From: Streptomyces albogriseolus
GTDB taxonomy: Bacteria > Actinomycetota > Actinomycetes > Streptomycetales > Streptomycetaceae
Direction of reading: 5' to 3'
Assembly: GCA_014650475.1 (NCBI GenBank)
Contig: BMVA01000009.1
Span: forward strand, 248,001 to 312,000
Length of the DNA stretch: 64,000 nucleotides
The position numbers and the translations under genes were made by a program. Below are positions 1 through 64,000 of the stretch, in pieces. The notes under the pieces were generated by a model that saw only the letters and a list, made by a program, of their open reading frames with translations, had not been told where the DNA came from and made no database searches. The stretch's first letter is position 1. Each line of letters starts with the position of its first letter.

Positions 1-468
<468 letters not shown>

Positions 469-637
469 GTTGCGACTTCCCGTACGTGAGGAGGGGGGCG
501 AGGGCCGGCCGAGCGGCCGGCGTGGACCGATCCACCAGTCTACGGCGTGCCCACGGTCGGCCGGCCGCTGTGTCGAACGCCTGGCCGACGTCCGGATCCC
601 GGCGTGTCTGACGGGCTGCCGAACACATAAAACGACC

Positions 638-643
638 TAAGTT
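638..643 (+). promoter_or_regulatory. Candidate -10 box TAAGTT, possibly leaderless
   Basis: TAAGTT ends six bases before the GTG start of the DUF6542 gene. That spacing would put the transcription start at or very near the start codon, giving a leaderless message. No strong -35 is visible. Confidence 0.35.
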
Positions 644-649
644 GGTCCA

Positions 650-1282
650 GTGGAGCAACACAGGACGCGACCCGCCCAGCACGGACCGCGACGCGAGCCG
701 GCGCCTGGCCCGTCGGCGACCCCCCGTACGTCACGGCCGCACGGCCCGCCGCTGCCCCCGCAGGCGGGGCGGGCGGCGGGCGGCGGGGTCGCCCGGTCCC
801 CGCGCGCCCAGCGGCCCCAGCGGCCGCCCGGACGCCGGCCCGCTCCCCCGCCCCCCGCGCGGCGCATTCGAGGGCCCCGGCTCACCGGGCTGGGCGGCGG
901 ACTGTTCTGCGGGGGCGTGATGCTGGTGCTCGGGCTGCTCACGGAGGCGTTGTTCGGAGCCTCGCTCACCGTCTACGGGGTGCTGTTCCTGCCGGTGTGC
1001 GTGCTCACCGCGCTGTGGGTGCGCGAGGGGGACCTGCTCATCGCGCCCGTCGTGGTGCCGATCGCCTTCGCGGTGGGGCTGGCGCCGGTGGCCGACGAGG
1101 GCGACGGGAGCACGCCGGACCGGCTGATGGGCATGGTGACCGGCCTCGCCACCCAGGCGGGCTGGCTCTACGGCGGGACCCTGCTCGCGGGTGTGCTGGT
1201 GCTCGTCCGCCGGGTGCGGCGGGTCCGGACCGCCAACCGGCGGCTCGCCCGCAACCGGGGGGCGGGCAGGGCCGCGGTCTGA
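650..1282 (+). CDS. DUF6542-type membrane protein
   Basis: A 210-residue protein of unknown function. Residues 1-75 are low-complexity Pro/Arg/Gly and probably disordered. From about residue 80 there are hydrophobic stretches around 83-110, 112-122, 130-145 and 178-187, consistent with four membrane helices and a short Arg-rich cytoplasmic tail. This layout fits the actinobacterial DUF6542 family usually found beside ychF. The start is GTG at 650, with no clear Shine-Dalgarno but a TAAGTT box just upstream. The family assignment is from memory of context and topology. Confidence 0.7.
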   Translation: MEQHRTRPAQHGPRREPAPGPSATPRTSRPHGPPLPPQAGRAAGGGVARSPRAQRPQRPPGRRPAPPPPARRIRGPRLTGLGGGLFCGGVMLVLGLLTEALFGASLTVYGVLFLPVCVLTALWVREGDLLIAPVVVPIAFAVGLAPVADEGDGSTPDRLMGMVTGLATQAGWLYGGTLLAGVLVLVRRVRRVRTANRRLARNRGAGRAAV

Positions 1283-1331
1283 CGATGACGGGGCCCCCGG
1301 CAGCGCGCCCCGGGGGCTGCTCGGTATCCGC

Positions 1332-2078
1332 CTACACCCCCGTGGCCGCCCGCATCGCCGCCCCCACGATGCCCGCGTTGTTCTGCAGGTGGGCCGGGAC
1401 GATCTCCGCCCTGATGCCGTCGATCTTCGGCAGGAACTTGTGCGCCTTGCGGCTGACGCCGCCGCCGATGACGAACAGTTCGGGCGAGAACAGCATCTCC
1501 ACGTGGGTGAGGTACTTCTGCACCCGGCGCGCCCACTCGTCCCACGTCAGGTCGTGGTCCTCCTTGGCCTTGCTGGACGCCCGCTTCTCCGCGTCGTGGC
1601 CCTTCAGCTCCAGGTGGCCCAGCTCGGTGTTGGGGACGAGGACGCCGTCCACGAACAACGCGCTGCCGATGCCCGTGCCGAAGGTCAGCACGATCACCGT
1701 GCCCTTGCGGTGCCGTCCGGCGCCGAAGTGCATCTCGGCGACGCCGGCCGCGTCCGCGTCGTTGACCACCGTCACCGGCAGGCCGCCCAGGCGGTCGCCG
1801 AGCAGCACGCGCGCGTCGGTGTCGATCCAGCCCTTGTCGACGTTGGCCGCCGTGCGGATCGTGGCGCCGTCGGTGACGACGCCGGGGAAGGTGACGCCGA
1901 CCGGGCCGGTCCAGCCGAAGTGGTCGACGACCTGCTTCACCCCGTCGGCCACCGCGTCCGGCGTGGCCGGGTGGGGGGTGAGGACCTTGCAGCGCTCCTG
2001 CGCCAGGTCCCCCTTGCCGAGGTCGACCGGGGCGCCCTTGATCCCGGATCCGCCGATGTCCACGCCGAAGATCTCCAT
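1332..2078 (-). CDS. ppgK: Polyphosphate glucokinase (ROK family)
   Basis: A 248-residue cytoplasmic ROK-family kinase that phosphorylates glucose with polyphosphate (and usually ATP) to give glucose 6-phosphate. The phosphate-1 loop DIGGSGIKG is at residues 6-14, the phosphate-2 region [11 protein letters not shown] is near the middle, and the substrate-side motif LGHLELKG follows. Length matches actinobacterial PpgK (~250 residues), which lacks the N-terminal HTH of ROK regulators. The ATG at 2076-2078 begins [10 protein letters not shown]. The gene is 77 bp downstream of ispH in the same direction and may be co-transcribed with it. Confidence 0.93.
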
Positions 2079-2155
2079 GGCACCACGTTACGACGACCGG
2101 GGGAAGGCCACCGGTCGTCGTCGGAGCAACTGCCCGCAGGGGGGCGGCCGGAGTG

Positions 2156-3160
2156 CTACGCCTCGCTGCCCGCGCCGCCCCGCCCGGCCGCCAGCGCGGC
2201 GGCCTCCTCGCGCAGGTCGCGGCGGAGCTCCTTCGGCAGGGAGAAGGTGATGGACTCCTCGGCCGCCTTGACGATCTCCACGTCCTCGAAGCCACGCTGC
2301 GACAGCCACTCCAGGACCTGCTCGACCAGCACCTCCGGCACCGAGGCGCCCGAGGTGACGCCGACCGTGGTGACGCCCTCCAGCCAGGCCTCGTCGATCT
2401 CGTCGGCGAAGTCCACCAGGTGGGCGTCACGGGCGCCCGCCAGCTTGGCGACCTCGACGAGCCGCTTGGAGTTGGAGGAGTTGCGGGAGCCGACGACGAT
2501 CACCAGGTCGGACTCGGCGCCCATCTGCTTCACCGCGAGCTGGCGGTTCTGCGTGGCGTAGCAGATGTCGTCGCTGGGCGGCGAGATCAGCTGGGGGAAC
2601 TTCTCCTTGAGGGCGTCGACGGTCTCCATGGTCTCGTCGACGCTGAGCGTGGTCTGGGAGAGCCAGACGACCTTGGACGGGTCGCGGACCTCGACCTTCT
2701 CCACGTCGCCGGGGCCGTCGACGAGCTGGATGTGGTCGGGGGCCTCGCCGGAGGTGCCGATGACCTCCTCGTGGCCCTCGTGCCCGATCAGGAGGATGTC
2801 GTAGTCCTCCTTGGCGAAGCGGACCGCTTCCTTGTGGACCTTGGTGACCAGCGGGCAGGTGGCGTCGATGGTGGCGAGCCGGCCGCGCTCGGCCTCCTCG
2901 TGGACGACGGGGGCGACGCCGTGCGCGGAGAACATCACGATGTTGCCCGGGGGCACCTCCTCCGTCCGCTCGACGAAGATCGCGCCCTTCTTCTCCAGGG
3001 TCTGCACGACGTACTTGTTGTGCACGATCTCGTGCCGGACGTAGACGGGAGCCCCGTACTGCTCCAGGGCCTTCTCGACAGCGATCACGGCGCGGTCCAC
3101 CCCCGCGCAGTAGCCCCGGGGGGCGGCGAGCAGGACACGGCGGCCAGTCGAAGCGGTCAT
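2156..3160 (-). CDS. ispH: 4-hydroxy-3-methylbut-2-enyl diphosphate reductase
   Basis: IspH (LytB) is the last enzyme of the MEP isoprenoid pathway: a [4Fe-4S] enzyme converting HMBPP to IPP and DMAPP. The three cluster cysteines are visible at C18 ([11 protein letters not shown]), C102 ([10 protein letters not shown]) and C200 ([11 protein letters not shown]). The 334-residue length is normal. The frame stays open far upstream, but that extension has no homology and runs antisense to xseA, so the start is placed at ATG 3158-3160 ([18 protein letters not shown]); ATG 3167-3169 is an alternative adding three residues. It is divergent from xseA. Confidence 0.95.
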
Positions 3161-3243
3161 GCGTCCCATCGTACGGGCCGTGCCCGCGGGGTCCGGGCAC
3201 GGTGCGCCGTCGGTGGCGGCGCACCGGTGTCGGCGGGGCGCAC

Positions 3244-3249
3244 TACGCT
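3244..3249 (+). promoter_or_regulatory. Candidate -10 box TACGCT for xseAB
   Basis: TACGCT sits seven bases upstream of the xseA ATG and no Shine-Dalgarno sequence precedes that ATG. This is the arrangement expected of a leaderless message; no convincing -35 box is seen. Confidence 0.35.
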
Positions 3250-3256
3250 CGCGGGC

Positions 3257-4465
3257 ATGGCTGTGAACACGTCCGCGGAAGCCCCCCTGCCGGTGGGAGA
3301 GGTGTCGCGGCTCATCGGCGGGTGGATCGACCGGCTCGGCGCGGTGTGGGTGGAGGGGCAGATCACCCAGCTGTCGCGGCGCCCGGGCGCGGGCGTGGTG
3401 TTCCTGACGCTGCGCGACCCGTCGTACGACATCTCGGTGGGGGTGACCTGCTACCGGCAGGTGTTCGACGCCGTCGCGGACGTGGTGAGCGAGGGCGCGC
3501 GGGTGGTCGTCCACTGCAAGCCGGAGTGGTACGCGCCCCGCGGGCAGCTGTCGCTGCGGGCCGCGGAGATCCGCCCGGTGGGGGTCGGGGAGCTGCTGGC
3601 GCGGCTGGAGCAGCTGAAGAAGTCGCTGGCGCGGGAGGGGCTGTTCGCGCCGGAGCGGAAGAAGCCGCTGCCGTTCCTGCCGCAGCTGATCGGGCTGGTG
3701 TGCGGGCGCGCGTCGGCGGCCGAGCGGGACGTGCTGGAGAACGCGCGGCACCGCTGGCCGGCGGTCCGCTTCGAGGTGCGGAACGTGGCGGTGCAGGGGG
3801 TGCACGCGGTGCCGCAGGTGGTCCAGGCCGTGAAGGAGCTGGACGCGCTCGAGGACGTGGACGTGATCGTCGTCGCGCGGGGCGGGGGCAGCGTGGAGGA
3901 CCTGCTGCCGTTCTCCGACGAGCAGCTCGTGCGGGCGGTGGCGGCCTGCCGTACGCCGGTCGTGTCGGCGATCGGGCACGAGCCGGACAGTCCGCTGCTG
4001 GACCTGGTCGCCGATCTGCGGGCCTCCACGCCGACCGACGCCGCCAAGAAGGTGGTGCCGGACGTGGGCGAGGAGTACGAGCGGGTGCGGATGCTGCGGG
4101 ACCGCGCGCGCCGCTGTGTGGGCGCCCTGCTGGAGCGGGAGGAGCGCGGGCTGGCGCACGCGCTGGCGCGGCCGTCGATACAGGACCCGCATCGGATGAT
4201 CGACGCGCGCGCCGAGGAGGTCTCGATGCTGCTGGACCGGGGGCGGCGAGCGCTGCGCCACCAGCTGGACCGCGCCGACTCCGAGCTGACGCACACGCAC
4301 GCGCGCGTGGTGGCCCTCTCCCCCGCCGCCACGCTGAAGCGCGGGTACGCGGTGCTGCAGCGGGAGGACGGGCACGCGGTGCGCGCGCCCGGTGAGGTGG
4401 AGGCGGGCGAGGTGCTCCGGGCGCGGGTGTCCGCGGGCGAGTTCACGGTACGGGTCGATGCATAG
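3257..4465 (+). CDS. xseA: Exodeoxyribonuclease VII large subunit
   Basis: A 402-residue large subunit of ExoVII, which degrades single-stranded DNA from both ends to short oligonucleotides in complex with several XseB subunits. An N-terminal OB-fold occupies roughly residues 15-110 ([18 protein letters not shown]). The catalytic domain follows with the conserved [31 protein letters not shown] and [17 protein letters not shown] motifs, then a helical, coiled-coil-like region and the C-terminal LKRGYAVLQ segment. The start is ATG 3257 ([16 protein letters not shown]). xseB follows after 10 bp, so the two form an operon. Confidence 0.95.
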
Positions 4466-4475
4466 GGTGGACGGA

Positions 4476-4724
4476 ATGACCGGCAAGACGGAGCAGACGG
4501 CGGCGGCCGAGGCACTCGGCTACGAGCAGGCGCGGGACGAGCTGATCGAGGTCGTGCGCCGCCTGGAGGCGGGCGGCACGACGCTGGAGGAGTCGCTCGC
4601 GCTCTGGGAGCGGGGCGAGGAGCTGGCCAAGGTGTGCCGGCGCTGGCTCGACGGGGCGCGGGCCCGGCTGGACGCGGCGCTCGCGGAGGAGGAGCAGGAG
4701 GGGGCCGGGGACGACGAGAACTAG
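4476..4724 (+). CDS. xseB: Exodeoxyribonuclease VII small subunit
   Basis: The small helical subunit (82 residues) of ExoVII. The signature [20 protein letters not shown] then [15 protein letters not shown] is typical of XseB, followed by a conserved [13 protein letters not shown] helix and an acidic tail. The ATG at 4476 is chosen because it lies 10 bp after the xseA stop; an in-frame ATG at 4458 would overlap xseA and add six residues. It is probably translationally coupled to xseA. Confidence 0.93.
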
Positions 4725-4730
4725 AGTCAG

Positions 4731-4759
4731 TTGAATGTTGAACTTCATAGCGGTACGCT
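4731..4759 (+). promoter_or_regulatory. Promoter of nitroreductase gene with direct-repeat operator
   Basis: TTGAAT (4731-4736) and TACGCT (4754-4759) are separated by exactly 17 bases, a good housekeeping sigma-70 type promoter. The -35 overlaps a direct repeat GTTGAA-T-GTTGAA (4730-4742), which could bind a redox- or substrate-responsive repressor. The resulting 5' UTR would be about 65 bases. Confidence 0.5.
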
Positions 4760-4830
4760 CGGCGCGGTAAACCGGACCGCGGTCCGATAGTGCCCTACGG
4801 GCCACCGTATCCCCCCTATGAGGTTCACGC

Positions 4831-5421
4831 ATGTCTCTCGTTCTCGACTCCGCCGCGCAGGACCTGCTGTTCCGCGAGGCGCGCACCGCCAACACGTTCA
4901 CCGACGAGCCGGTGACCGACGAGCAGGTGCGGGCCGTCTACGACCTGATCAAGTACGGCCCCACGTCCATGAACCAGTCGCCGCTGCGCGTCACGCTGGT
5001 CCGCTCCCCCGAGGCGCGGGAGCGTCTGGTGCGGCACATGGCCGAGGGCAACCGGTCCAAGACGGCCGCCGCGCCGCTCGTCGCGATCCTGTCCGCGGAC
5101 AACGAGTTCCACGAGGAGCTGCCGCAGCTCTTCCCGCACTTCCCGCAGGCCAAGGACGCCGTCTTCGGCGAGCGCCCGGTCCGGGAGTCCGCCGCCGCGC
5201 TGAACGCCGCCCTCCAGGCCGCGTACTTCATCATCGGCGTACGCGCCGCCGGCCTGGCCGCCGGCCCGATGACCGGCTGCGACATGGAGGGCCTGCGCAA
5301 GGAGTTCCTGGACGACGACCACACCCCGCTGATGGTCGTGAACATCGGCCGTCCCGGCCCCGACGCCTGGTTCCCGCGCAGCCCGCGCCTGGAGTACGAG
5401 CAGGTCGTCACCACCGTCTGA
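4831..5421 (+). CDS. Malonic semialdehyde reductase-like nitroreductase (RutE/HadB type)
   Basis: A 196-residue FMN-dependent nitroreductase-fold oxidoreductase. The N-terminal LLFREARTANTFTDEPVTDEQ and YGPTSMNQSPLRV segments match the RutE/YdfN branch, which reduces malonic semialdehyde or nitro/enone compounds with NAD(P)H; GRPGPDAWFPRSPRLEYEQVV is the typical C-terminus. The full length matches the branch (~195 residues). It has its own promoter and is followed by a bidirectional terminator, so it is monocistronic. No other rut pathway gene is nearby, so the physiological substrate is uncertain. Confidence 0.85.
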   Translation: MSLVLDSAAQDLLFREARTANTFTDEPVTDEQVRAVYDLIKYGPTSMNQSPLRVTLVRSPEARERLVRHMAEGNRSKTAAAPLVAILSADNEFHEELPQLFPHFPQAKDAVFGERPVRESAAALNAALQAAYFIIGVRAAGLAAGPMTGCDMEGLRKEFLDDDHTPLMVVNIGRPGPDAWFPRSPRLEYEQVVTTV

Positions 5422-5442
5422 GCCGCGCACGGGACGACGACG

Positions 5443-5483
5443 AGGGGCGGGGCCCCGGATCGGTGATCCGGGGCCCCGCCCCT
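5443..5483. terminator. Bidirectional terminator hairpin
   Basis: A perfect 19-bp GC-rich inverted repeat (5443-5461 and 5465-5483) with a GGT loop lies between two convergent genes. There is no long U tract, as is common in Streptomyces terminators. Confidence 0.85.
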
Positions 5484-5500
5484 GTGCGCGTGTGCGCCGG

Positions 5501-6025
5501 TCACTCCGTGCGGAGCGCCTCCGCCAGCTTGGTCATCTCCGCGAAGGACGCCGTGCCGGTCACCACGGTCGTCGAGCCCGGGGTGTTCTCCAGCACCAGG
5601 GCGTCGTACCGGTCGCCGTCGTAGCGGGTCCAGGTCCTGCCGTCGATCCGCTGCGTGGCGCCGGTCTCCTCCGCGCGCTGCGTCTTGTCCTCGATGAACG
5701 CCTTCCGCTTGCCCGCCGACTGCTCGACCGCCGCGTACTCGCCCTCGGGGGTGCGGAAACCCAGGTGCCAGGCCTCGTCCTCGGCGCCGCGGTAGCGCAC
5801 GGAGGTGGGCTTCCAGGTCTCGGGCAGCCCCTCGGGCGCGGCCACGGGGTAGGAGGCGGCACGGCGGGCGGTCAGCAGGTCGACGCGGTAGTCGACGCGC
5901 TTGACCTCTGGCTCACCGTCCGTGTGCGGGATGAACAGCCACACCACTCCCGCCGCGAGCACGATGAGGGCCAGGGAGAGAACCATGTCCCTGGCGGTCT
6001 TCTGCATGCTGTTCGTTCCTGCCAC
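5501..6025 (-). CDS. DUF4245 membrane-anchored protein
   Basis: A 174-residue actinobacterial protein of unknown function. One transmembrane helix lies at about residues 13-31 ([18 protein letters not shown]), followed by an extracytoplasmic domain with [21 protein letters not shown] and a conserved [18 protein letters not shown] segment. The GTG at 6023-6025 (MAGTNSMQK) is taken as the start; ATG 6005-6007 is possible. It is divergent from glpX. Confidence 0.8.
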
Positions 6026-6150
6026 GCCCCCTATCGTCGCAGGTGCCCGGGGCGCTCATCCGTGGGGTCCCCTGCTCATTCTGTCTGCCTGACGCTAGAG
6101 TCATGGCCATACCCTCATCCGGCCGTCGTCGTACAGAAAGGTGCGCACCG

Positions 6151-7185
6151 ATGACCGAACACCACCACCTGCCGTCCGAGCTCGATGTCCCCTCCGAGGC
6201 CCCCGACCGCAACCTCGCCCTGGAACTCGTACGGGTCACCGAGGCGGCCGCGATGGCCGCGGGCCGCTGGGTAGGGCGCGGCGACAAGAACGGCGCCGAC
6301 GGTGCCGCGGTGCGCGCCATGCGCACCCTGGTCTCCACCGTCTCGATGAACGGCGTCGTCGTCATCGGCGAGGGCGAGAAGGACGAGGCCCCGATGCTCT
6401 TCAACGGGGAGCGCGTCGGCGACGGCACCGGCCCCGAGTGCGACATCGCGGTCGACCCGATCGACGGCACCACGCTCACCGCCAAGGGCATGACCAACGC
6501 CATCGCGGTACTCGCGGCGGCCGAGCGCGGCTCGATGTTCGACCCGTCGGCCGTGTTCTACATGGACAAGCTGGTCACCGGCCCGGAGGCGGCCGACTTC
6601 GTCGACATCAACGCCCCGGTGAGCGTGAACATCCGCCGGGTCGCCAAGGCGAAGCGGGTCACCCCCGAGGACGTCACCGTGGTGATCCTGGACCGGCCGC
6701 GGCACGAGGGCATCATCAAGGAGATCCGGGAGACCGGGGCGCGCATCAAGCTGATCTCCGACGGCGACGTGGCCGGCTCCATCCTGGCGCTGCGCGAGGG
6801 CACCGGCATCGACCTGCTGCTGGGCATCGGCGGCACCCCCGAGGGCATCATCTCGGCCTGCGCGGTGAAGTGCCTGGGCGGCACCATCCAGGGCAAGCTG
6901 TGGCCGAAGGACGACGAGGAGCGGCAGCGGGCCATAGACGCCGGGCACGACCTGGACCGGGTGCTGACCACCGAGGACCTGGTCACCGGGGACAACGTGT
7001 TCTTCGTGGCGACGGGCATCACCGACGGTGAGCTGCTGCGGGGTGTGCGGTACCGCTCGGAGACGGCGACGACCGACTCGATCGTGATGCGGTCGAAGTC
7101 GGGGACGGTGCGGCGGATCGACTCCGAGCACCGCCTGAGCAAGCTGCGGGCCTACAGCGCGATCGACTTCGACCGGGCCAAGTAG
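6151..7185 (+). CDS. glpX: Class II fructose-1,6-bisphosphatase
   Basis: A 344-residue gluconeogenic phosphatase hydrolysing fructose 1,6-bisphosphate to fructose 6-phosphate. The metal-binding motifs [10 protein letters not shown] (72-81) and VDPIDGTT (101-108) are intact, as are the [10 protein letters not shown] and [12 protein letters not shown] substrate-side motifs. The ATG at 6151 ([12 protein letters not shown]) follows an AGAAAGG ribosome-binding site; the upstream in-frame extension has no homology. A possible -10 box TAGAGT is at 6096-6101. Confidence 0.95.
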
Positions 7186-7249
7186 GAGCGGCGCGATTCG
7201 GCGCGGGTGCCTGCGGCTCGCGGGCGGGTGCGGGTGCGTGGGGTTGATC

Positions 7250-7269
7250 GCGCAGTTCCCCGCGCCCCT
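7250..7269 (+). repeat. Partial copy of Streptomyces GCGCAGTTCCCC repeat
   Basis: The 20-mer GCGCAGTTCCCCGCGCCCCT occurs here downstream of glpX. It is identical to one arm of the full palindrome at 16907-16948 and to the copy at 16823-16842. Confidence 0.8.
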
Positions 7270-7310
7270 GGGGGAGTCGTGCCGCCCCGCGCCGGGAAGA
7301 GGCCGGCGCC

Positions 7311-7347
7311 GAAAGGGGCGCCCCCTGTGCGGAGGGGGTGCCCTTTT
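7311..7347. terminator. Imperfect terminator hairpin between glpX and wbl gene
   Basis: AAAGGGGCGCCCCCT pairs with AGGGGGTGCCCTTT allowing one bulge and one G-U pair. It lies between convergent glpX and the WhiB-like gene and could serve either direction. Confidence 0.5.
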
Positions 7348-7357
7348 GGGTTGGCGG

Positions 7358-7729
7358 TCAGCCCGCCGCGGCTATGCGGTTCTGCCGGGCCTTCTTCAGC
7401 TCCATCTCGCGGCGCCTGCGGCGGGCCAGGACGACACGGCGCTCCGCCGCGGTCAGGCCGCCCCAGACGCCGTAGGGCTCGGGCTGGAGCAGGGCGTGCT
7501 CGCGGCACTCCACCATGACCGGACAGCGGGCGCAGACCCGCTTGGCCGCCTCCTCGCGGGACAGCCGCGCGGCGGTCGGCTCCTTCGACGGCGCGAAGAA
7601 CAGGCCCGCCTCGTCGCGCCGGCACACCGCCTCGGTGTGCCAGGGGGCGTCCTGGTCCCTGTCCCGCGCTGCCACTCGCTGGGCCGGAACGGCGGCTACC
7701 TGCAGGGACGAATGCGGCGGTTGCAGCAC
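7358..7729 (-). CDS. wblI: WhiB-like iron-sulfur transcription factor
   Basis: A 123-residue Wbl protein. The four cluster cysteines are present at C36, C66, C69 and C75 (C-X29-C-X2-C-X5-C), followed by the GVWGG turn (87-91) and a strongly basic tail (RRVVLARRRRREM). Wbl proteins bind an O2/NO-sensitive [4Fe-4S] cluster and act with the major sigma factor region 4. The symbol wblI rests on its position beside glpX and the fumarases in other Streptomyces, recalled rather than verified. It is divergent from the DUF1707 gene by 166 bp and convergent with glpX. Confidence 0.88.
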   Translation of the reverse strand: MLQPPHSSLQVAAVPAQRVAARDRDQDAPWHTEAVCRRDEAGLFFAPSKEPTAARLSREEAAKRVCARCPVMVECREHALLQPEPYGVWGGLTAAERRVVLARRRRREMELKKARQNRIAAAG

Positions 7730-7895
7730 GGTCTACTCCTGACGACGGCTTCGCGAGCTGGCGAGTGCCGTGGATGCACGTGGGTCGGCCCGGCGTGAAT
7801 CCCTGGCGCCCTCCAAGGAGACGATGCGTCAAGGCTTACCCGATGTGCGCGCGCCTATGCACAGAGTCCCCAACGGGCCTCGGCCCGCGCGGTGT

Positions 7896-8591
7896 TCAGT
7901 GCCCCAGGTGCTTGCGCATGCTGCGGTCCACCGTGCGCTGCACACGGTCGAGGATGTCCTTCACGAGCTTGCCGCGCATCGGCCGGGCCTCGACGCTGCC
8001 CAGGATCGCCCACCCGTCGACGTAGATCACCGGGGCGTTGTCGTCGGGCGAGTCCTGCGGGTCCACCTCGAAGGCGCCGAGCACGCCGCCGCCGGTGCCG
8101 CGCAGCGACACGTTCTCCGGGACGCGGATCTCGACGCTGCCGAAGACGGAGAACGCCTTGATCATCACCTGCTGATGGTCGAACAGCGCCTCGCTGAGGT
8201 CTATCTCCACGCTGCCGAAGACCGCGTACGCGTGGATGCGGCGGCCGGTGCGCCAGCGGCCCTTGCGGGCGGCGGCGCTGAACACCGCGACCACGGTGTC
8301 GTCGGGGTCGACCGGGAAGACGCCCGTGGCGGGGCGGACGGGCGCGGAGAAGGGGGCCGCGCGCCGCTGGTGGGCGGCGGGCAGGTCCTGGATAAACCTT
8401 TCCAGCTCGCCCAGCGTCTTGGCGGTCAGCACGCCCTCGACGCGCTCGGCGTGCTCGTCGGCGGCCAGCCGGCCCTCGGCGTGCGCCTCGTGCAGGAGGT
8501 CGACGATGCGGTCCCGGTCGGCGTCGGAGGCGCGCAGCTCGGTGCTCCGCGGCGTCGTGTCCGGCTGCTGGGGGTGCTTCTGAAGGTCCAC
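7896..8591 (-). CDS. DUF1707 domain protein
   Basis: A 231-residue protein beginning with a DUF1707 domain at about residues 18-72 (ELRASDADRDRIVDLLHEAHAEGRL, then a VEGVLTAKTLGEL stretch). The second half is a beta-rich repeat region (VFGSVEIDL, VFGSVEIRVPENV, ILGSVEARPMRGK) like the LiaF/DUF4097-type C-terminal fold. No membrane helix is visible, so it is probably cytoplasmic or membrane-peripheral. The function is unknown. It is divergent from the class I fumarase gene. Confidence 0.85.
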   Translation of the reverse strand: MDLQKHPQQPDTTPRSTELRASDADRDRIVDLLHEAHAEGRLAADEHAERVEGVLTAKTLGELERFIQDLPAAHQRRAAPFSAPVRPATGVFPVDPDDTVVAVFSAAARKGRWRTGRRIHAYAVFGSVEIDLSEALFDHQQVMIKAFSVFGSVEIRVPENVSLRGTGGGVLGAFEVDPQDSPDDNAPVIYVDGWAILGSVEARPMRGKLVKDILDRVQRTVDRSMRKHLGH

Positions 8592-8745
8592 GGCAGCAGC
8601 GTACCCAAACGCGATAGATCGCGACTACCCCACGGCGCGGACAACTGAGGACAACCTCACAGGATCGGCGTCCGCGGCAGGTCCTAGGCTGGGAAGGCCC
8701 GCCGACGGAGGCGGGCGGTCTTCCGTCGAGTGAGGAATGGGCGAG

Positions 8746-10413
<1,668 letters not shown>

Positions 10414-10499
10414 CCGGGGTCCGGGGCGGAGCCCTGTGTCCGCATAGCGGAATCTCTGTGCTGCTTTCGGACAAACATGGTTCCGCCCCGCCCCGTGCC

Positions 10500-10564
10500 G
10501 TTGATTCGATCAACAACCACTGTGACTCTTCCTGACAGCCCGGGCATGCACATGCCATGCCCGG
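10500..10564 (+). promoter_or_regulatory. Two inverted repeats upstream of the M28 aminopeptidase gene
   Basis: GTTGAT-TCG-ATCAAC (10500-10514) and CCGGGCATG-CACATGC-CATGCCCGG (10540-10564) are perfect inverted repeats. They occupy the region just upstream of the ribosome-binding site and are candidate operator sites. Confidence 0.4.
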
Positions 10565-10607
10565 CCATCGTGTGGCGACCCCACAGCCACCGTCCGGAGG
10601 AGTCCAG

Positions 10608-12038
10608 GTGAAACGAAGATTCGCCATGGCGGGCACCCTGCTCGCCCTCGTGCTCGGCTTCGGCACACTCCCCGCCGCGGCCACCCCGTCCGGCACGTCC
10701 CCCGCCTCCAGCACCACCGCTCTCGCCGCCCCCGACATCGGCATCACCGCGGTGCGGGCCCACCTCGACGAGCTCAGCGCCGCCGCCGCCCGCAACGGCG
10801 GCAACCGCCGGTCCACGGGCCAGGGTTACCGCGACTCGGTCGCCTATGTGAAAGGCAAGCTGCAGGCCGCGGGGTACACCGTCACCGAGCAGCCCTGCAC
10901 CTCCGGCTGCACCAGCGGCGCCGGGCCCAACCTGATCGCCGAATGGCCCCAGGGCGACGCGAACAGCGTCTACATGTTCGGCGCCCACCTCGACGGCGTC
11001 TCCGCCGGGCCCGGCATGAACGACAACGGCTCCGGCTCCGCCGCCCTGCTGGAGAACGCCCTGACGCTCGCCCGGGAGAACCCGGACATGCGCAACCGGG
11101 TCCGCTTCGCCTGGTGGACCGACGAGGAGCAGGGCCTCAACGGCAGCGACTTCTACGTCCGTACGCTGTCCTCGACGGAACGCTCCAGGATCAAGGCGTA
11201 CTACAACTTCGACATGGTCGCCTCGCTCAACGGCGGCTACTTCGTCAACCACATCACCTCCGCGGCCGCCGCGCCGATGAAGGCGTACTGGGACTCGCTC
11301 GGCCTCCAGCCCGAGGAGAACACCGAGGGCGCCGGCCGCAGCGACGACTACTCCTTCGAGCGGTACTCCATCCCCACGTCCGGCTACGCGATGGGCGCGA
11401 GCGCCCGCAAGACCTCCGCGCAGGCCGCCAAGTGGGGCGGCACGGCAGGCTCGGCGTACGACCCCTGCTACCACCGGGCGTGCGACACGCTGGCCAACAT
11501 CAACACCACCGGGCTCGACCGCGCGGCCGACGGTATCGCCTACACCCTGTGGCAGCAGGCCGTCGGCACCGGCGGCGGGGGCACCTGCGACCCGGCCGGC
11601 GTCGTCGGCAACGGCGGGTTCGAGAGCGGGACCGCGCCCTGGACCGGCACCACCGCGGTGATCGCCGCCCACACCGGCCGGACTGCGCACGGCGGCACCC
11701 GCTTCGCCTGGCTCGGTGGCAACGGCTCCACGAGCACCGAGTCGGTCGGCCAGACGGTGACCGTGCCGGCGGACTGCACGCGCGCGTCGCTGGTCTTCTG
11801 GCTCCAGATCGAGACCGCCGAGTCCGGCAGCCGGGCGTACGACACGTTCAGCGTCCGGGTGAACGGGTCCACGCTGGCGACCTGGTCCAACGTGCACGCG
11901 GGCGGCGGCTGGACGCAGCGGTCGGCCGACCTGTCCGCGTACGCCGGGCAGACGGTCACCCTGACCTTCACCGCCACCGAGGACTACAGCCTCCAGACCG
12001 GCTTCCTGCTGGACGACGTGAGCCTCCAGAACGCCTGA
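10608..12038 (+). CDS. Secreted M28 family aminopeptidase
   Basis: A 476-residue exported di-zinc aminopeptidase similar to the Streptomyces griseus aminopeptidase family. A signal peptide spans about residues 1-25 ([18 protein letters not shown], then an Ala-rich cleavage region). The catalytic domain (~45-315) has [20 protein letters not shown] (zinc His and Asp), [12 protein letters not shown] (catalytic Glu pair), NFDMVAS and [11 protein letters not shown]. After about residue 330 comes a jelly-roll domain ([10 protein letters not shown] ... [11 protein letters not shown]), probably for binding or processing. The GTG at 10608 follows CGGAGGAG. Confidence 0.93.
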
Positions 12039-12054
12039 CACCCCCCACGGGCGC

Positions 12055-12086
12055 TCCGCCCCGCCGCGACGTCGCGGCGGGGCGGA
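12055..12086 (+). terminator. Terminator of aminopeptidase gene
   Basis: A perfect 32-base palindrome (16-bp arms TCCGCCCCGCCGCGAC and its complement) starts 17 bases after the stop and is followed by CGGCTTT. Confidence 0.8.
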
Positions 12087-12144
12087 CGGCTTTCCGGGGA
12101 ATACGCTCGTCCGACACCGCTGCTGTGCTCCACGGAGGTACAGG

Positions 12145-13548
12145 ATGACGACGACGGACGACGACCGGAACTACCGCATCGAGCACGACTCCATGGGAGA
12201 GGTGCGGGTCCCCGCCGACGCCAAGTGGCGGGCGCAGACCCAGCGGGCGGTGGAGAACTTCCCCGTCTCCGGGCAGCGCCTGGAGCGCGCCCACATCGAG
12301 GCGCTGGCCCGTGTCAAGGGCGCCGCGGCCAAGGTGAACGCCCGGCTCGGGGTGCTGGACGAGGACGTGGCCGAGGCGATCCAGGAGGCGGCCGCGGAGG
12401 TCGCCGAGGGCCGGTGGGACGCGCACTTCCCGGTGGACGTGTTCCAGACCGGGTCGGGGACCTCGTCCAACATGAACGCCAACGAGGTGATCGCCACCCT
12501 CGCCACCGAGCGGCTGGGCCGGGACGTCCACCCCAACGACCACGTCAACGCCTCGCAGTCGTCCAACGACGTCTTCCCCTCGTCGCTGCACATCGCCGCC
12601 ACCGCCGCGGTCACCCGGGACCTGATCCCGGCCCTGGAGCACCTCGCGGCCGCCCTGGAGCGCAAGGCGGAGGAGTTCGCGGACGTGGTGAAGTCCGGGC
12701 GCACCCACCTGATGGACGCCACGCCCGTCACCCTGGGCCAGGAGTTCGGCGGGTACGCCGCCCAGGTGCGGTACGGCGTGGAGCGGCTGCACGCCTCGCT
12801 GCCCCGGCTGGCCGAACTGCCGCTGGGCGGAACCGCCGTCGGCACCGGCATCAACACCCCGCCCGGGTTCTCCGCCGCCGTCATCGAGGAGGTGGCGCGG
12901 GCGACCGGGCTGCCGCTGACCGAGGCGCGCAACCACTTCGAGGCGCAGGGCGCCCGGGACGGCGTGGTCGAGACCAGCGGGCAGCTGCGCACGATCGCCG
13001 TCGGCCTGACGAAGATCGCGAACGATCTGCGGTGGATGGCGTCCGGTCCGCGCACCGGCCTCGCCGAGATCGCCCTGCCCGACCTCCAGCCCGGCTCCTC
13101 GATCATGCCCGGCAAGGTCAACCCGGTGATCCCGGAGGCCGTGCTGATGGTGTGCGCGCAGGTCACGGGCAACGACGCGACCGTCGCCGCGGCCGGCGCG
13201 TCCGGCAACTTCGAGCTCAACGTGATGCTGCCGGTGATCGCCAAGAACGTGCTGGAGTCGGTGCGGCTGCTCGCCAACGTCTCCCGCCTCCTCGCCGACC
13301 GCACGGTCGACGGGATCGTCGCCGACCGGGAGCGGGCCCGCGAGTACGCCGAGTCCTCGCCGTCCGTGGTCACCCCGCTGAACAAGTACATCGGCTACGA
13401 GGAGGCCGCCAAGGTCGCCAAGAAGTCCCTCGCGGAACGCAGGACCATCCGTCAGGTCGTGCTCGAGGGCGGCTATGTCGAGCGCGGCGACCTGACCGTG
13501 GAACAGCTGGACGAGGCGCTGGACGTCCTGCGGATGACCCGCCCGTAG
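12145..13548 (+). CDS. fumC: Fumarate hydratase, class II
   Basis: A 467-residue homotetrameric, iron-free fumarase of the aspartase/fumarase superfamily. Diagnostic elements are [49 protein letters not shown] and the family signature [11 protein letters not shown] at about residues 317-327. Length matches FumC. The ATG at 12145 follows ACGGAGG. Having both classes allows malate formation when the Fe-S enzyme is damaged, a known rationale for paired fumarases. Confidence 0.96.
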
Positions 13549-13607
13549 AGCCTGGCGCACCGCGGGTGAACCGTGACGGGGGCCGCAGCGTCGTGTGGCC
13601 GGGCCAC

Positions 13608-13613
13608 CTAATA
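13608..13613 (+). promoter_or_regulatory. Candidate -10 box TAATAT for DUF402 gene
   Basis: A near-consensus TAATAT is seven bases upstream of ATG 13621. The message may be leaderless from that ATG. A weak GAGGGTGG precedes the alternative ATG at 13642. Confidence 0.45.
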
Positions 13614-13620
13614 TCTGCGC

Positions 13621-14313
13621 ATGACAGAGGGTGGAACCACGATGCGCGGCCACGCGGGCGGAGCGGCCCGCCACTGGGAGCCCGGGACGCAGATCCTGTG
13701 GCGGTACCGGGAGAACGGCGGCGCGCGCATCCACATCGCGCGCCCCGTCACGGTCGTGCGCGACGACTCGGAGCTGCTGGCCGTCTGGATGGCGCCGGGC
13801 ACCGAGTGCGTGAAGCCCGTCCTCGCCGACGGCACCCCGGTCCACCGGGAGCCGCTCGCCACCCGCTACACCAAGCCGCGCACGGTGCAGAGGGACCGCT
13901 GGTTCGGCACCGGTGTCCTGAAGCTGGCCCGGCCCGCCGAGCCCTGGTCGGTGTGGCTGTTCTGGGAGCCGGGCTGGCGGTTCAAGAACTGGTACGTGAA
14001 CCTGGAGGAGCCGCTCGTCCGCTGGGCGGGCGGGGTGGACTCCCAGGACCACTTCCTGGACATCTCCGTACGGCCGGACGGCGGCTGGCAGTGGCGGGAC
14101 GAGGACGAGTTCGCGCAGGCCCAGCGGGACGGCCTGATGGACCCCGCGCTGGCCCGGCGGGTGCGTGAGGCGGGGCGCGCCGCGGTCGCGGTGATCGACG
14201 CCTGGGGGCCTCCGTTCTCGGACGGCTGGGAGAACTGGCGTCCGGATCCATCCTGGACGGTACCGTCACTCCCACAGGACTGGGACCGCACAGCGGCGCA
14301 CGCATCCCCGTGA
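13621..14313 (+). CDS. DUF402 domain protein
   Basis: A 230-residue cytoplasmic protein of the DUF402 family. Some members are nucleoside di/triphosphate or FomD-like phosphohydrolases; others are fused to RNase G/E. Visible family features are the WRYRENGGARIHIARPVTVV opening, ATRYTKPRTVQRDRW, the WKNWYVNLEEP-like core (FKNWYVNLEEPLVRW) and DHFLDISVRPDGGWQWRDEDEF with clustered acidic metal-binding residues. ATG 13621 is used; ATG 13642 is plausible. The substrate is unknown. Confidence 0.8.
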   Translation: MTEGGTTMRGHAGGAARHWEPGTQILWRYRENGGARIHIARPVTVVRDDSELLAVWMAPGTECVKPVLADGTPVHREPLATRYTKPRTVQRDRWFGTGVLKLARPAEPWSVWLFWEPGWRFKNWYVNLEEPLVRWAGGVDSQDHFLDISVRPDGGWQWRDEDEFAQAQRDGLMDPALARRVREAGRAAVAVIDAWGPPFSDGWENWRPDPSWTVPSLPQDWDRTAAHASP

Positions 14314-14587
14314 GACCCTTGCTGCGCCCCCGGGCAGGAAACGTAGGATCGTCGTCCGCAAGGGCGCGGAGCAGCAACCACCGGAGCGCGCGCGAAGCTT
14401 GACCGGACGTCACCGAGGGGCGGCAGGACGTGAGCGAGGGGTACGGAAACACCGGCACGGGCCGACGACGGCCGGCCGGCGTCGCAGGAACAACCTCTGA
14501 CCACACGCGAAATCCGTTCCGGGGGCATGAGTTCCGGGTATCGGAGTTTCGGCGGAGCGAACCGCGCGCACGGCGTGCGCCGGACGG

Positions 14588-16699
14588 ATGGACTCGACAC
14601 GCGTGACGGAGCAGCCGACCTCCTTCGAGCGCCCCCAGCCGGGCGTGGACCCCGCGAATCCCCGCGGGGCGTTCCTGCGTTCCCCGGCCCCCGCGGCCGG
14701 CACCGGGGCCGCCTTACCGGCACAGGGCCGCTCCGGCGGTGAGCCGCCCGCGCCCGGCGCCGCCCCCGGCGGTCTGGCGCCCGACGCGGCGGACGTGCCC
14801 GGGTCCGAGCACTCCCAGCCGGGCGCCGGCCCGGACGCGGAGCCGGACGCGCACCGTCCGCGGCCCGCGCCGGACGGCATCCCGGTGCAGCCCGCCGACG
14901 GGCAGGGCCGGGTGGACCGGGTCCCGGGCGGCACGGAGCGCCGGACGGGCCAGGTGACGCGGCCGGGCCGCCCCACGCCGATGCGGCGGGACGGGGACCG
15001 GCTGCGCTTCGTCGGCGCGGCCACCCGGCGGATCGCCCGCGGCATCGACCTGGACGAGATCGTGATGGGGCTGTGCCGGGCGACCGTGCCCACCTTCTCC
15101 GACGCGATCCTGGTGTATCTGCGCGATCCGCTGCCGGTCGGCGACGAGCGGCCGACGGGCCCGCTGGTGCTGCGGTTGCGCCGCACCGACCGGATCCCGC
15201 CCGAACGGGACACCGAGGGCGGCGGGTTCATGCCGATCGCGCCGCCGGAGCCCCCGGAGCCGTCGGAGCTGGACGCGGTCGGCGAGGAGCTGTGCACGGT
15301 GCGGCCCGGCAGCGCGCTCGCCGAGGTGCTGCGCGGGGTGCGTCCGGTGTTCACGGACGCCCCGGCCGCGCGGGCGGCGCTGCCCGAACTGCTCGGCGAG
15401 GAGGGCGCGGCGGCGGTGCCGGACGGCCAGCGGGCGGTCCTCGCGCCGCTGCGCGGCCGCCGCCGGGTGATCGGCGCGGCGCTGTTCCTGCGGCGTCCCG
15501 AGCGCATCCCGTTCGAGGCCGACGACCTGCTGGTCGCGGCGCAGCTCGCCACGCACAGCGCCCTCGGCATCGACAAGGCCGTGCTGTACGGGCGTGAGGC
15601 GTACATCGCGGACGAGCTGCAGCGCACGATGCTGCCGGAGACCCTCCCGCGCTGCACCGGCGTCCGGCTGGCTTCGCGGTATCTGCCGGCCGCGGAGACG
15701 GCGCGGGTGGGCGGCGACTGGTACGACGCGATCCCGCTGCCCGGCAGCCGGGTGGCCCTGGTGGTCGGCGACGTGATGGGCCACTCCATGACGTCGGCGG
15801 CGATCATGGGCCAGCTGCGCACCACCGCCCAGACGCTCGCCGGGCTCGACCTGCCGCCGCAGGAGGTGCTGCACCACCTCGACGAGCAGGCACAGCGGCT
15901 CGGCGTGGACCGCATGGCGACCTGCCTCTACGCGGTGTACGACCCGGTCGCGCACCGCATCACCGTCGCCAACGCCGGCCATCCGCCGCCCGTGCTGCTG
16001 CACCTGGGCGGGCGCGCGGAGGTGCTGCGGGTGCCTGCGGGCGCCCCGATCGGCGTGGGCGGGGTGGACTTCGAGGCCGTGGAGCTGGACGCGCCCGCCG
16101 GGGCGACCCTGCTGCTCTACACCGACGGCCTGGTGGAGTCCCGGCTGCGTGACGTGTGGACCGGCATCGAGCAGTTGCGGGAGAAGCTCGCCGCGACCGC
16201 GCAGCTCACCGGGCCGGACCATCCGCCGCCGCTGGAGGCGCTGTGCGACGAGGTGCTCGACATGCTCGGCCCGGGCGACCGGGACGACGACATCGCGTTG
16301 CTCGCCGCCCGCTTCGACGGGATCGCGCCGAGCGATGTGGCGTACTGGTTCCTGGAGCCGGAGGACGCGGCGCCCGGCCGGGCCCGCCGGCTGGCCCGTC
16401 GGCAGTTGTCCCGCTGGGGCATGGACGAGCTGAGCGACTCGGTGGAGCTGCTGGTCAGCGAGGTGGTGACGAATGCCGTGCGGTACGCGTCGCGGCCGGT
16501 GACGCTGCGGCTGCTGCGCACGGACGTGCTGCGGTGCGAGGTCGGCGACGACGTGCCGCAGTTGCCGCGGCTGCGGCAGGCCCGTGCCACGGACGAGGGC
16601 GGGCGCGGGCTGTACCTGGTGAACCGGCTGGCCCGGCGCTGGGGGGCCACTCGGCTGAGCACCGGGAAGGTGGTGTGGTTCGAGCTGAACCACGGCTAG
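14588..16699 (+). CDS. GAF-SpoIIE phosphatase-HATPase regulator
   Basis: A 703-residue signalling protein of the expanded Streptomyces PP2C family. Residues 1-120 are Pro/Gly-rich and disordered; a GAF-like domain spans about 130-335; the SpoIIE/PP2C phosphatase spans about 345-565 with GDWYDAIPL (metal Asp near 376), GDVMGHSMTSA, NAGHPPPVLL, LLLYTDGLVE and DDIALLAARFD; the C-terminal anti-sigma-like HATPase (575-700) has LLVSEVVTNAVRY and GGRGLYLVNRLARRWG. Such proteins dephosphorylate anti-anti-sigma factors and may also phosphorylate them. The cognate partner is not in this window. The ATG at 14588 has a weak ribosome-binding site. Confidence 0.92.
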   Translation: MDSTRVTEQPTSFERPQPGVDPANPRGAFLRSPAPAAGTGAALPAQGRSGGEPPAPGAAPGGLAPDAADVPGSEHSQPGAGPDAEPDAHRPRPAPDGIPVQPADGQGRVDRVPGGTERRTGQVTRPGRPTPMRRDGDRLRFVGAATRRIARGIDLDEIVMGLCRATVPTFSDAILVYLRDPLPVGDERPTGPLVLRLRRTDRIPPERDTEGGGFMPIAPPEPPEPSELDAVGEELCTVRPGSALAEVLRGVRPVFTDAPAARAALPELLGEEGAAAVPDGQRAVLAPLRGRRRVIGAALFLRRPERIPFEADDLLVAAQLATHSALGIDKAVLYGREAYIADELQRTMLPETLPRCTGVRLASRYLPAAETARVGGDWYDAIPLPGSRVALVVGDVMGHSMTSAAIMGQLRTTAQTLAGLDLPPQEVLHHLDEQAQRLGVDRMATCLYAVYDPVAHRITVANAGHPPPVLLHLGGRAEVLRVPAGAPIGVGGVDFEAVELDAPAGATLLLYTDGLVESRLRDVWTGIEQLREKLAATAQLTGPDHPPPLEALCDEVLDMLGPGDRDDDIALLAARFDGIAPSDVAYWFLEPEDAAPGRARRLARRQLSRWGMDELSDSVELLVSEVVTNAVRYASRPVTLRLLRTDVLRCEVGDDVPQLPRLRQARATDEGGRGLYLVNRLARRWGATRLSTGKVVWFELNHG

Positions 16700-16714
16700 C
16701 GGTTTGCTGACGCG

Positions 16715-16754
16715 CGAGAGGGGCGCCCGGTGAGGTCACTGGGCGCCCCTCTCG
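16715..16754. terminator. Terminator downstream of SpoIIE-phosphatase gene
   Basis: A 14-bp perfect stem (16715-16728 with 16741-16754) lies 15 bases after the stop, and its 12-base loop can form a further four pairs (GTGA/TCAC). Confidence 0.8.
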
Positions 16755-16822
16755 GGTGTGGTGCGGGGCGACGCCGTGGAGGGTACGGCCTGCTGCCGGG
16801 TGCGGCTGGTCGCGGGCTGGTC

Positions 16823-16842
16823 GCGCAGTTCCCCGCGCCCCT
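16823..16842 (+). repeat. Copy of Streptomyces GCGCAGTTCCCC repeat
   Basis: The 20-mer GCGCAGTTCCCCGCGCCCCT again, followed by GAAGGGCGCG, so the second arm is started but truncated. Confidence 0.8.
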
Positions 16843-16906
16843 GAAGGGCGCGACCCGCCGTGGGGGTTCCTCGGCTGTGCCGGGTGCGGCTTGTCGCGGG
16901 TTGCTC

Positions 16907-16948
16907 GCGCAGTTCCCCGCGCCCCTGAAGGGGCGCGGGGAACTGCGC
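16907..16948. repeat. Perfect palindromic Streptomyces repeat
   Basis: Two perfectly complementary 20-base arms (16907-16926 and 16929-16948) flank a GA dinucleotide. It lies 10 bases past the PBP stop codon and may also act as its terminator. With the partial copies at 16823 and 7250 it marks a dispersed intergenic element family. Confidence 0.85.
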
Positions 16949-16958
16949 GTGTCGGGCC

Positions 16959-19250
16959 TTATTCGCGGTCGTTGTTCTGGGGTTCGTCGGGGCCGCCCGG
17001 GAGGTCGAAGGTGGGAGGCGGCGGGGTCGTCGGCGTCTGGGACGGGGGCGGGGACGTCGGGGTCTGGGTCGGGGGTTCCGTCGTCGGCGGCGGGGACGTG
17101 GTCGACGGCGGCGCCGACGTCGTCGGTTCCTCCGTCGTCGGCTCCTCGGTCGGCGTCTGCGAGGGCGTCTCCGACGGCGACGGGCTGCGGGTGGGGGCCA
17201 CGCCCGCGCCCTGCTCGGTCTCCAGGTCGAACTCGGACACCTCGTCCAGCACGCCGAAGGTGTACGCGGCCCAGATCTCGGCCGGGAAGCCACCGCCGTT
17301 GACGCGGTAGTCGACGCCGCCCGCCTTGTACATCGGGACCTGCTTGCCGGTCTTCGGATCCTCGCCGAACAGGCCGACCGAGGTGACCAGGTCGGGCGTG
17401 TAGCCGGTGAACCAGGCCGACTTGTTGTCGTCGGAGGTGCCGGTCTTGCCCGCGACCTGCTGGCCGTCGCGCAGCGGGTTGTCCCGCACGGAGGCCTGCG
17501 CCGTGCCGTCGTCGACCACTCCGGTGAGCACCGAGGTGACCGTGTCGGCGGCCCGCCGGCTGAGGACCGACTGGCCGACCGGGTCGGGCATCTCGATCGT
17601 GCGGTCCTTGTGCTCGACCGACTTCACGATCGACGGCGTGACCTGCTTGCCGTGGTTGGCGAGGGTGGCGTAGACGCCGGCCATCTGCATCGGGCTGGCG
17701 CCCATGGTGCCCAGGGTCTGCGCCGGGAACGGGTCGAGGTCCTCGCTCATGCCGAGCGCGCCCGCGGTCTTCATCACCTCCGTCATGCCGACGTCGACGC
17801 CCATCTGCGCGAAGACGGAGTTGACGGACTTGTTCATGGCCTCCTGGACGGTGATGTCGCCGTAGTCCGTGCCGTTCTCGTTGGGCGGGGCGAAGCCGAC
17901 CTTCTCGCCGTCCTCGACCACGGGTCGCTTGCTGTCGCCGTTGTAGACCGTGTCGGCCGTGATGGGCACACCGTCCTGGGTCTCGGCGCCCTGCTCGACG
18001 GCCGCCGCGAGGATCACCGGCTTGAAGGTGGACGCCGGCTGGTAGTCCTTGCGGGTGGCGTTGTTGGTGTAGTGCTTCACGTAGTCCACGCCGCCGTACA
18101 GCGCCACGACCTTGCCGGTCTTGGGGTCGACGGAGACGGCGCCGGCCTGGACGTCGGCGTCGACGGCCCGCTTCTTCGGGTCGAGCTTGCTGGTGAGCCG
18201 GTCCTTGACCGCCTTCTCCAGCGCCTTCTGCTTCTTCTTGTCGATGTTCAGCGTGATGGTGTAGCCGCCGCGGTCGAGCAGCGCCTTGGCCTGTTCCAGG
18301 TCCTCGGCGACGCCCTGCTCGACGAGCTGCTGCTTGACCGCCGCGTTGGCCGCCTCGACCAGGTAGCCGGTCTGGCCCTCCATGCCGGGGGCCGCCTTGG
18401 GCTCCTTCGGCACGGGGAACGTCATGCCGGCGCGCTCGCCGGCGTCCAGCCACTTCTGCTCGACCATGTTGTCCAGGACGTAGTTCCAGCGCTCCTGGAC
18501 GAGCTTCTTGCCGGTGTCTCCGGCGATCGCCCAGTCGTACTGGTTAGGCGCCTGGAGCAGCGCGGCGAGGTAGGCGCCCTGCTCGACGGTGAGGTCCTCG
18601 GCGTCGACGCGGTAGTAGGCCTGGGCGGCGGCCTGGATGCCGTAGGCGCCGCGGCCGTAGTAGCTGGTGTTGATGTACCCGGCGAGGATGTAGTCCTTCG
18701 ACTTCTCCCGGTCCAGCTTCAGGGAGATGACCAGCTCCTTGAGCTTGCGGGAGACGGTCTGCTCCTGGGTCAGGTAGTAGTTCTTGACGTACTGCTGGGT
18801 GATCGTCGAGCCGCCCTGCGCGCCCTTGCCGGACAGGGTGTTGAGGACACCGCGGGCGGTGCCCTTCAGATCGACGCCGGAGTCCTTGTAGAACGTCTTG
18901 TTCTCGGCGGCGACGAACGTGCGCTGCACGGGCTTGGGGACCCGGGCCAGGTCGACGATCTCGCGGTTGCGGTCGCCGTCGCGGGCCATGAGGCTGCCGT
19001 CGCTGTACTCGTAGACGTTGCTCTGCAGCTCGGCGTCGGCGTTCCCCTCCGGGATGTCGATCAGCATGTACAGCACGATGAAGGCGCCCATGCCGAGCAG
19101 GCACAGGGTGAAGAAGGTGCCGAGGATCTTCTTCCAGGTGAAGAGTCGGCGTATGCCGGTGCGGCCGCCCGCGGCGGCGGCGCGGCGGCCCTTGGGTGCC
19201 GCACGGCGTCCGCCGCGCTGTCGTGCGCGTCTTTCTTCCGCTCGTCCCAT
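16959..19250 (-). CDS. Class A penicillin-binding protein
   Basis: A 763-residue bifunctional peptidoglycan synthase, membrane-anchored with its bulk outside. A basic cytoplasmic tail is followed by a membrane helix at about 44-64. The GT51 glycosyltransferase domain has ENKTFYKDSG (116-125), GGSTITQQYVKNY and RKLKELVISLKL. The transpeptidase has the STFK nucleophile motif (407-410), SVN (475-477) and KTG (602-604). Residues ~665-763 form a Pro/Thr/Ser-rich tail, probably threading the cell wall. ATG 19248-19250 (MGRAEERRARQ) is chosen; an upstream GTG at 19298 would add 16 residues. No partner gene is co-directional. Confidence 0.93.
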   Translation of the reverse strand: MGRAEERRARQRGGRRAAPKGRRAAAAGGRTGIRRLFTWKKILGTFFTLCLLGMGAFIVLYMLIDIPEGNADAELQSNVYEYSDGSLMARDGDRNREIVDLARVPKPVQRTFVAAENKTFYKDSGVDLKGTARGVLNTLSGKGAQGGSTITQQYVKNYYLTQEQTVSRKLKELVISLKLDREKSKDYILAGYINTSYYGRGAYGIQAAAQAYYRVDAEDLTVEQGAYLAALLQAPNQYDWAIAGDTGKKLVQERWNYVLDNMVEQKWLDAGERAGMTFPVPKEPKAAPGMEGQTGYLVEAANAAVKQQLVEQGVAEDLEQAKALLDRGGYTITLNIDKKKQKALEKAVKDRLTSKLDPKKRAVDADVQAGAVSVDPKTGKVVALYGGVDYVKHYTNNATRKDYQPASTFKPVILAAAVEQGAETQDGVPITADTVYNGDSKRPVVEDGEKVGFAPPNENGTDYGDITVQEAMNKSVNSVFAQMGVDVGMTEVMKTAGALGMSEDLDPFPAQTLGTMGASPMQMAGVYATLANHGKQVTPSIVKSVEHKDRTIEMPDPVGQSVLSRRAADTVTSVLTGVVDDGTAQASVRDNPLRDGQQVAGKTGTSDDNKSAWFTGYTPDLVTSVGLFGEDPKTGKQVPMYKAGGVDYRVNGGGFPAEIWAAYTFGVLDEVSEFDLETEQGAGVAPTRSPSPSETPSQTPTEEPTTEEPTTSAPPSTTSPPPTTEPPTQTPTSPPPSQTPTTPPPPTFDLPGGPDEPQNNDRE

Positions 19251-19444
19251 ACGCCTGTTCCGCTCCGCTTCGTATCTGTGTGCTCGTGCGGCACACACGT
19301 TCGCCGCTCAGGTCAGCTCAGCAAGCTAACACCGGGAGCTATGACAAAGGGCCGCCGATCCGGCCTTTACGGACGTGACAATCAGCACCCACTCCAACGG
19401 AACCGACGTACGAAAGGGGTGCGAGGTTGCCATGAACCGGTAAT

Positions 19445-19454
19445 GTGATATCAC
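19445..19454. promoter_or_regulatory. Palindrome GTGATATCAC upstream of SPFH gene
   Basis: A perfect 10-base palindrome about 68 bases before the SPFH start, in the divergent region with the PBP gene. It resembles compact operators of GntR-type repressors, but no regulator gene is adjacent. Confidence 0.35.
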
Positions 19455-19521
19455 TTAGTGAGCACACCGATAGTCAGAGCGAACACCGTGCGGCAGCGCG
19501 CGGAGAAGCGGGGGATCCTCC

Positions 19522-20457
19522 ATGACCACACACGACCCGCAGGTCACGGCCGACGTGCCCGAGATGCCGGCGCCGCGCGTGCGGGAGGTCACGGCGCACA
19601 GCATCGGCGGCGGGCTGGCGCTGCTGCTCGGACTGCTCGGACTGCTGGGGGGCGTGGCGATGGTCGTCGCCGCCACGGCGGTGGAGGCCACCGGCGCCAA
19701 GGCCGGCCTGATCACCGGCGGCGTCGTCGTCGCGCTCGCCGCGTTCATCGCGATGTGCGGGCTGAACATGGTCGCGCCGGGCGAGGCGCGGGTGGTGCAG
19801 CTCTTCGGCCGCTACCGGGGCACCCTCCGCGAGGACGGTCTGCGCTGGGTGAACCCCCTCACCTCCCGCACCAAGATCTCCACCCGGGTGCGCAACCACG
19901 AGACCGCGGTACTGAAGGTGAACGACGCCTACGGCAACCCGATCGAGCTGGCCGCGGTCGTGGTGTGGCGGGTCGAGGACACCGCGCAGGCCACCTTCGA
20001 GGTGGACGACTACGTCGAGTTCGTCTCCACCCAGACCGAGGCGGCCGTGCGGCACATCGCCATCGAGTACCCCTACGACGCCCATGACGAGGACGGCCTG
20101 TCGCTGCGCGGCAACGCCGAGGAGATCACCGAGAAGCTGGCGGTCGAACTGCACGCGCGCGTCGAGGCGGCCGGCGTGCAGATCATCGAGTCCCGCTTCA
20201 CGCACCTCGCCTACGCTCCCGAGATCGCCTCGGCGATGCTCCAGCGGCAGCAGGCGGGCGCGGTCGTCGCGGCGCGGCAGCAGATCGTGGAGGGCGCCGT
20301 GGGCATGGTCGAGACGGCCCTGGCCCGCATCCAGGAGCAGGACATCGTGGACCTCGACCCCGAGCGGAAGGCGGCGATGGTGTCCAACCTGATGGTCGTG
20401 CTGTGCGGTGACCGCTCGGCGCAGCCGGTCCTCAACACCGGGACGCTCTACCAGTGA
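19522..20457 (+). CDS. SPFH (stomatin/prohibitin-like) membrane protein
   Basis: A 311-residue SPFH-family protein. Two hydrophobic segments (about 31-56 and 64-84) anchor the N-terminus, then the band-7 domain starts at [26 protein letters not shown] and continues through [21 protein letters not shown] to a helical C-terminus ([19 protein letters not shown]). Such proteins oligomerise into membrane microdomain scaffolds. The stop overlaps the start of the next gene by 4 bp, so the two are translationally coupled. Confidence 0.9.
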
Positions 20458-20750
20458 CCGCTCCGTCCGGGGGCCCGGCCCCGCAGCGCCGGCCGCAGCG
20501 CAAGCAGGTGCTGCTGCGGCTGGACCCGGCGGTGTACGAGGCGCTGGCCCGCTGGGCGGGCGACGAACTGCGCTCCGCGAACGCGCAGATCGAGTTCCTG
20601 CTGCGCCGCGCCCTCGCGGAGGCGGGCCGCCTCCCCGGCGAGACGGGCCCTCTCCCCCGCCGGGGACGCCCGCCCGGCTCCTCCGGGTCGCCACCGGGCG
20701 GCCGCCCGCCGTCAGGCGCCCCTCCGGGCGGAGGCCCGGCCTCCGACTGA
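20454..20750 (+). CDS. Small putative ribbon-helix-helix protein coupled to SPFH gene
   Basis: A 98-residue protein. Residues 15-60 (RKQVLLRLDPAVYEALARW, then SANAQIEFLLRRALAEAG) match the Arc/ribbon-helix-helix DNA-binding pattern: a short basic beta strand and two helices. The remainder is Pro/Gly-rich and disordered. The GTG start at 20454 overlaps the SPFH stop (GTGA). It may autoregulate the operon, possibly through the palindrome at 19445; this is inference. Confidence 0.75.
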   Translation: MTAPSGGPAPQRRPQRKQVLLRLDPAVYEALARWAGDELRSANAQIEFLLRRALAEAGRLPGETGPLPRRGRPPGSSGSPPGGRPPSGAPPGGGPASD

Positions 20751-20752
20751 AC

Positions 20753-20780
20753 CGGCCCCCGCCGCCCACGGCGGGGGCCG
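20753..20780 (+). terminator. Terminator of SPFH operon
   Basis: A 12-bp stem CGGCCCCCGCCG/CGGCGGGGGCCG with a CCCA loop begins three bases after the stop codon. Confidence 0.8.
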
Positions 20781-20882
20781 TACGCATGCGCGGACCTCAC
20801 GGACCTCGGTGACAGAACCGTGACAATGCCCCCTCACCTGCTGCGTCATGACGCCGGACGGCCACTGCACACTCCGCGTATA

Positions 20883-20910
20883 CACACCGCGTATACACGG
20901 TGTGTAGAGT
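20883..20910 (+). promoter_or_regulatory. PadR-type operator overlapping a leaderless promoter
   Basis: An inverted repeat CACACCG-N8-CGGTGTG (20883-20904) directly abuts a -10 box TAGAGT (20905-20910), which is seven bases from the ATG of the PadR gene. A direct repeat GCGTATACAC occurs twice at 20876-20898. Autorepression by PadR is the likely arrangement. Confidence 0.55.
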
Positions 20911-20917
20911 GCTCCGC

Positions 20918-21442
20918 ATGTCCATCGGTCACACCCTCCTAGGGCTCCTGGAGTCCGGTCCGCGTCATGGTTACGACCTGAAGCGGGCCTTCGACGAGAA
21001 GTTCGGTCACGACCGGCCGCTGCACTACGGCCAGGTCTACTCGACGATGTCGCGGCTGCTGAAGAACGGCCTCGTCGAGGTCGACGGCATCGAGGCCGGC
21101 GGCGGTCCCGAGCGCAAGCGGTACGCCATCACCGAGGCCGGCATCACCGATGTCGCCCGCTGGCTGGCCACGCCGGAGAAGCCCGAGCCGTACCTCCAGT
21201 CGACGCTCTACACCAAGGTCGTCCTCGCGCTCCTCACCGAGCGCGACGCCGCCGACATCCTCGACACACAGCGGTCGGAGCATCTGCGCAGCATGCGCGT
21301 CCTGACCGACCGCAAGCGCAAGGGCGATCTCGCCGACCAGCTGATCTGCGACCACGCGCTCTTCCACCTCGAGGCCGACCTGCGCTGGCTGGAACTGACC
21401 GCCGCCCGCCTCGACAAACTCCGTGAGGCGGTGGCCCGATGA
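20918..21442 (+). CDS. PadR family transcriptional regulator
   Basis: A 174-residue regulator with a winged helix in residues 1-85 (HTLLGLLESGPRHGYDLKRAF, LHYGQVYSTMSRLLKNGLVEV, GGGPERKRYAITEAG) and a C-terminal helical dimerisation domain. ATG 20918 is preferred over the upstream in-frame start at 20900 because that one falls inside the operator. Its stop overlaps the ABC ATPase start by 4 bp. PadR proteins typically repress linked efflux genes until an inducer binds. Confidence 0.92.
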   Translation: MSIGHTLLGLLESGPRHGYDLKRAFDEKFGHDRPLHYGQVYSTMSRLLKNGLVEVDGIEAGGGPERKRYAITEAGITDVARWLATPEKPEPYLQSTLYTKVVLALLTERDAADILDTQRSEHLRSMRVLTDRKRKGDLADQLICDHALFHLEADLRWLELTAARLDKLREAVAR

Positions 21443-22134
21443 CCACGTCCGCACCCGCAGGTTCCCTGCTCGCCGCGACGGACCTGCAGAAGACCTACGG
21501 CCCGACCAAGGCCCTCGACGGGGCCGCGTTCTCCATCCACCCGGGCGAGGTCGTCGCCGTGATGGGCCCCTCCGGCTCCGGCAAGTCCACCCTGCTGCAC
21601 TGCCTCGCCGGGATCGTCACCCCCGACGCCGGGTCCATCACCTACAACGGCCGCGAGCTGACCGCGATGAACGACTCCGAGCGCAGCGCCCTGCGCCGCT
21701 CCGAGTTCGGCTTCGTCTTCCAGTTCGGCCAGCTCGTGCCGGAGCTGACCTGCGTGGAGAACGTCGCGCTGCCGCTGCGGCTGAACGGCACCCCCCGCAA
21801 GGAGGCCGAGCGCACCGCCCTGTCCTGGATGGAGCGCCTGGAGGTCGACGACGTCCGCAAGAAGCGGCCCGGCGAGGTGTCCGGCGGTCAGGGCCAGCGG
21901 GTCGCGGTGGCCCGCGCGCTGGTCACGGGACCGCGCGTGGTCTTCGCCGACGAGCCGACCGGCGCGCTGGACTCGCTGAACGGCGAGCGCGTGATGGAGC
22001 TCCTCACCGAGGCCGCCCGGTCCACCAACGCCGCCGTCGTCCTCGTGACGCACGAGGCGCGGGTCGCCGCGTACTCCGACCGTGAGATCGTCGTCCGTGA
22101 CGGCAAGGCGCGCGACATGGAGCGCGTCGTATGA
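21439..22134 (+). CDS. ABC transporter ATP-binding protein (MacB/LolD type)
   Basis: A 231-residue ABC ATPase with Walker A GPSGSGKST (residues ~39-47), Q-loop FVFQFGQLVPELTCVEN, signature VSGGQGQRVAVARAL and Walker B VVFADEPTGALDS. The family pairs with FtsX-type permeases in lipoprotein release or antimicrobial peptide/antibiotic resistance. Both ends overlap neighbours by 4 bp (ATGA), so padR, ATPase and permease form a tightly coupled operon. Confidence 0.93.
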   Translation: MTTSAPAGSLLAATDLQKTYGPTKALDGAAFSIHPGEVVAVMGPSGSGKSTLLHCLAGIVTPDAGSITYNGRELTAMNDSERSALRRSEFGFVFQFGQLVPELTCVENVALPLRLNGTPRKEAERTALSWMERLEVDDVRKKRPGEVSGGQGQRVAVARALVTGPRVVFADEPTGALDSLNGERVMELLTEAARSTNAAVVLVTHEARVAAYSDREIVVRDGKARDMERVV

Positions 22135-24473
22135 GCGCCCGTCAGTGGGGGCGGGACCTGGCCCTCGGCACCCGCTTCGCCGTCACCGGCGGCCGCGAGG
22201 GCTGGACCCGGGCCCTGCTCACCGCCGTCGGCGTGGGGCTGGGGGTGGCGCTGCTGCTGCTCACCGCCGCCGTGCCGAACCTGCTCGACGGACGCGACCG
22301 GCGGGAGGACGCCCGCCAGGACCAGGCCTACAGCCAGGACACCCTGCGCCCGTCGGACGACACCCTGGTCATCGCGCACGCCAACAGCGACTTCAGGGAC
22401 AGGGACCTCCGCGGCCGCCTGGTGGAGGCCGAGGGCCCGAACGCCCCGGTGCCGCCCGGCGTGAGCGAACTGCCGAAGCCCGGCACGATGGTGGTCTCCC
22501 CCGCGCTGAAGGAGCTGCTCGCCTCCGACGAGGGTGAGCTGCTGCGGGACCGGCTGCCGTACGACATCGTGGGCACCATCGGCGAGCCGGGGCTGATCGG
22601 CTCCCAGGAACTCGCCTGGTACGCGGGCGCCACGGGGCTCGCCGAACGGCTGGACAGCCCGACCGTCATGCGGATCGACGCCTTCGGCGCGGACCGCAGC
22701 CAGTACACCGAGCCGCTCGACCCGGTCCTGGTGATGCTGACGCTGGTCATCTTCGTGGTGCTGCTGGTGCCGGTCGGCGTGTTCATCGCCACCGCCGTGC
22801 GGTTCGGCGGCGAGCGGCGCGACCGCAGGCTCGCCGCGCTGCGGCTGGTCGGCTCCGACAGCCGGATGACCCGGAGGATCGCCGCGGGAGAGGCGCTCGC
22901 CGGAGCGGTGCTCGGGCTGGTCTTCGGCACCGGCTTCTTCCTGGCCGGACGCGAGTTCGCGGCGTCCGTCGAGGTGTTCCGCATCAGCGTCTTCCCGAGC
23001 GACCTCAACCCCTCGCCTCTGCTGGCGCTGCTCGTCGCGGTCGCGGTCCCGGCCGCCGCGGTGCTGGTCACCCTGATCGCGCTGCGCGGCGTGGTCATCG
23101 AACCGCTGGGCGTGGTCCGCACGGCGCGGCCGGCCCGCCGCCGGCTGTGGTGGCGGCTGCTGCTGCCGCTCGCCGGTGTCGCCATGCTCGTGCCGATGAC
23201 CGGCCAGGGCCGTGACAACGGCGACTTCAACCAGTACCTGGTCGTCGGCGGTGTGATGTGCCTCCTCGTCGGGGTCACCGCCCTGCTGCCGTGGATCGTG
23301 GAGACGGTCGTCGCCCGGCTCGGCACGGGCGGTCTGGCCTGGCAGCTCGCCGTGCGCCGGCTCCAGCTGAGCAGCGGCACGGCGGCCCGCATGGTCAACG
23401 GCATCGCGGTGGCCGTGGCCGGCGCGATCGCCCTGCAGATGCTGTTCGCCGGCGTGGACGACCAGTACACCCGCGACACGGGACGGAACGTGTCCCGCGC
23501 GCAGATGCAGATCGATCTCCCCGACGGCGTGCCGGCGGCGCAGGCCGCGGCGAAGTTCGAGCGGACCGAGGGCGTGCGCGACGTCCACGCGCTCTCCTCC
23601 GTCTACGCCTACGAGCGGCCCGCCGACTCGGAGGAACCGGGCCGCGGGGCGCAGCTGACCGTCGGCGACTGCGCGGCCCTGCGTCTGCTCGCGAGGCTGA
23701 CCGGCTGCGCGGACGGCGACGTCTTCATGCTGACCGGCGCCGACTACGACACGGACACGCAGGTGCTCAACAAGCCGGGCCGCGCCCTGCACCTGGAGCA
23801 CGGCGGGGCGCCCGGCGCGCAGGGAGACGCCGTGTGGACCGTGCCCCAGGGCGTGCAGCGCGCCGCCTCCGTGCAGGACCCCACCGGGATGCCGAGCAAC
23901 GGGTTCCTGCTGACGCCGGGCGCCGTGACCCCCGAGGTCACGGGGCGGTTGTCCGGGAGGCTGTGGATCGCCGTCGACAGCTCGGTGCCCGACGTCCAGG
24001 ACCGGGTGCGCAACACAGCCGCCGCCGTCGACCCGCTGGCCCACGCGTCGACCTGGACCGCCACCGAACGCTCCACCCGCTTCGACTCCATCCGCACCGG
24101 TCTGTTCGTCGGCGCGACCGCCGTACTGGTCCTCATCGGCGCGAGCCTGCTGGTCTCCCAGCTCGAACAGCTCCGGGAGCGCCGCAAGCTGCTGTCGGCG
24201 CTGGTCGCCTTCGGCACCCGGCGCCGCACGCTGAGCCTGTCGGTTCTGTGGCAGACGGCGATCCCGATCGGTCTGGGGCTCGCGCTCTCCGCGCTGGTGG
24301 GCACGGTCCTCGGGGCGGTGCTGCTGCGGATGACCGCGACACCGGTCCAGGTGGACTGGGGCAGCGTGCTCGGGATGACGGGCGTCGGCGCGGGCGTGGT
24401 CGCCCTGGTCACCCTGCTCAGCCTCCCGCCGCTGCTGCGCATGATGCGTCCGGACGGTCTCCGCACGGAGTGA
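22131..24473 (+). CDS. FtsX-like ABC transporter permease
   Basis: A 780-residue permease of the duplicated MacB/FtsX type. It has an N-terminal membrane helix (~28-46), a helix cluster around 200-330, further helices around 360-440, and a C-terminal three-helix FtsX unit around 660-770; large extracytoplasmic domains lie between. It works with the upstream ATPase; expected roles are export or resistance to a membrane-active compound, with the ligand sensed by the PadR protein. It ends 12 bp from convergent oxyR. Confidence 0.9.
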   Translation: MSARQWGRDLALGTRFAVTGGREGWTRALLTAVGVGLGVALLLLTAAVPNLLDGRDRREDARQDQAYSQDTLRPSDDTLVIAHANSDFRDRDLRGRLVEAEGPNAPVPPGVSELPKPGTMVVSPALKELLASDEGELLRDRLPYDIVGTIGEPGLIGSQELAWYAGATGLAERLDSPTVMRIDAFGADRSQYTEPLDPVLVMLTLVIFVVLLVPVGVFIATAVRFGGERRDRRLAALRLVGSDSRMTRRIAAGEALAGAVLGLVFGTGFFLAGREFAASVEVFRISVFPSDLNPSPLLALLVAVAVPAAAVLVTLIALRGVVIEPLGVVRTARPARRRLWWRLLLPLAGVAMLVPMTGQGRDNGDFNQYLVVGGVMCLLVGVTALLPWIVETVVARLGTGGLAWQLAVRRLQLSSGTAARMVNGIAVAVAGAIALQMLFAGVDDQYTRDTGRNVSRAQMQIDLPDGVPAAQAAAKFERTEGVRDVHALSSVYAYERPADSEEPGRGAQLTVGDCAALRLLARLTGCADGDVFMLTGADYDTDTQVLNKPGRALHLEHGGAPGAQGDAVWTVPQGVQRAASVQDPTGMPSNGFLLTPGAVTPEVTGRLSGRLWIAVDSSVPDVQDRVRNTAAAVDPLAHASTWTATERSTRFDSIRTGLFVGATAVLVLIGASLLVSQLEQLRERRKLLSALVAFGTRRRTLSLSVLWQTAIPIGLGLALSALVGTVLGAVLLRMTATPVQVDWGSVLGMTGVGAGVVALVTLLSLPPLLRMMRPDGLRTE

Positions 24474-24485
24474 ACCGGAGGGCGT

Positions 24486-25430
24486 TCAGTCCTCCACCGT
24501 ACGGACCGGCAGGTCGCGCATCGCCTCGCGGAGCGACGCCGCCAGCTGTTCGTACTCCGTCGCCCTCGCCGCGCCCGTGCGCATGGCGAGGGCGATGCGG
24601 CGTCCCGGGGCGGGGTCGGCGAAGCGCGCGGTGAGGAGGCGGTCGGCGCGGCTGGTCTCCACCTCGACGGCGGTGCGCGGCAGCAGCGTGACGCCGAGGC
24701 CGCCCGCGACGAGCTGGACCAGCGTGGAGAGTCCGGCCGCCGTGGTGGTGGCGGCCACCCCCGCGCTGCCGGCCTCACGGCAGATGTCGAGGGCCTGGTC
24801 GCGCAGGCAGTGTCCCTCGTCGAGCAGCAGCAGGTTGAGCTCGCGCAGCACCGTGCGGGGTATGCCGTGGCGCCCGCCGAGCCGGTGTCCGGGCGGGGTG
24901 ACCAGTACGAAGTCCTCGTCGAACAGCGGCAGTTCGGTGACCCCGGCGACGCCGAGCGGCACGGCGAGCAGCAGCAGGTCCAGCCGGCCCGCGGCCAGCC
25001 CGTCGAGCAGGCTGGCGGTGTGCTCCTCGTGCACCTGGAGGTCGAGGCGCGGATAGCGGTCGTGGACCAGCCGCAGCACCGTCGGCAGCAGATACGGCGC
25101 CACCGTCGGGATGACGCCGAGCCGCAGCACCCCGGTGAACGGCGCCCGCAGCGCGTCCGCCTCCTCCATGAGCGCGCCGACCTCCGTGAGCACGGACTTG
25201 GCGCGGGCGGCGAGCTGCTCCCCGGCCGGAGTGAGCAGCACTCTGCGTGTCGTACGCTCCACGAGCGTCACGCCGAGCGTCTCCTCCAGCGCGGACAGCG
25301 CGCCGGACAGCGCGGGCTGACTCATCCCCAGGGCCGCGGCGGCGTCGCGGAAGTGAAGGTGCTCGGCCACCGCCGCGAACGCCCGCAGCTGGGCCAGGCT
25401 CGGCTGCCTGCGCCGGTCACCGACAGTCAC
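24486..25430 (-). CDS. oxyR: Hydrogen peroxide sensor OxyR (LysR family)
   Basis: A 314-residue LysR-type regulator. The winged helix is at 10-70 (PSLAQLRAFAAVAEHLHFRDA, MSQPALSGALSALE) and the sensor domain follows. The two redox cysteines of OxyR are present at C208 and C217 in GHCLRDQALDIC. GTG 25428-25430 is chosen because GGAAGGA lies seven bases upstream. It is divergent from ahpC, its established target in Streptomyces. Confidence 0.93.
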   Translation of the reverse strand: MTVGDRRRQPSLAQLRAFAAVAEHLHFRDAAAALGMSQPALSGALSALEETLGVTLVERTTRRVLLTPAGEQLAARAKSVLTEVGALMEEADALRAPFTGVLRLGVIPTVAPYLLPTVLRLVHDRYPRLDLQVHEEHTASLLDGLAAGRLDLLLLAVPLGVAGVTELPLFDEDFVLVTPPGHRLGGRHGIPRTVLRELNLLLLDEGHCLRDQALDICREAGSAGVAATTTAAGLSTLVQLVAGGLGVTLLPRTAVEVETSRADRLLTARFADPAPGRRIALAMRTGAARATEYEQLAASLREAMRDLPVRTVED

Positions 25431-25472
25431 TGATAGGTCCTTCCGATCAACCCGACCGAGTGTAGCTATTTC

Positions 25473-25507
25473 CCTGATCAATGCACTCTGTGCCAACATC
25501 AATCAGG
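25473..25507. promoter_or_regulatory. Candidate OxyR site in the oxyR-ahpC interval
   Basis: CCTGAT (25473-25478) and ATCAGG (25502-25507) are inverted and enclose two ATCAAT elements in an unusually AT-rich stretch. Four spaced contact points are how OxyR normally binds, but the exact half-sites are my guess. Confidence 0.4.
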
Positions 25508-25563
25508 TCCAACCCATGGGAAACACCCGCAAGTGGGGTGTTTCTTCGCTGCAAGGAGAGCCT

Positions 25564-26118
25564 GTGCTCACTGTCGGTGACAAGTTCCCCGAGTTCGAAC
25601 TGACCGCCTGCGTCTCGCTGGAGAAGGGCAAGGAGTTCGAGACGATCGACCACAAGACCTACGAAGGCAAGTGGAAGGTCGTCTTCGCGTGGCCCAAGGA
25701 CTTCACCTTCGTGTGCCCGACCGAGATCGCCGCATTCGGCAAGCTGAACGACGAGTTCGCCGACCGCGACGCCCAGGTCCTCGGCTTCTCCGGTGACTCG
25801 GAGTTCGTCCACCACGCCTGGCGCAAGGACCACGAGGACCTGCGCGACCTGCCGTTCCCGATGATGGCGGACCCGAAGCACGAGCTGATGCGCGACCTCG
25901 GCATCGAGGGCGAGGACGGCTACGCCAAGCGCGCCGTGTTCATCGTGGACCAGAACAACGAGATCCAGTTCTCCATGGTGACCGCCGGCTCCGTCGGCCG
26001 TAACCCGAAGGAGGTCCTGCGGGTCCTGGACGCCCTGCAGACCGACGAGCTCTGCCCGTGCAACTGGTCCAAGGGCGACGAGACGCTGGACCCGGTCGCG
26101 CTGCTGGCCGGGGAGTGA
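25564..26118 (+). CDS. ahpC: Alkyl hydroperoxide reductase C (peroxiredoxin)
   Basis: A 184-residue 2-Cys peroxiredoxin. The peroxidatic cysteine is C51 in FTFVCPTEI; C164 and C166 form the CPC resolving motif near the C-terminus, as in the AhpC reduced by AhpD in mycobacteria and Streptomyces. GTG 25564 follows AAGGAGAG; the longer frame starting at 25516 lacks homology. It is 6 bp upstream of ahpD and divergent from oxyR. Confidence 0.96.
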   Translation: MLTVGDKFPEFELTACVSLEKGKEFETIDHKTYEGKWKVVFAWPKDFTFVCPTEIAAFGKLNDEFADRDAQVLGFSGDSEFVHHAWRKDHEDLRDLPFPMMADPKHELMRDLGIEGEDGYAKRAVFIVDQNNEIQFSMVTAGSVGRNPKEVLRVLDALQTDELCPCNWSKGDETLDPVALLAGE

Positions 26119-26124
26119 GCTGAC

Positions 26125-26658
26125 ATGTCCCTCGACTCCCTGAAGTCCCGCATACCGGACTACGCCAAGGACCTGAAGCTCAACCTGGGTTCGGTCATCG
26201 GCAACTCCGACCTGCCCGCCCAGCAGCTCTGGGGCACGGTGCTGGCGACCGCGATCGCCTCGCGCTCCCCGATCGTGCTGCGCGAGCTGGAGCCGGAGGC
26301 CAAGGCGAACCTGTCGCCCGAGGCGTACACGGCCGCCAAGGCCGCCGCCGCGGTGATGGCGATGAACAACGTCTTCTACCGCACCCGCCACCTGCTGTCG
26401 GACCACGAGTACGGCAACCTGCGGGCCGGGCTGCGGATGAACGTCATCGGCAACCCGGGCGTCGACAAGGTCGACTTCGAGTACTGGTCCTTCGCGGTCT
26501 CCGCGGTCAACGGCTGCGGCATGTGCCTCGACTCGCACGAGCAGGTGCTGCGCAAGGCCGGCCTGGACCGTGAGGTCGTCCAGGAGGCGTTCAAGATCGC
26601 CGCGGTGGTGCAGGCCGTCGCCGCGACCCTTGACGCCGAGGCGGCGCTCGCGGAGTAA
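26125..26658 (+). CDS. ahpD: Alkyl hydroperoxide reductase D
   Basis: A 177-residue helical thioredoxin-like partner that reduces AhpC, itself recharged through lipoamide enzymes in actinobacteria. The active site C131-G-M-C134 with H138 ([10 protein letters not shown]) is intact. It forms a two-gene operon with ahpC and is followed by a strong terminator. Confidence 0.96.
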
Positions 26659-26680
26659 CTCCGCGCCCGCCACGTCGCGT

Positions 26681-26716
26681 ACGGGCCCGTCCACCCGCTG
26701 GGGTGGACGGGCCCGT
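26681..26716. terminator. Terminator between ahpD and AI-2E gene
   Basis: A perfect 16-bp stem (26681-26696 with 26701-26716) with a GCTG loop lies between convergent genes. Confidence 0.88.
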
Positions 26717-26772
26717 CGCCGTTTCCGCGAAGGACGCCGGGGTGGCGGCCGTGCGCTCGCCGGCGCCTGGCG

Positions 26773-28146
26773 TCAGCGTGCGTCCGTGGACCCCGGGGGC
26801 CGGTCGGACTCCCCCTCGGGCGGCGGCTCGGAGTGGGCCGGGGCCGGGGCGTCCGGGGCGGACATGGCCGTCGCGCCCCGCGGCCTGGGCGACTGGACGA
26901 GGGCCGCCTCGTGGGAGAACGCCCGCAGATAGCCGACGACGGTGTTGGCGACGGCGACCAGCGGCACGGCGACCACCGCGCCGCCGATGCCGGCCACGAT
27001 GCCGCCGCAGGCCACCGCCAGCACCACCGCGAGCGGATGGACCCGCACCGCGCGCCCGAGGATGAACGGCTGGAGGATGTGGCCCTCGATCTGCTGGACC
27101 GCCAGCACCACCGCGAGCACCATCACGCCGGTGAACACGCCCTGGGTGACGAGCCCGACGACCACGGCCAGCGCGCCGGACACCACCGCTCCCACGAGCG
27201 GGATGAACGAGAACAGGAAGATGAAGACGGCGAGCGGCACCGCCAGCGGCACGTCGAGGAAGTAGATGCCCAGGCCGATGAAGATGGCGTCGATCAGCGC
27301 CACCACCACCGTGCCCCGCACATACGCGGTGAGCGTGCGCCAGGCGACCGGGCCGGCGCCGGCGACGCCCGGACGGGCCACGGCCGGGACCAGCTTGAGC
27401 GACCACTGCCAGATCCGCTTGCCGTCGTAGAGCAGGAACAGCGTCGAGAAGACCGCCAGCAGAATGCCGGTGAGCGCCTCGACGACGACCGTGACGCCCT
27501 CCAGTCCGGCCGAGGTGATCTGCTCGGTGTTGGCGCCGACCGCCTCGCGCAGGTTCTTGGCGATCTCGTTGATCTGCTTGTCGGTGACGTGGAACGGGCT
27601 GTTGAGCAGCCAGTTGCGCAGTTCGTCGATGCCGTCCTGGATCTGGTCGGACAGGGTGTCGACGTTCTCCATGACCTGCCAGGTCACGAACCAGCCGATG
27701 AGTCCCATCACCACGAAGCCGAACAGCGCGGTCAGCACGGTGGCCGGTCCGCGCGGCACCCCGAGCCGCCGCAGCCGGGCGACGGTGGGCTGGAGCAGCG
27801 CGGTGATGAGCAGCGAGGCGACGAACGCCAGCACCACCAGCTGGACGGCGCTGATGATGCGCATCAGCACCCAGACGGTGCCCGCGAGCACCAGCAGGCG
27901 CCAGCCGGCCTCGGCGGCGACCCGGACGCCCCAGGGCACGGCCTGCGCCGGGTCGGGGCGCGCCGGGAGGACGACCTGGGTGTATTCGGGGGGCGGCGGA
28001 GGCCGGTCGGTGCCGGTGGCGCCGCGCGCGGGGTCGTCGTCCGGCCCCTGGTCGCGCGTGACTTCGGCGCGGCGCTCCTCCAGCCGTTTGCCGACCTTCG
28101 TCAGTCCGGCTCCGACCCGGTCGAGCCATCCTGGCAGTCGCGACAT
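26773..28146 (-). CDS. AI-2E family transporter
   Basis: A 457-residue membrane protein of the AI-2E/TqsA family (PF01594). After a charged ~75-residue cytoplasmic N-terminus there are about eight predicted helices, with the conserved FSFIPLVGAVVSGALAV region and VQQIEGHILQPFILG motif near the C-terminal membrane half. Despite the name, substrates vary and some members are Na+/H+ antiporters. ATG 28144-28146 (MSRLPGWLDRV) is preferred over an upstream in-frame ATG at 28176. Confidence 0.88.
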   Translation of the reverse strand: MSRLPGWLDRVGAGLTKVGKRLEERRAEVTRDQGPDDDPARGATGTDRPPPPPEYTQVVLPARPDPAQAVPWGVRVAAEAGWRLLVLAGTVWVLMRIISAVQLVVLAFVASLLITALLQPTVARLRRLGVPRGPATVLTALFGFVVMGLIGWFVTWQVMENVDTLSDQIQDGIDELRNWLLNSPFHVTDKQINEIAKNLREAVGANTEQITSAGLEGVTVVVEALTGILLAVFSTLFLLYDGKRIWQWSLKLVPAVARPGVAGAGPVAWRTLTAYVRGTVVVALIDAIFIGLGIYFLDVPLAVPLAVFIFLFSFIPLVGAVVSGALAVVVGLVTQGVFTGVMVLAVVLAVQQIEGHILQPFILGRAVRVHPLAVVLAVACGGIVAGIGGAVVAVPLVAVANTVVGYLRAFSHEAALVQSPRPRGATAMSAPDAPAPAHSEPPPEGESDRPPGSTDAR

Positions 28147-28210
28147 GATCCGTCCTCTTCCCCCGTTTCTCCCCACCAGTCCCCCTGGCGCCGTCGATCA
28201 GACGGTACAG

Positions 28211-28251
28211 GGCGACAGCCCCGCACCGTAGGACGGTGCGGGGCTGTCGCC
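28211..28251. terminator. Terminator downstream of the transglycosylase gene
   Basis: A perfect 19-bp stem with an AGG loop lies between the transglycosylase stop and the AI-2E start, both leftward. Confidence 0.88.
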
Positions 28252-28292
28252 GGAGTCGAGCGCGCCGCGAGGCGGCGGGACGGTCCGCGGAC

Positions 28293-28991
28293 CTAGTACC
28301 AGTTGTTGGCCTGCCAGAACTCCCAGGCGCCGCACGGGCTGCCGTAGCGGTCGTCCATGTAGTTGAGGCCCCACTTGATCTGGGTGGCCGGGTTGGTCTG
28401 CCAGTCGGCGCCGGCGGAGGCCATCTTGGAGCCCGGCAGGGCCTGCACGAGGCCGTAGGCGCCGGAGGAGGGGTTCATGGCCTGGTAGTTCCAGCTGGAC
28501 TCGTGGTCCACGATGTTGCTGAAGCACTGGAACTGGTCGGCGGGCACCATCTGGCGGGCGATGGCCTGGACGTCGGCGACCGAGTAGGAGGCCTGCGCCG
28601 CGAAGGAGGACGCGTCACGCGCGGCGGAGCGGCTGGCGGCCTTCTCGGCCTCCTCGCGCTCCTTGGCCTCCTGCTCGGCCTTCTGGGCTTCCTTCTTCTT
28701 CGCGATCGCGGTCTCGGCGGCGGCCTTGCGGGCTGCCTCCTCCGCGTCCTTCTTGGCGGTCGCGTCCGCGGCGATGGCCATCGTCTGGGCCTGCTGCGTC
28801 AGCGACGCGGTCTGCACCTGCGCCTGCTGCCCCGCGGGGATGTCCGCGAGCAGCGTGGTGCCGGCTGCCGTCGCTTCGGCGTCGTTGTTCTGCGCTGCGG
28901 TGCTGCCTGTGGCAACGCCGACGACGCTTCCGACAGCGGTGACCGCCGTAGCCGAGGCCACTGCGAATCCCCGGACCGAGATCCGGCTCAC
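28293..28991 (-). CDS. Secreted lytic transglycosylase-like protein
   Basis: A 232-residue exported cell-wall hydrolase. A signal peptide covers about residues 1-33 (VRGFAVASATAVTAVGSVVG); residues ~65-120 form an Ala/Lys/Glu-rich coiled coil; the C-terminal ~80 residues are an SLT/GH23-like domain with the catalytic Glu in NIVDHESSWNYQA and the following SGAYGLVQALPGSKMA. GTG 28989-28991 has GGAAGGA six bases upstream; ATG 29007-29009 is the alternative. Such enzymes remodel peptidoglycan during growth and germination. Confidence 0.88.
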   Translation of the reverse strand: MSRISVRGFAVASATAVTAVGSVVGVATGSTAAQNNDAEATAAGTTLLADIPAGQQAQVQTASLTQQAQTMAIAADATAKKDAEEAARKAAAETAIAKKKEAQKAEQEAKEREEAEKAASRSAARDASSFAAQASYSVADVQAIARQMVPADQFQCFSNIVDHESSWNYQAMNPSSGAYGLVQALPGSKMASAGADWQTNPATQIKWGLNYMDDRYGSPCGAWEFWQANNWY

Positions 28992-29411
28992 ACGGTTTCC
29001 TTCCAGCATCGCCCGCTTCGGTGACCCTCGCGGACGCAATCGTGCCCCTGACACTGGCCTCCCCAACTACGGGTCACGGGAGGCACGGGCCCGGTGGGCA
29101 ACTCCTTCGACAGGAGCGCCGCGTGGTGCTCGGGCGGCATACGACGACGCTATGAAGTTGAAACGGTGTTTCCAAGTGGTCCTGTACGGCTGGGGATACA
29201 GCTGTGTCGTATGCGGGGCCTGACAGGAGTGAGACTCTGCCGTAACCGGGCGGCGCAAGGCAATTCTCTGTTGCGTGTGAAAGCTCACATGTCGTTTGGC
29301 CCCAGCGATTATCGGAAAGCCGCACACGCGCCGACGCCGCCCGGCTAGGCTCTACGCCTTTTCCGGACGGCGCCAACTCCCGCGTAACCGCCCCGTGTTG
29401 GGACGCGAGGG
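28992..29411 (-). other. 420-bp interval: long leader of the transglycosylase gene
   Basis: No gene is supported here. On the minus strand the last ~110 bases before the start can fold: GCCTCCC pairs with GGGAGGC around a short loop, GTGCC with GGCAC outside it, and GTGACCC can alternatively pair with GGGTCAC further down. This suggests a structured 5' UTR, but the conserved c-di-AMP riboswitch core was not recognised. Confidence 0.35.
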
Positions 29412-30737
29412 TCAGATGTGACCGTCTTCGAGCATTTCGGTCACAAGGGCCGCGATCTGGGACCTCTCGGACCTGCTCAGGGTCACATGAGCGAACAGCG
29501 GGTGCCCCTTCAGCTTCTCCACGACGGCGACCACACCGTCGTACCGGCCGACTCTCAGATTGTCCCGCTGCGCCACGTCGTGCGTCAGGACGACCCGGGA
29601 ATTGGCCCCGATCCGGGACAGAACGGTCAACAGGACGTTCCGCTCGAGCGACTGGGCCTCGTCCACGATGACGAACGCGTCGTGCAGCGAGCGGCCCCGG
29701 ATGTGGGTGAGCGGCAGGACCTCCAGCATGCCGCGCGCGGTGACCTCCTCGATGACCTCCCGGCTGGTGACCGCCGACAGCGTGTCGAACACGGCCTGGG
29801 CCCAGGGACTCATCTTCTCGGCCTCGGAACCGGGCAGATAGCCCAGCTCCTGCCCGCCCACCGCGTACAACGGACGGAAGACCATCACCTTCTGGTGCTG
29901 CCGCCGCTCCAGCACGGCCTCCAGACCCGCGCACAGCGCGAGCGCGGACTTGCCGGTGCCGGCCCGGCCGCCCATGGACACGATCCCGACGTCCGGGTCC
30001 AGCAGCAGGTCGAGCGCGATCCGCTGCTCGGCGCTGCGGCCCTTGATGCCGAACGCCTCCCGGTCGCCGCGCACCAGGCGGACGTTGCCCTCCGGGGTGA
30101 CCCGGCCGAGCGCCTTGCCGCGCTCGGACTGGATGGTCAGGCCCGTGTGCACCGGCAGGTCCGCGGCCTCCGGCACATACACATGGCCTTCCTCGAACAG
30201 GATGTCCACCTGCTCGCCGGGCAGGGTCAGCTCGGACATCCCGGTCCAGCCGGAGGAGTCCGTGATGGCGAGCTCCGCGCGGTACTCCTCGGCGAGGAGG
30301 CCGACGGAGGACGCCTTGATCCTGAGCGGGAGGTCCTTCGAGACGACGGTGACGTCGAATCCCTCCGCCTGCAGATTGCGGGCGACCGCGAGGATGCGGG
30401 AGTCGTTGTCCCCCAGGCGGTAGCCGCTGGGCAGCACGCTGGGGTCCGAGTGATTGAGCTCGACCCGCAGGGTTCCGCCGAGGTCCCCGGTCGGGATGGG
30501 GGCGTCGAGACGGCCGTACCGCACCCGGTAGTCGTCCAGCAGGCGCAGGGCCTGGCGGGCGAAGTAGCCGAGCTCGGGATGGTTCCGCTTGGCCTCCAGC
30601 TCCGTCACCACGACGACGGGGAGCACGACCTCGTGCTCGTCGAAGCGGCTCGGGGCATGGGGGTCGGCCAGCAGGACGCTGGTGTCGAGAACGTAGGTGC
30701 GCCGGTCGGGCTTGTGGCGCTTTGCGCTGGTCACCAC
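29412..30737 (-). CDS. PhoH family protein (PIN-PhoH, PhoH2 type)
   Basis: A 441-residue protein with an N-terminal PIN ribonuclease domain ([13 protein letters not shown], first catalytic Asp D18) at about 12-150 and a PhoH ATPase domain with Walker [10 protein letters not shown] (256-264) and Walker [11 protein letters not shown]. PhoH2 proteins of this architecture act as RNA helicase/nucleases. The GTG-GTG pair at 30732-30737 offers the start; the open frame further upstream is low-complexity and rejected. It is leftward, upstream of the transglycosylase gene. Confidence 0.92.
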
Positions 30738-31130
30738 GGAAGGACGAACCCCCTCGGATGAGGTCGGGGAGCGACGAGACGGAGCTGGACCGGTCGACGG
30801 CCGCGATGCACAGCGGGACCGAGAACCGGCCCTCCGCCGCTTCTTCCGTGCCGTGACCGCACGGTCGGGCTGGTGCAAAGGGCCTCCCGGGCGGACGGCT
30901 CCCGTGCCGTCCGCTGAGATCCGACACCCGTGGTTCGGGCGTCGACCTGACTGAGTTATGCCCTCGAAGAAGCGCTGCCATGCCACGGCCCGTGACGACG
31001 CGCCGGTGAACGGCGCGTGACGCCTGGTGACCCGAGGGGGGCGCGAGGTGGTGCGGAGGCGCTCCGGGTGCCGCGGCGATGCGGGAGAAGGGGTGCGGGA
31101 GGCGAGGTGCGGGAGGCGAGGTGAGGGCGC
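30738..31130. other. Non-coding interval between uppS-like gene and phoH
   Basis: About 390 bases without a credible gene. It holds the promoter region of phoH and, near uppS, a 14-bp tandem duplication (31094-31121). Extended open frames here have no homology and Arg/Pro-rich shadow composition. Confidence 0.4.
31094..31121 (+). repeat. 14-bp tandem duplication
   Basis: TGCGGGAGGCGAGG occurs twice in direct succession just downstream of the uppS-like stop codon. Confidence 0.7.
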
Positions 31131-31904
31131 TCAGCCGCCGAAGCGGCGGTGGCGGGCGGCGTAGTCGCGCAGCGCGCGCAGGAAGTCCACCTTGCGGAAG
31201 GCCGGCCAGAAGACCTCGCAGAAGTAGTACTCCGAATGGGCCGTCTGCCACAGCATGAATCCGGACAGCCGCTGTTCGCCGCTCGTGCGGATGACGAGGT
31301 CCGGGTCGGGCTGCGCCTTGGTGTAGAGGTGACGTCCGATCATGTCGACGTCCACGGACTCGGCGAGCTCGTCCATCGGGACGCCCTTGTCGTGGGCCTC
31401 GAAGAGCATGGAGCGCACGGCGTCGGCGATCTCCTGGCGTCCCCCGTACCCGATGGCGACGTTGACGACTATTCCGTCGACGTGCGCGGTGGCCGCCTCG
31501 GCCTCCTTCAGGACCGTCTGCATCCCGGAGGGCAGGAGGTCGAGGGTGCCCACATGGTGGACCCGCCAGCGTCCGTCGGCGGCGAGGGTGCGCACCACGT
31601 CCTCGATGATGCCGAGGAGCGGGACCAGTTCCTCCTTGGGCCGGTCGAAGTTGTCCGTCGACAGCAGCCACAGGGTGACCACCTCGACGTCCGTCTCGGA
31701 GCACCAGCCGAGGAACTCCTCGATCTTCTCGGCGCCGGCCCGGTGGCCGTGCACCGTGCTGGAACCCGAGGCCTTCGCCCAGCGGCGGTTGCCGTCCATG
31801 ATGACGCCGATGTGCTTCGGCACCTGAGCGGTGTCCAGGTGGCCTTCCACCCGGCGTGCGTACAGCCTGACCAGCAGGCTCCGCAGCTTGTCGCGCAGGT
31901 TCAC
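31131..31904 (-). CDS. uppS: Isoprenyl transferase (cis-prenyltransferase, UppS type)
   Basis: A 257-residue cis-prenyltransferase that condenses IPP onto an allylic diphosphate to make the polyprenyl carrier for cell-wall precursors. The signature VIMDGNRRWAKASG has the catalytic Asp at D37, and RTSGEQRLSGFMLWQTAHSE is the conserved IPP-binding region. The full length and the N-terminal RDKLRSLLVRLYARRVE helix fit the family. Streptomyces usually have more than one copy, so the chain length made here is not certain. ATG 31902-31904. Confidence 0.92.
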   Translation of the reverse strand: MNLRDKLRSLLVRLYARRVEGHLDTAQVPKHIGVIMDGNRRWAKASGSSTVHGHRAGAEKIEEFLGWCSETDVEVVTLWLLSTDNFDRPKEELVPLLGIIEDVVRTLAADGRWRVHHVGTLDLLPSGMQTVLKEAEAATAHVDGIVVNVAIGYGGRQEIADAVRSMLFEAHDKGVPMDELAESVDVDMIGRHLYTKAQPDPDLVIRTSGEQRLSGFMLWQTAHSEYYFCEVFWPAFRKVDFLRALRDYAARHRRFGG

Positions 31905-32075
31905 GTGATCGTCAGCCCCTCCGTACGGATCGGACAGGCGCGGCGCCCCGCCGCGTCACGCGGCAAGCGGCCCGGTCTCGGCCGCGGGCGGCCCCTGCCC
32001 GGATGGCGGTCCCCAGAGGCGAAGCGTACCCCCGCCGGGGCGGGGGTCCCCAACGTCCGGTCTGGCGCGCTTTTG

Positions 32076-32615
32076 TCAGCTGTACTGCGGTGGCACGCCG
32101 TTTGCGCGCTGCCTCCGGAACCACTGCCTCGAGGGCTCCAGGCAGAGCAGCACCAGGACGGTGACGCCGGTGCCGAGCGGCAGGATGCCGAGCGGAACGC
32201 CCCGGGCGGTGCCGCTGAGCGCGAAGAAGATCTGCAGGCAGGCCAGCACGACCGAGGCCACGCGCACACCGTTGCCCGCCGTCGGGAAGCGGAACGCCAG
32301 CACGAACAGCACGGCGGTCATCAGGTGCATACCGAAGAACCGCCCCGCCCCATAGGCTCCCGCGCCGGCGGCGACGAGGACGGTCAGCAGCACGCCGACC
32401 CCGAACGCCGCGAAGATCACGATCTGCGCGGCGCGGACGGGACCGGGCATGCCGGCGGGCACGGTGGCGGGCCAGCCGGGGGGCTGGGCGTATGAGGGCT
32501 GGGCGTACGGGGAGGGCTGTCCGTACGGCGAGGGGGTGCCGGACTGTCCGTAGGGCTGTCCGTAGGGCTGTCCGTACGGCGGCTGCGCGGGTGGAGCCGG
32601 ATGCTCGTTCGACAT
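32076..32615 (-). CDS. Small membrane protein with PYGQ-repeat N-terminus
   Basis: A 179-residue protein of unknown function. Residues 1-55 are a Pro/Tyr/Gly/Gln repeat (PYGQPYGQPYGQ), typical of disordered cytoplasmic tails in actinobacteria. Four hydrophobic stretches follow at about 63-85, 93-107, 117-130 and 140-160, ending in a basic tail. A TAGAGT -10 box (32622-32627, minus strand) ends six bases before the ATG, so the message may be leaderless. Confidence 0.8.
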   Translation of the reverse strand: MSNEHPAPPAQPPYGQPYGQPYGQSGTPSPYGQPSPYAQPSYAQPPGWPATVPAGMPGPVRAAQIVIFAAFGVGVLLTVLVAAGAGAYGAGRFFGMHLMTAVLFVLAFRFPTAGNGVRVASVVLACLQIFFALSGTARGVPLGILPLGTGVTVLVLLCLEPSRQWFRRQRANGVPPQYS

Positions 32616-33185
32616 GCCGCGACTCTAGCCAGCGGGGATGCGGGAAGCGGCGGAGAGCGGTGGGCAAGAAAAAACGGGCCGGTCCGTGGGGGGGGAGACG
32701 GACCGGCCCGAGGGGGGGTTTCCACCATAACCCTTCGTAAGTGATGCTGCGTGCATCGGCGCGGCACAACTACTCTCCGAAACCGCCCGGCGACGCCCGG
32801 ATGCCCTCGGAGGAGCCGATTCAGGGGGTCTTCCTGGCCGGAACCGGGCGAAATCGCGCGAGAAAAGGGCGCTGAGGGGACTGTGTGCACGGTGTGACAC
32901 CAACCCTGCACCTTTCCGGCCACTCTTCCGGCCGTCCCCCCGACGGGTGACCCCGGCGCGGGCTGCGGCTTGACCCGGAGACGGGGCGGCGGGGAGGCGG
33001 GGAGGAGAGGCGGGCGATGCGCGCCGGGAATGCGGACACCGCGCAGCCCCCTCCACTGCGCGGTGACCCTTCCGCGCAGCTTTGCTCGCGCGAATCAATT
33101 GGTCCGAACCTAAGGGACGCACCGCCGCCGAGACCAGCCCTCACCCATAACGATGCGGACACTACGCGCGTGGACCGCGCGGGCG
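32616..33185 (-). other. 570-bp non-coding interval with a strong leftward terminator
   Basis: No convincing protein gene. It contains a textbook intrinsic terminator for leftward transcription (32675-32710). The stretch upstream of it on the minus strand could be the long 3' end of the methyltransferase transcript or a separate small RNA. A 43-codon minus-strand frame starting at 32756 runs through the terminator and is not credible as a gene. Confidence 0.45.
32668..32710 (-). terminator. Intrinsic terminator with U tract (leftward)
   Basis: A perfect 13-bp stem CGGGCCGGTCCGT/ACGGACCGGCCCG (32675-32687 and 32698-32710) is followed on the minus strand by GTTTTTTC. A run of six Ts is rare in this GC-rich window. 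It lies 60 bases upstream of the PYGQ membrane protein gene. Confidence 0.85.
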
Positions 33186-34007
33186 TCAGGCCCCGGGCCT
33201 GCCCGGTCCGCCCGGCCTGCGGGCCTCGACGAGATGACGTGAGCTGTGGGCCACGAAGGGCCCCTCGGCCTCGATCCGCTCGTGCAGCTCCCGCAGCCGC
33301 GGCCGGTACGCCTCGACCGTGAACCCGGGAACCATCCAGATCACCTTGCGCAGGAAGTGCACCACCGCGGCGATGTCGAAGAACTCCATGCGCAGCCGCT
33401 CGGCCCGCAGCTCCACGACCTCAAGACCGGCCGCCTCGGCGTCCCGCCGCTCCCGCCCGGGGTCGCGCGCCGTACGGCTCCCCTCGGGCAGCGGGCCGAG
33501 GAAGTACTCGACGAGCTCGAAGGCGCTGGCGGGCCCGACATGCTGGGCGAGGTAGGCGCCGCCGGGCCTGAGCACCCTGGCGATCTCGTCCCAGAGCGGC
33601 CGGACGGGGTGCCGGCTGGTGACGAGGGAGAGGGACCCGTCAGCGAACGGCAACGGCGCGTCCTCGGCCGCCGCGACGACAGCGGCGCCGTACGGCCGCA
33701 GCGTGTGCGCCGCCCTGCGGACGTTGGGCGGCCAGCCCTCGGTGGCGGCGACCATCGGGGGCCGCCGGGACGCCCGGCCGAGGGCGAACGCGAGGACCTC
33801 TCCCCCGCCGGTCTGGACGTCGAGCACGGGCCCGTCCACCGCGCCCAGCCGGCCGGCCACGGTGGTGGCGTACCCCCAGGACGGCCGGGCCTCGGTGGCG
33901 CGCCCCTCGAACCAGGAGAAGTCCCACCCTTCGGTGGGCACGGAGGCGCCCGAGGCGAGGAGTTCGTCGAACGTACCCGTCCGGGTGCGGGGTTGAGGCG
34001 GGGTCAT
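33186..34007 (-). CDS. Class I SAM-dependent methyltransferase-like protein
   Basis: A 273-residue protein with a degenerate SAM-binding fold: VLDVQTGGGEVLAFAL replaces the usual D-x-G-x-G-x-G loop, then AATEGWPPN (motif II acid), AEDAPLPFADGSLSLVTSRHPV and RVLRPGGAYLAQHVG (post-I/III). A long C-terminal helical part (YRPRLRELHERIEAEG) is typical of the UbiE/menaquinone-like group. The substrate is unknown. ATG 34005-34007 is used; an ATG five codons upstream is possible. Confidence 0.85.
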   Translation of the reverse strand: MTPPQPRTRTGTFDELLASGASVPTEGWDFSWFEGRATEARPSWGYATTVAGRLGAVDGPVLDVQTGGGEVLAFALGRASRRPPMVAATEGWPPNVRRAAHTLRPYGAAVVAAAEDAPLPFADGSLSLVTSRHPVRPLWDEIARVLRPGGAYLAQHVGPASAFELVEYFLGPLPEGSRTARDPGRERRDAEAAGLEVVELRAERLRMEFFDIAAVVHFLRKVIWMVPGFTVEAYRPRLRELHERIEAEGPFVAHSSRHLVEARRPGGPGRPGA

Positions 34008-34072
34008 GCGGCGAGGATGCACGAGGACGGGGCGGTCCGTCGCGTGCTTTTCTCCCGCCCCGCGGGGGCGGT

Positions 34073-34951
34073 CTAGGTGAGGAGTGGCCGCACGTCCTCC
34101 GCGGCGAAGCGGACGAAGCCCTCCGGGTCGGGTTCGTCGCCGGTCGGCTGGAGGACGACCGTGTCGGCGCCCGCCTCGGCCAGCCGTCGTACGGCGTCGG
34201 CGACGGCGCGGGCGTCCCCGGCGACCCCGAGGCCGGCGTCCGCGCCGTGCCCCTCGGCGACCAGCTCGGCACGCAGCCGCTCGTGCGCCCCGTCGCCGGT
34301 CGCGGTCAGCAGATAGACGACGACCCGGTGGCCCTCCGGGTCACGCCCCGCCTCGACGCGGCCCTCCCGGATCAGCCCGCACGCCTGCCGGACGCCGTCG
34401 GCGGAGGTGTCGGCGGTGAGGATGGTGCCGTCGGCGGCCTCGCCGGTGAGCCGTACGGTGCGGGGGCCCATGCCGCCGGCCAGGACGTCGACGGGGCCGG
34501 ACGGGGGCCAGTCGAGCGCGACGTCGTCGAGGGTGACGTAGCGGCCCTTGGCCGTCACCGTCTCCCCGGCCAGCAGGGCGCGCAGGGCGAGGAGATGCTC
34601 GCGCAGCAGGGTGAGGGGCGACCCGACGCGCGCGCCGACCTGCCCCATCCAGTCCTGCACGCCATGCCCCACGCCGAGGATCGGGCGGCCGGGGAACATC
34701 CGGTGCAGGGAGGCGGCCTCCATGGCGGTGACGGCGACGTTCCGCAGAGGTACGGGCAGCAGTCCGACGCCGACGCGCAGACGCTCGCTCCACGCGAGGG
34801 CTGCGGCGCCGGTGGAGATGCCGCCCTCCCGGAAGCAGTCCTCCCACAGCCAGAGCTCCTCGAGCCCGGCCGCGTCGGCGGTGCGCACGACGGAGCAAAG
34901 CCGCTCGGGGGCGAGCTGGGGGCGGAACACAGCACCGAGTGTCGTCGTCAT
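34073..34951 (-). CDS. LLM class (probably F420-dependent) oxidoreductase
   Basis: A 292-residue luciferase-like TIM-barrel oxidoreductase. Recognisable features are the GLEELWLWEDCFREGGISTGAA region, a LRVGVGLLPVPLRNVAVTAMEAA strand-helix, HRMFPGRPILGVGHGVQDWM and VDVLAGGMGPRTVRLTGEAADG. Actinobacterial members with this pattern mostly use F420 rather than FMN. ATG 34949-34951 (MTTTLGAVFRPQ) is the start. The reaction is unknown. Confidence 0.88.
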   Translation of the reverse strand: MTTTLGAVFRPQLAPERLCSVVRTADAAGLEELWLWEDCFREGGISTGAAALAWSERLRVGVGLLPVPLRNVAVTAMEAASLHRMFPGRPILGVGHGVQDWMGQVGARVGSPLTLLREHLLALRALLAGETVTAKGRYVTLDDVALDWPPSGPVDVLAGGMGPRTVRLTGEAADGTILTADTSADGVRQACGLIREGRVEAGRDPEGHRVVVYLLTATGDGAHERLRAELVAEGHGADAGLGVAGDARAVADAVRRLAEAGADTVVLQPTGDEPDPEGFVRFAAEDVRPLLT

Positions 34952-34974
34952 GCGGGTGTACCTACCCACACGGG

Positions 34975-35004
34975 CCCGCCCCGGCACACCCTTGCCGGGG
35001 CGGG
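34975..35004. terminator. Terminator at the 3' end of the lipoprotein array
   Basis: A 12-bp perfect stem CCCGCCCCGGCA/TGCCGGGGCGGG lies 20 bases downstream of the secreted-protein stop codon. Confidence 0.8.
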
Positions 35005-35023
35005 GGGAGCGGTGTCCGTCGGG

Positions 35024-36046
35024 CTAGCGGTTGACGGACTGGATCTCCTGGACGACGACGTCCTGGGTCGCTCCGAACTCACCGTCGGGCAGACGTTCGC
35101 CCGCGCCGCCGGATCCGGTCCAGCGGACCTCCCAGGTGACGGTCGCCTGCAGCGGGAAGGTGCCGTCGCCGGAGGAGCGCAGGTACTTCACCCCGCACGG
35201 GGGCGTCCGGTTCGCCTTGCCCTTGGCGTAGGGCTCGCCGATACGGCCGTTGTCGATCTCGCAGACACCGGAGGCCGGGTACGTCTCGGCGTCCGGGGTG
35301 CCGGGCTGGATCTTCAGCGCGACCGGCTCCGCCGTGGCCGTCGCGTAGATGCCGATCTCCGGCACGGAGGCGGTCACCGAGACCGGCTGGAACTCCGCGC
35401 CGTCCAGCCACGACCAGGTCGGCAGATTCACCTTGGTCGCCTGCGCGGGCGCGAGGGTGACCTCGGTACCGGGGACGCGGATCTCGGAGTAGGCGAGTTC
35501 GGCGAGAACCTCCGGCGTGACGGCGTTCTCGACGTCCGCGGGCGGCGGGTCGCCCTGATCCACCCAGAAGTAGTCCCTCGTGCAGGAGTCCCAGCCGGGC
35601 GGGAAGCTCTTGTCGACGTACGAGCCCCACCAGTAGCCCTTGCCGGACTTGTGCTTGTTGAAGTCCTTCTCCGGGTCGTCGGGGTTCGTGTACTTCTTCC
35701 GCTGCTCGTTGTCCCACTCGTGCCCCGTCGAACCGGCCTCCCAGATCGGCTCCAGGTACGCCTGCAGCTCCTCGGGGGAGTACTTGGGCGCGTACCAGCA
35801 GGGCGGGGGCGACCACGAGGTGCTCGACGTGAGCGCGCCGACCTTGCCGCCCTTGCCGTTCTTGGAGTGATCGAAGCGGACGCCTCCGGCGGAGACGGAG
35901 AGGGTGCCGTCGTCGTTGAGGTTGGCGCCTTTGTCTTCACCCTGCGTTCCGCTGCCCAGGTCGTCGTCGGCGTGAGCCACGCCGGGCAGGGCCAGGAGGA
36001 ACACGACCGCGCCGACAGCGGCGAACGTCCGGAAAGTGCGGGTCAC
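35024..36046 (-). CDS. Secreted protein of unknown function, coupled to lipoprotein A
   Basis: A 340-residue exported protein. Signal peptide about 1-26 (FRTFAAVGAVVFLLALPGVA, then HADD). The mature part opens with an acidic/Gly linker, then a Trp/Tyr-rich domain (SWSPPPCWYAPKYSPEELQAY; GKGYWWGSYVDKSFPPGWDS) and a beta-rich C-terminal region with paired cysteines (SGVCEIDNGRIGEP, PPCGVKYLRSSGDG). No family is recognised. GTG 36044-36046 overlaps the lipoprotein A stop by 4 bp, so the two are co-translated. Confidence 0.85.
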   Translation of the reverse strand: MTRTFRTFAAVGAVVFLLALPGVAHADDDLGSGTQGEDKGANLNDDGTLSVSAGGVRFDHSKNGKGGKVGALTSSTSWSPPPCWYAPKYSPEELQAYLEPIWEAGSTGHEWDNEQRKKYTNPDDPEKDFNKHKSGKGYWWGSYVDKSFPPGWDSCTRDYFWVDQGDPPPADVENAVTPEVLAELAYSEIRVPGTEVTLAPAQATKVNLPTWSWLDGAEFQPVSVTASVPEIGIYATATAEPVALKIQPGTPDAETYPASGVCEIDNGRIGEPYAKGKANRTPPCGVKYLRSSGDGTFPLQATVTWEVRWTGSGGAGERLPDGEFGATQDVVVQEIQSVNR

Positions 36047-36702
36047 GGCTGGCACTTGGCGCTCCCACTCTGCGAGACGATCTTCTGAATGACCCACACG
36101 CCCTTGTCGTTCTTCTTCAGCGACGTGTGGTAAATCACGTAGCTCTTGGCGGTGACCTCGGTCTTCTTGATCTTGTTGGTCTCGAGGTACTTCACGAAGG
36201 CCTTGCCCTGGTCCTCGCAATAGCTGAGCGAGGCCGTTCCATCCTTACCGACATTCACTTCCGGTGCGTAGAAGCGGTAGGACCCGGTGACCGCGGCCTT
36301 GTGGTCCACGTAGTCCTGCACGAACCTCTGCGTCTCGGCCGCTGCTTCACCCTCGTAGTAGTAGAGGTAGGCCTTGTCCAGTGCGTTCTGCTTGACGATC
36401 GCCTGGTCCACCGCCTTGATGGACTGCTCGCTGTCGGCCAGGACCGCGTCCTTCTCCTTGTCGCCGGTCTTCGGCCAGTCGAAGGTGTAGGAGAGGTCAC
36501 TGGGCAGCTCGATCTTCGGGCGGTCGTCCGAGGCCGGGGCGGACGTGGCCGGCGAGGGCGACTTCTTGTCACCCGTGTCCGCTCCCGCGATCGTGTCGCT
36601 GTCCTTCGCGGGAGAGTCGTCGTCGCTTCCGCACGCGGACAGCGTCAGAGCCGCGGTGGCGGTCAGCGCAAGCGCTGCGAGCAGGGTGGGACGGCGGTTC
36701 AC
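36043..36702 (-). CDS. Tandem-array lipoprotein A
   Basis: A 219-residue predicted lipoprotein with a classic signal and lipobox (LTLSAC, Cys24), a Ser/Pro/Asp linker, then a ~150-residue domain starting RPKIELPSDLSYTFDWPKTG. It shares with the next three genes the TGDxxKDAxLxD motif, an internal Y-C-E-D and a C-terminal K-C-Q-P, so a disulfide is likely. The helical start and mixed C-terminal half suggest an NTF2-like fold. The GTG start follows GGGAGC in a leader related to those of B and D. It is coupled to the secreted protein gene downstream. Confidence 0.88.
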   Translation of the reverse strand: MNRRPTLLAALALTATAALTLSACGSDDDSPAKDSDTIAGADTGDKKSPSPATSAPASDDRPKIELPSDLSYTFDWPKTGDKEKDAVLADSEQSIKAVDQAIVKQNALDKAYLYYYEGEAAAETQRFVQDYVDHKAAVTGSYRFYAPEVNVGKDGTASLSYCEDQGKAFVKYLETNKIKKTEVTAKSYVIYHTSLKKNDKGVWVIQKIVSQSGSAKCQP

Positions 36703-36707
36703 AGTCG

Positions 36708-36749
36708 GCTCCCGGTGGGGCGAGGCGTCACATCAGCGCGCCAACGCTA
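36708..36749 (-). promoter_or_regulatory. Promoter/leader of lipoprotein A (degenerate repeat copy)
   Basis: The 22-bp leader core (36708-36729) is identical to the leaders of genes B and D, but the upstream part differs. A -10 box TAGCGT (36744-36749, minus strand) lies 41 bases before the GTG start. Confidence 0.55.
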
Positions 36750-36830
36750 TCCAGCGGGCGCGGCGCGACACCAGAGCGAATGGGTCAACTGCAACACAGC
36801 TAATACCGAATTGGGACGCGGAGCCCTACG

Positions 36831-37475
36831 TCAGGGCCGGCACGTGGCACTTCCCCGCTGCGACGACAGACGCTCGGTCACCCACACACCGTTCCCGTTC
36901 TTCCGCACGGTGGCCGCATAGATCACGTAGGAGTTCTTGGTCACCGGTGTGACGTCCGTCTTGCCGGTCTCGAGGAACTTGTTGAAAGCCCTACTTTGAT
37001 CCTCGCAGTAGACGAGGGCGGCGGTTCCGTCCTCGTGGACCGTCACGTCGGCGTCGTAGAAGCGGGTGAACCCCGTCGTACGAGCCTTGTGATCGACGAA
37101 GTCCTGAATGTACCGCTGACTTCCCGCGGCAGCCGTGCCCTCGGAGTAGAAGCGGTAGGCCTCGTGGAGCGGGTCCTGTTCCGCGATGGCCAGATCCACC
37201 GCCTTGATCCGCTGCTCGGTGTCCGCGAGCACGGCGTCCTTCACGGGGTCGCCCGTCGTGCCCCAGTCGAACGCGTGGGTCACGTCGGAGGGCAGCTTGA
37301 TCACGGGGCGACCACCGTCGGCGGCGGGGGCCGAAGGCGAGGGCGAGTGCTGTGCAGTAGCGGAAGCCTTGTCGCTGCCCTTGGCAGGCGCGTCGGTGTC
37401 GTTCCCGCCGCAGGCGGTGAGCGTCAGTGCCACGGCCAGGGCGAGGGTGGCGAGGACGAGGCGGCGGGGGTTCAA
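36831..37475 (-). CDS. Tandem-array lipoprotein B
   Basis: A 214-residue paralogue of lipoprotein A. Lipobox LTLTAC, linker, then RPVIKLPSDVTHAFDWGTTGDPVKDAVLAD... with the shared Y-C-E-D and C-terminal T-C-R-P cysteines. The start is assigned to TTG 37473-37475 because it is the only codon placed correctly after the conserved GGGAGC leader, and it aligns with the GTG of A (LNPRR against MNRRP); an upstream ATG at 37535 would add a non-signal-like extension and overlap gene C. The function is unknown. Confidence 0.85.
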   Translation of the reverse strand: MNPRRLVLATLALAVALTLTACGGNDTDAPAKGSDKASATAQHSPSPSAPAADGGRPVIKLPSDVTHAFDWGTTGDPVKDAVLADTEQRIKAVDLAIAEQDPLHEAYRFYSEGTAAAGSQRYIQDFVDHKARTTGFTRFYDADVTVHEDGTAALVYCEDQSRAFNKFLETGKTDVTPVTKNSYVIYAATVRKNGNGVWVTERLSSQRGSATCRP

Positions 37476-37479
37476 GAAG

Positions 37480-37523
37480 GCTCCCGGTGGGGCGAGGCGT
37501 CGCTTTCGTGGGGTCACGTTATC
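37480..37523 (-). repeat. 44-bp promoter/leader repeat, copy 1 (gene B)
   Basis: This fills the whole gap between genes C and B and is identical base for base to 38846-38889. On the minus strand it begins GATAACGTGACC, containing a -10-like TAACGT (37516-37521), and ends in the GGGAGC ribosome-binding site. Confidence 0.85.
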
Positions 37524-38164
37524 TATGGCTGACACTGAGTCGCGCCCCTGGTGGAGATGATCTGAGACGTCTGCCAGACGCCCTCGACGTTCTTGTCGAG
37601 CCTCGTGTTGTACAGCACGTAGCTGTTCTTGGTGACCGGCGTCTTGTGGATCTCGTTGGTCTTCTTGTCCTTGCTGAAGCCCCTGCTCTCGTCCGCACAG
37701 AAGACCAGGGTGGCGGAGCGGTCGCCCGTGAGCGTCACCTCGCGGTCGTAGTAGCGGGCCTCGCCGGTCAATGTCGCCCCGGCCTCCTCGAACTGGGCGA
37801 CCCAGTCCTGCGCGGCTTGCAGGGCTTTGCCGGTGTTGTAGAAGGCGAGCGCCTTGCCCTCGGGGTCCGTCCCGGTGATCGCGGCGTCGACCGCGCGCAT
37901 CCGTTCCGCGTTGTCCGCGAGGATCGCATCCTTGACTGGGTCACCCGTCTCGCCGCCCTCGAAGGTCAGCTCGAGGTCTGCCGGCAACTCAATCTTCGGG
38001 CGGTCGGGAGACGTTGCGGCCGACGTGCTCACGGACGCGGGCTTGTTGCCGCCATCGGCCTGGGTGCCGCTCGCTTTGTCGTCGTCGCTTCCGCACGCGG
38101 ACAGCGTCAGGGCGGCGGTAGCGGTCAGTGCCAGTGCTGTGAGGAGGGTGGGGCGGCGGTTCAC
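37523..38164 (-). CDS. Tandem-array lipoprotein C
   Basis: A 213-residue paralogue. Its first 29 residues differ from lipoprotein A at a single position (MNRRPTLLTALALTATAA against MNRRPTLLAALALTATAA, both reaching LTLSACGSDD), yet the mature domains diverge widely. The domain shows RPKIELPADLELTFEGGETG, TGDPVKDAILAD, F-C-A-D and C-terminal Q-C-Q-P. GTG 38162-38164 follows CCAGGAGCC. Only 29 bp separate it from gene D, so D and C form one transcription unit. Confidence 0.87.
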   Translation of the reverse strand: MNRRPTLLTALALTATAALTLSACGSDDDKASGTQADGGNKPASVSTSAATSPDRPKIELPADLELTFEGGETGDPVKDAILADNAERMRAVDAAITGTDPEGKALAFYNTGKALQAAQDWVAQFEEAGATLTGEARYYDREVTLTGDRSATLVFCADESRGFSKDKKTNEIHKTPVTKNSYVLYNTRLDKNVEGVWQTSQIISTRGATQCQP

Positions 38165-38193
38165 GGTCGGCTCCTGGAGTGGCTGTCGCGCAT

Positions 38194-38841
38194 TCACGGC
38201 TGGCACTTCTCGCTGCCCCGCTCGGATGCGACGTCCGTCGTCTGCCAGACGCCGTCGGCATTCTTGGTGAGTGCGGTGCGGTAGAGCACGTAACTGTCGG
38301 CAGTGGTCGGAGTGTTGTCCACCTTGCCGGTCTTCTTGTTCTTCAGGAAGGACTTGCTCTCGTCCGAGCAATAGGTGATGTATGCCTTCTTGGTGCTGGA
38401 ATTCTCCACCTCGTAGTCGAAGTACCGGGTCTCACCGACCCATGTGTCGTTCGCCTTGATGTACCGGTTGACGAAGACGATCGCCCCGCTCAGCGCACGG
38501 TCCACGTTGTAGAAGCCCAGCGCTTCGGAATCGGTCGAGCCCTTGAAGATGGCCTCGTCCACAGAGTTCACGCCCAGGGTGCTGTCCCGCAGCGCCGCGT
38601 CCTTCGCCGCGTCGCCCGTCTTCTCGTATTCGAAGACGTTCTTCGCGTCGGACGGGAATGTCATGGTCGGGCGCCCGCTTGATTCCGACGCCGTTGGCGT
38701 CGGGGCAGGGGATGGGGCCTGGGACGCCGGCTTGCTGTCTGCCCGCTTTCCCGAGGCGGCCGAGTCCTCGCCGCCGCACGCGGTCGCGGTCAGGGCCGTG
38801 GTCACGGCGAGCGTCGTGAGGAAGGCGGTACGGCGGTTCAA
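38194..38841 (-). CDS. Tandem-array lipoprotein D
   Basis: A 215-residue first gene of the array. Lipobox LTATAC, a Ser/Pro linker, and a more divergent domain (RPTMTFPSDAKNVFEYEKTG, GDAAKDAALRD, Y-C-S-D, C-terminal K-C-Q-P). The start is TTG 38839-38841, eight codons shorter than the first in-frame ATG and placed as in gene B after an identical leader. The upstream region is shared divergently with the DUF192 gene. Confidence 0.85.
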   Translation of the reverse strand: MNRRTAFLTTLAVTTALTATACGGEDSAASGKRADSKPASQAPSPAPTPTASESSGRPTMTFPSDAKNVFEYEKTGDAAKDAALRDSTLGVNSVDEAIFKGSTDSEALGFYNVDRALSGAIVFVNRYIKANDTWVGETRYFDYEVENSSTKKAYITYCSDESKSFLKNKKTGKVDNTPTTADSYVLYRTALTKNADGVWQTTDVASERGSEKCQP

Positions 38842-38845
38842 GGAA

Positions 38846-38889
38846 GCTCCCGGTGGGGCGAGGCGTCGCTTTCGTGGGGTCACGTTATC
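38846..38889 (-). repeat. 44-bp promoter/leader repeat, copy 2 (gene D)
   Basis: Identical to 37480-37523. It carries TAACGT (38882-38887, minus strand) 40 bases before the TTG start, the same distance as in front of gene B. Confidence 0.85.
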
Positions 38890-38915
38890 CAGTGGCGCGG
38901 GGTACGTTCGCCGGG

Positions 38916-39302
38916 GTGAGGGGAGGCGCGGTGGTGCGGTGGCGGGACGGGCGTGGGGAGTTGGTCGTGCTGCGGCCGGACGGGGGCGTCAGCGCGCGGG
39001 TGCCGTTGGAGGTCGCGGCGTCCTATCGGGCGCGGACGCGGGGGTTGCTCGGGCGGGACGCCCTGGAGGGAGCCCTGTTGCTCTCGCCCGCCAACAGCAT
39101 CCACACCTTCCGTATGCGCATGCCCATCGACGTCGCCTACCTGGACCGGCGGCTCCGCGTGCTCGCCGTGCGCACCATGCCGCCCGGACGGCTGGGGCGG
39201 CCGCGCGTCCGGGCGCGGCATGTGGTCGAGGCCGAGGCGGGCGCCATGGCGGGATGGGGGCTTGGCGTGGGGGCGGTGGTGGAGGTCCGTGCACTCCGCT
39301 GA
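38916..39302 (+). CDS. DUF192 family protein
   Basis: A 128-residue DUF192 protein. The hallmark region runs from TRGLLGRDALEGALLLSPANS through SIHTFRMRMPIDVAYLDR to VVEAEAGAMAGWGLGVG, matching the (T/S)RGLMGR ... HTFFM..PIDVVFLD pattern of the family. The role is unknown; some members are near secretion genes. No signal peptide is present. GTG 38916 is used; GTG 38931 is an alternative. It converges on the OmpA-type gene with 6 bp between stops. Confidence 0.8.
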   Translation: MRGGAVVRWRDGRGELVVLRPDGGVSARVPLEVAASYRARTRGLLGRDALEGALLLSPANSIHTFRMRMPIDVAYLDRRLRVLAVRTMPPGRLGRPRVRARHVVEAEAGAMAGWGLGVGAVVEVRALR

Positions 39303-39308
39303 GCCGGC

Positions 39309-39923
39309 TCAGTTCTCCCCTCGCGGGAACGAGATCTCCACCCGCCGGTTCTTCTTCCGGCCCTCTTCCGTCGAGTTGTCCGCGATCGGGTAGTCCTCGC
39401 CGTACCCACGCACTTCGTACGTGATGTTCGCGTCGCTCAGCTCCTGTTCCAGGATGCCGTGCACCGCGTTGGCCCGCTTGCGGGACAGCACGTCGCCGTG
39501 GGCGGACGAGCCGAGGTTGTCCGTGAACCCGAAGACGCGGATGCGGGACGCGTTCTGCGTCTTGATCTCGTTCGCGATGACGCTGATGCGGGCCCTCGCC
39601 TGTCCGGAGATCCTGGCGCTGTCCTTGCCGAAGAGGACCTCCGCCTGGAGGGCGAACGTCACGTTCGTGTTCGTGTCCTCGCGGCGCTCGTCCCCGCTCT
39701 GGTCCTCGACGACGGACTTGATGTCCAGCACCTTCGGCTCGGCGAGGGTGGCCCCGTCGGGGAGCTTCAGGTCGGGGTCGTTGGGGTCCAGTTCCACGGG
39801 CGCGGAGGCACTGGCTTCCGTGCCCGGCGGGACGCTCGGTCCGTCGTCGGCGCGGGCCACGGCCGGGCCGGCGGCCAGCAGCGTGGCGAGCGTGCCGATG
39901 AGAAGGAGGCGCGTGTGTGTCAT
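39309..39923 (-). CDS. OmpA-family peptidoglycan-binding protein (Tad locus)
   Basis: A 204-residue exported protein. Signal peptide ~1-25 (LLIGTLATLLAAGPAVARA), an acidic linker, then an OmpA/MotB C-terminal domain at ~90-200 with VFGFTDNLGSSAHGDVLSRKRANAVHGIL, the peptidoglycan-contact signature (Asp and Arg), and GYGEDYPIADNSTEEGRKKNRRVEI. In a Gram-positive it would tether to the wall and could anchor the pilus apparatus. ATG 39921-39923 has GTGAGGCAGGG in front and is 7 bp from the upstream gene; it is the last gene of the Tad run. Confidence 0.87.
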   Translation of the reverse strand: MTHTRLLLIGTLATLLAAGPAVARADDGPSVPPGTEASASAPVELDPNDPDLKLPDGATLAEPKVLDIKSVVEDQSGDERREDTNTNVTFALQAEVLFGKDSARISGQARARISVIANEIKTQNASRIRVFGFTDNLGSSAHGDVLSRKRANAVHGILEQELSDANITYEVRGYGEDYPIADNSTEEGRKKNRRVEISFPRGEN

Positions 39924-39930
39924 CCCTGCC

Positions 39931-40512
39931 TCACCCAGAGATCTGGATGGTGCCGCTGGCGAACATGGGCAACTGGATGGACACCTCGACCGTGTCGGTG
40001 GGCGGCGCGGGGAACTGCATGAAGACCGGCACCGACTCACCCGACTTGATGCCGGTGATGCCCGTGGTCGTCAGAGGGCGGCCGTCCGTGTCACGCAGGA
40101 CGTAGTAGCGCTTCTTGCCCTTGCTGTCGACCAACGTCGCCCCGCCGAGCGACCGACCGTTGCGGATGACCTCGGTCTCGTTGCCACTCAGCTGCGCGGG
40201 CAGGTTCAGCGACTTGTCACTGTCGTTCTTCAGGGTCCCGTTGACCGTGACGAAGCCGCCGTCGTCCCGCTCGGCCGAGGTGACCTGGAGCAGCAAGCCG
40301 TCCGGCCCCCTGAGCTCCGCGAGCGTCTCCGTGGCTTCGTTTTCCTGAGTGCTCGGTTCGGACCCGCGTTCCTGTGATGCGGACGCGGTGCTCTCCGGCT
40401 TGCCGTCGTCGTCCCCGCCACCGCCGCAGCCGGCCACGCCCAGGGCCAGTCCGGCCGCAACAACCAGCGCGACGGCCCCGCTACGGGCCCTCGTTGTGAA
40501 CCGAACGCTCAT
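39931..40512 (-). CDS. Lipoprotein of unknown function (Tad locus)
   Basis: A 193-residue predicted lipoprotein. Signal and lipobox GLALGVAGC around residues 18-29, an Asp/Ser/Glu linker, then a beta-rich domain (LLLQVTSAERDDGGFVTVNGTLKNDSDKSLNLP) with an immunoglobulin-like pattern resembling DUF4352 or FxLYD domains. ATG 40510-40512 is preferred; ATG 40519-40521 has its Shine-Dalgarno directly against it. It sits between the pseudopilin-like gene and the OmpA gene. Confidence 0.82.
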   Translation of the reverse strand: MSVRFTTRARSGAVALVVAAGLALGVAGCGGGGDDDGKPESTASASQERGSEPSTQENEATETLAELRGPDGLLLQVTSAERDDGGFVTVNGTLKNDSDKSLNLPAQLSGNETEVIRNGRSLGGATLVDSKGKKRYYVLRDTDGRPLTTTGITGIKSGESVPVFMQFPAPPTDTVEVSIQLPMFASGTIQISG

Positions 40513-40545
40513 ACCCTGCATCCTCAGTCACTCGTCGTTAGCTTG

Positions 40546-41160
40546 TCAGTCGGCCAGGTGAACGTCGAAAAGGTCCTCGGGCTTCGGCAGCAGGTCCTCG
40601 GGCGCCTCGGGGTCCAGCTCCCAGTCGGTCCCGCCCTTGCAATTGAGCGTCGGGAGCCTTTCCTCTTCGTCGGCTTCCTCTCCCCCGGCGGGTAGTTCGA
40701 AGCCGCAGCGTGGCTCGATCACCGCGCTGGCCGTCGCCCTTGACCTCTTCGTCTCGGTGCCGGGCACGATGGAATCACCGACCGTCTTGTTCGTCTGCAC
40801 TTCGACCGTGTAGCCGAGGAGACCGTCCGCATCGCAGCTCAGGACCGTCGCGTCGTTGGCGGCAGCCAGCTGCTCGGCCCTCCAGCACGACGGTGTCAGC
40901 CCTTCCGCCATGCCATCGAAGATGTCCTGCCACTTCTCGGGGTCGAGGAGGTTTTCCACCCACGCCCCGGACAGCTGGTCGCGCCTCTCCTGTGCGGCTG
41001 CGAGAGCCGCAGCGTCGGCGGCGGTCTGCGCGCCGTTCCGGTTCGCTGCAGCCTGACCGACGGCCAGGTACGCGAACGCGAGAAAGAGCAGACCCCCCAC
41101 CACCGTGATGTAGATGGGAAAGGCCTGCCCGGAATCGGCGATGTGCCGCCGACGGGTCAG
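40546..41160 (-). CDS. TadE/TadG-like pseudopilin with atypical processing site
   Basis: About 204 residues: a short basic head, GQAFPIYITVVGGLLFLAFAY membrane segment split here for length, NGAQTAADAAALAAAQERRDQ helix, then an extracellular domain with several cysteines and an acidic tail. The open frame has no ATG, GTG or TTG before the membrane segment; a CTG at 41158-41160 overlapping the Flp stop (CTGA) is the best start, with GTG 41101-41103 as fallback that would cut the pilin-like head. At the processing site G-QAFPIY, position +5 is Ile instead of Glu. Confidence 0.72.
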   Translation of the reverse strand: MTRRRHIADSGQAFPIYITVVGGLLFLAFAYLAVGQAAANRNGAQTAADAAALAAAQERRDQLSGAWVENLLDPEKWQDIFDGMAEGLTPSCWRAEQLAAANDATVLSCDADGLLGYTVEVQTNKTVGDSIVPGTETKRSRATASAVIEPRCGFELPAGGEEADEEERLPTLNCKGGTDWELDPEAPEDLLPKPEDLFDVHLAD

Positions 41161-41357
41161 ATGCCGGTGACCTCGCTGATCTTGTCGGTGATGGCATTGA
41201 AGATCGTCTGCCCGATATCCGTCCCCGTGATCGCCAGCACAATAGCCACCACCACCGCGATGATCCCCAGGTACTCCACCGCCGTCTGCCCCCGGTCGTC
41301 GCGACGGGATGCGCGGGACTGGAGGTGCCTGACCGTCGTGTTGATCCAGTTGCCCAT
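41157..41357 (-). CDS. flp: Flp/type IVb pilin
   Basis: A 66-residue prepilin. The basic leader (NWINTTVRHLQSRASRRDDR) is followed by the cleavage motif G-QTAVEY, Glu at +5 and Tyr at +6, and a continuous hydrophobic helix (LGIIAVVVAIVLAITG). The short mature size (~40 residues) is typical of Flp. ATG 41355-41357 has GGAGGGG six bases upstream, a strong site suiting a major subunit. It is separated by 150 bp from the response regulator gene, so it may have its own promoter. Confidence 0.92.
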   Translation of the reverse strand: MGNWINTTVRHLQSRASRRDDRGQTAVEYLGIIAVVVAIVLAITGTDIGQTIFNAITDKISEVTGI

Positions 41358-41507
41358 GGTGTTCCCCTCCGGCTGACGCGGTGGCGGCCTGGGTGCCGGG
41401 GCCGCTGTCGACCTCGGCACCGTACGAGGGGTTGGTCAGGCCCCTCAAGGGCCCCGGGGCCCATTTCCGGACCCAAGGGCGGGCCCATCGCGTCGTCGGC
41501 GTGCGCC

Positions 41508-42311
41508 TCACCACCGGTCACCTCCGTCCCGGGCCGGACCCCGCCGCGTCCCGAGCCACTTGGCCGTGGCCTCGGAGCGGCTCGTGCTGTGCAGCTTCGC
41601 GAAGATGCGGTTGATGTGGTTCTTGACCGTCTTCTCGCTGATGAAGCAGGTGGCGGCGATCTGCTGGTTGCTCATGCCGGACGCGATGAGCTCCATGATC
41701 TCCGCCTCCCTCGCGCTCAGCCCGTACGTCGACCTGCCAGACACCGACTGTGCCATATCTGGTTGCAGTTGCGAAAGGTTTTCCGTAGAAGTAGGTCCGG
41801 CATTCAGCCAACGCCTCCCAGACGCAGCGCCGGAAGCGGAGTCGCCCGTGCCCCCCGCCCGCAATTGCGCCAGCAACCTCCCCGCCGCCGTCGGCGTCAA
41901 GTGCGGCCTCCCCCGCCTCGCGTCCCGGACCGCCGTCACCAGTTCGTCGGGGGTGAACTCGCCGTGCACCAGGTACCCGTTCGCACCCCGGCGCAGTGCC
42001 TCGTGGACGATGTCCGACTCCCCGCTGTACGTCAGCATCAGGACCGCCGTGAGCGGCACCAGGTGAGGGAGGGCCGTGAGGCCGTCCACCCCCGGCATGC
42101 GGACGTCCAGCAGCACCACGTCGGGGAGGTGGGCGAGCGTCGCCTCGTACGCCTTCCTGCCGTCCGCCGCCTCCGCCACCACCTCCAGGTCCTCGCGGCC
42201 GGAGAGGAGGGCCGTCAACCCCGCGCGGACCACCGGGTTGTCGTCGGCCACGACCAGCCGTAGAGGGTCGGGAGGCGGCACCTCCCCGAACGGGTCCCGT
42301 TCACCGCTCAT
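41508..42311 (-). CDS. NarL/LuxR-type response regulator in the Tad locus
   Basis: A 267-residue two-component regulator. Receiver domain at ~16-135 with VVADDNPVVRAGL acidic pocket and phospho-acceptor D69 (VVLLDVRMPGVDG), a long linker, and a LuxR HTH at ~200-258 (LSAREAEIMELIASGMSNQQIA, FISEKTVKNHINRIF). Its ATG overlaps the kinase stop by 11 bp. It presumably controls the pilus genes and possibly the downstream flp unit. Confidence 0.92.
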   Translation of the reverse strand: MSGERDPFGEVPPPDPLRLVVADDNPVVRAGLTALLSGREDLEVVAEAADGRKAYEATLAHLPDVVLLDVRMPGVDGLTALPHLVPLTAVLMLTYSGESDIVHEALRRGANGYLVHGEFTPDELVTAVRDARRGRPHLTPTAAGRLLAQLRAGGTGDSASGAASGRRWLNAGPTSTENLSQLQPDMAQSVSGRSTYGLSAREAEIMELIASGMSNQQIAATCFISEKTVKNHINRIFAKLHSTSRSEATAKWLGTRRGPARDGGDRW

Positions 42312-43740
42312 GGCGGACCTCCGTCCTCGGTAACGCGAGCGGCCACTCCACCCGCACCTCCGTGCCGCGCCCCCGTTCGCCCCGTCCGAAGCTGATGCGC
42401 GCCCCGACCGAGGCGGCCCGTTCGGCCATGCCCACCAGGCCGAAGTGGCCCGAGCGGCGCAGGCGGTCGAGGTCGGGAGGGGCGGGGAGGCCGGGCAGGC
42501 CCGTGCCGTCGTCGCGGACGCTGACCGTCAGAACGCCGGCCTGAACGGCGGCCCGTACGTCCATTCGAGCCGCCCGTGCGTGACGGTGGGCGTTCTCCAT
42601 CGCCTCCTCGGTGATGGAGAGGAGCTGGCGGGCCACCGCCGGGGGCACCCGCAGAGGCCGACCGCCCTCACCCGTCCTCGCGTACGTCACCGGCGCCCCG
42701 CTCCGCGCCCTGAAGTCCCGCACCGCACACGCCAGCTCCCCCAGCACGTCCACCGCCCGCCCCGGCTCCCCCTGCCTCCGCAGGTCCGTCAGCAGTTCCC
42801 GCGACTCGGCGGCCGCCCTCCGCGCGGACCGCGCGACCAGTTCCGCCTGGCGTTTGACCAGGGCCGGGTCCATACGGGCGGCGCCCGCCGAGCAGGCCAG
42901 GCCGTCGGCCGCCAGGGCGACCCCGTGCAGCGTCTTGGCCACCGAGTCGTGCATCTCCCGGGCCAGACGCGCCCGTTCGGCGTCGACCGCCTCCGTGACC
43001 GCGAGCCGGGCCCGGACCGCGGCCAGGGCGCGGGTCGCCTCGCCGAGGTGGAGCATCAGCTTGCGCAGGCTGGAGCCGACCGCCCCCGCGATCACGCACA
43101 GGCCGGGCAGGATCAGCGTCTCGGCGGGTTCCGTGTGCGGGTTGTCCAGCGTGGCGTGGACGAGCAGCAGGATCACGCCCTGGAGCGAGGCGAAGACGGC
43201 CGCGCCGCGCCAGCCGTAGATGAGGCCCGCGAGCAGCGGCGTGCAGACGCTGACGTAGGCGAGGGTGGTGTCGGGGCCGGCGGAGACCAGCAGCAGCGCG
43301 CCGAAGAGGGTGTCCGCCGCGAGGAGGGTGGGGTGGCGCAGGAGGAGGGGGCCGAAGCGCTCCCAGTCGCGGAAGAGGGCGTACGACACCATGAAGGTGA
43401 CGACGACCGCGCTGCCGACCAGGCGTACGCCCCAGCCGGGGCCCGCGTTGAGCAGGGCGGACGGGGCGGCCACGGCGATCATCGCGAGCCGGAAGCCGAA
43501 GGCCTGCCGGCACAGTGCCTGGAGGGCGTTCACCTGGAGCTGGGTGTCCGTGACCGGTGGGGCGGGCGGCTCCTGGGGGACGCGAGGCGCGTGCGGCGGA
43601 ACCGCCGTCCCCGCCACCCCCTGCGGCGTCCGCGCGCGCACGGCGACCGGCGCGACCGGCCCCGCCCCCGCCCGCCGTCGAAGAGCCGGGCCGCGGCGCC
43701 GCCGCCACGCCCGTCCCCTTCGTGTCCGCGTCGTCGTCAT
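42301..43740 (-). CDS. Sensor histidine kinase in the Tad locus
   Basis: A 479-residue NarX-type kinase. A Pro/Arg-rich 60-residue head is followed by about six membrane helices (80-235) with no large external loop, suggesting membrane-state sensing. HisKA_3 has phospho-acceptor H264 (AREMHDSVAKTLHGVAL) and the HATPase domain has ENAHRHARAARMDV (N box), VRDDGTGLPGLP (G1) and GHFGLVGMAERAASVGA. It starts 16 bp after tadC, in the same run. Confidence 0.92.
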   Translation of the reverse strand: MTTTRTRRGRAWRRRRGPALRRRAGAGPVAPVAVRARTPQGVAGTAVPPHAPRVPQEPPAPPVTDTQLQVNALQALCRQAFGFRLAMIAVAAPSALLNAGPGWGVRLVGSAVVVTFMVSYALFRDWERFGPLLLRHPTLLAADTLFGALLLVSAGPDTTLAYVSVCTPLLAGLIYGWRGAAVFASLQGVILLLVHATLDNPHTEPAETLILPGLCVIAGAVGSSLRKLMLHLGEATRALAAVRARLAVTEAVDAERARLAREMHDSVAKTLHGVALAADGLACSAGAARMDPALVKRQAELVARSARRAAAESRELLTDLRRQGEPGRAVDVLGELACAVRDFRARSGAPVTYARTGEGGRPLRVPPAVARQLLSITEEAMENAHRHARAARMDVRAAVQAGVLTVSVRDDGTGLPGLPAPPDLDRLRRSGHFGLVGMAERAASVGARISFGRGERGRGTEVRVEWPLALPRTEVRHER

Positions 43741-43756
43741 CGCACTCCGTCTCCCG

Positions 43757-44644
43757 TCACTCGCCCGTGAGCGAGCCGAAGTCGGTGCCGGAGCCGAGGA
43801 TCAGGCCGGCTCCGAGAAGGATCATCGTGGCCGGGACCATGAAGGTGGTGATCATCAAGGTGGCCTTGGGGACCGCGCGGGCCGCCTTGCGGCGGGCGTT
43901 CTGCGCGTCCGTGCGGCGCATGTCCTTGGCGAGCGCCACCAGTGTGTCCACGATCGGCGCGCCCAGCTCCTCGCCCTGCTGGAGGGCGGTGACGAACATG
44001 GCGACCTGCTCGGAGTCGTTGCGGCGGCGCAGTTCGGCGAAGGCCTGCCGCCGGCTCATGCCGAGGTCCATCTGGCGCAGGGTGATGCGCAGTTCGTCCG
44101 CCCAGGGGCCCTCGTACTGGGAGGAGACGCGTTCCAGGGCCTGGCGGAAGCCCAGGCCCGCGCTGACCACGACGGCGAGGACGTCGAGGAAGTCGGGCAG
44201 GGTCCGCTCGATGACGTCCTTGCGGACGCGGATCGCCGACCAGATGCCGACCTCCGTCCAGAACGCGCCGAACGCGAGCAGCAGCAGCGCCACGAACAGC
44301 TGGCCGCGCATCAGGAACACCAGGAAGCCGAAGCCGCCGAGGGCGCCGTAGACGGCGCGGCGGGCGGCGTAGCGGTGGATGGTGAGGCCGCCGGGGTTGC
44401 CCGCCAGGTCGATCCTGCGGCGGTACCTGGCGACCTGCTTCGGTCCCATGAGCCGCAGGACGGCGGGTGCGTAGCGCATGCCCATGCGGTCGATGAGGGA
44501 GTCGACCGCGCCGGTGCGGGTGGAGCCGACCTCCAGGGCGAGCATCAGGTCGCCGGGGAGTTTCGCCTCCGCCCGGTACATGCGGAGGCCGGCGAAGACG
44601 CCGCACACGGCGAGGGCCATGAGCGCGGCGAGCAGGAGTGCCAT
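43757..44644 (-). CDS. tadC: TadC-like type II secretion F-domain protein
   Basis: A 295-residue inner-membrane platform protein. Four helices: one at the N-terminus (~4-20), two around 95-135, and a C-terminal one (~265-285). The T2SSF domain has VIERTLPDFLDVLAVVVSAGLGFRQAL, ELRITLRQMDLGMSRRQAFAEL and FVTALQQGEELGAPIVDTLVALA. It pairs with TadB around the CpaF ATPase to drive pilin insertion. It follows tadB by 19 bp. Confidence 0.92.
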   Translation of the reverse strand: MALLLAALMALAVCGVFAGLRMYRAEAKLPGDLMLALEVGSTRTGAVDSLIDRMGMRYAPAVLRLMGPKQVARYRRRIDLAGNPGGLTIHRYAARRAVYGALGGFGFLVFLMRGQLFVALLLLAFGAFWTEVGIWSAIRVRKDVIERTLPDFLDVLAVVVSAGLGFRQALERVSSQYEGPWADELRITLRQMDLGMSRRQAFAELRRRNDSEQVAMFVTALQQGEELGAPIVDTLVALAKDMRRTDAQNARRKAARAVPKATLMITTFMVPATMILLGAGLILGSGTDFGSLTGE

Positions 44645-44663
44645 GTCGTCGTCCCCTTCCGGC

Positions 44664-45608
44664 TCAGACGTCGATGCGGGACAGGCGGCGGATGAGCAGG
44701 AAGCCGACGGCGTACAGGCCGAAGGCGACGAGGACCGCGATCTGTCCGGCCGTCGATCCGGTCATGCGCTCCAGGGCGCCGTCCTTCACCCCGTTCATCA
44801 GGAACAGCGAGCCGACGCCGAGCACGGGCACGGCGTAGGAGGTCATGCTGACCTGGGAGAGCTGGGTGCGGACCTCGCGCCGGGTCTCCTTGCGTTCCTC
44901 CAGGGTCTCGGTGAGGTTGCGCAGCGCGCTCACCACCTGGCCGCCCGCCCGGTTGGCCAGCACCAGCGTGGTGACGAGGACGACCAGTTCGCGGGAGGGG
45001 AGGCGGTCGGAGAGTTCGCCGAGGGCGTCCTCCATGGAGGCGCCCATCGCCAGCTGGTTGGCCACCTTGGCGAGTTCCTCGCCGGCCGGGGCCTCCAGCT
45101 CCTCGGCGGCGATGCCGAGGGCGGTGCGCAGGGCGAGGCCCGCCTGGGTGGCGTTGGCGAGGATGCGGGCCAGCTCGGGAAGCTGGTTGATGAACCGCTC
45201 GATGCGTTTCTGCCGCTGCCAGTCGAGGAACTGCACGGCCGCCCAGACGCCGAGCAGTGCCGCGATCGGGCCGAAGAAGGGCGCGAGGGCGGCCTGCCCG
45301 GCCAGCCACAGTCCGGCGACGGCGACGAGCATCGCCACGAAGAACTCGCCGGGCGTGACGTCCAGGCCGGTCGCGAGCAGGCGCAGCTCCAGCTTGCGGC
45401 CGAGGCGGGTGCGGCGCAGCCGGCGGTCCAGCGTGGGGAAGCGGCGCCGGCGGCCGGCGGACGGGAGCTCCCCGGTGGCCGACAGCCGGTCCACCAGCGC
45501 CTGCCGCTGCGCCCGGCCCGCCGCGTGGAGGTGCACGCCGGCGACCGCGAGGACGCAGGTCAGCAGGGTGAGGCCGGTGGTCAGCGTGATCAGGTTCTGC
45601 AGCTCCAT
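44664..45608 (-). CDS. tadB: TadB-like type II secretion F-domain protein
   Basis: A 314-residue paralogue of TadC with the T2SSF core FINQLPELARILANATQAGL, LAKVANQLAMGASMEDALGEL and VLANRAGGQVVSALRNLTETL. Helices lie at ~7-25, ~98-135, ~235-255 and ~285-305. It starts 11 bp after cpaF and precedes tadC, the usual Tad order. Confidence 0.92.
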   Translation of the reverse strand: MELQNLITLTTGLTLLTCVLAVAGVHLHAAGRAQRQALVDRLSATGELPSAGRRRRFPTLDRRLRRTRLGRKLELRLLATGLDVTPGEFFVAMLVAVAGLWLAGQAALAPFFGPIAALLGVWAAVQFLDWQRQKRIERFINQLPELARILANATQAGLALRTALGIAAEELEAPAGEELAKVANQLAMGASMEDALGELSDRLPSRELVVLVTTLVLANRAGGQVVSALRNLTETLEERKETRREVRTQLSQVSMTSYAVPVLGVGSLFLMNGVKDGALERMTGSTAGQIAVLVAFGLYAVGFLLIRRLSRIDV

Positions 45609-45619
45609 GGGGGCGGTAC

Positions 45620-46957
45620 CTACCTGGCTTCTCGGGTGGCGAGCTGGTCGGCGGTGTGGGCGATGCCGAACGCCTGGGGGACGGGCTGGCCGGCCATGTA
45701 GAGGCGGTCGGCGGTCCGCCGGGGCAGGGGGTGGTGGACGTAGGAGCCGTGGACGCGGCCGTCGGGGGTCATCGGGAGCGCGTCGAAGCGGGCGGCCGTG
45801 GCCAGCCGGTACGGCTCCCCGCCGTGGCTCTCCAGCAGGGCGATCTCGGTGATGCGGCGGGCCCCGTCGGCGAACCGGGTGAGCTGGACGATCACGTCGA
45901 CGGCGCTGTTGATCTGGTCGTGCAGGGCGACGAAGGGGATCTCCACGTCGGACATGGAGGCGAGGGTCTGCAGCCGGGTGAGGGCGTCCTCGGCGCTGTT
46001 GGCGTGGACGGTGGCGAGGGAGCCGTCGTGTCCTGTGGACATCGCCTGGAGCATGTCCAGGGACTCGCCGCCGCGGACCTCGCCGACGACGATGCGGTCG
46101 GGCCGCATCCGCAGGGAGTTGCGCACCAGGTCGCGGATGGTGACGCGGCCCTTGCCCTCGACGTTGGGCGGGCGGGACTCGAGGCGGATGACGTGCGGCT
46201 GCTGGAGCTGGAGTTCGGCGGAGTCCTCGATGGTGATGATGCGTTCGCCCTCGGGGATCAGCCCGGACAGGGCGTTGAGGAGGGTCGTCTTCCCGGTGCC
46301 GGTGGCGCCGGAGACGATGATGTTGAAGCGGGCCTGCACCAGTCCGGCCAGCAGGTACAGCATGGGCTCGTCGAGCGAGCCGAGGCCGATCAGCTCCTGG
46401 AGGGTGAAGGAGCGGGGGAAGCGGCGGATGGTGAGGACCGCGCCGGTCAGGGACAGCGGCGGGATGATGACGTTGACGCGCTCCCCGGACGGCAGCCGGG
46501 CGTCGACCATGGGGTTGGACTCGTCGACGCGGCGGTTCACGGTGGAGACGATGCGTTCGATCGTCTGCATCAGCTGGTCGTTGGAGGCGAACCGCAGCGG
46601 CAGCTGCTCCACCCGGCCGCCGCGCTCGACGAAGACGGCGTCCGGGCCGTTCACCATGATCTCGGTGACGGAGGCGTCCTCCAGCAGCGGTTCCAGGATG
46701 CCGAGGCCGAGGGCCTCGTCGACGACGCGGCGGATCAGCTGGGCGCGTTCGACCGTGGACAGGATGGGACCCTCGCGGCTGATGATGTGGCCGAGGACGC
46801 GTTCCAGCCGGGCCCGGCGCTCGGCCGGGGACAGCGCGCTCATCTCCGCGAGGTCGATCTCCTCCAGGAGCTTGGCGCGGTAGGACGCGACGAGGTGGCC
46901 GTCCTCGCCCCGCCCGGTCCTCTCCTCGGGGGAGTTGATGCGTGCCCGCAGGCTCAT
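45620..46957 (-). CDS. cpaF: CpaF/TadA secretion ATPase
   Basis: A 445-residue hexameric ATPase that powers Flp pilus assembly. Walker A GATGTGKTT is at ~217-225; the Asp box (ITIEDSAELQLQQPHV), RMRPDRIVVGEVRGGESLDML Walker B region and the His box (TGHDGSLATVHANSAEDAL) are intact. The N-terminal helical domain (EILGHIISREGPILSTVE-like) is complete. It lies 74 bp downstream of the TadE genes. Confidence 0.94.
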   Translation of the reverse strand: MSLRARINSPEERTGRGEDGHLVASYRAKLLEEIDLAEMSALSPAERRARLERVLGHIISREGPILSTVERAQLIRRVVDEALGLGILEPLLEDASVTEIMVNGPDAVFVERGGRVEQLPLRFASNDQLMQTIERIVSTVNRRVDESNPMVDARLPSGERVNVIIPPLSLTGAVLTIRRFPRSFTLQELIGLGSLDEPMLYLLAGLVQARFNIIVSGATGTGKTTLLNALSGLIPEGERIITIEDSAELQLQQPHVIRLESRPPNVEGKGRVTIRDLVRNSLRMRPDRIVVGEVRGGESLDMLQAMSTGHDGSLATVHANSAEDALTRLQTLASMSDVEIPFVALHDQINSAVDVIVQLTRFADGARRITEIALLESHGGEPYRLATAARFDALPMTPDGRVHGSYVHHPLPRRTADRLYMAGQPVPQAFGIAHTADQLATREAR

Positions 46958-47031
46958 GAGTCGCTCGCTCCTCGTCCTTGTCCCGGTCCCGGTCCTGGTC
47001 CTCGTCGTCGGGCGCTCCGGTGGTGATGGGG

Positions 47032-47433
47032 TCAGTGGTCGACGGGCATCGTGGCGCTCCTTCCCGCCGATCCGAAGTCCCAGCCGGGCACGATCGACGG
47101 GATGTCGACCCGGGCGGTGACGGTGACCTCGTCGCCGCCCTCCGCCGTCCCGCAGGAGGTGCCGCCGGCCAGCCAGGAGCTGACGGCGGCCGCGCAGGCG
47201 GCCTGGGCGCCCTGGTCCAGGGAGGCGCTGCGGGCGCCCGCGCGGGCGGCCGTGCCGGCCTGCTGGGCGGTGTAGGCGATCAGGCCGAGCTGTACGCCGG
47301 CCATCGCCACGATCAGCAGGACCGGCAGGAAGCCCAGGTACTCGATCGCCACCTGCCCGCGGTCACGGCGGCGGCCGTCGCCGCGCCGGTTCGAAAGGTC
47401 GGGTCGGTACGCCATGTCGGGTCGGTACGCCAT
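47032..47433 (-). CDS. TadE-like pseudopilin 1
   Basis: A 133-residue pseudopilin: basic head ending RRRDRG, processing site G-QVAIEY, hydrophobic helix LGFLPVLLIVAMAGVQLGLI, then a cysteine-containing domain (AAQAACAAAVSSWLAGG-like, GTSCGTAEGG). The start ATG lies in an 18-bp tandem duplication, so ATG 47431-47433 and ATG 47413-47415 are both available. The former is one base after the upstream stop (TGACATG) and is preferred. Confidence 0.88.
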   Translation of the reverse strand: MAYRPDMAYRPDLSNRRGDGRRRDRGQVAIEYLGFLPVLLIVAMAGVQLGLIAYTAQQAGTAARAGARSASLDQGAQAACAAAVSSWLAGGTSCGTAEGGDEVTVTARVDIPSIVPGWDFGSAGRSATMPVDH

Positions 47434-47436
47434 GTC
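47401..47436 (-). repeat. 18-bp tandem duplication of a start region
   Basis: GGGTCGGTACGCCATGTC occurs twice without spacing (47401-47418, 47419-47436). It duplicates six codons including the TadE start, giving MAYRPDMAYRPD. Confidence 0.9.
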
Positions 47437-47839
47437 AGTCCGTCTCCTCCTCGACCGCGCCCGCGTGACCGGTCACCTCGAAGGGGAACGACAGGGTGCC
47501 GGGGAAGAGGATCGGCACGGTGAGTCTCACGTCGGCGGTGACCATGCCTCCCCCGGTCGCGCAGGTCACCGTGGCGCCGTCGCCCCAGGCGCCCGACAGC
47601 TTGTCCGTCCCGGCCGCCTGGCAGGCGCCTTGACGTGCGCCGGGGGACGCGGCGGTCCCGGCGCGGGCCGCCTCGTCGGCGGCGTTCCCGGCGAGCGTGA
47701 AGGTGTAGCCGACGAGCACGAGCTGCCACAGCACGACCAGCGTGACGAGGATCGTCGGGGTCATGCCGAGGAACTCGACGGTGACCTGCCCCCGGTCGCG
47801 GTACGGCCCCGTCGCCGTCGGCCGCCTGCCGCCGCTCAT
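47435..47839 (-). CDS. TadE-like pseudopilin 2
   Basis: A 134-residue pseudopilin with processing site G-QVTVEF (Glu at +5), hydrophobic helix LGMTPTILVTLVVLWQLVLV, an AGNAADEAARAGTAA helix and two cysteines in the C-terminal domain. ATG 47837-47839 overlaps the stop of the CpaE-like gene by 4 bp. Together with pseudopilin 1 it would form the minor pilin pair of the Tad machine. Confidence 0.88.
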   Translation of the reverse strand: MSGGRRPTATGPYRDRGQVTVEFLGMTPTILVTLVVLWQLVLVGYTFTLAGNAADEAARAGTAASPGARQGACQAAGTDKLSGAWGDGATVTCATGGGMVTADVRLTVPILFPGTLSFPFEVTGHAGAVEEETD

Positions 47840-49089
47840 CCCGTACCGTCCCTGCGCCGCCGGAAGCCGGCCGCGCCCCGGTCGCCGCGCAGCCGTCCGC
47901 CCTTGTGGCCGGTGTCCGCGGCCCGCACCAGGCCGAGTTCGCCGGCCAGCGCCCACATCGCCTGCTTCACGGTGCTCTTGGCCTCCAGTTCGTGCACGCG
48001 CCCGGCGTCCACCACGCCCTGGAGCTCCTTGAAGTGGGCGGGGATCGTGGTGGCGGCGACGGCGGTGCCGGTGATCCGCGCGATGAGCGGCGGCTGGATC
48101 TCCGTGGACCGGGTGTGCCGGTTGACGACGACGGTCGTCTCCTCCGCCTTGCGGATCTGCAGCCGGTCCCACATCCGCACGGTCCGCTTGGCGCCCCGTA
48201 CGGCGATGACGTCGGGGGTGGTGACCAGCAGGGCCCGGTCGGCCATCTCCACCGCGGCCGCGCCCGCGCCGCCGAGCTGGGCGCCGCAGTCGATGACGAC
48301 GACCTCGTAGCGGGAGCGCAGGGCTCCGACGATGTGGCGGGCGGCCCGGTCGGTGACCTCCTCGCCGCGTTCGCCCTCGGCGGGGGCGAGCAGCAGGGCG
48401 AGTCCGCTGTCGTGGCGGAAGACGGCGTCGGCGAGGACGCGCGGGGAGATGTCGTTGATCGCGGCGAGGTCGACGACGGACCGGCGGAACTGGACGTCCA
48501 GGTAGGAGGCGACGTCCCCGGTCTGGAGGTCCATGTCGACCAGGGCGGTGGCGCGTCCGGAGGTCTGGGCGGCGAGCGCGAGCTGGACGGCGGTGAGGGT
48601 GGCGCCGGCCCCGCCCTTGGCGCCGCTGACGGTGACGACGGTGCCGCCCGCGCCGGTGACCGTGTCGCGCTCGCCGCCCAGGTGGCGTCGTACGCCGGCC
48701 GACCACTGGGCGACCGCCTGGACGCGGCTGGCGAGTTCCTCGTAGCTCAGCGGGAGGGCGACCAGGCCGCGGGCGCCGTGGTCCATGGCGGCCTGGAAGA
48801 GGCCGGGGCTCGCGTCGGAGGTGACGAGGACGACGCCGACGGCGGGGAAGCGCAGGGCGACCTCGCGGATCAGTTCCAGCGCGGGGACGGGGCCGATCCG
48901 CTCGTGGACGACGACCACCTCGGGCAGTTCGTCCAGGGACTCGGCGGCCAGCCGGGAGAGGGTGTCGACGAGCTGGGTGGAGTCGGTCACCGGGGCCAGC
49001 GGCTCCGCGTCGGGGAGCTGGCCGGTCAGGGTGGTGAGGGACCGGGCCGCGTCCGCGTCACCGACTGCCGGGAGGATCCTGGTGGACAT
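47836..49089 (-). CDS. CpaE/TadZ-like MinD-family ATPase
   Basis: A 417-residue localisation factor of Tad machines. The N-terminal ~135 residues form a receiver-like domain without a clear phospho-acceptor; the MinD-like domain begins at VVTVSGAKGGAGAT (152-164). K158 of the deviant Walker A is kept but the canonical second Lys is Ala (A163), as in the atypical TadZ group. VIDCGAQLGG is the Walker B region. A basic, Arg-rich tail ends the protein. Confidence 0.9.
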   Translation of the reverse strand: MSTRILPAVGDADAARSLTTLTGQLPDAEPLAPVTDSTQLVDTLSRLAAESLDELPEVVVVHERIGPVPALELIREVALRFPAVGVVLVTSDASPGLFQAAMDHGARGLVALPLSYEELASRVQAVAQWSAGVRRHLGGERDTVTGAGGTVVTVSGAKGGAGATLTAVQLALAAQTSGRATALVDMDLQTGDVASYLDVQFRRSVVDLAAINDISPRVLADAVFRHDSGLALLLAPAEGERGEEVTDRAARHIVGALRSRYEVVVIDCGAQLGGAGAAAVEMADRALLVTTPDVIAVRGAKRTVRMWDRLQIRKAEETTVVVNRHTRSTEIQPPLIARITGTAVAATTIPAHFKELQGVVDAGRVHELEAKSTVKQAMWALAGELGLVRAADTGHKGGRLRGDRGAAGFRRRRDGTG

Positions 49090-49098
49090 GCGGGCCTC

Positions 49099-49803
49099 TC
49101 ACTTGTCCTGCGCGAGTTCGTACGTCCGGTCCTTCTCGGGGACGCCCGTGTCGCCCCCGGGGCCGACCAGCGCGAGCCGCACCCGCTGGGCGAACGACTC
49201 GGCGTAGGTGATGCGCTGGGCGTCGAGGGTGGACAGCGCGAAGGTGATGGGGACGGCGTCGGCGGGTCCGCGGCGGTCGTCCTCGTCGGGCTGGAGGGCG
49301 GTGAGCCGGCCGACGTCGAGGACCTTGGCGCCGGTGACGATGATCTTCGACTGGTCGGGGTCGCCCTCGCGCTGCCCCTCGAAGGTGGCGTACACGTTGA
49401 CCGTGGAGCCCGGGGTGATCTTGCCGGCCACGCCGGTCGCCGCGTCGATCATGATGGCGACCTCCTGCTGCCCCGGCTGGAGGGCGGGCCGGTCCACGAT
49501 CATGTCGGTCTGCAGCAGCGACCCCTTGCGCAGGGTGGTGACGGCGATCTTGCCGCGGATGTCGTCGAGGTCGGTGACGGCGTTCTCCGACAGCCAGCGC
49601 TCGGGCATCTCGATCCGCTCGAACTGGTCGGCGCCGAGCGTGGTGTAGGGCGCGATGTCGGTGTTCAGCCGGTACGCGGCGACCTCGGGGCCGACCTTGG
49701 AGCGCACGTCGTTGATGACGGAGAGCACGCCGGCGAACGCGCCGAGGGCGCACAGGACCGACAGGAGGATGAGTATCACGCCGCGGCGCTGACGGGAGTT
49801 CAT
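49099..49803 (-). CDS. cpaB: CpaB/RcpC-like SAF domain pilus protein
   Basis: A 234-residue membrane-anchored protein with one N-terminal helix (ILILLSVLCALGAFAGVLSV), a SAF domain (RLNTDIAPYTTLGADQFERIE; GKIAVTTLRKGSLLQTDMIV) and the RcpC-type barrel (VAGKITPGSTVNVYATFEG). CpaB is a periplasmic or wall-side assembly factor in Flp pili. It lies 9 bp upstream of the CpaE-like gene. Confidence 0.9.
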   Translation of the reverse strand: MNSRQRRGVILILLSVLCALGAFAGVLSVINDVRSKVGPEVAAYRLNTDIAPYTTLGADQFERIEMPERWLSENAVTDLDDIRGKIAVTTLRKGSLLQTDMIVDRPALQPGQQEVAIMIDAATGVAGKITPGSTVNVYATFEGQREGDPDQSKIIVTGAKVLDVGRLTALQPDEDDRRGPADAVPITFALSTLDAQRITYAESFAQRVRLALVGPGGDTGVPEKDRTYELAQDK

Positions 49804-49873
49804 GAACCGTGCAACCTCGTTGGGGGGTGGCGGTCGAGCGGGACGGTGCGGGCTCGTGCGGTGGGCGGACGGG

Positions 49874-50725
49874 TCAGGTGCGTCGGGTGAGGGCCGGTCT
49901 GCCCTCCGGGGCGGGCGGGGTGGCCGAGCAGAACACGCAGCGGTCGCCGATGACGTCGATGCCGCACCAGTGGCAGGTGCCGCGCCGTACGGACGTGACC
50001 AGTTGGTAGAGCACGGACAGGTCGGGCAGGTAGGTGCAGAACTCGACGAGCTTGCCGGTGCCCCACCAGCGGCCGGACTCCGCGGGCAGGGGAGCCTCGC
50101 GCAGGCCCTGCACCCGCCAGGCGGGCGCCAGGGTGGTGGTGACCCAGTCGGACGGGAGCTGGCCGCGGGCGACGAGCATCCAGGTGCCGAACTCGGGTCC
50201 GTCCAGCATGGCGTCGGGGCCGAGGCGGACGAGCTGCGGCTGCGGGTGGGCGAGGACGGCGAACTGGCTGCCGGGCAGCCAGGACTTGGCGTGCTGCTTG
50301 AGGTCGACGGGCACCCGGTCGAGGCGGGCGACGGAGCCCAGCAGCGCCCCGGCGTGCAGGTAGTGGGTGAGCAGGCGGCCGGCCGAGGCCAGCACGCCGG
50401 GTCCGATGTCGCAGGAGGCGAGCTGCCGTAACTGGCGGGCCAGCACGGCCACGGCGAGCGGCGGCAGGTCGGGGCGGAACAGGGCTATCCGGTCGCTCTC
50501 CAGCAGGGAGCGCAGGGTGTGCAGCCGGCGCAGGACGGGGGCCGGGGTGGCCGGGGAGCACACGACGACGACATGGCCGTGCGCCTCGACGACCGCCTGG
50601 ACCTCGGTCAGCACCTGGTCGAGCGGGCGGGTGTCGACGTCGCGCAGCACGACGGCGGGCAGGGTCCGTTCGTCCTGCGCCGGCAGCGCCATGTCGGCGC
50701 CGGTCACGGCAACGGCAGTTGGCAC
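49874..50725 (-). CDS. Zn-ribbon protein heading the Tad operon
   Basis: A 283-residue cytoplasmic-looking protein not assigned to a family. The first ~130 residues have an alternating beta/alpha pattern (HGHVVVVCSPATPAPVLRRLH); the centre resembles a beta domain; the C-terminus carries a C-x2-C-x8-C-x2-C zinc ribbon (CHWCGIDVIGDRCVFC). It is the first gene of the leftward run, 70 bp before cpaB. A regulatory or assembly role is only inferred from position. Confidence 0.78.
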   Translation of the reverse strand: MPTAVAVTGADMALPAQDERTLPAVVLRDVDTRPLDQVLTEVQAVVEAHGHVVVVCSPATPAPVLRRLHTLRSLLESDRIALFRPDLPPLAVAVLARQLRQLASCDIGPGVLASAGRLLTHYLHAGALLGSVARLDRVPVDLKQHAKSWLPGSQFAVLAHPQPQLVRLGPDAMLDGPEFGTWMLVARGQLPSDWVTTTLAPAWRVQGLREAPLPAESGRWWGTGKLVEFCTYLPDLSVLYQLVTSVRRGTCHWCGIDVIGDRCVFCSATPPAPEGRPALTRRT

Positions 50726-51145
50726 GCGCGGCTCCCCGTTCTCCCCATGCCCGTCGGCCCACCGGGTGTTACTCCGGTGCGCCCTCGTGACTTCACTGCG
50801 TGACTACCTCAGCACTGTATCCGCGGGTCTGTGACCGGAGAACAGCCTTTGGGCAGCCGAACAGCAACTCCTGGGCCTCACAATGCGTCAAACCGGGGCA
50901 GGTCGATCATCTCGCCGGTCTCGATACGGCACCGACCGTGTGGGTTCTGTGCACCCGACTTGACGCCGGGCCCGCCCCGGGCCCTCCGGGCCACGCTTCC
51001 CACCCGTGCGCCGCGCTACTCGTGCGCGGGCGCCGCCGTTTCCGGTCTGGACCTATTGACAAGCGGATTGGTCTGGACCACGGTGTGGGGCATCAACGGT
51101 GGCCACCGTCGCTCCCCTCCCCAACTCCCCCACCGGAGGCCCCAA
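50726..51145. other. Divergent control region, Tad operon / chitinase
   Basis: About 420 bases with no credible gene. The left part should hold the promoter of the Tad run, but no convincing boxes were found. The right part contains the chitinase promoter with paired direct repeats (51044-51079). Confidence 0.5.
51044..51079 (+). promoter_or_regulatory. Chitinase promoter with 10-bp direct repeats
   Basis: GGTCTGGACC occurs at 51044-51053 and 51070-51079, 26 bp apart. Between them TTGACA (51056-51061) is a consensus -35 box, so the repeats bracket it. This is the organisation described for Streptomyces chitinase promoters, where similar repeats mediate chitin induction and glucose repression and resemble DasR sites. 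Confidence 0.8.
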
Positions 51146-52855
51146 GTGGACCGCGCACCCCGTACGCCCGGACGCGGCAGACGCCCCTGGGCGGTCGCCC
51201 TCGTCTCCGCCCTGGCCCTCGCCCTTCCCCTCGCCGGCGCGGGCCAGGCGACCGCCGCCGACGTCAACAACGCGAAGAACGCCGGGTTCGAGTCGGGCCT
51301 GAGCGGCTGGACCTGCTCCGCGAACAGCGGCAGCGTCGTCTCCTCCCCCGTGCACGGCGGTGCGGCCGCGCTGAAGGCCACGCCCGCCGGGCAGGACAAC
51401 GCCCGCTGTTCCCAGACGGTCGCGGTGCGGCCCAACTCCACCTACCAGCTGACCGGGTGGGTGCAGGGCGGGTACGCCTACCTGGGCGTGACGGGCACCG
51501 GCGCCACGGACGTGTCCACCTGGACGCCGGACTCCTCCACCTGGAAGCAGCTGTCGACCAGCTTCTCCACGGGCTCGAACACCACGTCGGTGACGGTCTA
51601 CACCCACGGCTGGTACGGCCAGCAGCCCTACTACGTGGACGACGTGTCCGTCCTCGGCCCCGACGGGGGCGGCGGGGGCGACCCGGAGCCGACGGTCCCG
51701 GCCACCCCGGCCGGGCTGACCGTCTCCGGCACGACGGCCAGTTCGGTGACGCTGGCGTGGAACGCGGTGTCCGGCGCGACCGGCTACACCGTCTACCGCG
51801 ACGGCACCCGGGTGACCGCCGTGACCGGCACCTCGGCGACCGTGACCGGGCTCGCGGCCTCCACGTCGTACTCCTTCCAGGTCGCGGCGACCAACGCGGC
51901 GGGCGAGTCGGCCAAGTCGGCGGCGGTGTCCGTGCGCACCCGGGACAACGGCGGCGGCGGGGGCGGTGACCTGCCCCGGCACGCGGTGACCGGCTACTGG
52001 CAGAACTTCGACAACGGCGCGGCCGTGCAGAAGATCTCCGACGTCCCGGACCAGTACGACATCATCGCGGTCGCCTTCGCCGACGCCACCGGCACCCCGG
52101 GCGCCGTCACCTTCAATCTGGACTCGGCGGGCCTGAACGGCTACACCGTGGACCAGTTCAAGGCGGACGTCCGCGCCAAGCAGGCGGCCGGCAAGAAGGT
52201 CATCATCTCGGTGGGCGGCGAGAAGGGCACCGTCGCGGTGAACGACTCCGCCTCCGCGACGAACTTCGCCGACTCGGTGTACGCCCTGATGCGGGAGTAC
52301 GGCTTCGACGGCGTCGACATCGACCTGGAGAACGGCCTCAACGCGACCTACATGACGCAGGCGCTGCGGGCGCTGTCCGCGAAGGCGGGCCCGTCGATGA
52401 TCCTGACGATGGCGCCGCAGACCATCGACATGCAGTCGACGTCCAACTCCTACTTCCGGACCGCGCTGAACGTGAAGGACATCCTCACGGTCGTCAACAT
52501 GCAGTACTACAACAGCGGTTCCATGCTGGGCTGCGACGGCAAGGTCTACAGCCAGGGCTCGGTGGACTTCCTCACCGCGCTGGCCTGCATCCAGCTGGAG
52601 AACGGCCTCGACCCGTCCCAGGTGGGCCTCGGCCTGCCGGCCTCGACGCGGGGCGCGGGCAGCGGCTACGTCGCGCCGTCCGTGGTGAACGCCGCCCTCG
52701 ACTGCCTGACCCGCGGCACCAACTGCGGTTCCTTCAAGCCGTCGAAGACCTACCCGGGCCTGCGCGGCGCGATGACCTGGTCCACCAACTGGGACGCCAC
52801 GGCGGGCAACGCCTGGTCCAACGCGGTGGGCCCGCACGTCCACGCGCTGCCGTAA
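51146..52855 (+). CDS. Secreted GH18 chitinase (CBM-FnIII-GH18)
   Basis: A 569-residue exported chitinase. Signal peptide ~1-37 (PWAVALVSALALALPLAGAG); a carbohydrate-binding beta-sandwich ~40-170 (NNAKNAGFESGLSGWTC ... YYVDDVSVLG); Gly-rich linker; fibronectin III ~185-270; GH18 barrel ~280-569. The catalytic motif DGVDIDLE puts the acid at E395, with D388, D391 and D393 present; MAPQTID and MQYYNSG are conserved barrel strands. GTG 51146 follows CCGGAGG. It is probably the chiA-type enzyme of Streptomyces, judged by architecture and neighbourhood. Confidence 0.94.
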   Translation: MDRAPRTPGRGRRPWAVALVSALALALPLAGAGQATAADVNNAKNAGFESGLSGWTCSANSGSVVSSPVHGGAAALKATPAGQDNARCSQTVAVRPNSTYQLTGWVQGGYAYLGVTGTGATDVSTWTPDSSTWKQLSTSFSTGSNTTSVTVYTHGWYGQQPYYVDDVSVLGPDGGGGGDPEPTVPATPAGLTVSGTTASSVTLAWNAVSGATGYTVYRDGTRVTAVTGTSATVTGLAASTSYSFQVAATNAAGESAKSAAVSVRTRDNGGGGGGDLPRHAVTGYWQNFDNGAAVQKISDVPDQYDIIAVAFADATGTPGAVTFNLDSAGLNGYTVDQFKADVRAKQAAGKKVIISVGGEKGTVAVNDSASATNFADSVYALMREYGFDGVDIDLENGLNATYMTQALRALSAKAGPSMILTMAPQTIDMQSTSNSYFRTALNVKDILTVVNMQYYNSGSMLGCDGKVYSQGSVDFLTALACIQLENGLDPSQVGLGLPASTRGAGSGYVAPSVVNAALDCLTRGTNCGSFKPSKTYPGLRGAMTWSTNWDATAGNAWSNAVGPHVHALP

Positions 52856-52896
52856 CCGGCACGTCCCCCTTCCCTACCGCGGCGTTCTGCTCCGGA

Positions 52897-53400
52897 TCAG
52901 CTGATCCAGAGCAGGACGCCGTCCCCGTCACGGGCCGCCGCGCGGAAGTACGGCACCAGGGCCTCGTAGTGGGCGGTCACCTCGTCCAGCGGCTCCCCGC
53001 GTTCCCAGACGACCGTCGGGTAGATGTCGGCCGCGGCCAGGTCGGCCGGGGTGACGCCCTCGGTGAGCCGGGCGGGGGGCGTGGCGGCGAAGGACTCGGC
53101 GGCGGTGCGGACCTGGTCCGGGGTGAGGCAGCGCGGCGGTCCGTAGCTCCAGTCCTCCGCCCCGGGTATCTCCTCCTCGCCGAAGACCACGTCCACGGGG
53201 AAACCGACGCGCCGGAGCAGGAAGTCCAGGGCGTGCCACATCTTGTCGGTATCGAGGCGGCGCGCCCGGTCCCACGGCAGGTCCACGTCCCACTCCTGCT
53301 CGGTCAGCTCACGGACACGCTCGTACGCCCAGTCCGGGTCGCCGACCGCGCGCTCGAACTCGGCGGCCGTCAGGCGCGCGTACTCCCCGATCATGCCCAC
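52897..53400 (-). CDS. DUF1877 family protein
   Basis: A 167-residue protein of the YfbM/DUF1877 family, of unknown function. The family pattern is clear: MIGEYARLTAAEFERAV, the DLPWDRARRLDTDKMWHAL core and LDEVTAHYEALVPYFRAAA. GTG 53398-53400 (MGMIGEYARL) is chosen because GGAG lies five bases upstream and members begin with M-x-M-I-G; ATG 53392-53394 is the alternative. Confidence 0.85.
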   Translation of the reverse strand: MGMIGEYARLTAAEFERAVGDPDWAYERVRELTEQEWDVDLPWDRARRLDTDKMWHALDFLLRRVGFPVDVVFGEEEIPGAEDWSYGPPRCLTPDQVRTAAESFAATPPARLTEGVTPADLAAADIYPTVVWERGEPLDEVTAHYEALVPYFRAAARDGDGVLLWIS

Positions 53401-53495
53401 GATGGCTCCAGACAGGTCGACGGCCGGCGTGCGTGTGCGCCGGTGAAGGACGCGGTCATCCTGACAGCGGCCACTGACAACGGGCGCCGGACCGG

Positions 53496-54818
53496 TCAGA
53501 AGAACTCCGACCAGGGCTGGTCCCAGATCTGCTTGACCGCCAGGACCAGGAACAGCAGGCCCGCGACCGTCAGCATGCCGTTGCTCAGGTAGCCGTTGCG
53601 CCACTCGCGCGGCGTGCGGGAGGAGTTGAGGAGCCACAGCAGGGTGAGGGCCAGGAACGGCATGAAGGCCGCGCCGAGGACGCCGTAGATGATGATCAGG
53701 CGGAACGGCTCGCCCTGGAACAGCAGGATCATCGGCGGGAACGTCAGCCACAGCAGGTACGCGCGGAAGGTCCAGGAGCGTTCCCGGCGCCCGGAGGCCA
53801 GCTCGTCGGCGCGCGCCTGCCGCTCGCCGCGCTGCCGGGCCAGGAAGTCGGCGAACATCAGGCTCACGCCGTGCCAGACGCCGATCAGGGAGGTGAAGGA
53901 GGCGGCGAAGAAGCCGACCAGGAACAGGGTGCCGGTGGTCGCCCCGTACCGGTCCTCCAGGATGTCGCCGAGCTGGATCAGCCCCTGGTCGCCGCCGGAG
54001 ATGGCGATGTTCGCCGAGTGCAGCAGCTCCGCGCCGACGAAGAGCATCGCGACGACGAAGATGCCGGTGGTGATGTAGGCGACCCGGTTGTCCAGCCGCA
54101 TGACCTTCATCCAGCCGCTGCCGGTCCAGCCCTTGGCGTTGACCCAGTAGCCGTAGGCGGCCAGCGTGATGGTGCCGCCGACGCCGCCGATCAGGCCGAG
54201 GGTGTTGAGGATGGAGTCCTCCGCGTCGGGCAGCACGGGGAGGAGGCCGGCGAAGGCGTCGCCCAGGTTGGGCGTGACGCGGAACGCCAGGTAGACGGTG
54301 ACCACGAACATGACGCCCACCAGGACGGTCATGACCTTCTCGAACACCGCGTACTTGTTGAACCAGACGAAGACCAGACCCACCAGGCCGCAGGCGATGC
54401 CCCAGTACTCGAGGTCCATCACGCTCGGGAACAGCGCCTGGAGCGGCAGCGCGCTGGACGACATCGCGGCGGCGCCGTAGACGAAGCCCCAGATGACGGC
54501 GTAGACGGCGAAGAACCAGGTGGTCCAGGGGCCGAGGGCGGCCCAGCCGTCGAACAGGGTGCGGCCGGTGGACAGGTGCCACCGGCCGCACGCCTCCGCG
54601 AGGGAGATCTTCACCAGGCAGCCGACGACGGCGGCCCACAGCAGGGTGTAGCCGAAGTTGCTGCCGGCGATGAGGGTGGCCACGAGGTCCCCGGCGCCCA
54701 CGCCGGTCGCGGCGACGACGATGCCGGGGCCGATGTGGCGCCAGCTGGACCTGCTCGGCCGGGTGCCGGGCCCGTCCTTCGCACCGATGTCCTGGGTGTT
54801 TCCCGTGGTGTCCGCCAT
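53496..54818 (-). CDS. Nramp-like metal ion transporter, atypical metal site
   Basis: A 440-residue membrane protein with about 11 helices and an Nramp-type opening (RHIGPGIVVAATGVGAGDL). In classical Nramp the first helix carries D-P-G-N; here the same place reads G-A-G-D. The sixth-helix metal motif (M-P-H) is also absent, replaced by ITLAAYGYWVNAKGW. The protein may therefore not carry Mn2+ or Fe2+. ATG 54816-54818. Confidence 0.85.
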   Translation of the reverse strand: MADTTGNTQDIGAKDGPGTRPSRSSWRHIGPGIVVAATGVGAGDLVATLIAGSNFGYTLLWAAVVGCLVKISLAEACGRWHLSTGRTLFDGWAALGPWTTWFFAVYAVIWGFVYGAAAMSSSALPLQALFPSVMDLEYWGIACGLVGLVFVWFNKYAVFEKVMTVLVGVMFVVTVYLAFRVTPNLGDAFAGLLPVLPDAEDSILNTLGLIGGVGGTITLAAYGYWVNAKGWTGSGWMKVMRLDNRVAYITTGIFVVAMLFVGAELLHSANIAISGGDQGLIQLGDILEDRYGATTGTLFLVGFFAASFTSLIGVWHGVSLMFADFLARQRGERQARADELASGRRERSWTFRAYLLWLTFPPMILLFQGEPFRLIIIYGVLGAAFMPFLALTLLWLLNSSRTPREWRNGYLSNGMLTVAGLLFLVLAVKQIWDQPWSEFF

Positions 54819-54998
54819 GGGGTCAAGAAAGCGGACGGGTGCCGGTCCCACAAGAGGGCGTGCCGGGATCTTCACCGGTTCCCCCTGGCGGGACGGCCGA
54901 CTCTGCGCTCTTGACCTGATCATGTCACCTCCCGACGATGACCGCACCGCACCACGCACGTCGCCATGAACCACCCCACCTCCCCACAAGGAGCATTC

Positions 54999-56339
54999 AT
55001 GCGACTCCGTTCCCGCGGCAGACGCCCCGCCGCGCTCGCCGCACTCCTCGCCCTCGCGCTCGCCGCGCCCGTGTCGCTCACCGCGGCTGCCCCGGCCGGC
55101 GCCGACGGGGCGCGCCCGGCGGCCCCCTCGGCGGACGACATCCGCCAGTACGAGATCCACCAGCACACCACCCCCGTGACCCGTACGGCGATCCAGCGGG
55201 CGGGCGTCACCGTGGACGAGGCCGACGAGGAGACCGTCGTCGTCTCCGGCCGCGCCGACCAGATCCGCGAACTCCGCCGCCAGGGCTACGAGGTCACCCC
55301 GCTGGGCGCGGCCCCCGACCGCTCCACGGCCGCCGACGGACCGCGCCTGTTCGACTTCCCCTCGGCCGACTCCCGCTACCACAACTACGCCGAGATGAAC
55401 GCGGAGATCGACCAGCGGATCGCGGCCTACCCGTCCATCATGAGCAAGCGCGTGATCGGGAAGTCCTACCAGGGCCGGGACATCGTCGCGGTCAAGGTCA
55501 GCGACAACGTCGGCGCCGACGAGGCCGAGCCCGAGGTGCTCTTCACCCACCACCAGCACGCCCGCGAGCACCTCACCGTCGAGATGGCCCTGTACCTGCT
55601 GCGCGAACTCGGCGCCGGGTACGGCGGCGACGCCCGGATCACGAAGATGGTGCAGGAGCGGGAGATCTGGATCGTCCCCGACCTCAACCCGGACGGCGGC
55701 GAGTACGACATCGCCACCGGTTCCTACCGCTCCTGGCGCAAGAACCGCCAGCCCAACTCCGGCTCGTCGTACGTCGGCACGGACCTGAACCGCAACTGGA
55801 ACTACCGCTGGGGCTGCTGCGGCGGCTCGTCGGGCAGCACGTCCTCGGAGACGTACCGGGGTTCGGCGCCCGAGTCGGCCCCCGAGGTGAAGGTGGTCGC
55901 CGACTTCGTGCGCAGCCGGGTCGTCGGCGGTGTGCAGCAGATCAAGGCGGGCATCGACTTCCACACCTACAGCGAGCTGGTGCTGTGGCCGTTCGGCTAC
56001 ACCTACTCCGACACCACCACCGGCATGACGGCCGACGACCACGCCGCGTTCAAGGCCGTCGGCCAGAAGATGGCCGCGAGCAACGGCTACACGGCCCAGC
56101 AGTCCAGCGACCTGTACATCACCGACGGGTCGATCGACGACTATCTCTGGGGCGCGCACAAGATCTTCGGCTACACCTTCGAGATGTACCCGAGGTCGGC
56201 GTCCGGAGGCGGGTTCTACCCGCCCGACGAGGTCATCGAGCGGGAGACGTCCCGCAACCGCGACGCCGTCCTCCAGCTGCTGGAGAACGCCGACTGCATG
56301 TACCGGGTGATCGGCAAGGAAAGCCAGTACTGCCGCTAG
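54999..56339 (+). CDS. Secreted M14 zinc carboxypeptidase
   Basis: A 446-residue exported metallocarboxypeptidase. Signal ~1-35 ([20 protein letters not shown]), an N-terminal propeptide-like domain (~50-110), then the M14 catalytic domain. Zinc ligands lie in [18 protein letters not shown] (H-x-x-E) and [17 protein letters not shown]; substrate residues in [13 protein letters not shown]; the catalytic Glu is in [18 protein letters not shown]. It resembles the Streptomyces carboxypeptidase T/SG group. ATG 54999 follows AAGGAG. The stop shares CTAG with the convergent gene. Confidence 0.93.
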
Positions 56340-56959
56340 ACGCGGTCGGCCGCCCCGGCCTTGTCCTCGGCTTCGTCCTTCTCGGCCGGCTCTTCGGCGC
56401 CGTCGTCGAAGTACGCGTCGAGGACCTTGTCCAGGGCGGCGTCCCACTCGGCGAACCGTCGGCGTGAGTCGGCCTCGATCTCGAGGGGGTACCAACGCCG
56501 GTCGGGGGTGTGGACGGTGACGGTGTACCGCTTGCCGAAGCGGGCCGTCTCCGTCTCCACCGCGCCGATCTCGTCCCAGCGGAACTCGCACTCCTGGTCG
56601 TCCAGCCTCAGCCGCACGCCGCGGTGGTCGGCGACGAGCGCGGCCCGTCGGTCGGACGCCTCGAAGACGGGCCCGTCGGGGGCGGGTTCCGGCTCGTCGT
56701 CGTCCCCGGACTCCCCGGCTGCCGCCACGGCCTCGGCGGCCGGGGAGTCACCCGGCTCCTCCGACTCCTCGGCCTCCGGGGCGGCTTCCGTCGCGGCGTC
56801 CGCGACCGTCCCGTCCTCGTCCGCGCCGGGCGCGTCCTTCGTGTCCTTCGCGTCCTCCTCGCGGCCGGTCGCGGGCGCGGTGAGCCCGGGGATGAAGGCC
56901 GGGTCGAACCCGGCGCCCTCCAGGGGCTTGCTGCTGCTCGAACCTATGCGCTGCTCCAC
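56336..56959 (-). CDS. Acidic-linker protein of unknown function
   Basis: A 207-residue protein. Residues 1-30 and a long Glu/Ala/Asp-rich disordered segment (~30-95) precede a compact domain at ~98-185 ([24 protein letters not shown] ... [19 protein letters not shown] ... [20 protein letters not shown]) that looks PH-like; an acidic tail follows. It is cytoplasmic, with no recognised function. Its TAG stop overlaps the carboxypeptidase stop within a single CTAG. Confidence 0.8.
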
Positions 56960-57060
56960 ACCGCAGGAGTATGGTCGACGAACCTGTGCGCGTCACAGCC
57001 AGCCCCGACTTCGTTATCAGACGCCTACACGGGCGCCACCCCTCACCGCGCCCGCCGGGC

Positions 57061-58548
57061 TCACACCACCAGGCTCAGCGCCGCCGCGACGGCGAACCCG
57101 GCGACGGACAGCACGCTCTCGAGCACCGTCCACGTCTTGAGCGTGTCCCGTTCGCTGATGCCGAAGTACTTGGCGACCATCCAGAACCCGCCGTCGTTGA
57201 CGTGCGAGGCGAAGATGGAGCCCGCCGAGATGGCCATGATGACGAGCGCCACGAACGCCTGCGAGTGGTCGCCTTCGGACAGCAGCGGCGCCACGATGCC
57301 GGCGGTCGTCACGATCGCCACCGTCGCCGAGCCCTGCGCGACCCGCAGCACCACGGAGATCAGGTACGACAGCACGATCACCGGCAGGCCGACGTCGTTG
57401 AAGGTGTCGGACAGCGCCTGGGCGACCCCGCTGCCCTTGAGGACGGCGCCGAAGACGCCGCCCGCGCCGACCACCAGCAGGATGTTGCCGACCGGCTTGA
57501 GGGACGACGTGGACACGGTCTCCAGGGACTTGCGGGACCAGCCGCGCCGGATGCCGAGCAGGTAGTACGCGAGGAACAGGGCGAGGGTGAGCGCCACAAA
57601 CGGGTGGCCGAAGAACTCGATGACCGAGCGCAGGGTGGACTCGTCCAGCGCGATGGAGGAGAAGGTCGCCGCGAGGATGAGCAGGAGCGGCGTGCCGATG
57701 ATGCCGAGGACCGTGCCGAGCGGCACCGGCGTCTCGCGCGGCTGCACGCCCGACGCGCGCTGTTCGGCGGCGACGGCGTCCTTGGCCTCCTGCGCGGCCT
57801 CCACCATGTCCTGCGGCACGGCGACGAAGATGCGCTTGCCGATCCAGGCGGAGTAGACCCACGCGGCGACGACGGCGGGGAGGCCGCAGACGACGCCCAT
57901 GAGGATGACCCAGCCCAGGTCGACCTGGAGCAGTCCGGCGGCGGCCACCGGGCCGGGGTGCGGGGGCAGGAAGGCGTGGGTGACGGAGAGACCGGCGAGC
58001 AGCGGCAGGCAGTACAGCAGGATCGACTTGCCGGAGCTCTTGGCGGCCGCGTAGACGATCGGGGCGAGGACGAAGATGCCGACGTCGAAGAAGACGGGGA
58101 TGCCGAAGATGAGGCCGGTCAGGCCCATCGCGAGGGGCGCCCGCTTCTCGCCGAACAGTCCGAGCAGCCGGCCCGCCAGCACTTCGGCGCCGCCGCTGAC
58201 TTCGAGGATCGCGCCGAGCATGGTGCCCAGGCCGATGATGATCGCGACATGGCCGAGGATGCCGCCCATGCCGGACTCGATGGTGGACACCGCGTCCGAC
58301 CGCTGGACGGTGCCGAAGAGTTCGGTGACCGACAGGCCCGCGAGGAGGCCGACGGCTATGGAGACGCCGAGCAGCGCGACGAACGGCTGGAGGCGGACCT
58401 TGATGATCAGGAAGAGCAGCAGGGCGATGCCGACGGCGGCCACGGTGAGCAGGCCGGCGGTGCCGTCGATGAGGAGCAGCAGTCCTCCGGTGTGCGGTGG
58501 TGTCTCGGCGGGCGCGGAGGCGGCGAGCGGGAGGGACGGATGGGACAT
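57061..58548 (-). CDS. gntP: Gluconate:H+ symporter, GntP family
   Basis: A 495-residue permease with about 12-14 helices. GntP features include IGLGTMLGAILEVSGGAEVLA, LIFGIPVFFDVGIFVLAPIVYA, SVTHAFLPPHPGPVAAAGLL and GSATVAIVTTAGIVAPLL. The family imports gluconate and related sugar acids, and some members carry D-serine or other carboxylates. ATG 58546-58548 is preferred over ATG 58570. Last gene of the leftward cluster. Confidence 0.92.
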   Translation of the reverse strand: MSHPSLPLAASAPAETPPHTGGLLLLIDGTAGLLTVAAVGIALLLFLIIKVRLQPFVALLGVSIAVGLLAGLSVTELFGTVQRSDAVSTIESGMGGILGHVAIIIGLGTMLGAILEVSGGAEVLAGRLLGLFGEKRAPLAMGLTGLIFGIPVFFDVGIFVLAPIVYAAAKSSGKSILLYCLPLLAGLSVTHAFLPPHPGPVAAAGLLQVDLGWVILMGVVCGLPAVVAAWVYSAWIGKRIFVAVPQDMVEAAQEAKDAVAAEQRASGVQPRETPVPLGTVLGIIGTPLLLILAATFSSIALDESTLRSVIEFFGHPFVALTLALFLAYYLLGIRRGWSRKSLETVSTSSLKPVGNILLVVGAGGVFGAVLKGSGVAQALSDTFNDVGLPVIVLSYLISVVLRVAQGSATVAIVTTAGIVAPLLSEGDHSQAFVALVIMAISAGSIFASHVNDGGFWMVAKYFGISERDTLKTWTVLESVLSVAGFAVAAALSLVV

Positions 58549-58697
58549 CGGGGGTCCTCTGGGTAAGGGCATGGTCTCGGGGGGGGGCTGGGGGTCCCCC
58601 CAGAAGGCACAGCCGGGCAGGGGGGGATCGCGGCACGGCGTCCCGAGGTGCGGGGCGCCGTGCCGTGAGACGTGCGGCGTGAGGGTGGTGAAGGGGA

Positions 58698-59108
58698 TCA
58701 GCCGAGGACGGCGAGGGCGTCGATCTCGATGAGGAGGCCGGCGGGCAGACCGACGTAGACGGTCGTGCGGGCGGCGGGCGGCTGGGTGAGGCCCTGCTCC
58801 TCGAAGTAGGCGTTGTAGAGCTCGTTCATCTCGGCGAAGTGGCCGACGTCGGTGAGGTAGACGCGGATCATCATCACGTCGTCCCAGCTCGCGCCGCCCT
58901 CCTCGAGGATCGCCTTGACGTTGGCGAGGGTCTGGAGGGTCTGCTCGCGCAGGGTCGGACCGGCGGGCGTGGGGGCCTTGCCCTCCTCGTGCGGGAGGAA
59001 ACCCACCTGCCCGGCGACCTGGAGGATGCTGCCCTTGCGGACGCCGTGCGAGAACTTCGCGGGCGGGGTGGTGTGGGTCTTCGGGGTCAGCGCGACTTTC
59101 TCGGTCAT
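58698..59108 (-). CDS. RidA family imine deaminase
   Basis: A 136-residue member of the YjgF/YER057c/UK114 family, which hydrolyses reactive enamines/imines such as 2-aminoacrylate made by PLP-dependent dehydratases. GQVGFLPHEEG, TLANVKAILEEGGASWDDVMMIRVYLTD and the terminal PPAARTTVYVGLPAGLLIEIDALA carry the conserved Arg (AART) and Glu of the active site. It is in the same leftward run as the kinase and regulator and opposite a D-serine dehydratase-like gene. Confidence 0.9.
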   Translation of the reverse strand: MTEKVALTPKTHTTPPAKFSHGVRKGSILQVAGQVGFLPHEEGKAPTPAGPTLREQTLQTLANVKAILEEGGASWDDVMMIRVYLTDVGHFAEMNELYNAYFEEQGLTQPPAARTTVYVGLPAGLLIEIDALAVLG

Positions 59109-59121
59109 GCGGGGGATGTCC

Positions 59122-59880
59122 TTACGTCGGTTCTGCCGGGGTCCGGCCGGAGTACTCGCCGCTGATGGCGTCCGCCGTACGGCGCACCAGCGGGAGCAGG
59201 GTGAGGAGTTCGTCGGCGGTGACGACGACGTTCGGCGCGGAGACCGACATCGCGGCGACCACCCGGCCGTCGGCGCCGCGGATCGGCGCGGCGACGCAGT
59301 TGATGGACTCCTCGTGGCCGCCGAGGTCGGTGGCCCAGCCCTGTTCGCGCACCTTGGCCAGCTCCTGGAGGAACGCGGCCGCGTGGGGCGTCGAACGGGG
59401 CGTGTACATGGGGTAGTCGAGCTTCTCCGCCAGGGCGCGGCGCTCGGGTTCGGGCAGGTCGGCGAGGAGCAGCTTGGCCACGGCGGCGACGGTGATGGCG
59501 ACGGGCTTGCCGATGCGGGAGTACATCCGCACCGGGTAGCGGCTCTCCACCTTGTCGATGTAGAGGACCTCGTTCTCCTCGTACACGGCGAGGTGGACGG
59601 TGTGTCCGCACCTCTCGTTGAGGCGTACGAGGTGGGCGTGGGCGATCTCGCGCACGTCGAGGTTCTCCATCGCCTCCTGGGCGAGGGCGAAGAGGCGGGC
59701 GCCGAGGCGGTAGCGCTGGTCGGACTGGCGGTAGACCAGGCCGTGCTCGTGGAGGGTGCGCAGCAGGCGCAGGGCCGTGGACTTGTGCACGCCGAGGCGG
59801 TCGGCGACCTGGCCGAGGTCGGCGGGTCCCTCGGCGAGCAGCGGAAGGATGCTCAGGGCGCGGTCTACGGTCTGGCTCAT
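59122..59880 (-). CDS. IclR family transcriptional regulator
   Basis: A 252-residue regulator. Winged helix ~1-65 (VDRALSILPLLAEGPADLGQV, VHKSTALRLLRTLHEHGLV) and effector domain ~80-245 (GHTVHLAVYEENEVLYIDKVES, ISGEYSG end). It overlaps the kinase stop by 4 bp and precedes ridA by 13 bp. It probably controls both divergent units via the inverted repeat at 61167-61183. Confidence 0.93.
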   Translation of the reverse strand: MSQTVDRALSILPLLAEGPADLGQVADRLGVHKSTALRLLRTLHEHGLVYRQSDQRYRLGARLFALAQEAMENLDVREIAHAHLVRLNERCGHTVHLAVYEENEVLYIDKVESRYPVRMYSRIGKPVAITVAAVAKLLLADLPEPERRALAEKLDYPMYTPRSTPHAAAFLQELAKVREQGWATDLGGHEESINCVAAPIRGADGRVVAAMSVSAPNVVVTADELLTLLPLVRRTADAISGEYSGRTPAEPT

Positions 59881-61073
59881 GGGGTGCGTGCCTCCTCTGC
59901 GGCCTCTGCGTCGGCGTCTGTCCAGCCGGGGCCGAGTCGCAGTCTCCCCCACGCGGGGTCGTCGAGGGCGGCGAGGCGGTCGGCGAGGGGGCGGGGCGGG
60001 GGTGCTGCCAGGTCGCCGGGGGCGGTGAGGGTGGCGGCGGCGGCGAGGTGGCCGTGGCGCAGGCGTGCCGTCAGCGGCAGGCCGCGCAACGTTGCGGAGA
60101 GGAAGCCTGCCGCGAAGGCGTCGCCCGCGCCGGTTGTCGCGACTACGTCGACTTGCAGGGCGGGGGCCGTTGCGGCTGGGCGGGGGGTGTGGTCGCAGCC
60201 CGGCGATGGCGGGGTGCCGTCGCGCCCACCCTCCCCCACTCTCGGCTTCGCTCGAGCGGGGGGACCCCCATCGCCCCTGGGGGTCCCTCCCAGGCCCTTG
60301 AGGCACTGGGGGAGGCACGACTGCCCGCGGACAGCGGGGAGTGCTACAGCTCCCTGCGCGCCCTGCTTGACGACCACCAGGTCCGGTTCGGGCAGGGCCT
60401 CTCGAAGGGCGACCGGGCCGCCCGTGATGTCCCAGGCCTCCTCGGCCTCGTCCTCGCCCACGAAGACGACGTCCGCCCTGCGGGCCAGCTCCAGCAGCAC
60501 CTCCGGGCCGTACGCCTCCCCCCACAGTCCCGGGCGGTGGTTCACGTCGAAGGAGATCAACGGACGGTTCGGATGGGGGGCGGTCAGCTCCCGCATGAGG
60601 TCCAGGCAGCCGGAGGACAGGGCCGCCGTGATGCCCGACAGGTGCAGGACGCGGCCCGCGCGTACCGCGTCCAGGTCCACGTCGGCCGACGACATCGCCG
60701 ACGCCGCCGAGCCCGTCCGGTAGTAGGCGACTTCATGGGTGTCGCCCGCCCTGTCGCCGGCCGTGCGGAAGTAGACGCCGGTGGGGCGGTCCGGGTCGCG
60801 GCGGACGTACGACACGTCGACGCCGTACGCGCCGATCGTCTCGACGAGGTGGTCGCCGAAGCCGTCCGCGCCGACGCGGCTGACCCACCGGGTGGTGTGG
60901 CCGGCCGCCGCGAGCGCGCACGCCACGTTGGACTCCGCGCCGCCGATCGACCGGTGGAAGGCGGGGACGTCGGCGAGGCGGCCGGGAGAGGACGGCAGGA
61001 ACGTCACCATGGACTCGCCGAGCGCGACGACGTCCACGACGTCGGGGGCGTTGCCGGTTCCGGTGACGGTCAC
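59877..61073 (-). CDS. PfkB family sugar kinase with an in-frame repeat insertion
   Basis: A 398-residue kinase of the ribokinase/KdgK type, probably phosphorylating 2-keto-3-deoxygluconate or a similar sugar acid. Signature 1 IGGAESNVACALAAAG is near the N-terminus and signature 2 TTGAGDAFAAGFL at ~310-322 with the catalytic Asp. The strand VVVKQGAQGAVALPA should lead almost directly into VDVVATTGAGD; here about 59 residues (248-306) intervene, rich in Gly/Pro/Arg with three cysteines. GTG 61071-61073 follows GAGGAG. It may still fold with a surface loop, or be impaired. Confidence 0.88.
   Translation of the reverse strand: MTVTGTGNAPDVVDVVALGESMVTFLPSSPGRLADVPAFHRSIGGAESNVACALAAAGHTTRWVSRVGADGFGDHLVETIGAYGVDVSYVRRDPDRPTGVYFRTAGDRAGDTHEVAYYRTGSAASAMSSADVDLDAVRAGRVLHLSGITAALSSGCLDLMRELTAPHPNRPLISFDVNHRPGLWGEAYGPEVLLELARRADVVFVGEDEAEEAWDITGGPVALREALPEPDLVVVKQGAQGAVALPAVRGQSCLPQCLKGLGGTPRGDGGPPARAKPRVGEGGRDGTPPSPGCDHTPRPAATAPALQVDVVATTGAGDAFAAGFLSATLRGLPLTARLRHGHLAAAATLTAPGDLAAPPPRPLADRLAALDDPAWGRLRLGPGWTDADAEAAEEARTP
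60230..60315. repeat. 86-bp palindromic repeat inside the kinase gene
   Basis: Bounded by 9-bp inverted ends CCTCCCCCA (60230-60238) and TGGGGGAGG (60307-60315). Inside, GGGACCCCCA (60261-60270) and TGGGGGTCCC (60278-60287) form a perfect 10-bp stem, next to a CTCGGCTTCGCTCGAG stem-loop. Sequences of this type recur in Streptomyces genomes as small dispersed elements, as I recall. Confidence 0.75.
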
Positions 61074-61166
61074 GATGGCGGGGCTCCTCGTCGGGGCGGG
61101 GTGCGGTGTCCGTTGACCGCGTGTGGCGGAGATGTTAGACAGCGGTGAGCGATATACGCAATGAGT

Positions 61167-61183
61167 GTTGCAGTAAGTGCAAC
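61167..61183. promoter_or_regulatory. Candidate IclR operator
   Basis: GTTGCA-GTAAG-TGCAAC is a perfect 6-bp inverted repeat between the divergent kinase and deaminase genes. TTGCA-N5-TGCAA resembles operators known for IclR-family repressors. Confidence 0.55.
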
Positions 61184-61205
61184 GCTGCTGATCAGGGAGG
61201 CTTTG

Positions 61206-62471
61206 ATGGTCCTCGATGCTCTCGCCCGTCTCGCCGAGGAACGGGTCGGCCACCGCTTCAAGGGCCTCCCGCCGGACGCCGCGGACCTCACCGTGGGCGA
61301 GCTGGCCGCGCAGCGGCGGAACCTCTTCACGGACGGCTTCACCACTCCCGTGCTCGCGCTGTCCGCCGAGCGCCTGGAGCACAACCTGGCGGCGCTGGAT
61401 ACGTACGCCGAGCGGCACGGGCTGGCCTTCGCGCCGCACGGCAAGACCTCCATGGCGCCGCAGCTCTTCCACCGCCAGATCGAGCGGGGCGCGTGGGGCA
61501 TCACGCTGGCGGTGCCCCACCAGGTGCGCGTGGCACGGGAGTTCGGAATCCAGCGGATCTTCCTGGCGAACGAGCTGGTGGACACGGCCGCCCTGCGCTG
61601 GATCGCCGCCGAGCAGGACGCCGACCCGGCGTTCCGGTTCGTCTGCTACGTCGACTCCGTGCGCGGGGTGGAGCTGATGGACGCGGCGCTGGACGGGGCG
61701 TCCCGGCCGGTGGAGGTGGTGGTCGAGCTGGCCGCCGGCGAGGGCGCGCGCACGGGTGTGCGCACGGAGGCGGAGTGCGCGGCGGTCGCCGACGCGGTGG
61801 CGGCCGCGCGGACGCTGCGGCTGGCCGGGGTCGCCGGGTACGAGGGGGAGGTGCCGCGGGCGGACCCCGGGCGGGTGCGGGCCTGGCTGCGGCGGCTGGT
61901 GGCGCTGGCCGTGGACTTCGACAAGGCGGGGCGGTTCGCGGGGCTGGACGAGATCGTGGTGAGCGCGGGCGGCAGCGCCTGGTTCGACGCGGTGGCGGAC
62001 GTCTTCGCGGAGGTGCCGGAGCTGTCGGCGCCGGTGCTGAAGCTGCTGCGCTCCGGCGCGTACGTGTCGCACGACGACGGGCACTACGAGCGGCTGACCC
62101 CCTTCAACCGGGTGCCGGACGAAGGGGGTCTGGAGCCGGCGTTCCGGCTGTGGACGCAGGTGGTGTCGCGGCCGTCGGCGGAGCAGGCGTTCACCAACGC
62201 GGGCAAGCGGGACGCCGCGTACGACCTGGATCTGCCGGTGGCCCGGGTGGTGCGCCGGGACGGGGTGGAGCGGCCGGCCACGGGGATCGAGGTGACCGGT
62301 CTGTCCGACCAGCACGCGTGGCTGCGCACCTCTTCGGAGGCGGACCTGGAGGTGGGAGACTGGGTGGGCCTCGGTCTGTCGCACCCCTGCACGTCCTTCG
62401 ACAAGTGGGTGCTCATTCCCGTGGCGGAGGCGGACGGCACGGTCGTCGACTACATCCGTACCTTCTTCTAG
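61206..62471 (+). CDS. D-serine dehydratase-like PLP enzyme (amino acid deaminase)
   Basis: A 421-residue fold-type III PLP enzyme with an alanine racemase-like N-terminal barrel and a DSD1-type C-terminal domain. The PLP lysine is in FAPHGKTSMAP (~residue 80). The C-terminal SHPCTSFDKWVLIP contains the His-x-Cys zinc pair of eukaryotic-type D-serine dehydratase and D-threonine aldolase relatives. It should deaminate or cleave a D-hydroxyamino acid. ATG 61206 follows AGGGAGG; the frame open to 61161 crosses the operator. It is 11 bp before the D-aminoacylase gene. Confidence 0.85.
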   Translation: MVLDALARLAEERVGHRFKGLPPDAADLTVGELAAQRRNLFTDGFTTPVLALSAERLEHNLAALDTYAERHGLAFAPHGKTSMAPQLFHRQIERGAWGITLAVPHQVRVAREFGIQRIFLANELVDTAALRWIAAEQDADPAFRFVCYVDSVRGVELMDAALDGASRPVEVVVELAAGEGARTGVRTEAECAAVADAVAAARTLRLAGVAGYEGEVPRADPGRVRAWLRRLVALAVDFDKAGRFAGLDEIVVSAGGSAWFDAVADVFAEVPELSAPVLKLLRSGAYVSHDDGHYERLTPFNRVPDEGGLEPAFRLWTQVVSRPSAEQAFTNAGKRDAAYDLDLPVARVVRRDGVERPATGIEVTGLSDQHAWLRTSSEADLEVGDWVGLGLSHPCTSFDKWVLIPVAEADGTVVDYIRTFF

Positions 62472-62482
62472 GAGGCAGGACC

Positions 62483-64000
62483 GTGGAAGAGCTCGTCATC
62501 CGGGACGCGGACGTCGTCGACGGCTCCGGCGACCACGCGTACCGCGCGGACGTGGTGGTGGACGGCGGCCGCATCGTCTCCATCGTGAAGGAGGCGGCGG
62601 ACGCGGGCTGCCAGCGTCCGAAGGCGCGGCGCGAACTGGACGCGGAGGGGCTGGTGCTGGCCCCGGGCTTCATCGACATGCACGCGCACAGCGATCTGGC
62701 GCTGCTGCGCGACCCCGACCACAGCGCGAAGGCCGCGCAGGGCGTCACCCTCGAAGTGCTCGGCCAGGACGGGCTGTCGTACGCGCCGGTGGACGACCGG
62801 ACGCTGGGCGAGGTGCGGCGGGCGATCGCCGGGTGGAACGGCCCGGGCGACGACGTGGACGTCGACTGGCGGTCGGTGGGCGAGTACCTGGACCGGCTGG
62901 ACCGGGGCATCGCGGTGAACGCGGCGTATCTGATCCCGCAGGGCACCGTGCGCGCGCTCGCCGTCGGCTGGGAGGACCGGGAGGCGACCCCGGAAGAGCT
63001 GGACCGGATGCGGCAGTTGGTCGCGGAGGGCATGGAGCAGGGCGCGGTCGGCATGTCGTCGGGTCTGACGTACACGCCCGGCATGTACGCCCCGGACGCC
63101 GAACTGACAGAGCTGTGCCGGGTGGTGGCGTCGTACGGCGGCTACTACTGCCCGCACCACCGCTCCTACGGCGCCGGCGCGCTGGAGGCGTACGCGGAGA
63201 TGGTGGCGCTGACCCGGGAGGCGGGCTGCCCGCTGCATCTCGCGCACGCCACCATGAACTTCGGTGTGAACAAGGGCCGGGCGCCCGAGCTGCTGGCGCT
63301 GCTCGACGAGGCGCTGGACGCGGGCGCCGACATCACCCTCGACACCTATCCGTACACCCCCGGCTGCACGACCCTCGTGGCGCTGCTGCCGAGCTGGGCG
63401 AGCGAGGGCGGCCCGGAGGAGATCCTGCGGCGGCTCGCGGACGAGGCGACGGCGGAGCGGATCCGGCACGACCTGGAGGTCACCGGCTCGGACGGCTGCC
63501 ACGGCGTGCCGGTGGAGTGGGAGACGATCGAGATCTCCGGGGTGGGCGACCCGGCGCTGGACGAGTACGTGGGCCGTACGGTCCTTCAGGCGGCGCGGGC
63601 GCGCGGGGAGACCCCGTGGGCGGTCGCGCGGGAGCTGCTGCTGAAGGACCGGCTCGCCCCGACGATCCTCCAGCACGTGGGCCACGAGGAGAACGTACGG
63701 GCGATCATGCGCCACCGGGTGCACACGGGCGGCTCGGACGGCATCCTCCAGGGCGCCAAGCCGCACCCGCGGGCGTACGGGACGTTCCCCCGCTATCTGG
63801 GCCACTACGTGCGGGAGCTGGGGGTGCTGTCGCTGGAGGAGTGCGTGGCGCATCTGACGTCGCGCCCGGCGGCGCGGCTGCGGCTGCCGGACCGGGGGCT
63901 GGTCCGCGAGGGCTACAAGGCGGATCTGGTGCTGTTCGACCCGCGGACGGTGGACGCCGGTTCCACCTTCGCCGAACCCCGGACGCTGCCCACGGGCATC
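62483..64000 (+). CDS. N-acyl-D-amino-acid deacylase (D-aminoacylase), partial
   Basis: An amidohydrolase open to the right edge (506 codons visible, no stop). It removes the acyl group from N-acyl-D-amino acids. The metal motif GFIDMHAHSD has H67 and H69; MSSGLTYTPGMYA, HLAHATMNFGVNKG and HTGGSDGILQGAKPHPRAYGTFPRYLG (split here: SDGILQGAKPHPRAYG) are typical of D-aminoacylases. AADLVLFDP-like KADLVLFDPRTV near the end shows that only a short tail is missing. GTG 62483 follows AGGAGGCAGGA. Confidence 0.92.
   Translation, partial: MEELVIRDADVVDGSGDHAYRADVVVDGGRIVSIVKEAADAGCQRPKARRELDAEGLVLAPGFIDMHAHSDLALLRDPDHSAKAAQGVTLEVLGQDGLSYAPVDDRTLGEVRRAIAGWNGPGDDVDVDWRSVGEYLDRLDRGIAVNAAYLIPQGTVRALAVGWEDREATPEELDRMRQLVAEGMEQGAVGMSSGLTYTPGMYAPDAELTELCRVVASYGGYYCPHHRSYGAGALEAYAEMVALTREAGCPLHLAHATMNFGVNKGRAPELLALLDEALDAGADITLDTYPYTPGCTTLVALLPSWASEGGPEEILRRLADEATAERIRHDLEVTGSDGCHGVPVEWETIEISGVGDPALDEYVGRTVLQAARARGETPWAVARELLLKDRLAPTILQHVGHEENVRAIMRHRVHTGGSDGILQGAKPHPRAYGTFPRYLGHYVRELGVLSLEECVAHLTSRPAARLRLPDRGLVREGYKADLVLFDPRTVDAGSTFAEPRTLPTGI

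What the first reader, a model, noticed from the sequence alone, without database searches (positions are those of the whole stretch)
35024..38841. Tandem array of four paralogous lipoproteins ending in a coupled secreted protein
Seen: four consecutive leftward genes of 213-219 codons each encode a lipobox, a linker, a TGDxxKDAxLxD motif, an internal C-(E/A/S)-D and a C-terminal C-(Q/R)-P. The last overlaps a 340-residue Trp/Cys-rich exported protein. Known: tandem lipoprotein families often diversify at the cell surface. Inference: this is a surface module next to the Tad pilus locus, possibly binding ligands or capping the pilus system; I recognise no described function.
Basis: partly seen in the sequence, partly recalled or inferred. 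Interest (0 to 1): 0.72.

Follow-up and report, generated by a model that had tools for sequence, protein, structure and literature searches.

The report
Streptomyces pilus-linked lipoprotein array
Four duplicated surface lipoproteins and one secreted protein in a Streptomyces genome belong to an undescribed two-protein unit that accompanies Tad pilus machines in Actinobacteria, and that in Streptomyces is sometimes followed by genes for secreted toxin-like proteins.

Summary
The array is real: four lipoprotein paralogues (LP, 36-57% identical) end in a 4-nt overlap with a secreted 340-aa protein (E). No Pfam or NCBIfam model matches them over its cut-off. LP is predicted with high confidence as an NTF2-like fold; E ends in a loosely Ig/PKD-like beta-sandwich. 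LP-E is a recurring pair: 93 of 96 E ORFs examined follow an LP. In 26 Streptomyces genomes 50 of 78 listed E genes lie within 25 kb of a TadA gene (0.9 expected). Distant LP and E homologues sit inside Tad operons of other Actinobacteria, mostly directly upstream of cpaB, so the pair is most likely an extracytoplasmic accessory of Tad pili. The partner is probably not the neighbouring Tad1: 20 of 20 E-less Streptomyces sampled keep TadA1. It is a second type, Tad2: found in 50 of 50 E-bearing and 0 of 20 E-less genomes examined. About a third of E genes are followed by a small, weakly WXG100/EspC-like ORF and a large ORF; 13 of 29 large ORFs scanned match a type VII secretion signal domain. 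Binding partners, pilus dependence and toxin delivery are untested.

The parts
38194..38841 (-). LP-A, lipoprotein paralogue 1 (215 aa, TTG start; in-frame GTG start further upstream)
   Evidence: ORF, lipobox by eye, alignments A1/A5
37523..38164 (-). LP-B, lipoprotein paralogue 2 (213 aa, GTG start; in-frame starts further upstream)
36831..37475 (-). LP-C, lipoprotein paralogue 3 (214 aa, TTG start; in-frame GTG start further upstream)
36043..36702 (-). LP-D, lipoprotein paralogue 4 (219 aa), the one coupled to E; NTF2-like model
   Evidence: model, fold comparison
35024..36046 (-). E, secreted 340-aa protein with conserved Cys/Trp and a C-terminal, loosely Ig/PKD-like domain; overlaps LP-D by 4 nt
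38846..38867 (-). 22-nt leader repeat ahead of LP-A
   Evidence: exact repeat
37480..37501 (-). 22-nt leader repeat ahead of LP-C
   Evidence: exact repeat
36708..36729 (-). 22-nt leader repeat ahead of LP-D
   Evidence: exact repeat
39309..39923 (-). OmpA-family protein at the end of the Tad1 locus; context, not part of the LP-E unit
   Evidence: PF00691 2.5e-15
39931..40521 (-). lipoprotein-like protein of the Tad1 locus (context)
   Evidence: no family over cut-off
40546..41514 (-). TadE/G-like protein of Tad1 (context; the start is uncertain)
   Evidence: PF13400 over cut-off
43757..46957 (-). TadC, TadB, TadA of Tad1 (context)
   Evidence: PF00482 twice, PF00437
47836..49803 (-). CpaE-like (AAA_31) and CpaB/RcpC of Tad1 (context)
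   Evidence: PF13614; PF16976 and PF08666

Best explanation
LP and E form an extracytoplasmic accessory pair of actinobacterial Tad (Flp) pilus machines. Inferred mechanism: LP, an NTF2-like domain on a long linker, is lipid-anchored on the outer face of the cell membrane; E is exported, stabilised by disulfides, and its C-terminal beta-sandwich docks on the CpaB-like alignment protein or the emerging pilus. Together they would do in a cell with one membrane what secretin-side parts such as CpaD and CpaI do in Caulobacter: position or guide the pilus through the wall. In Streptomyces the pair goes with a second Tad type (Tad2); extra copies have spread to the flank of Tad1, as in this window, where LP was duplicated to four copies, giving exchangeable anchor variants. 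About a third of the copies lie just ahead of, and in the same direction as, genes of type VII secretion type, which suggests that the Tad2 surface structure and those products work at the same cell contacts. Shown: the pair, the predicted LP fold, its homologues in Tad operons, its co-occurrence with Tad2 in the sample, its cargo neighbours. Inferred: every physical contact, co-transcription, and the role in pilus passage.
Confidence: 0.58

Rival explanations
1. Toxin immunity: the LPs are surface immunity lipoproteins against type VII secreted toxins (or against E), kept in a tandem array as a repertoire, as the TilA/DUF576 tandem lipoproteins protect S. aureus against the lipase toxin TslA.
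For: Tandem, copy-variable lipoproteins at loci with T7SS-type genes: 30 of 88 E genes are followed by a small ORF of 65-150 aa and 30 of 88 by a large ORF; 13 of 29 large ORFs scanned match T7SS_signal PF21725 (11 of 26 at 1e-4, plus the two RHS proteins, one ending in Tox-HNH-EHHH; L082 does not; a thirtieth, L052, was not scanned and looks like a transporter by eye). LP number is 1, 5 and at least 3 in species whose E is 91-95% identical to the window's. E and LP distances correlate. TilA precedent: PMC10730906, passages.
Against: LP stands 5' of E, not next to the toxin-like gene. In 32 pairs at Tad1-type sites LP falls into three types under one E type, and cargo follows 4 of 14, 3 of 8 and 0 of 6 scored pairs of these types, with no clear match (4 pairs unscored). 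E is conserved to its C-terminus, unlike a polymorphic toxin. dN/dS of the closest LP pairs is 0.13-0.30, no sign of diversifying selection over whole genes. No WXG100-like ORF was found in any of the 69 distant loci. No DUF576 among the hits.
Confidence: 0.2
2. Exchangeable pilus tip or adhesin: E, with LP as its tether, is displayed on or near the pilus and binds a partner cell or surface; LP duplicates widen the choice.
For: Loosely Ig/PKD-like C-terminal fold of E, array variation between close species, Tad2 co-occurrence; Kil pili use exchangeable tips (PMC12075869, abstract and section 16).
Against: By eye neither LP nor E is a minor pilin: LP has a lipobox, E a Sec-type signal peptide. 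E is the conserved partner, and it is LP that varies (mean distance 0.43 for LP, 0.23 for E).
Confidence: 0.14
3. Hitchhiker: LP-E is an independent surface unit that merely uses the Tad flanks as insertion hot spots.
For: Tad1 flanks without LP-E are present in 9 of 9 readable E-less loci (a tenth, L297, ends too early); 28 of 78 E genes lie elsewhere.
Against: Does not explain the Tad2 co-occurrence or homologues inside Tad operons next to cpaB in other families.
Confidence: 0.08

Closest known systems
Caulobacter CpaD (OmpA-like lipoprotein) and CpaI (periplasmic bridge to CpaB) of the Tad machine (PMC13170226, passages seen)
   Same: Extracytoplasmic lipoprotein plus a beta-sandwich protein, tied to CpaB and the Tad machine
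   Different: Outer-membrane, secretin-bound system; no sequence relation shown; LP is NTF2-like, not OmpA-like (Tad1 in this window has its own OmpA-family protein)
TslA/TilA of S. aureus: T7SS lipase toxin with tandem DUF576 lipoproteins (PMC10730906, passages seen)
   Same: Copy-variable tandem lipoproteins upstream of T7SS-linked genes
   Different: No DUF576 match; E has a Sec-type signal and no toxin gene follows in this window; LP type does not clearly track cargo
Kil system of Myxococcus: Tad pilus with adaptable tips working with a T3SS* (PMC12075869, abstract and section 16 seen)
   Same: Tad pilus with variable accessory proteins, linked to another export system and to cell-contact functions
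   Different: Tips are minor pilins; LP and E are not pilins; no killing shown here
Family annotated 'ATP/GTP-binding protein' in Streptomyces (name and link recalled, from no call)
   Same: Thought to be the E C-terminal domain with the C...CG...W pattern and PKD-like GDG of alignment A9
   Different: Streptomyces E has an extra N-terminal PPCWY region and pairs with the longer LP

Membership tests
NTF2-like superfamily (LP) | alpha+beta cone fold of NTF2-like proteins | tested here: met
NTF2-like superfamily (LP) | sequence match to an NTF2/SnoaL Pfam model | tested here: not met
   No such hit for LP-A to LP-D; SnoaL_4 only at 0.016 at best in 2 of 15 Tad-embedded relatives
Tad pilus accessory | encoded in or beside Tad loci more than chance | tested here: met
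   50 of 78 within 25 kb, 0.89 expected; homologues in Tad operons
Tad pilus accessory | co-occurs with the Tad system it serves | tested here: met
   Tad2: 50 of 50 with E, 0 of 20 without. For Tad1 it does not: TadA1 is in all 20 E-less genomes
Tad pilus accessory | needed for pilus assembly or function | not testable with these tools
   needs mutants
TilA/DUF576 tandem immunity lipoproteins | DUF576 sequence family | tested here: not met
   Pfam scan up to E 10 listed no DUF576
TilA/DUF576 tandem immunity lipoproteins | lipoprotein next to, and specific for, a T7SS toxin | tested here: inconclusive
   No toxin gene in the window array; elsewhere cargo lies 3' of E and LP type does not clearly follow cargo
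Polymorphic toxin (E) | conserved N-terminus with a variable C-terminal toxin domain | tested here: not met
   E is most conserved in its C-terminal half, to the last residues
Kil-type Tad tips | minor pilins with prepilin processing site | tested here: not met
   By eye LP has a lipobox and E a Sec-type signal peptide
PKD/Ig-like domain (E C-terminus) | PKD sequence or fold match | tested here: inconclusive

The most novel reading that the evidence does not exclude
Streptomyces with Tad2 run a contact-dependent antagonism system built from three parts: a Tad2 pilus, exchangeable LP-E surface units, and type VII secreted WXG100/RHS-type effectors encoded in the same cassettes; a convergent counterpart in a single-membrane bacterium of the Myxococcus Kil pilus with its T3SS*.
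Probability: 0.22. Interest if true: 0.88.

Novelty: new variant of a known kind. Interest (0 to 1): 0.62.

Why it matters
How Tad pili cross the wall of single-membrane bacteria, which lack an outer-membrane secretin (recalled, not tested here), is an open question. A conserved lipoprotein plus secreted-protein pair encoded against cpaB gives two named candidates to delete and pull down. The recurring link to type VII secretion substrates joins two systems that my searches did not show joined in print, and makes a pilus-assisted toxin delivery hypothesis testable in harmless soil bacteria.

Tried and rejected
Pfam, NCBIfam and PDB-sequence searches of LP and E gave no family over cut-off; weak hits (for example Orthopox_A5L, Hydrolase_2, WKL family lipoprotein) were taken as composition noise or signal-peptide matches. 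In the genus search with the LP profile many of the 106 of 199 genomes have only weak hits near 1e-6, which I take for signal-peptide matches, so I did not use that count. LP as immunity to E: in 23 motif-selected Tad1-site pairs E-LP r was 0.38 and 0.34 after removing PhoH, E-PhoH 0.26; recounted on all 32 pairs, 0.36, 0.35 and 0.09. So E and LP do co-vary beyond the core gene, which fits partners of either kind, but LP type switches under one E type, so strict type matching was rejected. Diversifying selection on LP was not seen. E as a toxin was rejected on its conserved C-terminus. Tad1 as the partner was rejected. My gene caller is tuned to high GC and failed on low-GC genomes; one search repeats the question on six-frame ORFs.

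Rows dropped before counts: 21 of the 71 other genomes with E hits at 1e-5 had only weak hits (best 2e-17 to 1e-6) and were left out of the 50 E-bearing genomes; 24 of these 50 were left out of the distance count because their contigs are short; only listed rows and at most ten scored candidates a genome entered it. TadA types were told apart by where the match begins on the A4 model; in G088 and G138 both strong hits begin at 18, and G050 (82% complete) has one strong hit, so the TadA1 of these three is uncertain. E-less genomes (20): 16 listed without a match, plus four that show no match. Of 76 places listed, 57 were fetched; 17 of the own genome or genus and two at contig starts were not. 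Distant E loci without TadA (42 of 69) were not followed further. The small ORFs after E match type VII families only weakly: of 30 scanned, EspC in 9 and WXG100 in 4 at 0.01, best 2e-4 and 1.9e-5; of five and 43 set against their cut-offs (three own, two others) one own ORF passes one (EspC 24.2 against 23.5). One own large ORF (L014:7603-8994) showed no T7SS_signal, but its stretch passes in the six-frame search.

The Foldseek PDB search for either model never ran; only the VIA second look is available. No complex was modelled.
Full report
Observation. The four lipoprotein genes and the coupled secreted gene are present as described. A to D are 36-57% identical to each other, and E begins 4 nt before the end of D. 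A 22-nt leader is repeated exactly ahead of A, C and D, so the array grew at least in part by duplication of gene plus leader. A to E have no Pfam or NCBIfam family over cut-off.

A recurring pair. The same genome has a second LP-E pair on contig 7 and fragments of E nearby. In 79 named Streptomyces loci and the own second locus, an LP lies just upstream of 93 of 96 E ORFs; the exceptions are L042, the truncated own piece in L014 and a contig-edge fragment in L088. LP number varies: of the 79 loci 48 hold one LP ORF, 18 two, 9 three, 2 four, 1 five and 1 none, some contigs being short. Close relatives of the window differ: S. althioticus has one LP before an E 95% identical to the window's, S. 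griseoincarnatus five (91%), S. pseudogriseolus at least three (94%; short contig).

The Tad link. The window array lies between Tad1 (40546 to about 49803) and a gene at 34073-34987 that I took for an LLM-type oxidoreductase (not scanned); the second pair lies beside another Tad locus, Tad2. In 26 genomes with long contigs, 50 of 78 listed E genes lie within 25 kb of a TadA gene (0.89 expected; 22 of 26 genomes have at least one): 38 at Tad2, 12 at Tad1, 28 elsewhere. TadA2 is present in all 50 E-bearing genomes examined and in none of 20 E-less ones, which all keep TadA1 (Fisher 6e-18). The corresponding Tad1 flank of E-less genomes holds no LP or E by blastp in 9 of 9 readable cases, though other genes may sit there (ten fetched). 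So the array is dispensable for keeping Tad1, and Tad2 is the likely partner.

Deep homologues inside Tad operons. A profile of the E C-terminal domain matches 53 of 396 genomes of the phylum. In 69 loci read (57 from that search and 12 from the nine genomes), TadA was found in 27; in 20 of these a cpaB-like ORF follows E on the same strand within 300 nt or overlapping, in six the same-strand cpaB-like ORF is 1.6-6 kb away, and in L194 it is divergent. Of 26 loci examined (24 with a Tad gene in view, plus L192 and L193), 22 gave a lipoprotein-like ORF just upstream of E (L238 not credible); L194 and L195, missed there, have it by profile; L242 and L244 gave none. This lipoprotein family aligns with LP over 130 columns, cysteines in register (hhalign 97.4%, E 9.2e-12), while 30 shuffled and one reversed control stay below 0.5% and two other profile pairs at 0.2% or less. 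The own genome has such a pair inside a third Tad locus (L290). The pair is therefore older than the Streptomyces arrays and was, by this evidence, a Tad companion first.

The type VII link. Of 88 E genes in the named loci, 30 are followed within 300 nt by a small ORF and 30 by a large ORF. The small ones look like WXG100/EspC proteins (about 100 aa, conserved W and G) but match these families weakly (13 matches at 0.01 among 30). Of the large ones 11 of 26 match T7SS_signal at 1e-4, as do two RHS proteins of about 1,500 aa, one with a Tox-HNH-EHHH end; L082 does not. In the own genome, four of eight T7SS_signal stretches lie at 236-261 kb on contig 7, around Tad2, while the two EccB genes are on contigs 17 and 18. 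The window array itself has no such cargo.

How it may work. I take LP and E as outer parts of the Tad2 machine: LP tethered to the membrane, E exported and bound to CpaB or the pilus. In Caulobacter, the CpaB hairpin is predicted to pack on the beta-sandwich of CpaI, and the lipoprotein CpaD is modelled with the secretin (PMC13170226, passages); single-membrane cells lack the secretin (recalled), so a different pair there makes sense. This is inference. The immunity rival, modelled on TilA (PMC10730906, passages), explains arrays and cargo but not the pair inside Tad operons, the Tad2 co-occurrence, or three LP types under one E type with no clear match to cargo.

Literature. Searches for Streptomyces with Tad pilus and type VII secretion (0 papers), tandem lipoproteins with type VII secretion and immunity (2), Tad pili with Actinobacteria and lipoprotein (9), Flp pilus with Streptomyces (24, 20 listed), Micrococcus Flp/tad (15, 10 listed), Tad-like killing (42, 8 listed), tad locus/CpaB/RcpC/Actinobacteria (14, 12 listed), type VII polymorphic toxins (71 with three of four terms, 10 listed) and Tad pilus with NTF2-like and lipoprotein (0) listed no title or abstract start that describes this pair. 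I saw passages of four papers (PMC10730906, PMC4322843, PMC8467076, PMC13170226) and the abstract and one section of PMC12075869; the library lacks most subscription journals and bioRxiv. [quoted passage not shown] here a protein over the RcpC cut-off lies in Tad1.

Verdict. Real, undescribed as far as I searched, and more than an ordinary lipoprotein family: a new accessory unit of a known machine, with a suggestive but unproven tie to type VII effectors.

Noticed in passing
G000 contig 7, 228-261 kb (L014, L015 cover 228-258 kb): A second Tad locus (Tad2) is surrounded by four T7SS_signal stretches with WXG100-like neighbours, and by truncated pieces of E at 231.5 kb and 252.9 kb.
   Followed up: partly
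L290 (G000 contig 23, 16.5-33.5 kb): A third Tad locus in the same genome carries its own lipoprotein and E-like gene directly upstream of a cpaB-like gene.
   Followed up: partly
window 39309-39923: Tad1, a pilus locus of a single-membrane bacterium, ends in an OmpA-family protein; Caulobacter CpaD is also OmpA-like, so this may be the Tad1 wall anchor.
   Followed up: no
window 43757-44644: TadC of Tad1 has an N-terminal DUF5936 domain (PF19359, 1.9e-66) before its T2SSF domain.
   Followed up: no
window 49099-49803: A CpaB/RcpC protein (PF16976, PF08666 over cut-off) in an actinobacterial Tad locus, against a printed statement that rcpC/cpaB is absent from Gram-positive tad loci.
   Followed up: partly
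L044:3933-8459 and L047:14857-19344: RHS proteins of about 1,500 aa with a T7SS signal domain downstream of E; one ends in a Tox-HNH-EHHH nuclease domain.
   Followed up: partly
L015:15187-16500, L014:5074-5664 and L060:12780-13379: Proteins of about 200 aa stand next to or near the T7SS-type ORFs and could be their immunity or chaperone proteins; the first three ORFs have no Pfam hit, that of L060 was not scanned.
   Followed up: no
L192, L193: LP-E pairs in another family of the same order with no Tad gene in view on short stretches; LP profile hits 1.8e-33 and 4.8e-30.
   Followed up: no
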